From Candidatus Portnoybacteria bacterium CG10_big_fil_rev_8_21_14_0_10_36_7 (lineage in GTDB: Bacteria; Patescibacteriota; Minisyncoccia; Portnoybacterales; PFDW01), in contig PFDW01000065.1 of assembly GCA_002793835.1 (NCBI GenBank), positions 1 through 26,205 of the forward strand: a stretch of 26,205 nucleotides of DNA, written 5' to 3'. The notes below the pieces were generated by a model. The model did no database searches. It saw only the letters and a program-made list of their open reading frames with translations, and was not told the DNA's origin. Of this stretch, positions 1 through 26,205 are shown in pieces; position 1 is the stretch's first letter, and each line of letters begins with the position of its first letter. A program made the translations under genes and the position numbers.

Positions 1-898
1 GACCAGAATTTAAAAATTTATTGTTATAAACAAATGTAAATCCATCGCTGTTAATTCTAATAGCGTCTTTAATATTATTTTCAAACGTATTATTTCTAAT
101 AATAAGTGGATTGCCAATTATTCCATAGCTGGTAACAGTCTCCTGTTCAGCTTTAAATAAATTGTTCTGTATAACAATCCCTTTAGGTTTTTGGTTGGTC
201 TCAACTTGAAGCATAGCACTTGGTGATGCATCAATAAATCTAAAACCATCGACTATATAATAATCATGCTTGAGAGTCAGCCCTCTTCCCCCCGTTCCTA
301 AGACGGGTTGCGATTCATAGTCCCAATTAGACAATTTATTGGCTGCGATTACTAAAATAGGAAAATTAGGCAAGGCATCTTTCACACTAGCGCCATGATC
401 GTAAGTACCCTGGTGAACAATAATTCTAGTGCCCGCTTGAGCTAAATCAAATGCTTTTTGAGTAGTTGCTAGTGGCGCCGTGACAGTACCACTATTTGTA
501 TCTACTCCACTCACCGCATTAACATGCAAATCATTTTTCCATGAAATAGCATTAATATCATCTAATCTATTTGTTCTTGCGCCAGCAGTATTAGTGTTGC
601 TAAATCCTTGTTCAATTCTAATACTCCCTGGCATGGCCGGTAACATATTATATTTAAAATTTGCCATAATACCATTAACGATTCCATTGAACCATCCGCC
701 TCTATGTGACTGAAATCCGCATTGGCAATCAGTTCCTACCGCCTGATAAGGGTACACGTAAGGACCCGCAGCATCGGCAAGGCGAGGAACAAATAACGAA
801 AAATCAGCTAACGAAATACTAAAATTTTTATTCCCCGTGAAAATAGTCGCCAAAACAAAACAAAACAAAATTGCCTTTATTATTTTATTCTTTTTCAT
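1..898 (-). CDS. Secreted right-handed beta-helix protein, C-terminus cut by window edge
   Basis: The frame is open from the ATG at 898 to the window edge, giving 299 codons with no stop. The N-terminus (MKKNKIIKAILFCFVLATIF) is a typical signal peptide. Around residues 120-165 it has LHVNAVSGVDTNSGT, then ATTQKAFDLAQAGTRI and VHQGTYD, the usual opening of DUF1565/NosD-type parallel beta-helix proteins. Later rungs such as IRNNTFENNIKDAIRIN have the Asn-rich pattern of beta-helix coils. A surface or secreted role, perhaps in glycan binding or cleavage or in adhesion, is inferred from the fold; no catalytic residues can be assigned because the helix continues beyond base 1. A -10 box lies only 7 nt before the start, so the mRNA is probably leaderless. 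Family level is fairly sure; the substrate is unknown. Confidence 0.8.
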   Translation of the reverse strand, partial: MKKNKIIKAILFCFVLATIFTGNKNFSISLADFSLFVPRLADAAGPYVYPYQAVGTDCQCGFQSHRGGWFNGIVNGIMANFKYNMLPAMPGSIRIEQGFSNTNTAGARTNRLDDINAISWKNDLHVNAVSGVDTNSGTVTAPLATTQKAFDLAQAGTRIIVHQGTYDHGASVKDALPNFPILVIAANKLSNWDYESQPVLGTGGRGLTLKHDYYIVDGFRFIDASPSAMLQVETNQKPKGIVIQNNLFKAEQETVTSYGIIGNPLIIRNNTFENNIKDAIRINSDGFTFVYNNKFLNSG

Positions 899-905
899 TA
901 CAGAT

Positions 906-934
906 ATAATATCAATTTTATAAAAATTATACAA
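906..934 (-). promoter_or_regulatory. Promoter of the beta-helix gene (leaderless)
   Basis: On the minus strand TTGTAT (929-934), a 17-bp spacer and TATTAT (906-911) form a good -35/-10 pair. The start codon at 898 is 7 nt past the -10 box, so transcription should begin at or within a base or two of the ATG. There is no Shine-Dalgarno sequence. Confidence 0.55.
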
Positions 935-996
935 TAATGCTCCTTAATAATATTAATAAAAAAATGCCATGCTTTACGTATGGCCTCACAAATTAA

Positions 997-1372
997 TTAT
1001 TTTTCTTTAGGTTTTATTACAAAATTCTTAACCACGTGGTACTCGCTTCCCTAAAGGCAAAATTCTACATCACTTGTTATTTCTTCAGTCAAAGATTCTA
1101 ATAATTTAAATATCTTTTCTTCGCCATCTTCGGATAACAAATAATAATTTTCCCCGATGTTTTACCAATTTATAGCGAACCTTATTATTTGCTGTTAGAT
1201 TTTCCCGCAACACTCCTTCGCCCATTGTTAAACCAACTGCAAACCAGAATCTGGATAGTATAAAACAAACAATCGCCGTCAACAATATTTGCACCCATTT
1301 CTTCCCACAAACCCAAGCGCACAGGATGAATAAACCGAACACTATTAACGAAAAAATAACTAAGTTAGTCAC
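997..1372 (-). pseudogene. Two-TM small membrane protein, frameshifted and nonsense-interrupted
   Basis: A GTG start at 1372 with an AAGGA leader gives an 88-residue frame ending at 1106. It has two hydrophobic segments (about residues 2-21 and 27-48) and then a short cytoplasmic part. After residue 74 the frame becomes an Arg-rich tail (VIRRWRRKDI) that does not look protein-like. If one G is removed from the GGGG run at 1152-1155, the reading continues as ENYYLLSEDGEEKIFKLLES and further acidic helical sequence to an in-frame TAG at 1051-1053. Past that it stays open as GSEYHVVKNFVIKPKEK to TAA at 997. I read this as one gene with a +1 insertion and a nonsense codon; a sequencing error in the G run is the alternative for the first lesion. 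No family is recognised. It has promoter P1 (1418-1446). Confidence 0.55.
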
Positions 1373-1417
1373 TCAAATCATCCTTATATTAAGTTTATCT
1401 ATCAAATAACTAAATTT

Positions 1418-1446
1418 AGAATAGCATATAAATACGATGCTGTCAA
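1418..1446 (-). promoter_or_regulatory. Promoter P1 of the repeated TTGACA module
   Basis: Minus strand TTGACA (1441-1446), 17-bp spacer, TATTCT (1418-1423). The spacer ends TATTTATATGC and the start region continues TTTAGTTATTT, both nearly identical to P3 (3136-3164). The predicted leader is about 40 nt and carries AAGGATGATTT ahead of the GTG at 1372, as in the P3 gene. Confidence 0.75.
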
Positions 1447-1449
1447 GCC

Positions 1450-1463
1450 CATGGTGCACCATG
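1450..1463. promoter_or_regulatory. 14-bp perfect palindrome between divergent promoters (operator candidate)
   Basis: CATGGTGCACCATG is its own reverse complement. It lies 4 bp from the -35 box of P1 (minus) and 15 bp from the -35 box of the plus-strand promoter at 1479-1507. A dimeric repressor bound here could control both. That role is inferred from position and symmetry only. Confidence 0.4.
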
Positions 1464-1478
1464 CGCAAACCCTGCTAG

Positions 1479-1507
1479 TTGACAATCTAAAATAGATATG
1501 CTATAAT
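1479..1507 (+). promoter_or_regulatory. Consensus promoter of the 1547 gene
   Basis: TTGACA (1479-1484), a 17-bp spacer and TATAAT (1502-1507) match the sigma-70 consensus exactly. The predicted leader is about 33 nt and carries GGAGG (1536-1540) 6 nt before the ATG at 1547. Confidence 0.85.
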
Positions 1508-1546
1508 AAATTTATAGTACATTAACACCTTACATGGAGGAACGTT

Positions 1547-1780
1547 ATGAAAAAGTTTCTAGTTGTAACTTTGGTTATGTGTGCATTAGTTGCAGTTCCA
1601 CAACAAGCTCGGTCTCAAGGATTTCTTTTTGGCTTCCTCTCAGGAAGCGCCTTTTCTGACGGCGACAGTGTCAATACGACACAATCGTCAAACATTATTT
1701 ATTCGTCAGAAAAATCTTCAAAAGTAATTGACCCTGTTGCGGTAAAAATGAGTGCAGTTACAAAGAATTTTGGCACTTGA
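1547..1780 (+). CDS. Small secreted protein, ends at TGA with a 54-codon open extension
   Basis: A 77-residue product with a clear signal peptide (MKKFLVVTLVMCALVAVPQQ, probable cleavage after ARS). A Gly/Phe-rich hydrophobic patch follows (GFLFGFLSGSAFSDGD), then a Ser/Lys-rich tail. The start is set by GGAGG at 6-nt spacing and a consensus promoter. The frame stops at TGA (1778-1780), but the same frame stays open for 54 more codons to TAA at 1943-1945, with protein-like sequence (GGDTRTNNIRQMFGESLSAS, then EILQVARIF). Either the gene has suffered a nonsense mutation from a ~132-codon ancestor, or the extension is a structured 3' untranslated region: two perfect inverted repeats lie in it. 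No family is recognised. A terminator at 1971-1998 closes a single-gene transcript. Confidence 0.6.
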   Translation: MKKFLVVTLVMCALVAVPQQARSQGFLFGFLSGSAFSDGDSVNTTQSSNIIYSSEKSSKVIDPVAVKMSAVTKNFGT

Positions 1781-1804
1781 GGAGGAGACACTAGAACGAA
1801 TAAT

Positions 1805-1826
1805 ATTCGCCAAATGTTTGGCGAAT
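1805..1826 (+). repeat. Perfect 10-bp inverted repeat with 2-nt centre
   Basis: ATTCGCCAAA and its exact reverse complement are separated by TG. The repeat begins 24 nt after the TGA of the 1547 gene and has no T-run behind it, so it is not a simple terminator. It would form a stable hairpin in the transcript. Confidence 0.8.
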
Positions 1827-1877
1827 CATTGAGTGCTAGCGAGGCAATAACCAATCTCGAGATATTACAAGTAGCCC

Positions 1878-1907
1878 GCATCTTTGGGTCTTCAGACCCA
1901 AAGATGC
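1878..1907 (+). repeat. Perfect 14-bp inverted repeat with 2-nt centre
   Basis: GCATCTTTGGGTCT and its exact reverse complement are separated by TC. It lies in the open extension of the 1547 frame and upstream of the true terminator. No T-run follows. Confidence 0.85.
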
Positions 1908-1970
1908 CACACTATTCTTTTCCTATACGGAGAATAATAATATAAAAACAGAATAATAAAGCAAAATCAA

Positions 1971-1998
1971 AAGCCAGAACATAATTCTGGCTTTTTTT
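1971..1998. terminator. Bidirectional terminator between convergent genes
   Basis: AAGCCAGAA (1971-1979), loop CATAA, TTCTGGCTT (1985-1993), then a T-run to 1998 on the plus strand. On the minus strand the same stem is followed by TTGATTTTG. It serves the 1547 transcript and the convergent broken gene at 2022-2332. Confidence 0.85.
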
Positions 1999-2021
1999 CT
2001 TATATATTATTTACTAAATTC

Positions 2022-2332
2022 TTAGACAGCAACTTTTTCTGCGATAGTCCACTCAAGAGTGCAAACCATATCATCTTATCCTGTTGTGACGACAAATGAT
2101 TTTCCATCGGTAAGAAGTTTTTCAACAAATGGACGCATAAGTTCATCGTCCATAATAACATCTTCTTTAATATCTATGTCGGGTTTTTTCTGTCCTTGTA
2201 ACAAGAACCATAAACTTTTCTCCCGTCCCAAAGTATTAATGATACTACAATAGGTCCGAGATGCTTTGGATCAAAAGATCCAGCTCATATAGCGTCTAGT
2301 AATACTGCTTTATTCCCAGCATTTCTTACCAT
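2022..2332 (-). pseudogene. Broken small cytoplasmic gene (two stops and a frameshift)
   Basis: The 5' end is intact: promoter P2, then AAGGAGG (2340-2346) 7 nt before an ATG at 2332. Translation starts MVRNAGNKAVLLDAI, hits TGA (2285-2287), and continues AGSFDPKHLGPIVVSLILWD and GRKVYG. After a frameshift near 2190-2230 it continues DIDIKEDVIMDDELM, RPFVEKLLTDGKSFVVTTG, TAA (2076-2078), DDMVCTLEWTIAEKVAV and a final stop at 2022-2024. The pieces are clearly protein-like, about 103 codons in all. I recognise no family. Several independent lesions make this a pseudogene rather than a recoded gene. It ends at the bidirectional terminator 1971-1998. Confidence 0.6.
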
Positions 2333-2379
2333 TAAAAAGCCTCCTTATATTAAATTTGAGTTTTGAAATAACTAAAAAC

Positions 2380-2408
2380 AGAATAACAAACAAACGATAT
2401 TCTGTCAA
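2380..2408 (-). promoter_or_regulatory. Promoter P2 of the repeated TTGACA module
   Basis: Minus strand TTGACA (2403-2408), 17-bp spacer, TATTCT (2380-2385), followed by GTTTTTAGTTATTT as in P3. The plus-strand block 2403-2419 is identical over 17 bp to 3159-3175, which spans the P3 -35 box and the last bases of tRNA-Glu. Confidence 0.75.
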
Positions 2409-2410
2409 TA

Positions 2411-2450
2411 CAGTAGCCCACTTGCGACGGTTTTGGAACCCCATTATAGC
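2411..2450 (-). pseudogene. Probable remnant of the 3' end of tRNA-Glu
   Basis: Read on the minus strand, this stretch contains ATAATGGGGTTCCAA followed by GGGCTACTG. The intact tRNA-Glu at 3170-3241 ends ATAATCGGGGTTCGAA ... GGGCTACTG. The T-arm is degraded and the rest of the tRNA is absent. I see no gene between this remnant and the terminator at 2548. Confidence 0.4.
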
Positions 2451-2547
2451 TGTAATATGTAGATGATAGGAATTTAGAAGGTCGGTGGATAAGGGGCTGT
2501 TGGGTAGTAGTATTAATAGTGCCTTTGGTTAGTGGAAATAAAATAGA

Positions 2548-2565
2548 CCTGTGATTGCTCACAGG
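2548..2565 (-). terminator. Terminator of the 2596-3087 gene
   Basis: CCTGTGA, a 4-nt loop and TCACAGG form a perfect 7-bp stem just past the stop codon at 2596. On the minus strand it is followed by TCTATTTTATTT. Confidence 0.65.
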
Positions 2566-2595
2566 CCATAGTTCTAACTTTTCCCTACAAGGGCT

Positions 2596-3087
2596 TTACG
2601 GAAATCCAATATACCCAGGATTAATAATTTTTATTCTGAATCCCTTACCACTCATATCAATAAAATTACCAATAAATACAGCTCCTTTTTCACTTATATT
2701 TTCTGGTACTTTATATACCAGAAATCCTCCCCCTTCTTGAATTAAATCAAAGTTATCGTAACCGTTAATTTTAAATTCAACCTTATCCCCTGCAGACTGT
2801 AATCCTTCCGCTCTAAATATGTTTTTAGAAACTATTAAAGACCAATGATCTCCCAACCTTAATATTTCAGCACCCCCTGCTGGATTGATCATCTCATAAA
2901 ATATCTGATTAAGCGTACTTAATTCTAAACGAGTCTTCGATAAATCATTTTCCAAAGTTATTCTTATGGGATTAGTCATTAATAAACTAGTAAGCATACC
3001 CACAACAAAGACTATAGCCAAAAATAATAAGAAAAAAGCGCCTACTACTTTTGATGGAACTCCTAGTATTTCTGATTTTTCACTCAT
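2596..3087 (-). CDS. Hypothetical single-pass membrane protein with extracytoplasmic domain
   Basis: 163 residues, intact. A short cytoplasmic N-terminus (MSEKSEILGVPSK) precedes one membrane segment (about residues 14-37, VGAFFLLFLAIVFVVGMLTS). After it come a short amphipathic/coiled stretch (ENDLSKTRLELSTLNQIFYE) and a beta-rich domain of about 100 residues ending GFRIKIINPGYIGFP. The ATG at 3087 is supported by GGAAGGA upstream. I recognise no family. It is the only gene of the three P-module genes here that is unbroken, so it may be the one still under selection. It lies directly downstream of tRNA-Glu on the same strand, with its own promoter P3. Confidence 0.8.
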   Translation of the reverse strand: MSEKSEILGVPSKVVGAFFLLFLAIVFVVGMLTSLLMTNPIRITLENDLSKTRLELSTLNQIFYEMINPAGGAEILRLGDHWSLIVSKNIFRAEGLQSAGDKVEFKINGYDNFDLIQEGGGFLVYKVPENISEKGAVFIGNFIDMSGKGFRIKIINPGYIGFP

Positions 3088-3135
3088 AAATCATCCTTCC
3101 ATTTAATAGTATTTATATATTAAATAACTAAAAAC

Positions 3136-3164
3136 AGCATAGCATATAAATACTATGATGTCAA
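3136..3164 (-). promoter_or_regulatory. Promoter P3 of the repeated TTGACA module
   Basis: Minus strand TTGACA (3159-3164), 17-bp spacer, TATGCT (3136-3141). The -35 box sits 5 bp from the end of tRNA-Glu. The block TATTTATATGCTAT and TTTAGTTATTT are shared with P1. The leader is about 42 nt, similar to those of P1 and P2. Confidence 0.75.
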
Positions 3165-3169
3165 TACAG

Positions 3170-3241
3170 TAGCCCTACGGGGAATCGAACCCCGATTATC
3201 GGCTTGAAAAGCCGGTGTCCTAACCGTTAGACGATAGGGCC
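3170..3241 (-). tRNA. tRNA-Glu(TTC)
   Basis: The minus strand folds as a full cloverleaf: acceptor GGCCCTA/TAGGGCT (G-T wobble at the first pair), D-arm GTC/GAC, anticodon loop TTTTCAA giving TTC (Glu), T-arm CGGGG TTCGAAT CCCCG, discriminator A. CCA is not encoded (CTG follows), so a CCA-adding enzyme is needed. A weak promoter (TTGTTT, 17 bp, TATTTT) may overlap the pyrF terminator just upstream. Confidence 0.93.
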
Positions 3242-3283
3242 ATAAAGCATTCAAAAACTACTACTAAAATACCAAAATAATGG

Positions 3284-3316
3284 CAAAAAAACAAGGTCCC
3301 GAATTAATTCGGGACC
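3284..3316 (-). terminator. Terminator of pyrF
   Basis: GGTCCCGA (3295-3302), a 6-nt loop and TCGGGACC (3309-3316) form a perfect palindrome, followed on the minus strand by TTGTTTTTTTGC. It lies 44 bp past the pyrF stop. Confidence 0.85.
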
Positions 3317-3359
3317 ATAAATACATTTATTAACTATATAACATCTCCGACTCAATGGC

Positions 3360-4214
3360 CTAAACTGCTGAGTCAATCTCCTCAAGAATTTTTCTTACTG
3401 CGCCCACTGGCCCCCCAATGTTCGCCGGCGGATTTGTTATCGGCCGACCAATGACTAGATAATCAACGCCAGCTTTTATCGCCTCAGCTGGAGTTGCAAA
3501 TCTTTTTTGATCTCCAACCTCTGCCCATTCCGGACGAATACCTGGGGTAATAATTTTAAACTCCAGCCCGCAACAACGTCTTATTGCTTTTATTTCTCCT
3601 GGTGAAGCGACCACTCCATCCAGCCCACATTCCTGAGCCAAACGAGCAAGATGCCTTACTTAAAAACTCTCGATACACCGCTTTTCCATCAACTGCAATT
3701 CTTCCGTATCACTGATATTAGCCTCGTCATAAATGCCCATTTCAACCAGATCAATATACGAAAGACTAGTTAACATGGTCACACCAATAACCAGAGGCCT
3801 ATTTGAAGCCTTGATTACTCCTTCATTAACCATCTGGTCAATCTTTGCTTTTGTATCAAACATTGCTTTGCTACCAGACAAACAATGTACGTTAAACATT
3901 TTTATACCAAATTGAGAAATTTGCTCCGCCACTGCAACGATTGTATTTGGAATATCATGAAATTTTGTATCCATAAAGATACAATGTTTATTTTTCGATA
4001 CTTCGTCGAAAATCCGGAAAAATTGTCTCCTGTCCCGCAACGCATATGCTGAATCATTACTTTTTGATGCAAGTAATACCAAGAAAGAATGGAAAACAAA
4101 TTCCAGTCCAATCTTAAACATCCCAACATGCGGTAAGAGCTTCTCCACAAGCTTGCCAGCTTTTTTGATATCGCTCACATCCAAAGCAACTATTATCCTA
4201 TCTTTCGCCTGTAT
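3360..4214 (-). pseudogene. pyrF: Orotidine 5'-phosphate decarboxylase, broken start and internal stop
   Basis: PyrF converts OMP to UMP, the last step of de novo pyrimidine synthesis. The reading QAKDRIIVALDVS, the catalytic DTKFHDIPNT (about residues 80-90), the substrate loop TPGIRPEWA and GRPITNP identify it firmly. Two lesions are visible. The codon at the expected start (4212-4214, 6 nt after GGAGAG) is ATA instead of ATG. An in-frame TAA (3657-3659, codon 186) then interrupts ESF-stop-VRHLARLAQECGLDGVV, after which the frame resumes to TAG at 3360. An in-frame TTG at 4250 could serve as a start but has no ribosome binding site. The enzyme's C-terminal half carries the phosphate-binding loop, so the N-terminal 185 residues alone should be inactive. 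It has its own promoter and terminator and follows broken pyrD. Confidence 0.85.
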
Positions 4215-4259
4215 ATTTATCTCTCCTCTTAATAAATTGTTAAGGGCCAAATTTATCTA

Positions 4260-4287
4260 ACTTTACAATATTATACAAATAAGTCAA
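4260..4287 (-). promoter_or_regulatory. pyrF promoter
   Basis: Minus strand TTGACT (4282-4287), 16-bp spacer, TAAAGT (4260-4265). The start TTGACTTATT and the 16-bp spacing match the pyrD promoter (4838-4865), which suggests joint control. Confidence 0.5.
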
Positions 4288-4297
4288 GTAACAAGGC

Positions 4298-4315
4298 CCC
4301 GCGTTTACTTGCGGG
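4298..4315 (-). terminator. Possible terminator of pyrD
   Basis: CCCGC, an 8-nt loop and GCGGG form a hairpin overlapping the stop of the pyrD remnant. It is followed on the minus strand by CCTTGTTACTTG, resembling the flank of the pyrF terminator (ACCTTGTTTTTTT). The T-run is weak. Confidence 0.4.
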
Positions 4316-4799
4316 ACTGGCTGTTACTTAATGCATCATCTTTTATAAACTGGCTTGCTTCCAAACGATGGTAATTCTTAATGTTAGAATAAGACACATT
4401 AATCTCCACGCCCGCCAGATCAAATCTATCCACCATTTTTGCAATATATTCCATTTCCTTAATGTCTTGAGCGAAAACCGATAAAACCAACGGATTATTT
4501 TCACGACTTACATAGGGGCCAACTGCTTTAGCCCACCACTCAATACCTTTGCTTCGAGAGCTGTTAAAATGAATAACGCCACCATTTAATAAACAAACAC
4601 CACTAAAAAACTTTTTTACAGAACAATTTTTTGACTCAGAAAATCTTGTGACTGTTTCTGCAAATACCGTAAACCAAGACGACTTAATTATACCGCAGGC
4701 TATTAAAGGCTTTTGCCACCACCAGCCTTTCCCATCGTAACCCAAAGCGCCACTGGTTATTGCATATTCTATAATATGCCCATTGAGTAGCTAAATCAC
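4305..4799 (-). pseudogene. pyrD: Dihydroorotate dehydrogenase-like, nonsense at codon 3 and C-terminally truncated
   Basis: PyrD-type enzymes oxidise dihydroorotate to orotate with FMN. The reading YAITSGALGYDGKGWWWQKP near the start, then GIEWWAKAVGP, NPLVLSVFAQDIKEM and FDLAGVEINVSYSNIKNY, fits the N-terminal half of a DHODH-type TIM barrel. AGAAGGTGG (about 4805-4813) precedes GTG at 4797-4799, but codon 3 is TAG (4791-4793). The same frame then stays open to 4305. Only about 160 codons remain against roughly 300 in full enzymes, and the C-terminal FMN-phosphate region is absent. A TTG at 4745 is the first usable start after the TAG. Promoter and ribosome binding site are still recognisable, which points to recent decay. 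Assignment to the PyrD family is likely; exact subfamily uncertain. Confidence 0.7.
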
Positions 4800-4837
4800 A
4801 CTAACCACCTTCTTTCAATTATTAAAGTTCCAACTGG

Positions 4838-4865
4838 AATTTACCATTTTTTTGCAATAAGTCAA
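4838..4865 (-). promoter_or_regulatory. pyrD promoter
   Basis: Minus strand TTGACT (4860-4865), 16-bp spacer, TAAATT (4838-4843). It overlaps the divergent tsaD promoter. It shares TTGACTTATT with the pyrF promoter. Confidence 0.5.
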
Positions 4866-4879
4866 CAAATAAGGTATTT
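4851..4879 (+). promoter_or_regulatory. tsaD promoter (leaderless)
   Basis: TTGCAA (4851-4856), 17-bp spacer, TATTTT (4874-4879). The ATG at 4888 is 8 nt past the -10 box and there is no Shine-Dalgarno sequence. Confidence 0.5.
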
Positions 4880-4887
4880 TAAATACA

Positions 4888-6033
4888 ATGAAGATTTTAG
4901 CCATTGAAACTTCTTGCGATGACACGGGAATTGCCATTTTGGATATAGATGACAAGGGATTTTCGATTTTAACAAATTTAATTTCTTCGCAAATCGCAAT
5001 ACACGCACCTTGGGGTGGGGTTGTCCCCTCTCTAGCTAAGCGAGAACACCAAAAAAGTTTAGTGCCACTTTTAACAGAAGCCTTCGAACAATCTAATTTA
5101 ATTAACAAATCAAAAGTTTCAATATCATCCGATAAGGTCTCAACCCTAGATAATATTCTTGAACGCGAAACAGAATTATACCCACAATTACTAGATTTCA
5201 TTTCAAAATATGCCACACCAGACATTGACGCCATAGCCGTCACCCAAGGGCCTGGGCTTGAACCAGCTCTTTGGGTCGGCGTTAATTTTGCTCGAGCCTT
5301 AGCTTTTGCTTGGGGCAAGCCCCTAATTGCAGTGAGTCATTTAGAAGGACATGTCTTTGCATCTCTGGCTAAAAAAATTCAAACGCAAGGATTTAACTTA
5401 GACATATTCCCTGCCATAAATTTATTAGTTTCCGGTGGACATACTCAACTAATTTTAATAAAGAATTTTGCTGATTACGAATTACTTGGCGAAACATTAG
5501 ATGACGCCGCCGGAGAATCCTTTGATAAAGTTGCCAAACTTTTAGGGCTTCCCTACCCAGGAGGTCCAGAAATTTCCAAGTTAGCCAAGCTAGGGAATCC
5601 GCACGCATTTGATTTTCCGCGTCCGATGCTACAACACAAAAATTATGAGTTCTCTTTCTCGGGTTTAAAAACTGCAGTACTTTATACAATAAAAAAAATT
5701 CTTAAGATTACAGACAGTATCAAGCAAGATATTTCAGCATCTTTTGAAAATTCAGCCATAGAAGTATTAGTTAAAAAAACAATTCGAACAACCGACGAAT
5801 TTAATGTTAAAACTGTTATGATTTCTGGAGGAGTTGCAGCTAATGAGAAACTTCGATTAGACCTTGCTAAGGCCTTAAAAGAAAAAAATGCAGAAATTGA
5901 ATTTTTATCACCTGACCAAAATCTCTGTACCGACAACGCTTTAATGATTGCCTTGGTTGGATACTTAAAATATAAAAACGGAAAATTATCTAACTGGCAA
6001 ACACTCGAGGCTAAAGCAAACCTAGGGATATAA
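4888..6033 (+). CDS. tsaD: tRNA N6-threonylcarbamoyladenosine transferase TsaD
   Basis: TsaD transfers the threonylcarbamoyl group from TC-AMP to A37 of ANN-decoding tRNAs, working with TsaB and TsaE in the cytoplasm. The 381-residue product begins MKILAIETSCDDTGIAIL, the ASKHA phosphate-1 motif. It has the metal-binding HLEGH (about residues 151-155), SGGHTQL (about 180) and MISGGVAANEKLR (about 311). An insertion around residues 70-110 (KVSISSDKVSTLDNILERE) between the N-terminal fold and the GPGLEPALWVG motif lengthens it compared with the ~340-residue E. coli enzyme; such insertions are familiar in CPR TsaD. The start is set by the leaderless promoter. It is a single-gene unit closed by the hairpin at 6032-6059. 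Confidence 0.96.
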   Translation: MKILAIETSCDDTGIAILDIDDKGFSILTNLISSQIAIHAPWGGVVPSLAKREHQKSLVPLLTEAFEQSNLINKSKVSISSDKVSTLDNILERETELYPQLLDFISKYATPDIDAIAVTQGPGLEPALWVGVNFARALAFAWGKPLIAVSHLEGHVFASLAKKIQTQGFNLDIFPAINLLVSGGHTQLILIKNFADYELLGETLDDAAGESFDKVAKLLGLPYPGGPEISKLAKLGNPHAFDFPRPMLQHKNYEFSFSGLKTAVLYTIKKILKITDSIKQDISASFENSAIEVLVKKTIRTTDEFNVKTVMISGGVAANEKLRLDLAKALKEKNAEIEFLSPDQNLCTDNALMIALVGYLKYKNGKLSNWQTLEAKANLGI

Positions 6034-6059
6034 AACCCGTCTACCTTCAGACGGGTTTT
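6032..6059. terminator. Bidirectional terminator, tsaD versus zinc-ribbon gene
   Basis: AAAACCCGTCT (6032-6042), loop ACCTTC, AGACGGGTTTT (6049-6059): a perfect 11-bp stem with flanking A/T runs on both sides. It overlaps the tsaD stop codon and touches the final stop of the convergent minus-strand gene. Confidence 0.85.
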
Positions 6060-6402
6060 ATATTTTCTCTGGATATGTCCAAACTATTGAAGTTGTGTGA
6101 CTATCTAAAATTGCTTTTGCTTCATCGCCCTTTTTTGCAATTTTTTCAAGGCCTATTAAAGTTTCATTAGCTTTTACTACCAACCTATTCACCTCATCAT
6201 CTATCTCTCTTTAGTCATCTAAAACATTCACCGATATCACTCCACTTTTAAATCCATTGTTCTTAAAACCAATTGAAAAATCACAGGCCTTACAAATGAA
6301 CAAATAATCGTCTTTTTTAAATCCGTGTATATTGTAAGCTCCACAAATTGGGCATATTTTTCCAGAAAACATAAGCCTAATCCGATATTTACTTACAGCC
6401 AT
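6058..6402 (-). pseudogene. Small zinc-ribbon protein gene with internal TAA
   Basis: The start at 6402 is preferred over the in-frame ATG at 6411 because GGGAG lies 9 nt before it. The first 63 residues carry a four-cysteine zinc ribbon, C17-P-I-C20 and C37-K-A-C40, between basic stretches. TAA at 6211-6213 ends the frame, but the next 50 codons are open in the same frame and read as an acidic helix (REIDDEVNRLVVKANETLIG, then LEKIAKKGDEAKAILD) that ends at 6058, exactly at the shared terminator. That fit suggests the original protein had about 114 residues and lost its C-terminal helix to a nonsense mutation. The truncated ribbon could still be made. Function is unknown; small zinc ribbons often bind nucleic acid or partner proteins. 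Confidence 0.6.
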
Positions 6403-6441
6403 GATTGCCATCTCCCTTAAAAGATGATATTTTAAAAGTAC

Positions 6442-6468
6442 CGATATTATCTAATAGTATCGATAATA
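6442..6468. promoter_or_regulatory. Overlapping inverted repeats upstream of valS
   Basis: CGATATTA (6442-6449) can pair with TAGTATCG (6455-6462, one G-T), and TATTATC (6445-6451) can pair with GATAATA (6462-6468). The two pairings exclude each other. The element lies between the divergent zinc-ribbon gene and valS and could be an operator or a leader structure. No T-box features are visible. Confidence 0.3.
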
Positions 6469-6483
6469 CACGAATAAATAACT

Positions 6484-8544
6484 ATGTCAAAGCCACCCGC
6501 TGATCAATATTCACCAAAAAATGTAGAAGAAAAAATTTACCGACTTTGGGAAGAGTCGGGTTATTTTGCACCAGACAAACATAAAGCCATAGCCGATAAT
6601 CCAAATTCTAAGAAAACTTTTTGTATCACCATACCCCCGCCTAATGTTACAGGAAACTTACATATGGGGCATGCTTTAAACTGCACAATTCAAGACATCT
6701 TAATTCGACAAAAAAGGATGCAAGGGTATAAAACACTATGGATACCTGGCACTGATCATGCTGGCATCGCCACACAAAATGTAGTAGAAAAAGATTTAAA
6801 AAAACAAAATATCTCTCGCCACGACTTGGGTAGAGAAAAATTTCTAGACAAAGTCTGGGAATGGAAAAAGAAATATGGAGATATAATTCTTAATCAATAT
6901 AAACAACTTGGGGCCTCGCTAGACTGGAGTCGTACTCGTTTTACAATGGATAATGATTACGCCAAAGCAGTTGAAACAGCTTTTTTACACTATCACAAAA
7001 AAGGACTTATTTATCAAGGAGAACGCACAATCAATTGGTGCGTGCGCTGTGCCACAAGTTTATCCGATTTAGAGTTAGAATACGAAGAAGAAACCGGCAA
7101 TTTATGGTTTATAAAATACCCATTGAAAGATTCTAAAGAGTTTATAACCGTTGCCACCACCCGACCAGAAACAATGTTGGGAGATTCGGGTATTGCAGTA
7201 AATCCCAAAGACACCAGATACAAAGATTTAATTGATAAATTTGTTGTACTGCCATTGGTGAACAGAGATATCCCGATTGTCGCCGACAGAATGATTGAAA
7301 TGGAATTTGGAACCGGCTTAGTTAAAGTAACCCCCGCCCATGATTTAACGGATTTTGAAATTGGACAAAGAAATAATTTAGCAAACTATATGGTTATCGG
7401 CGCGAACGGACGCATGACAGAGCTCGCTGGTAAATATAAAGACATGAAAGTTCAAGAAGCGCGCAATGCGGTTGTTAAAGATTTAACTGAACTTGGATTA
7501 ATTGAAAAAATTGAGCCCAATGCTCATCGAGTCGCCAAATGCTATCGTTGCGCCAGAACAATTGAACCAATACTATCTAAACAATGGTTTGTAAAAATGA
7601 ACAAGCTGGCGAAAATAGCGGCCAATGAAGTTAAAAAAGGGAATATTAAATTTCATCCGCGAAGATTTGAGAAAACATATTTATCATGGTTAGAAAATAT
7701 AAAGGACTGGTGCATTTCACGGCAAATTTGGTGGGGACATAAAATTCCAATTGAGGGAGAAAACGATGTTTTAGACACATGGTTTTCCGCTGCCCTGTGG
7801 CCTTTTGCCACCTTGGGCTGGCCGGAAAAAACCAATGATTTAAAAAATTATTATCCAACACAGGTACTATCTACGGCTCGAGACATTATTAATCTTTGGG
7901 TTTCCCGCATGATTTTTTCCGGACTGGAATTCACCAAACAGAAACCATTTTCGGATGTAATTATCCACGCGACAATTCTTGCTAAAGACGGCCGACGAAT
8001 GTCTAAATCGCTTGGCACAGGCGTTGACCCAATAATATTAATCAACAAATATGGCGGAGATGCAACACGATTCGGACTTATCTGGCAAGCCATGGGCGGG
8101 CAAGATATTAAATTTGACGAAAATGCCATGATGGCTGGAAAAAAGTTCTGTAATAAATTATGGAATGCGGGGAAATTTGTAATGATAAAAATTGGCGATG
8201 AAAATATTTCCGCAGAAATTCCTCAAGATAATCTTACCGAAGCCGATAAAATAATTATTGAAAAAACTGAAAATATTGTCAGTGAGCTTAACAAACAAAT
8301 TGCTGACTATAATTTTGGCCAAGCCTTGCACTCTCTCTATGACTTCTTTTGGCATGATTTTTGTGATGTTTACTTGGAAGCATCAAAGAAACAAGAATCA
8401 GCTGAGACAAAACAGATTCTTTTATATATCTTAAAAATTGTGTTAAAATTAGCTCATCCTTTTACCCCGTTTATCACTGAAGAGATCTACTCCAATCAAT
8501 TGCTTGAAACCGAGCCTTTGATTATAGCCAAATGGCCAAAATAA
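6484..8544 (+). CDS. valS: Valyl-tRNA synthetase, short form
   Basis: Charges tRNA-Val with valine in the cytoplasm. The class I signatures are present: PPPNVTGNLHMGHAL (HIGH motif at residues 60-63) and RMSKSLGTG (KMSKS motif near 504-508). Two Cys pairs, NWCVRC and KCYRCA, and the editing-domain motifs TTRPETMLGDSGIAVNP and KVTPAHDLTDFEIG are also seen. The anticodon-binding domain ends at the C-terminus (PFITEEIYSNQ ... IIAKWPK); there is no C-terminal coiled-coil arm. At 686 residues it is well below the 880-950 of common bacterial enzymes. Part of the loss lies between WWGHKIP and DVLDTWFS, where only about five residues replace some forty in E. coli. No Shine-Dalgarno is seen. It is first in a unit with three downstream genes at 4-20 nt spacing. 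Confidence 0.95.
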   Translation: MSKPPADQYSPKNVEEKIYRLWEESGYFAPDKHKAIADNPNSKKTFCITIPPPNVTGNLHMGHALNCTIQDILIRQKRMQGYKTLWIPGTDHAGIATQNVVEKDLKKQNISRHDLGREKFLDKVWEWKKKYGDIILNQYKQLGASLDWSRTRFTMDNDYAKAVETAFLHYHKKGLIYQGERTINWCVRCATSLSDLELEYEEETGNLWFIKYPLKDSKEFITVATTRPETMLGDSGIAVNPKDTRYKDLIDKFVVLPLVNRDIPIVADRMIEMEFGTGLVKVTPAHDLTDFEIGQRNNLANYMVIGANGRMTELAGKYKDMKVQEARNAVVKDLTELGLIEKIEPNAHRVAKCYRCARTIEPILSKQWFVKMNKLAKIAANEVKKGNIKFHPRRFEKTYLSWLENIKDWCISRQIWWGHKIPIEGENDVLDTWFSAALWPFATLGWPEKTNDLKNYYPTQVLSTARDIINLWVSRMIFSGLEFTKQKPFSDVIIHATILAKDGRRMSKSLGTGVDPIILINKYGGDATRFGLIWQAMGGQDIKFDENAMMAGKKFCNKLWNAGKFVMIKIGDENISAEIPQDNLTEADKIIIEKTENIVSELNKQIADYNFGQALHSLYDFFWHDFCDVYLEASKKQESAETKQILLYILKIVLKLAHPFTPFITEEIYSNQLLETEPLIIAKWPK

Positions 8545-8548
8545 TTTA

Positions 8549-9316
8549 ATGATTTATCAGGAATATTTTTCTTACACTTTAATCGCCTTATTGGGTTTTT
8601 TGCCTAGCATTGTTTGGCTGTTATTTTACCTAAAAAAAGACGCTCACCCCGAACCAAACCATAAAATTATCGAAATTTTTTTGTGGGGGATGGCCAGTAT
8701 TTTAGTGGCAGGTTTACTTCAAGTAATTTACATCTGGATTGCGGAAGCGCCATCAAATTGGAATAATTTCTTACTAATCATCAATAGCAATATATATTCA
8801 CAAGCGGTATTTCTTAATTTAATTCTTATAGCACCAATTACAGAAGAAACTTTAAAGTTTCTAATTGTAAAATTCCGCGTTTTACATGACGAAGATTTCG
8901 ATGAGCCACTAGATGCAATGCTTTATATGGTAATTGTAGCTTTAGGCTTTGCGGCAGGCGAAAATATTTTAATTCTAATTAACTCTGATAATATTTTGCC
9001 TACATTAATTATGCGATTTTTAGGCGCTACCCTATTGCACACCTTAGCAGCCGGCACCATGGGTTATTTTTTAGCCACTGGGTATTTCAAAACACACCTC
9101 AAATACTTTTATATCACCCTTGGATTTATTACTGCTTTTATTATCCATGGTATATATAATTATCTTATTGTAGCCCTCGAAGGGTTTTTCAAAAATAATG
9201 CAACGTTAGTCGCTCCAACGCTTCTTATGCTAGTCCTATTTTTATTTATAACCTCAATAATTGTTTCGGCACTTTTTACCAATTTGAAAAAATACCCAGG
9301 AGATTGTAAACTATAA
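8549..9316 (+). CDS. PrsW-family intramembrane protease
   Basis: 255 residues with about seven or eight membrane segments. The glutamic-type protease signature is visible: EETLKFL near residues 99-105, GFAAGEN near 133, HTLAAGTMGYF near 167 and FIIHGIYNYL near 200. PrsW in Bacillus starts intramembrane release of SigW by cutting its anti-sigma factor RsiW; in this organism the substrate is unknown. The start lies 4 nt after the valS stop, with no Shine-Dalgarno, so it is probably translated by coupling. Its neighbours hsp20 and the VanW gene suggest an envelope-stress context, which is an inference. Confidence 0.85.
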   Translation: MIYQEYFSYTLIALLGFLPSIVWLLFYLKKDAHPEPNHKIIEIFLWGMASILVAGLLQVIYIWIAEAPSNWNNFLLIINSNIYSQAVFLNLILIAPITEETLKFLIVKFRVLHDEDFDEPLDAMLYMVIVALGFAAGENILILINSDNILPTLIMRFLGATLLHTLAAGTMGYFLATGYFKTHLKYFYITLGFITAFIIHGIYNYLIVALEGFFKNNATLVAPTLLMLVLFLFITSIIVSALFTNLKKYPGDCKL

Positions 9317-9336
9317 CTATATAAACAAATAAACAT

Positions 9337-9807
9337 ATGATACAAAAACCATCTTTTTTCGACAAACTAACTGGTTCTATTTCGTCAAACGACGAAAACG
9401 ATATTACAACGCATAAAGACTTTGCAGACGCCAAAAAAAATATTAAGTCACCAAGTAAAAGCTCAACACACAACGAAGGACAACTTGTGGTTGATGTTTA
9501 CCAAACAGCTGATGAAATTATTATCAAATCAACCATTGCTGGCATAGATCCAGAAGATTTAGACATTAATATTGGCAACGACATGGTAACCATTAAAGGA
9601 AAAAGACACAAAGAAGAGTCAATTAAAATGGAGGATTATTTTTATCAAGAATGTTACTGGGGTAATTTTGCACGTTCAATCATCCTTCCAGTTGATATCG
9701 AACCAGACAAAGCCGACGCTTCAATTAAAAATGGGATTTTAACAATTAAATTACCTAAGATTGAAAAAATCAAAACCAAGAAACTCAAAGTTAAAAGCGA
9801 AGACTAA
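9337..9807 (+). CDS. Small heat-shock protein Hsp20 / alpha-crystallin family
   Basis: 156 residues. The first ~45 residues are polar and disordered-looking (DKLTGSISSNDENDITTHKD). The alpha-crystallin domain runs from about residue 48 (QLVVDVYQTADEIIIKSTIA) through DDLDI-like GIDPEDLDINIGND, ARSIILPVDIE and the conserved GILTIKLPK near 141-149. A Lys-rich tail ends the protein. Such proteins hold unfolding clients in an ATP-independent way. It lies 20 nt after prsW and 6 nt before the VanW gene. No CIRCE-like inverted repeat or heat-shock operator was seen upstream. Confidence 0.93.
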   Translation: MIQKPSFFDKLTGSISSNDENDITTHKDFADAKKNIKSPSKSSTHNEGQLVVDVYQTADEIIIKSTIAGIDPEDLDINIGNDMVTIKGKRHKEESIKMEDYFYQECYWGNFARSIILPVDIEPDKADASIKNGILTIKLPKIEKIKTKKLKVKSED

Positions 9808-9813
9808 TTTTAA

Positions 9814-11486
9814 ATGACTAAGTATAAAGTTAAAATTATAGTTGCCATTGTGGCGGCACTCGTTGTCGCCCTATTTTTGACTGGCCTAAGAATTGCTAAT
9901 TTTAATCGTGCAATTTATGGCCTTAGAATCGCCAATATCCTAATTAGTGGTAGTAGTCGCCCAGAAATTTTTGATAGTCTTGATACGTCAACCAAAAAAT
10001 TTTTAGCAACTACCACAGAAGTTAAAATTAATAATGAACTAGCAATAATATCACCAGAACAAATGGGTGTGTTATTTGATATGGATATAACAATGCATAA
10101 TGCACTAAGTCATGGCCATGAAAAAAACATTTTTCAAAGTAGCTGGAATCAAGTTTTTGCATTATTTTTTCACAAAATATCTCTCCTGCAATTTCAATTG
10201 ACGAAACAAAACTAAATAATGCTATTAATTTAGAATTTAATAATCAAATTATTCTAGAGAAAAATGCTTCACTAACTTTTAATAAAGAAACTGATGATTT
10301 TGAAATTATACCGCCCAAAGAAGGTAATATATTGAACATTGAACAAGCAAATAATTTGCTACTAGAATCAGCTAGCAGATTGAATAATGATACTTTGAAT
10401 TTTAGTCTTATCAGCTCTGTACCAAAAATCTCGGCCTCAGAAATAACCGATGCACTCAACCAAGCACGCACAATATTGAAATCATTACCAATCACCATAA
10501 ATACTAATTCAGAAAAAAGCTGGAAAATTTCCAAAGAAGAAATTGTTGATTGGATTAAGTTTGAACCAAAGGAGATGGCAAGTGGCGCCATATTAAATTT
10601 AACTATAGATGAAAATGCAGTTAAAGAATATTTAGAACAAAAATCGCTCCTAGTAAACCAACAACCACTTAACGCCTCACTGAAAATCATTGGTGGAGAA
10701 ATCGCCACCAGTACACCCGCTCAAAAAGGAGTAGCGCTTGATGTTGACTCTAGCGTAAAAATCATTGCACGCGACTTATTAGAAGGTCGCAACCAACTTT
10801 CATTAATCATAAATAAAACCGCGCCTATTATAAATGATGAAAATTTTATATCACTTGGGCTCACCTCTCTTTTGGGGCAAGGCGAAACAACTTTTGACGG
10901 CTCTACTGCGCCAAGAAATGAAAACATTAAATTAGCAGCTGCAAAATTTAATGGCGTTCTACTTGCGCCCGGAGAAGAATTTATTTTTGGCGACTTACTT
11001 GGAGATGTCGGGCCCGAACAAGGCTATAGATCAGCGACCGTAATAAAAGATGGCAAAAAAGTTCAGGAATATGGCGGTGGCATTTGTCAAGTTTCTACCA
11101 CAGCTTTTAGAGGCGCTGTTAAAGCAGGGCTTAAAATCACGGAACGTCGAAACCATTCAATTGCTATCCCTGTTTATGCTCCTCAAGGCTTTGACGCAAC
11201 AGTTTACCCACCAAATCCCGACTTCAGGTTCATAAACGACACTTCCAATAACGTTTTAATTCAAACAAAAATTAAAGGTTATAAATTAATTTTTGAATTT
11301 TATGGGACAAAAGAATGGGATGAAGTTAAGCTAATCGGTCCAACCGAATATGATAAAAAAGAAGACGGCTCAATGAAAGCAATTTTATCAAGAGAAATAA
11401 TAAAAGATGGCGCTGTTGTAAAAAAAGATACTTGGCGATCAACTTATAAACCAACTAAAGAAGCTCCGGTCAATCCCCTTCAATAA
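9814..11486 (+). pseudogene. VanW-family cell-wall protein split by a single-base frameshift
   Basis: The N-terminal frame (9814-10215) gives a membrane anchor (IVAIVAALVVALFLTGLRI) and an extracytoplasmic segment. It runs out of frame after the T6 run near 10165-10170, where one extra T would give FSQNISPAISIDETKLNN and join smoothly to the second frame. That frame ends at 11486 and has a repeated peptidoglycan-binding-like region, then the VanW domain (about residues 355-505) with FNGVLLAPGEEFIFGDLLG, GGGICQVSTTAFRGAV and FDATVYPPNPDFRF. The joined protein would be about 557 residues. VanW proteins are associated with the cell wall; biochemical function is not established. A lesion in a homopolymer may be a sequencing error, a real mutation or a slippage site. 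The second part alone lacks a membrane anchor. Confidence 0.8.
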
Positions 11487-11535
11487 GCAAGTAAAGACCC
11501 CTTATTTTGAGGGGTCTTTACTTGCTTATTGAAGG
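11477..11535. terminator. 26-bp perfect hairpin, shared by vanW gene and tRNA-Leu
   Basis: Arms 11477-11502 and 11510-11535 are exact reverse complements with a 7-nt loop. The inner part (AAAGACCCCT/AGGGGTCTTT) is terminator-like. The outer part extends through the last codons and stop of the VanW gene, so the arm sequence is partly coding. By symmetry it works for both convergent transcripts. A stem this long and free of mismatches is unusual for a plain terminator. Confidence 0.75.
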
Positions 11536-11556
11536 TTATCCAAATTTTTTGATAGG

Positions 11557-11643
11557 TGGTGTCGGAGGGGAGACTTGAACTCCCAAGGATTTTACTCCAC
11601 TAGGTCCTAAGCCTAGCGCGTATGCCAATTCCGCCACTCCGAC
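11557..11643 (-). tRNA. tRNA-Leu(TAG)
   Basis: On the minus strand the acceptor stem is GTCGGAG/CTCCGAC, the anticodon loop CTTAGGA gives TAG (Leu, CUA codons), and a long variable arm typical of class II tRNAs precedes the T-arm GGGAG TTCAAGT CTCCC. CCA is encoded, unlike in the other three tRNAs here. It converges on the VanW gene. Confidence 0.94.
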
Positions 11644-11669
11644 AGATATTACTCGTCAGCAACCTCATA

Positions 11670-11697
11670 ATAGTACCAAATCACCACAAAAAATCAA
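11670..11697 (-). promoter_or_regulatory. tRNA-Leu promoter
   Basis: Minus strand TTGATT (11692-11697), 16-bp spacer, TACTAT (11670-11675), about 27 bp before the tRNA 5' end. It is back to back with the plus-strand promoter at 11701. Confidence 0.45.
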
Positions 11698-11700
11698 CTA

Positions 11701-11729
11701 TTGACTTTTTATTAGAAATTTGATATAAT
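11701..11729 (+). promoter_or_regulatory. Strong promoter of the SPFH unit
   Basis: TTGACT (11701-11706), 17-bp spacer, TATAAT (11724-11729). The leader is about 56 nt and ends with AAGGAGG placed 7 nt before the ATG at 11793. Confidence 0.85.
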
Positions 11730-11792
11730 ATATAACATCAGTAAAAGAACGCTTTTTAACAATAAAATGAACCTATTTAAGGAGGATTTATC

Positions 11793-12974
11793 ATGACACT
11801 ATTAGGAGTCTTACTGTTTGTTGTCGTAATGTTTGTAATGATGTATCTGTGCATTGATCAATGTGCAAAGGGCAACTTTCTATTCACATATAATATAGAA
11901 GGGACAGCAAAAGCTATAATGTCCAGTGGCGCCTTTGAGCGAATCATATTCGCATACAAAGGTGACAAGCAGATGTATATGGATAATGAGTGGAACATCT
12001 GGTCAGAGGACGAGCTAAAGACTAACTTTAAGCAATTCAAGGATTATCCAGGGATGGAGAATGATTCAACCGTAGAAGACCTTAAGAGTATTCTCATCAA
12101 AAGAAAACACTGGCTCGATGAAGTACTCCGGACAAATTGGCTGGCAAAAAAAGTATTTGGCCCAAATCATGGCTTACGTTGGGTTGGACTGCCTCCCTAC
12201 CATGAGGTCTACACTTATAAGTTTAAATGGCCCTCAAAACTAGTAGACGGGGCAGAAATATCCAGAGAGGAAATCATTGACTATATACTGATTCAGGAAG
12301 ACATCTACCTTATGAAGATAGAGAAAGTAGAAGACAAAAATCTGCTACCTCTAAACACTAGTATTCTGGTAACTCTTCGGAATGTCAACCCCTATAAGGC
12401 ACTGTTTCGGTCGCAAAGTTGGTTTGAAATGATAACCGATTCTTTGCGAGGAATTTGTGTCCCATACATCGGCAGTCAGAGCTTCGCCGAAATGGTTTCC
12501 GGAGAAGATGACACAGAACAACAGAAACCAGATGGCCCAGCTGGAAAACAGGCTCTAGCTGATTACATCTGGGAACAGCTAGAAAAGGACAGGTACGGGG
12601 ATAACATGTCGGAGCGCCAAAAGTTCATTGATGATTATGGCATCCGCATAAAGAATCGAGGTGTAAAAATTGATTCTATCGACCCAACTTCTCCGGAGTC
12701 CGCAGTCAAGATAACCGAAGGAGCAATGAAGAAATGGCTTGGCGAGAAGGAAGCTTTGTCGATCAAGGCGAGGTACGAGCCTTTCGTGGGAAATATAGAC
12801 AAATTAAATCCTGTGGATAAAAAAGAGGCGCAAGAGCGCATGATGAAGATCAGAGAACTTGAGGCACTGGAAAAAATTTCCGAAGGCGGAAATTTGATGA
12901 TAGATGTCAAAGAAATTTCTAAGGGCGACACTGCTCTACTCGCAGATCATGCCAGCAAAAAGAAGCAACGATAA
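11793..12974 (+). CDS. SPFH/band 7-domain membrane protein
   Basis: 393 residues. One N-terminal membrane segment (about residues 2-20, LLGVLLFVVVMFVMMYLCI) is followed by a soluble region. The stretch YILIQEDIYLMKIEKVEDKN and LNTSILVTLRNVNPYKALFR fits the beta core of stomatin/prohibitin/flotillin domains. YGIRIKNRGVKIDSIDPTSP and then a charged helix (VKITEGAMKKWLGEKEALSI) fit the end of that domain and the coiled-coil that follows. SPFH proteins form ring or cage oligomers that organise membranes and proteases; several bind FtsH. Translation uses a near-consensus AAGGAGG. The codon choice is less AT-biased than in neighbouring core genes, which might point to transfer. It is 26 nt from the membrane partner gene, and together they form one unit. 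The family call is fairly firm; the role is not known. Confidence 0.7.
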   Translation: MTLLGVLLFVVVMFVMMYLCIDQCAKGNFLFTYNIEGTAKAIMSSGAFERIIFAYKGDKQMYMDNEWNIWSEDELKTNFKQFKDYPGMENDSTVEDLKSILIKRKHWLDEVLRTNWLAKKVFGPNHGLRWVGLPPYHEVYTYKFKWPSKLVDGAEISREEIIDYILIQEDIYLMKIEKVEDKNLLPLNTSILVTLRNVNPYKALFRSQSWFEMITDSLRGICVPYIGSQSFAEMVSGEDDTEQQKPDGPAGKQALADYIWEQLEKDRYGDNMSERQKFIDDYGIRIKNRGVKIDSIDPTSPESAVKITEGAMKKWLGEKEALSIKARYEPFVGNIDKLNPVDKKEAQERMMKIRELEALEKISEGGNLMIDVKEISKGDTALLADHASKKKQR

Positions 12975-13000
12975 CTTCAACCTAAAAAGAAAGGGACGAA

Positions 13001-13729
13001 ATGAAAAAAATAATTCCGTTAATTAGTGTAATAGTTATGTTTTTGATTGCCTTCACTTGGCTAACCTCATTTCTGGTGGCAGCTGGTGTTATCATCATAA
13101 CATTATTCGGCATATGGGGATATGCCAAATACAAAACCAAAGTGAAAGCCTCTATGCTGGGAACGGTAAACAAAGTCTCTAGCGTTAAGCCTGGAGAATT
13201 TATTGTCAAGTATAGAGCAGATCTGGTGGGAAGCGCGATGTTCTTTCTCCTCTGGGCTTTGTTCCCAAGTGAGATTGCAAGAATGCCCTTTAGGTGGATT
13301 ATAGCGTGTGCAATTGCGCTGGCCATTATCCTAATAAGCGGGCCTGATGCCAAAAAAAGCGCAGCCGGCTTTAGATTTATTGCTTGGCTGACCATATTCG
13401 GAATTCTTGGCTATCACACGGCATATGCCAAGTTCGGCGAACAGATAGCAAATTCGTCGGTCTCGCAAGCGATTGTTCGAAGTCTAGAACAACCAAAAAC
13501 GTTTGTAGTAAAGCCCAGCAAGCAAATAAATACCGGTATAATGTTTGATGCTGGTGATATCGTTACCTATAAACAAACTACCAACAAAAAATATTTTATC
13601 AACAAAGGTAGCGAAAATGTACCGATTACAATCCCCACAATAATTGGTGAATGTATTGCACCCGGCGAAGTCATTCTCGTGGGTGGCGATGAACCGGTCG
13701 AAGTGACCGTAACCATCGCCAGAAAATGA
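13001..13729 (+). CDS. Polytopic membrane protein with C-terminal beta-rich domain, partner of the SPFH protein
   Basis: 242 residues with about five membrane segments (roughly residues 4-20, 22-40, 77-92, 98-114 and 122-142). A loop with basic and Gly/Pro residues (KVSSVKPGEFIVKYR) lies between segments 2 and 3. After a short linker the last ~75 residues look like a small beta domain (TFVVKPSKQINTGIMFDAGD ... GECIAPGEVILVGGDEPVEV). I recognise no family by sequence. Membrane helices plus a small C-terminal beta domain next to an SPFH gene recall the NfeD/stomatin arrangement, but that is an analogy, not a sequence match. AAAGGGA lies 5 nt before the ATG. The stop is TGA, one of two in the window, followed directly by a strong terminator. 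Confidence 0.75.
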   Translation: MKKIIPLISVIVMFLIAFTWLTSFLVAAGVIIITLFGIWGYAKYKTKVKASMLGTVNKVSSVKPGEFIVKYRADLVGSAMFFLLWALFPSEIARMPFRWIIACAIALAIILISGPDAKKSAAGFRFIAWLTIFGILGYHTAYAKFGEQIANSSVSQAIVRSLEQPKTFVVKPSKQINTGIMFDAGDIVTYKQTTNKKYFINKGSENVPITIPTIIGECIAPGEVILVGGDEPVEVTVTIARK

Positions 13730-13731
13730 CT

Positions 13732-13765
13732 AAACCCCCTCGGCTAACAAAGCGAGGGGGTTTTT
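13732..13765 (+). terminator. Terminator of the SPFH unit
   Basis: AAACCCCCTCG (13732-13742), a 10-nt loop and CGAGGGGGTTT (13753-13763) with a T-run. It lies between convergent genes. On the minus strand the tail is short (GGTTTAG), so it may also stop the pilin unit, less efficiently. Confidence 0.9.
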
Positions 13766-13790
13766 CAATAGAAATATTCTAATACGATGA

Positions 13791-14153
13791 TTACCGAGGT
13801 TGATATATGCTTACCCCCAAATAATTAGCAATCACTCGAACGATTATCCATGCTCCTAAAACAATCGCCACTCCAACAAAACCATAAATAATTTTTTGCT
13901 TCGCCGCTGATCCTTTCTTCTCATCTCCCGCATTTGTCATATAACTTAAGCCACCCCCAATTATTAAAATAACCGCTATTATAATTGCAAAAGAAAATAT
14001 CCAATTCATAATATTTGCAAAACTGCGATATATTCCATTAATGTCACTAATATTGCCACCAGTTTTATTGGGTGGAGTCACCGAAGCCAAAACAGGACTC
14101 ACAAATAAAGCCTGCGAAATCAGCGCTGTAGAAATAGCTAAAAATTTCTTCAT
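13791..14153 (-). CDS. VirB2/TrbC-like pilin, paralogue C
   Basis: 120 residues. A signal peptide (MKKFLAISTALISQALFVSP) is followed by a short polar mature N-terminus. Two hydrophobic helices come next (about residues 50-70 and 92-112), joined by the charged loop NAGDEKKGSAAKQK. That two-helix hairpin with a GDEKK loop is the hallmark of TrbC/VirB2 pilin-like proteins, common in CPR genomes. A very strong AGGAGG precedes the ATG, unlike the other genes in this unit, so it may be made in larger amounts. It is last in the minus-strand unit, 43 nt after paralogue B. No VirB4-type ATPase is present in the window. Confidence 0.75.
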   Translation of the reverse strand: MKKFLAISTALISQALFVSPVLASVTPPNKTGGNISDINGIYRSFANIMNWIFSFAIIIAVILIIGGGLSYMTNAGDEKKGSAAKQKIIYGFVGVAIVLGAWIIVRVIANYLGVSIYQPR

Positions 14154-14196
14154 TTACAATTCACCTCCCTCCTTGATTGAATTATCATTGATATCA

Positions 14197-14658
14197 TTAT
14201 ACACCTAAAATACTTTTTATAATAGAGACCATAACTGTACTTAATAGTAATATCACGATTCCAACTATCACCCACTTTAAATTATTACGTGCTGCGGTCA
14301 CTTTTTTCTCATCTCCCCCTGATAACATAAATTGAATACCTATTATAATAAGTACAATTACCGCCAAAGGAATAGAAAATACAAATGCCCAATATGCAAT
14401 CCCCTGCACCAACTCTGTAAAAGTATTGGATTCTAATGGATTATCTAAGGATATTGTGTCTCCACCTAATGAAGGAGGGTAAAGGTTCTGATTACCAGAT
14501 GTTGGCGTAGCGTTTGGAAGCCCCGGTGGCTGATATGGCGGCTGAGCTTCCATCAACGACACCATCACTCTATTATTTTCTGCTCCGATAGCAGAGGCAA
14601 CTGAAGTATTTACTAAAAAACCAACAACAATCAAAACCAACGCTAAATATTTATTCAT
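14197..14658 (-). CDS. VirB2/TrbC-like pilin, paralogue B
   Basis: About 153 residues from the ATG at 14658, chosen because MNKYLALVLIVVGFLVNTSV then begins a clean signal peptide; an upstream TTG (14694) and ATG (14679) are in frame and would overlap paralogue A. The mature part starts with a Pro/Asn-rich linker (QPPYQPPGLPNATPTSGNQN). It then has two hydrophobic helices joined by LSGGDEKKVTAARNNLK, the TrbC/VirB2 signature. The Pro-rich linker would space the helical hairpin away from the processed end. There is no Shine-Dalgarno; it lies 11 nt after the stop of paralogue A. Confidence 0.78.
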   Translation of the reverse strand: MNKYLALVLIVVGFLVNTSVASAIGAENNRVMVSLMEAQPPYQPPGLPNATPTSGNQNLYPPSLGGDTISLDNPLESNTFTELVQGIAYWAFVFSIPLAVIVLIIIGIQFMLSGGDEKKVTAARNNLKWVIVGIVILLLSTVMVSIIKSILGV

Positions 14659-14669
14659 TAATTTATTAT

Positions 14670-15101
14670 TTATTGACATGTGAATGTGTACCAATTTTGT
14701 GAAACGAAGTTAGCAGTTTTGGTACCAATAATTAAAATAATTGTATCAACTATTAACCAAGAAGTATAAACAATCACCACCCCTATAACTGCCGACCAAA
14801 AGATTGACTTAGCCTTAGTTAATAAACTATTGCCTTCCTTGCCTGAACCAGCGCCCGAGCCACCCAAAACATAAAATATCCCACCAACGACAAACATAAG
14901 TAACGCAGCTGGTGGAGTTAATGTAAATGCAATGAAATCAAAAACGTTCTTAAACATTACAAAGACATAACAAGCATTACATTCCGCTTCTCCTGCACCA
15001 CCACATGGCACAAGGCCTCGAGCCAATACGAATAAAGGGGCTAATAACCCAATTGCCCAAACTGCACTAAAACTAACTATTTTAGAAAATTTATTGTTCA
15101 T
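14670..15101 (-). CDS. Pilin-like membrane protein, paralogue A
   Basis: 143 residues. An N-terminal signal or anchor (FSKIVSFSAVWAIGLLAPLF) is followed by a four-cysteine-rich short segment (VPCGGAGEAECNACY) likely to form disulfides outside the cell. Two hydrophobic helices follow, around PPAALLMFVVGGIFYVLGGS and FWSAVIGVVIVYTSWLIVDT, joined by a Gly/Ser-rich charged loop (GAGSGKEGNSLLTKAKS). This is the same topology as the two genes downstream, though more diverged. It overlaps the solute-binding protein gene by 11 nt. Assignment to the TrbC/VirB2-like group is by topology and neighbourhood. Confidence 0.7.
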   Translation of the reverse strand: MNNKFSKIVSFSAVWAIGLLAPLFVLARGLVPCGGAGEAECNACYVFVMFKNVFDFIAFTLTPPAALLMFVVGGIFYVLGGSGAGSGKEGNSLLTKAKSIFWSAVIGVVIVYTSWLIVDTIILIIGTKTANFVSQNWYTFTCQ

Positions 15102-16410
15102 TTCTTTGCCTCATTAAAAACGTTAATCTATCAGCTGATTCATCCAATGCATCTTTTAATGTCCTCTTACCCATTACTACTGATTCTATCATATTTATAA
15201 ACTCACTATCAACTTGTCGGTTGTCCACCTCAAACCAAGACCGCGCCGTTAAAATCTGCGTCGCAAAAACTGATAAATCTAAGTCATCACTAGCTAACGC
15301 AATTTGAGATTTATTTATCGGCGGTTTACCGGACAATTCCATATACTTAGCTTGGGCTTCATCAGTCGCCAACCAAGTTAAAAATATTTCAGCAGCTTCT
15401 TGGCTTGCCTGACTGATTGTTTTTGGCATGGCCAAACCAAAATAACTGGCGTAATTAACTACTCCACTTGAACTTATCTGCGGTAAATTAACCACATCAT
15501 ATTTTAAATTTGGGGCTTTATCATCTATCACCGAGCGATTATATTGATAATTCAATAACATAGCAGCTCGCGCATAGGCAAAAGCATCTATTGAATAACT
15601 AAACGATTTACTTGCGCCCCATGTGTATGATTTTTTTTGCGGGTTGGCAAAATCAGTATAAAAACGTAAGGCATCTTGACCGGCATCAAAATAACTATTT
15701 TGATAATCAACTAACCTATTAAAAGTTGCTTCCGTATTATCTTCATTCGTCATTTTTGTACCAGTTTGCATCATCAAAACCGATAAAATATCGGGCGCAC
15801 GATTAATATTGGCACCAGTCCCGATAGCTGCACCTGCAACTAAAACATTCCCCTGTTCATCTTTAACTGTTAGTTTTTCAACATCCTGCATAAATTCTTC
15901 CCAAGTTTTAGGTGGTTTAGCAATACCCGATTCATTAAACATTGTCTTGTTATAATAAAGAGCTAAAGTGTCACCATAAAATGGCACACCCAAAATTTGA
16001 TTGTCGCTACTTACAAAATCTTGCACTGCTACATCTGCAAAGCTGTCTTTGAATTGCTTAAGAGAAAGATTTATTTCACCTACCGGTAAAACTTTAGTCG
16101 CATAACGAGGCATCCAACTCGAGTGAACCATAAATAAATCTAAGGGTTGCTGACTCGCAAGCCTATCTAAAATAGCGCTTTCGTAAGTATCAATCGGCAA
16201 CTGCTGATAATCAATTTGAATGTTTTTATTTATGCCATTAAATTCGTAGATCATATCGTCCCAAATATTTTCATCGTCAAAAACACCCAACATAGTTAAG
16301 TCAGCATTAATAGTAGGCGTAAAAGGAACCCTGCCTAAAAAAATTATTAACCCAATCACCAAGACTAGCAACGCACCGCTAATAGATAAAATTAATATTT
16401 TCTTATCCAT
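15091..16410 (-). CDS. ABC-type extracellular solute-binding protein (family 1), membrane-anchored
   Basis: 439 residues. An uncleaved-looking N-terminal membrane segment (about residues 5-26) has no lipobox Cys, so the protein is probably tethered by this helix. The rest has the layout of sugar-type binding proteins: LTMLGVFDDENIWDDMIYEF, QPLDLFMVHSSWMPRYA, ILGVPFYGDTLALYYNKTMF with KPPKTWEEFMQDVEKL, and AAEIFLTWLATDEAQAKYM. Such proteins feed an ABC importer, but no permease or ATPase gene is in the window. It lies between a methyltransferase (1-nt TAATG overlap) and three pilin-like genes (11-nt overlap). This placement raises the possibility that it works with the surface appendage rather than with a transporter, which is an inference. 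Confidence 0.85.
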   Translation of the reverse strand: MDKKILILSISGALLVLVIGLIIFLGRVPFTPTINADLTMLGVFDDENIWDDMIYEFNGINKNIQIDYQQLPIDTYESAILDRLASQQPLDLFMVHSSWMPRYATKVLPVGEINLSLKQFKDSFADVAVQDFVSSDNQILGVPFYGDTLALYYNKTMFNESGIAKPPKTWEEFMQDVEKLTVKDEQGNVLVAGAAIGTGANINRAPDILSVLMMQTGTKMTNEDNTEATFNRLVDYQNSYFDAGQDALRFYTDFANPQKKSYTWGASKSFSYSIDAFAYARAAMLLNYQYNRSVIDDKAPNLKYDVVNLPQISSSGVVNYASYFGLAMPKTISQASQEAAEIFLTWLATDEAQAKYMELSGKPPINKSQIALASDDLDLSVFATQILTARSWFEVDNRQVDSEFINMIESVVMGKRTLKDALDESADRLTFLMRQRNEQ

Positions 16411-16967
16411 TATTTTTTAATAAATAAAAAACCAAAATGATAAGGGTCAACTGTTAATTCTTTTTCAAATGTAAACCCAATGCTTTCCACTAAAGGCCTT
16501 ATGTCTTCTGAACTCAATAACCAACCTTCTTGTGGGCCGATGCCTCGCGATTTTTCTGGTCGCCAATCCACGATAGCAATACGTTGACCATTTTTTAACA
16601 CTCTTTTGGCCTCCTTCAGCATTTCTAATTTTTTTTGTGTTTGATACAAAACATTCTTAAGTATCACAAAATCCATTGATTCATTGCCAAGCTGTGTCCC
16701 TCCAACCGCTTCTAAATTAACCCATGAAGGCTGAACGTTACTTACGCCAGCCATTTGTGCAGTACTTTTTATAGCTTCCAATGCGCTTTTTTGAATATCC
16801 AACGCGTACACCATCCCATCTGGCTCAACTGCTTTTGCCAAAGGCACTGCAAAATATCCATGCCCTGAACCAAAATCAGCCACTCTCATCCCGGGTGATA
16901 AATGAAATTGACTCAATAATTCTGCTGGCTTTACAAAACTATCTTGAATCGTATTATTCCCATCCAT
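16410..16967 (-). CDS. Class I SAM-dependent methyltransferase
   Basis: 185 residues. The SAM-binding motif I is VADFGSGHGYFAVPLAKAV (about residues 29-47), with the acidic YALDIQKSALEAI after it. FVILKNVLYQTQKKLEMLKE and RVLKNGQRIAIVDWRPEKSR match motifs of the Methyltransf_11/UbiE-like group. The substrate cannot be told from sequence. It starts 10 nt after gyrA and its stop overlaps the next start codon (TAATG), so translation is likely coupled. No Shine-Dalgarno is seen. Confidence 0.88.
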   Translation of the reverse strand: MDGNNTIQDSFVKPAELLSQFHLSPGMRVADFGSGHGYFAVPLAKAVEPDGMVYALDIQKSALEAIKSTAQMAGVSNVQPSWVNLEAVGGTQLGNESMDFVILKNVLYQTQKKLEMLKEAKRVLKNGQRIAIVDWRPEKSRGIGPQEGWLLSSEDIRPLVESIGFTFEKELTVDPYHFGFLFIKK

Positions 16968-16977
16968 AATTTTTTAA

Positions 16978-19467
16978 TTAAAATGTAGTCGCTGAACAAA
17001 TTTTGTCTTTTTCTTCAAGCCTCATAATTCTTACGCCTTGAGTTGCTCTGCCTAACACCGGCACACTAACTAATTCCGTTTTAATTACTTGACCTTTTAA
17101 AGAAATAATAATTAACTCTTGATCTTCGTCGCCAATTATTCTTCCATAGACTACCAAGCCAGTTTTTGCAGTTACTTTTGCTGAAATGATTCCACTCCCA
17201 CCACGCTTTTGAACCTTAAACTGGCTAATCGCAGTTTTCTTACCATAACCATTTTCTGTTAAAACCAATAATTTAATTTTATCTACAGGTGCATTCTTTC
17301 TGATTATATCCATGCCAATTAAATAGTCATCTTTTTTCAATTTCACAGCTTTTACTCCACTGGCGCTTCTGCCCATTGATCTAACGTCTTTTTCTTTGAA
17401 TCTAATACTTTGACCCTTGGCTGTCGCAAAGATAATTTCGTCTTCCCCTACGCTTGGTTGTGCCCAACGCAAGCAATCATCTTTATGCAATTTAATAGCA
17501 ATCAATCCATTGTGTCTGACATTAGCAAAATCTTCCAATGGTGTTTTTTTAATAATACCATTTTCGGTAGCCATAACCAAATACTTAGCTGTCACCTGTT
17601 GCGTCCCGCTACCTAATTTTTGTTCGGCTGGTAATATGGCGGTAACCGTCTCGCCTGCGGATAGTTGCAAAAAATTAACTAACGCTTGCCCCTTAGCAAC
17701 TCGTGATGATTCTGGTATCTCAAATGCCTTAGTTTGGAATACTCGCCCAATGCTAGTAAAAAACAATAGATTATCGTGCGTGGAAGCACTTAAAAATTGC
17801 TCAACTGCATCTTCTCCCTTGGTTGTCATGCCAATAATTCCTTTGCCTCCCCTTTTCTGTGCTTTGTAAAGTTTTGGATTCATTCGCTTGATATAACCGC
17901 CCTGTGTAATAGCAATAATACAATCTTCTAATGTAACCATGTCTTCCTCACTAATATCCCCCACTGGGCCAGACCAAACTTTCGTTCTTCTATCGTCTCC
18001 AAATTTTTCTTTTACTCCGGCTAATTCTTGTTTAATTACCGCCCACATTTTTTGTGGATGTTCTAATATATCAGTTAAATAAGCAATTAATTTTTTCTTC
18101 TCCGCTAATTCATCCTCAATCTTTTTTCTTTCAAGACCAGCCAACGTTTGAAGCTTCATCTCCAAAATTGCAGTTGATTGTAAATCACTCAATTTGAATT
18201 TCTTCATTAAATTTTCCTTCGCTACTTCTTTATCAGCCGATTTCTTGATAACCGAAATAATCGCATCAATATGATCTAGCGCTTTTTTGAGACCTTCCAA
18301 TATATGAGCACGGGCTTTCGCTTTATTTAAATCAAATTCCGTACGCCTTTTAATGACTATTTTTCTATGCGCTAAAAACTGTTCCAAAACATTCTTTATA
18401 GATAAAACCTGTGGTTGCATTCCATCAACTAGCGCCAACATATTTAAGTGAAAAGTTTTTTGAAGCTCCGTTAATTTATAAAGCCTATTAAGCACCCTCT
18501 GCGGAGAGGCATCAGATTTAAGTTCTACAACAATTCTTACTCCAACTAACCCATTTCTCTTAGAGGTTCTATCGGTTTCATCACGAACGTCTCTGATCCC
18601 ATCTAGTTTCTTTTCTTTTACTAGTTCGGCAATTTTTTCTAAAAGAGTGGCTTTATTTACCTGATACGGAATTTCATTAACAATTATTCTATATCCAGCC
18701 CGACTACTTTCTGACTTTTTCCCTTCAACAATTTCGGTTTTTGCGCGCATAACAATTGGACCTTTCCCTGAGCCGTACGCAGCCACTATAGTTTTTCTGT
18801 CAAAAATTTCCCCGCCAGTTGGAAAATCTGGACCTTTCACAAATTTCATTAAATCATCTGAAGTCGCTTTTGGATTATCAATTAAATGAACCGAGGCTTC
18901 TATTAACTCCCCCAAATTATGAGGAGGAATGGAGGTGGCCATACCAACTGCAATGCCCATACTGCCGTTTAATAAAAGTTGTGGCACCTTTGATGGTAAT
19001 ACTTTCGGCTCCTGTTTTGTCCCGTCATAGTTGTCTTGCCAATCAACCGTATCCTTGTCCAAATCCGCTAGCATTTCTTCAGCCATCCATGACAATCTTG
19101 CCTCTGTATAACGCATCGCTGCTGCATTATCACCATCAAGAGAGCCAAAGTTTCCTTGACCCTCTACCAATTGATAGCGTAAAGAAAAATCCTGTGCCAT
19201 ACGCACCATAGAATCATAAACAGCCGAATCACCATGCGGGTGATATTTACCTAATACTTCACCGACTACCGTCGCTGATTTTCTAAATTTTACATTTGGA
19301 TGAAGTCCTAGTTCGCTCATGGCATACAAAATACGGCGATGCACTGGTTTTAAGCCATCGCGAACATCTGGCAAAGCACGAACAATTATCACGCTCATCG
19401 CGTAATCTAAATAGGAGTCCTTCATCTCCTGTGTAATTTCTCGTGGTTTTACATATCCAATTTCCAT
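16978..19467 (-). CDS. gyrA: DNA gyrase subunit A
   Basis: 829 residues, full length. GyrA forms the DNA cleavage-religation core of gyrase with GyrB and introduces negative supercoils. The catalytic tyrosine is Tyr120 in [12 protein letters not shown]. The preceding [19 protein letters not shown] has Ser and Asp at the positions equivalent to E. coli Ser83 and Asp87, the residues usually changed in quinolone resistance. The C-terminal half shows beta-pinwheel repeats, with QKRGGKGI at the GyrA-box position (a Lys where Arg is usual) and a related QKRGGSGI later. The GyrA box favours gyrase over topoisomerase IV ParC. It lies third in the minus-strand unit, 9 nt after the one-TM protein gene. 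Confidence 0.95.
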
Positions 19468-19476
19468 ATTGATTAA

Positions 19477-19734
19477 TTATTGTCCATTTAATGATTCCCA
19501 AGCAAAACCTACTTCTTCTTTTATATTAGGCACGGCTTCTTTAATTTTCTTGATTGAATCGGAAACTACGTTTGGTGATGCTGGTTTTTCCACTTGCCAA
19601 CGCGCTGTATATTTTATCCAAAACAACCAACCAAATATAATTAAAACGGTACACATTGCCACCAACAACCACATTATTTTCTTACGTCTTGCTAACGGCA
19701 ATGTCTGCATATTTTTTAAAAAATTTTCACTCAT
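19477..19734 (-). CDS. Small one-TM protein upstream of gyrA
   Basis: 85 residues. A basic cytoplasmic N-terminus (LPLARRKKI) precedes one membrane segment (about residues 20-41, MWLLVAMCTVLIIFGWLFWI). The outer part is amphipathic (SDSIKKIKEAVPNIKEEVGF). I recognise no family, though small proteins of this layout are seen near gyrA and MBL hydrolase genes in CPR genomes. The start overlaps the stop of the MBL gene (ATGA), so translation is coupled. It is unlikely to be spurious because it fills the gap between two firm genes with matched spacing. Confidence 0.75.
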   Translation of the reverse strand: MSENFLKNMQTLPLARRKKIMWLLVAMCTVLIIFGWLFWIKYTARWQVEKPASPNVVSDSIKKIKEAVPNIKEEVGFAWESLNGQ

Positions 19735-20372
19735 GCTGACCCAACGCTCATTACCATAACTGTTCCGTTTTCAGGTAATTCCTTTTTCTTAATGGTTATT
19801 TTGGGTGTTGCCTCTTTACCAGAGACTCCCATCTCTTTCAAAAAATCTGTTGCATCACCTAAAGAAATTTTAAGACCGGGAACCTTATAATGCATAGGAA
19901 TAATTATTTTCGGCTCAATTTGATAAACCACTTCAGCTGCTTCTTCGCCGTCTAAAGTATATTTTCCACCAACTGGCACAAACAATATATCAACCTCTTC
20001 AAGAGCCTCTAATTGACCATTCGCTAGCTTATGACCCAAGTCGCCCAAATGACAGACCTTAATTCCTTCCATTTCAAAAAGATAAATAGTATTTAATCCC
20101 CTGTCTTTACCCTCAGAAGCATCATGAAAAGAAGAGATGCCTCGGCAAGCAACTCCTTTCACTTCATATTCACCGGGTCCATCAATTACAAATGTATCTT
20201 GATCAACTGATTCTAAATAATTATGATCGTAATGTTTGTGAGTCACAAAAACAATATCGGTTTTCCCGCGTGGGGAGCGTAAACCAATTGATGAATCAAA
20301 CGGGTCAATCAATAATGTTAATTGCCCGCTTTGAATTTTAAAGCATGAGTGCCCGTACCAAGTTATTACCAT
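19731..20372 (-). CDS. MBL-fold metal-dependent hydrolase (UlaG/UPF0173-like)
   Basis: 213 residues. The metallo-beta-lactamase fold motif is THKHYDHN with His45, His47, Asp49 and His50. The N-terminal MVITWYGHSCFKIQSG and LLIDPFDSS and the later HLGDLGHKL and IIPMHYKVPG match the UlaG/UPF0173 type of small MBL hydrolases. The substrate is unknown; the family includes RNA and phosphodiester hydrolases. It is first in the eight-gene minus-strand unit ending with the pilin genes. The ATG lies 6 nt past a -10 box (20379-20384), so the mRNA is probably leaderless. It ends with TGA overlapping the next start. Confidence 0.88.
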   Translation of the reverse strand: MVITWYGHSCFKIQSGQLTLLIDPFDSSIGLRSPRGKTDIVFVTHKHYDHNYLESVDQDTFVIDGPGEYEVKGVACRGISSFHDASEGKDRGLNTIYLFEMEGIKVCHLGDLGHKLANGQLEALEEVDILFVPVGGKYTLDGEEAAEVVYQIEPKIIIPMHYKVPGLKISLGDATDFLKEMGVSGKEATPKITIKKKELPENGTVMVMSVGSA

Positions 20373-20378
20373 ATAAGT

Positions 20379-20408
20379 AGTATAACATAATCGATATTAA
20401 AATTTCAA
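20379..20408 (-). promoter_or_regulatory. Promoter of the MBL-gyrA-pilin unit (leaderless)
   Basis: Minus strand TTGAAA (20403-20408), 18-bp spacer, TATACT (20379-20384), with the ATG 6 nt downstream. It is back to back with the divergent promoter at 20420-20448. Confidence 0.6.
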
Positions 20409-20419
20409 ATACTCATGAC

Positions 20420-20448
20420 TTGCCAAACACAATTCTTTCGGCTATAAT
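20420..20448 (+). promoter_or_regulatory. Promoter of the S1-ftsH unit (near-leaderless)
   Basis: TTGCCA (20420-20425), 17-bp spacer, TATAAT (20443-20448). The ATG at 20460 is 11 nt past the -10 box, leaving a leader of about five bases and no room for a Shine-Dalgarno sequence. Confidence 0.65.
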
Positions 20449-20459
20449 AGAAAACTATT

Positions 20460-21539
20460 ATGACTATAAAGACTCAAAGCAAAGTTGTAGATGCTGATTT
20501 CTCAAATCAGCCAGCCATTCCTCAACCAGGACAAACCGTTGATGGAATAATTTTAGAGGTTGGTAAAAAAAATATTTTAGTTGATTTACCAGGCTACGGA
20601 ACTGGAGTTATTTTAGGCAGAGAAATCAAAAATAACCCATCGCTCGTAAAAGCGCTTAAAGTGGGAGAAAAAGTTTCCGCCGTCGTTTTGGATGGTGAAA
20701 ATGATCATGGATATACCGAGTTATGCTTCTCAGAAGCACAACAAGAAAAGTCTTGGCAGACGCTTCACGACGCCAAAAAAACTGGTGAAGAAATAATTGT
20801 AAGGGTCATGCAAGCCAACCGAGGAGGCCTTATGGTTAATTATGGCTCAGTCAGTGGTTTTTTGCCTGTTTCCCAGCTCAATGAAGATAATTATCCAAAA
20901 GTAGAGAATGGAAACAAATCGATGATTCAACAAATGTTAAGTAAATTGGTAGGACAAGACATGAAGGTTAAAGTATTGGATGCTGACTCCAGAGAACAAA
21001 AATTGATTGTTTCGCAAAAAGCTAAAAGCCAAGAAGAGTTCAAAAAATTAGCTTCAAATTATAAAGTAGGTCAGACTGTTAAAGGTACGATAACTGGCCT
21101 AACCGATTTCGGAGCATTCATTAAATTTGGCGAGCCAGCTCTTGAAGGCTTAATCTATATATCTGAAATTGATTGGAAAATGATAAATCATCCTTCAGAA
21201 GTTTTAAAAACTGGAGATGAAATTGAAGCAAAAATAACCGATATCAAAAATGGCCAGATTACCCTATCGCTTAAGGCCCTTCAGCCTGATCCTTGGAAAA
21301 ATATTGAACCTGAAATTAAAAAAGGAGACGTGGTTGATGGCGAAGCAATCAAGTTAAATCCTTATGGTGCATTTATAAAAATTAATCCCTTCATCCACGG
21401 CTTAATCCATATCTCAGAATTCGGAACACAACAGAAAATGAGAGAAAAACTTGAAATCGGTAAATCATACAAATTCGAAATTATACTCGTAGACCCAAAA
21501 GAACATCGCTTATCTCTTAAGCTAGTGGACGTGCAATAA
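20460..21539 (+). CDS. rpsA: S1-domain protein, ribosomal protein S1 type
   Basis: 359 residues with four S1 RNA-binding repeats, at about residues 20-90 (PGQTVDGIILEVGKKNILVD), 105-190 (GEEIIVRVMQANRGGLMVN), 203-272 (VGQTVKGTITGLTDFGAFIK) and 287-357 (KGDVVDGEAIKLNPYGAFIK). Repeats 3 and 4 keep the classical GAFIK and GLIHIS motifs. E. coli S1 has six repeats; four is usual in many Gram-positives and CPR. S1 helps the ribosome bind mRNA without strong Shine-Dalgarno pairing, which fits the many SD-less genes here. It is first in a unit with ftsH, 7 nt downstream. Confidence 0.9.
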   Translation: MTIKTQSKVVDADFSNQPAIPQPGQTVDGIILEVGKKNILVDLPGYGTGVILGREIKNNPSLVKALKVGEKVSAVVLDGENDHGYTELCFSEAQQEKSWQTLHDAKKTGEEIIVRVMQANRGGLMVNYGSVSGFLPVSQLNEDNYPKVENGNKSMIQQMLSKLVGQDMKVKVLDADSREQKLIVSQKAKSQEEFKKLASNYKVGQTVKGTITGLTDFGAFIKFGEPALEGLIYISEIDWKMINHPSEVLKTGDEIEAKITDIKNGQITLSLKALQPDPWKNIEPEIKKGDVVDGEAIKLNPYGAFIKINPFIHGLIHISEFGTQQKMREKLEIGKSYKFEIILVDPKEHRLSLKLVDVQ

Positions 21540-21546
21540 ATAATTA

Positions 21547-23364
21547 ATGATCAAGAACCTAATAAAAAATTTAGCCATTGTCATCCTGACAATATTCATT
21601 GTGGCGGGTATTTTTTCTATATTTGCCGACTCGGGAGAAAAGATTACCGCTATTAACTTAAGCGAACTCTCCAAACAAATTAACGAAGAAAAAATCAGCA
21701 AGATTACGATTAACGGTAATGTTTTAAGTATCGAACTAAAAGACGGGCAAAAAGAATCTAGCTACAAGGAGGAAGACTCTTCGCTAACTGATTCATTCAA
21801 AAATCTCGGAGTTGATTCAACCAAGTTACAAAATATAAACTTTCAAGTCGAAGAAATATCTGGATGGAAATTTTGGTTAGGCTCCTTACTGCCTATACTT
21901 CTCCCTTTTCTTTTAATTGGAGGATTCATTTGGTACATGATGAAACAAGCCCAGCGAGGTTCGGGCCAAGCTTTTGGATTCACTAAATCTTTAGCTAGAA
22001 TGGTTAACCCACAACAAAAAAGTAAAAAAACTAAATTCAAAGATGTGGCTGGCCTTAAAGAAGCTAAAGAAGAACTTAATGAAGTTGTGGAATTTCTAAA
22101 ACAACCTGAAAAATTTAAAGCATTAGGAGCAAAAATTCCTAAGGGAGTTTTATTAATTGGCCCGCCAGGGACTGGCAAAACATTACTGGCTCGCGCAGTT
22201 AGTGGTGAGGCGGGCGTACCCTTTTTCCATATATCCGGCTCCGAATTTGTAGAACTTTTTGTTGGAGTTGGAGCATCAAGAGTTAGAGACACATTCCAAA
22301 CTGCTAAACGAAGCGCTCCAGCAATTTTATTTATTGACGAGCTCGATGCAATAGGCCGACACAGAGGCGCTGGTCTTGGTGGTGGCCACGACGAACGAGA
22401 ACAGACCCTCAACCAAATACTAGTTGAAATGGACGGTTTTGAACCAGACGCTAGAGTCATTGTTATATCAGCTACCAATCGACCAGATATTCTAGACCCT
22501 GCCCTACTTCGACCAGGACGCTTTGATAGAAGAATTATTTTAGATGAACCAGACATTAATGATCGCCAAGAAATTCTACAAATTCATATGGAAGGTAAAC
22601 CAATTGACTCAACAGTTGATTTAAGACAAATTGCTGAACGTACTCCAGGTTTTTCTGGAGCAGATTTAGCAAACCTAATAAATGAATCCGCAATTTTAAC
22701 TGCTCGGAAAAACAAAAAAGAAATTAGTCACGACGAATTATTAGAATCAATTGACAAGGTAATGCTTGGCCCTGAAAGAAAAAGCCATATATTGTCATTG
22801 AAAGAAAAAAAAATTGCCGCATATCATGAAGCAGGACACGCTTTAGTCAATGCGTCACTACCTCACACCGACCCAGTTAGGAAAATATCAATTATTTCTC
22901 GTGGTCGTGCCGCAGGCTACACATTAAAATTGCCCACAGAAGACAGACATCTACATTCGAGGAGTGAGTTGGTTGAAGATTTATCAACTATGCTTGGTGG
23001 ATATGCAGCGGAAGAATTGATATTTAATGAACTAACTACCGGTGCATCAAATGACCTCAAGCAAAGCTCCGACCTAGCCAGAAAGCTTGTGACAAAGTTT
23101 GGCATGAGCTCATCACTTGGACCAGTTGCTTTTGACGACCGAGAAGAAATGGTATTTTTAGGTAGAGAAATTGCCGAAGATCGTCGCTACTCTGAAACAA
23201 CTGCAACGAAAATTGATGACGAAGTAATGAAATTTATTAAAGATGCATACAAAATTGCGATGCAAATACTCAAAGACAACAAACCAAAGCTAGATAAGGT
23301 TGCCAAAACATTGATAGAAAAAGAAACAATAGAACGCGAAGAATTTGAACAATTGATAAAATAA
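21547..23364 (+). CDS. ftsH: ATP-dependent zinc metalloprotease FtsH
   Basis: 605 residues. TM1 (about 5-28), an extracytoplasmic domain, then TM2 (about 107-130, LGSLLPILLPFLLIGGFIWY). The AAA+ module has Walker A GPPGTGKT (about 205-212), Walker B ILFIDELDA and the second region of homology ATNRPDILDPALLRPGRFDR. The M41 protease has the zinc site HEAGH (about 427-431) and the third ligand Asp in TTGASNDLKQSSDLAR. FtsH degrades membrane and short-lived cytosolic proteins. All catalytic residues are present. SPFH proteins often bind FtsH; a candidate partner is encoded at 11793-12974. The start lies 7 nt after the S1 gene without a Shine-Dalgarno. Confidence 0.97.
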   Translation: MIKNLIKNLAIVILTIFIVAGIFSIFADSGEKITAINLSELSKQINEEKISKITINGNVLSIELKDGQKESSYKEEDSSLTDSFKNLGVDSTKLQNINFQVEEISGWKFWLGSLLPILLPFLLIGGFIWYMMKQAQRGSGQAFGFTKSLARMVNPQQKSKKTKFKDVAGLKEAKEELNEVVEFLKQPEKFKALGAKIPKGVLLIGPPGTGKTLLARAVSGEAGVPFFHISGSEFVELFVGVGASRVRDTFQTAKRSAPAILFIDELDAIGRHRGAGLGGGHDEREQTLNQILVEMDGFEPDARVIVISATNRPDILDPALLRPGRFDRRIILDEPDINDRQEILQIHMEGKPIDSTVDLRQIAERTPGFSGADLANLINESAILTARKNKKEISHDELLESIDKVMLGPERKSHILSLKEKKIAAYHEAGHALVNASLPHTDPVRKISIISRGRAAGYTLKLPTEDRHLHSRSELVEDLSTMLGGYAAEELIFNELTTGASNDLKQSSDLARKLVTKFGMSSSLGPVAFDDREEMVFLGREIAEDRRYSETTATKIDDEVMKFIKDAYKIAMQILKDNKPKLDKVAKTLIEKETIEREEFEQLIK

Positions 23365-23382
23365 CCTAAGAAATGATACAAT
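23353..23382 (+). promoter_or_regulatory. Promoter of the tRNA-Ile/tRNA-Val unit
   Basis: TTGATA (23353-23358), 18-bp spacer, TACAAT (23377-23382), with the -35 box inside the end of ftsH and the tRNA 16 bp past the -10 box. Confidence 0.55.
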
Positions 23383-23398
23383 AAATACCATACGCTAC

Positions 23399-23470
23399 GG
23401 GCATGTAGCTCAGTGGTAGAGCGCCGCCCTTATAAGACGGTGGTCGAAGGTTCAATCCCTTCCATGCCCA
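23399..23470 (+). tRNA. tRNA-Ile(TAT)
   Basis: Full cloverleaf: acceptor GGGCATG/CATGCCC, D-arm GCTC/GAGC, anticodon loop CTTATAA giving TAT, T-arm GAAGG TTCAATC CCTTC, discriminator A. The anticodon stem CCGCC/GACGG has one C-A mismatch. CCA is not encoded. UAU for Ile AUA codons is unusual; most bacteria use a CAT tRNA modified to lysidine. Confidence 0.88.
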
Positions 23471-23511
23471 CACCACAGTCAAGATTAATTGGGCCACAAA
23501 AGATATAAATC

Positions 23512-23583
23512 GGGCAATTAGCTCAGTGGTAGAGCGCTTCCATGACACGGAAGAGGCCACTGGTTCAATCCCAGTATTGCCCA
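23512..23583 (+). tRNA. tRNA-Val(GAC)
   Basis: Acceptor GGGCAAT/ATTGCCC, D-arm GCTC/GAGC, anticodon stem CTTCC/GGAAG with loop ATGACAC giving GAC (Val), T-arm ACTGG TTCAATC CCAGT, discriminator A. CCA is not encoded. It shares a transcript with tRNA-Ile, 41 bp apart. Confidence 0.94.
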
Positions 23584-23618
23584 CACTCAAAACTCTTTTT
23601 CTAAAGAGTTTTGAGTGT
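23583..23618 (+). terminator. Terminator of the tRNA unit
   Basis: ACACTCAAAACTCTTT (23583-23598), loop TTCT, and its exact reverse complement (23603-23618). The stem starts at the discriminator base of tRNA-Val, so it must be trimmed to make the 3' end. Its right arm also holds the -35 box of the next gene. Confidence 0.75.
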
Positions 23619-23639
23619 TATAAAATTATATGTTATTAT
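23611..23639 (+). promoter_or_regulatory. Promoter of the 23646 gene (leaderless)
   Basis: TTGAGT (23611-23616), 17-bp spacer, TATTAT (23634-23639), with the ATG 6 nt downstream. The -35 box is embedded in the tRNA terminator. Confidence 0.5.
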
Positions 23640-23645
23640 AAGAAC

Positions 23646-24725
23646 ATGCCAAACGAACAAATCATTCAATATATAAAAAGTGCCAAACAAGAAGGTCTAG
23701 CTGATCAGCAAATAAAAGAAGCCCTACAAAAAGCAAATTGGCTAGAAGCCGAAATAGATATTGTTATGCAGTCTGCGAATAATATCCAACAACCAATAAA
23801 TACCAGCGTCTCAACGAAACAACCTCTCAAGAGAGCGTTACAATTGATTAGAGAATCTATAAACATTTTCAAGCAAATTGTCTGGAAAGTAGCTTTGATT
23901 GAATTAACCCCAATAATTTTAGCAGCCCCTCTAATTCTTGTTTTAATCGCTCGGTCCATCAATTTAGCAGGCATCAATCAAACTAACTATGTAACTGAAT
24001 CCACCCCATGGTTCATCATTATACTCTTGATTATCTACATACCACTTATAGCCATTTTCAGTTTTTCTTCTTTGGTTGCCACATTATTTATTATCAAAGA
24101 ACGTGCCAATCTGAAAGAAGGTGTGTAGGCAAACATCAAAGACGCTTATCGCTTTGCATTCCCAAGAATAATTTCATTTTTTTGGGTCGATGTAGTAACT
24201 GCTTTAATTACAGCAACAGGCTATTTGTTATTTATTATACCATGAATAATTTTTAACACTTGGTTTGTATTCGGAACATATATTTTAATTTATGAAGGCC
24301 TCAAAGGAATTAGAGTTCTTCGGTACAGCCGAGAATTAGTCCGCCATAATTGGTGGGCAATTTTTTATAGAGCATTTATTTTTGTAATAATTTCTTTAAT
24401 CTTTAATCTAATAACTACTATTGATCAAAAATTTTTAAAAACTGGTTTTTTGTCTTCCGTCGCGAATATTCTTAGCTTTATTTACTGGCTCTGCTTATCA
24501 CTTATTTTGCCAATCTACATGAGCATACTTTATGAAAATATAAAAGAGACCAAAGGACTAATTAATACTCAAGCCAAAAGTAAAGCGTGGTATATTGTTA
24601 GCATGATACTAGCGCCAGTTCTCATGACCTTATTTATGACAATAATGGTTTATATCGCCGTAACTATAAGCAAACAACTCAAAATACAAAACTCGCAATT
24701 CATTAACACGCTCGAAAATGATTAG
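23646..24725 (+). pseudogene. Polytopic membrane protein gene with two in-frame stops
   Basis: One frame runs 360 codons from ATG 23646 to TAG 24723-24725, broken by TAG at codon 161 (24126-24128) and TGA at codon 200 (24243-24245). The N-terminus (IIQYIKSAKQEGLADQQIKE, ALQKANWLEAEI) is a small helical domain seen at the start of many CPR membrane proteins. About six hydrophobic segments follow. TGA replaces a residue in FIIP-stop-IIFNTWFVFGTY, where related membrane domains commonly have IPGIIF, so GGA to TGA is the likely change. The downstream parts remain protein-like, with charged loops between helices. The first 160 residues could still be made from the leaderless promoter. Biological role unknown. 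Confidence 0.65.
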
Positions 24726-24830
24726 GCTCCGGCTGATGAATTATATCTAAATCAATAACGCGCTCTACAATAGATAATACTGAGGTTAGACCCGGTGTTT
24801 TATTTTTATTATCATGATACAATAAAATTT

Positions 24831-25784
24831 ATGAGGGAAGAATTCATTTATCCTAATGACACACCTGTCCGTCTAGACACTTTTTTAGCAAAAAAACTGC
24901 CAGAATATTCTCGTGCTCATATTCAAAAAGCCATAAAGAATGGAAAGGTTTTGATTAATAATATACCTGCAAAATCAAGTCATCTCTTAGTCTTAAATAA
25001 TCGCATTAACATAGAAATACCACCCATTGAACCGCTCTTACTAACACCTAACAATAAAATTAAACTAAATATCATTTATGAGGACAAAGACGTCTTAGTA
25101 ATTGATAAGCCAGCTGGATTACAAGTCCACCCCGGACTTTGGCGTGAGAAAAATACTTTATCCAATGCTCTTTTAGCGCAGTATCCGAAAATAAAAAATG
25201 TTGGTGACCCCATAATAGACCCAGAGCAAGTGAACCTTAGACCAGGGCTAGTACACCGCCTAGACAAAGAAACATCGGGCCTGTTAATTATTGCAAAGAA
25301 TCAAACCTCTTTTCTGTTTCTAAAAAATCAATTCAAAAATCGGGAAATCCAAAAAAAATATATCGCCTTAGTTGAGGGTGAAATTACCAAAGATGCCGAT
25401 ACTATCAATCGCCCGATTGGCAGATCAATTTCAACACCAGCAAAACGAGTTGTTGAGGGAAAGAATTCTAAAGAGGCCATTACCCAATTTAAAGTTATTG
25501 AAAGATATAAGGGATACACATTACTAGAGATTACACCCAAGACAGGACGCACTCATCAAATACGCGTACATTTGGCTTGGTATGGAAAACCGATTATTGG
25601 AGACAAGAAATATCGAAAAAATAAAACACCCGAGCTATCCCGTCATTTTTTACATGCGTCTGAATTAACAGTGTTGTTGCCCAACGGGAAGAAAAAAACT
25701 TTTGAGTCTCCCCTGCCCAAGGAGCTAAGTCGCTACCTAAAATCACTCACAAACTATAAAGGGGTTGAAAAAATAATAGTTTAA
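24831..25784 (+). CDS. RluA-family 23S rRNA pseudouridine synthase (RluD-like)
   Basis: 317 residues from the ATG at 24831; an upstream in-frame GTG at 24795 would add 12 unlikely residues and lies before the -10 box (TACAAT, 24818-24823). An S4 RNA-binding domain (VRLDTFLAKKLPEYSRAHIQ, about residues 12-70) precedes the catalytic domain, with VIDKPAGLQVHPG, HRLDKETSGLLIIAK (catalytic Asp) and GRTHQIRVHL. This is the RluA/C/D layout; target uridines cannot be assigned. The -10 box lies 7 nt before the ATG, so the mRNA is likely leaderless. Its end carries the promoter of rplS. Confidence 0.92.
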   Translation: MREEFIYPNDTPVRLDTFLAKKLPEYSRAHIQKAIKNGKVLINNIPAKSSHLLVLNNRINIEIPPIEPLLLTPNNKIKLNIIYEDKDVLVIDKPAGLQVHPGLWREKNTLSNALLAQYPKIKNVGDPIIDPEQVNLRPGLVHRLDKETSGLLIIAKNQTSFLFLKNQFKNREIQKKYIALVEGEITKDADTINRPIGRSISTPAKRVVEGKNSKEAITQFKVIERYKGYTLLEITPKTGRTHQIRVHLAWYGKPIIGDKKYRKNKTPELSRHFLHASELTVLLPNGKKKTFESPLPKELSRYLKSLTNYKGVEKIIV

Positions 25785-25793
25785 TGCTAAGAT
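25765..25793 (+). promoter_or_regulatory. rplS promoter (leaderless)
   Basis: TTGAAA (25765-25770), 17-bp spacer, TAAGAT (25788-25793), starting within the 3' end of the pseudouridine synthase gene. The ATG at 25803 is 9 nt past the -10 box. Confidence 0.6.
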
Positions 25794-25802
25794 AGGTTTT
25801 AC

Positions 25803-26186
25803 ATGAAAAATTTAGATTTGATAAGCCAACCATATATAAAAGCAGAAATGCCTGAACTAAGTCCTGGTTTTAGTGTGAAAGTCCACCAAAGGATCAAAGA
25901 AGGAGAAAAAGAAAGAGTGCAGATTTTCGAAGGCCTTATTATAGCAGTTAAACATGGCCGAGGAATTACTGGTACAATTACGGTTAGAAAAATTGCCGAA
26001 GGAGTTGGCGTTGAAAGAATATTCCCAATTCATGCTCCCACAATTGTTAAAATAGAAGTTATAAGAAAAGCCAAAGTCAGACGCGCAAAGCTATACTTCT
26101 TAAGAGGCCTATCTAGCAAAAAAACCAAAGCCAAGACGAAAGAATTAGTTACATCTATAAAAGTAGCAGAATCTCCAAAAAATTAA
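25803..26186 (+). CDS. rplS: 50S ribosomal protein L19
   Basis: 127 residues. L19 sits at the 30S-50S interface of the ribosome. FSVKVHQRIKEGEKERVQIF, EGLIIAVKHGRGITGTITVR, KIAEGVGVERIFPIHAPTIV and VRRAKLYFLRGLSSKKTK cover the whole family. The C-terminus has a short extra tail (ELVTSIKVAESPKN). It starts 18 nt after the pseudouridine synthase stop and has its own predicted promoter. I see nothing in the last 19 bases of the window. Confidence 0.96.
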   Translation: MKNLDLISQPYIKAEMPELSPGFSVKVHQRIKEGEKERVQIFEGLIIAVKHGRGITGTITVRKIAEGVGVERIFPIHAPTIVKIEVIRKAKVRRAKLYFLRGLSSKKTKAKTKELVTSIKVAESPKN

Positions 26187-26205
26187 TTACTCACTTCACT
26201 AAACC

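Follow-up and report, generated by a model that had tools for sequence, protein, structure and literature searches.

A candidate fusion of intrinsic terminator and promoter in front of small unrelated genes of a Portnoybacteria genome

The contig of 26,205 nucleotides analysed here (the window), one of the 81 contigs of a 713-kb Portnoybacteria genome (87% complete, 6.6% contamination), carries three promoter blocks in front of small genes, and a fourth is found on another contig. We propose that this block is probably a fusion of an intrinsic terminator and a sigma70-type promoter, which would end the transcript arriving from upstream and start that of a small gene. The -35 and -10 elements occupy the two arms of one inverted repeat, usually with T5 after it. 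The blocks are homologous copies, the arms of the dyad co-vary across genomes, the dyad is absent from the ordinary promoters sampled, and some blocks abut tRNA genes.

The pattern TTGACA-N14-TGnTATnCT-N3-TTTAGTTATTT occurs exactly at three sites of the window, all on the minus strand (P1, P2 and P3, Table 1), and was matched in none of 100 dinucleotide shuffles, even allowing 3 mismatches, in agreement with the three near-identical blocks of the original prediction. Their hexamers match the consensus at 10 of 12 positions, with a spacing of 17 and TG before the -10, as in promoters of the sigma70 type; the only other exact TTGACA-17-TATNNT in the window is the plus-strand promoter of gene C. 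Alignment of the flanks shows that the P1 and P3 spacers (15/17 identical) and the P1 and P2 5' UTRs are related, each similarity being reached in 0 of 2000 shuffles, while the likeness of P2 to P3 is weak in the spacer (9/17 identical, shuffle fraction 0.054) and in the UTR (0.059). Judged by their sequences, P1, P2 and P3 are homologous copies.

Table 1 Features of the tRNA-Glu array in the window.
Feature	Position	Strand	Description
Gene B	1106..1372	-	88-aa ORF, then frame change and further stops
P1, promoter block without terminator hairpin	1404..1446	-	AAA replaces GTT before TTTAGTT; -2.6 kcal/mol, z +0.4
Gene C promoter	1479..1507	+	12/12 consensus; divergent to P1
Gene C	1547..1780	+	77 aa; frame continues past TGA
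Terminator-like hairpin between genes C and D	1969..1995	.	scored on both strands
Gene D	2022..2334	-	in-frame stops and frame change (three-frame reading)
P2, dyad promoter block	2366..2408	-	exact pattern; -9.6 kcal/mol, z -3.9
tRNA-Glu 3'-half relic	2403..2443	-	last 17 letters equal the tRNA end plus P3 -35; overlaps P2 -35
Terminator-like hairpin behind gene E	2546..2567	-	
Gene E	2596..3087	-	intact, 163-aa ORFan; hydrophobic stretch near N-terminus (by-eye reading)
P3, dyad promoter block	3122..3164	-	exact pattern; -35 at 3159-3164, -10 at 3136-3141; hairpin then TTTTT; -10.9 kcal/mol, z -3.3
tRNA-Glu(TTC)	3169..3241	-	CCA absent from DNA; ARAGORN; Rfam RF00005, 63.9 bits

From the position of tRNA-Glu it follows that the -35 of P3 begins after a gap of 4 nt, and the tRNA transcript would run straight into P3. 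As had been noted originally, the 17-mer at 2403-2419 is exactly that at 3159-3175; it occurs twice in the window, linking the 3' end of tRNA-Glu with the block both at P3 and at P2, and flanks the 756-bp unit of gene E. The degraded copy of the tRNA 3' half upstream of P2 was likewise recovered, with only 4 of 2000 shuffles scoring as well. A relic of the whole tRNA at this place was rejected: the 5' half is at chance (357/2000 shuffles) and Rfam reports no tRNA there. No tRNA relic was found before P1, where 1480 of 2000 shuffles do equally well. The kinship of the P1/P3 spacers and the P1/P2 leaders, the 17-mer of P2 and P3 and the tRNA 3' half before P2 fit an array formed by local duplication of a segment comprising tRNA end, promoter and leader.

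The fourth block of this genome, on contig C3, is separated from tRNA-Asp by 5 nt and precedes an ORF of 89 aa; of the 29 tRNAs found in the genome, 2 are thus followed by a block. The three small genes described for the array are only partly present as such: gene E is intact, whereas the frames assumed at 997-1372 and 2022-2332 are broken by stops and frame changes. The genes behind the blocks are unrelated to one another. In an all-against-all BLASTP of 29 downstream proteins the best pair, duplicate records aside, consists of gene E and a protein of L077 (23% over 104 aa, E 0.005-0.007). Gene E has no Pfam match, and among 5.8 billion proteins the search found, at its sensitivity, only gene E itself; for the C3 gene, too, it found only the gene itself. 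A terminator hairpin stands behind both genes, and these units therefore look self-contained, like morons; across the blocks such a hairpin follows the small gene in 10 of 29 cases, those of this genome included. A general leader motif plus Shine-Dalgarno (SD) site gave 3 matches in this genome and 5 for the control, and was dropped.

Disrupted frames are not confined to the genes behind the blocks. In-frame stops or frame changes were read, partly by eye, at 997-1372 (-), 1547-1900 (+), 2022-2334 (-), 3360-4250 (-), 4305-4800 (-) and 23526-24256 (+), and the disrupted genes of the window include a pyrF-like gene (OMPdecase) split by a TAA within one frame. Judging from the letters, either real decay or sequence error may account for them.

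We then consider the block in other genomes, where its arms carry different letters. A pattern fixing the -35, the -10 and TTTTTAGTTnTT, with at most 2 mismatches, yielded 84 unselected matches in 64 of 383 genomes of the class, and all of them were used in place of a hand-picked set of 36 blocks. Positions 6-13 were paired with 20-27 and the arms permuted 10,000 times: with related genomes treated as independent, as in the neighbour statistics below, 286 of 672 cells are paired compared with 241.1 after permutation (sd 9.0, largest 274), and none of the 10,000 permutations reaches 286. Leaving out the genome of the window, 262 cells are paired compared with 224.4, again a value reached by 0 of 10,000 permutations. 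The columns fixed by the pattern cannot cause this excess, because permuting fixed columns changes nothing. At least 6 of the 8 pairs form at 19 of the 84 sites on the true axis, compared with 1-3 of 84 when the axis was slid to six other positions; these 19 dyad-bearing blocks belong to 14 of the 383 genomes, 6 in the order of the window (23 searched) and 8 elsewhere (360 searched). Within each of three genomes (G006, G015 and G065) the arms differ yet compensate, which argues for a folded RNA and against the operator of one protein. A Xer/dif-type site was also considered for the 28-bp dyad and set aside because of these differences within genomes.

On the other hand, ordinary promoters of the form TTGACA-17-TANNNT (20 sites in 400 kb of three relatives, one of which, L188, is also among the 84 matches) form only 0-5 of the 8 pairs. 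Matches to a similar pattern outside the named Patescibacteria (n=40) reach at most 5/8, whereas at least 6/8 are formed by 9 of the 15 matches in named Patescibacteria, a set that is not independent of the 84 since several of its records carry the same sequences. By their names, the closest pattern matches are from Portnoybacteria, Yanofskybacteria, Staskawiczbacteria and others. Under a stricter pattern, neither the 263 genomes searched from other classes of the phylum nor 22 additional ones from the class itself gave a match. The dyad is lacking at 65 of the 84 pattern matches, many of which are probably due to chance, given the 14 matches (counted by eye) obtained with a reversed control pattern. 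Three viral contigs contain the pattern, with four matches, two of them in one contig. A 12-kb viral contig (L088) has two copies of the same class of promoter with dyads, at 2735-2773 and 5906-5944, and an SD site and an ORF follow each of them.

Folded as RNA, the 19 dyad sites have a median minimum free energy of -11.6 kcal/mol versus -2.0 for the 65 others, and the stems are AU-rich. A T-run directly follows 16 of the 19 dyads, a conservation that, like that of AGTT, is partly by construction because T5 and AGTT are in the search pattern. A promoter in register was present in 0 of 144 background terminator-like hairpins. In our genome P3, P2 and the C3 copy (z of the fold -5.2; Table 1 for the others) combine a co-directional neighbour with a hairpin, and P1 combines the divergent neighbour gene C with the absence of one; the best reading is that P1 has lost the hairpin that P2, P3 and the tRNA-Asp copy keep. 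Across genomes, the nearest upstream gene is co-directional at 16 of 19 dyad sites versus 29 of 50 others, a marginal difference (p 0.051) computed on 69 of the 84 rows, 12 inside a longer ORF and 3 without an upstream feature having been dropped and the dyad rows P2 and G250:C4 kept despite overlap with a predicted ORF. One genome (G017) has a strong dyad (7/8 pairs) with a divergent upstream neighbour.

Based on these results, the block could work as follows. The left arm holds TTGACA and the right one TATnCT, usually followed by T5 and AGTT; RNA arriving from upstream would fold into a hairpin with a U-run and stop. The same letters, as DNA, would act as a sigma70-type promoter with TG before the -10, and from the spacing transcription would start near the A of AGTT. 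In the transcript one small gene would follow a short leader that includes a Shine-Dalgarno site, and at tRNA-Glu and tRNA-Asp the terminator of the tRNA would be the promoter of the next gene. The unit of tRNA end, block and leader would have been duplicated locally, its copies now fronting unrelated small genes, two of them frame-broken.

A tRNA lies within 30 nt upstream of 5 of the 19 dyad sites versus 2 of the 65 other sites (p 0.006, related genomes being treated as independent and two genomes, G000 and G065, supplying 4 of the 5 cases), and in relatives blocks adjoin tRNA-Glu, -Asp, -His and -Lys. In these cases the dyad begins 0-17 nt behind the tRNA, and the tRNA transcript must therefore run into it. 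At the 7 tRNA-Glu loci examined in relatives, where the original prediction had proposed to look for it, the block was not found; at one of them (L007) an ordinary TTGACA-17-TATACT promoter lies roughly 115-120 nt downstream.

Other arrangements were observed around tRNA genes. Two more tRNAs of our genome (L103 1574-1993 and L091 1574-1993, G000:C76) are followed by small genes with a strong SD site, and the L103 leader holds AACAGAATAA and AGTTCTTA, perhaps a block in decay. Two blocks of another genome (L155 and L156, G250) lie 85 nt behind tRNA-His and 392 nt behind tRNA-Met and have upstream letters in common, with CAAGAGCGGGA immediately before the block. Just behind tRNA-Glu on the minus strand of L006 (G008) and L009 (G036) stands an element with strong structure, GAACGCCGGAG...GAGGCGGTG (some 160 nt, about -61 kcal/mol), at whose end the 3' end of tRNA-Glu is repeated; it matches no new Rfam family convincingly, and its 7 viral pattern matches look like chance on a by-eye reading. 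In G008 the tRNA 5' half, too, is present as a copy, at a distance of about 300 bp.

Other explanations have to be weighed against this reading. The dyad could be the site of a dimeric repressor between -35 and -10, with the small genes as its regulon, which would suit a promoter spanned by the dyad, strong hexamers and few copies per genome before small accessory genes. We regard such an operator as unlikely: fixed half-sites would be expected, but the arms change and compensate within single genomes, a T-run follows most dyads, and P1 keeps its hexamers and leader without the dyad. A plain local duplication of promoter and leader, with a hairpin of no functional weight, would agree with the likeness of the P1/P3 spacers and P1/P2 leaders but leaves the co-varying dyad of other genomes unexplained, and is in our view improbable.

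The original prediction itself was a cassette collector at the 3' end of tRNA-Glu, weighed here as units that each entered a tRNA 3' end through site-specific insertion. Tandem related units beside tRNA-Glu, the piece of tRNA at P2 and the fourth copy at tRNA-Asp are indeed present, and the exact repeat of the tRNA end around the E unit, the several tRNAs with blocks here and in relatives and the unrelated ORFans all speak for it. The block as a mark of tRNA-derived insertion is not supported: a tRNA is absent within 30 nt of 14 of the 19 dyad blocks, a distribution close to the one, blocks before unrelated genes without tRNA sequence, that the prediction had set against itself. Behind five other tRNA-adjacent blocks the tRNA end did not recur within the flanks examined (only about 140-730 nt for three), and the leaders are homologous up to the start codon, which duplication explains better. 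The original prediction had also proposed to look for a tyrosine recombinase elsewhere, and no dedicated integrase was found: the array has none, and the only two tyrosine recombinases found in the genome (Phage_integrase matches) look like housekeeping Xer proteins on a by-eye reading of their sequence and neighbours, although an integrase could be missing from a genome that is 87% complete. Because the block is not generally tied to tRNAs, no dedicated integrase was found and seven tRNA-Glu loci lack the block, we keep the collector as a rival, and a rather unlikely one, instead of the main reading. Least probable of all, we think, is that the folded block, besides being a promoter, serves as an exchange site recognised by its structure, where recombination or template switching would swap new small genes in behind a promoter that is already in place and insulates itself, and where tRNA 3' ends and other gene ends of this lineage would act as nurseries of ORFans.

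Read as a terminator fused with a promoter, the block resembles several known systems and departs from each. It shares with Rho-independent terminators the stem-loop and U-run where a transcript ends, here often right behind a tRNA, but its AU-rich stem carries both promoter hexamers in register and its termination is a prediction. It has the TTGACA, 17 nt and TGnTATnCT of a sigma70 promoter with TG before the -10, yet its spacer and -10 are constrained by mutual pairing, unlike those of the ordinary promoters of three relatives. Phage morons are self-contained accessory gene units; like them, each unit here couples an unrelated small gene to a strong promoter of its own and, for gene E and the C3 gene, to a terminator behind it, whereas the block would double as the terminator of the upstream gene, and a terminator follows the small gene in a minority of cases. 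Integron cassettes, too, line up unrelated small genes in tandem and separate them by a structured element whose arms co-vary, but no integron integrase was recognised here, and the present element is located 5' of each gene and contains a promoter. In the literature searched, which covers the field in part, there was no mention of a promoter inside a terminator in Patescibacteria.

If this reading is right, reduced genomes would pack a stop and a start of transcription into the same ~30 letters, with the promoter spacer held by base pairing. Insulated units of small genes, mostly ORFans, could then be recognised by the sequence of this block in bacteria that are difficult to culture, and the terminator-promoter would be a directly testable part.
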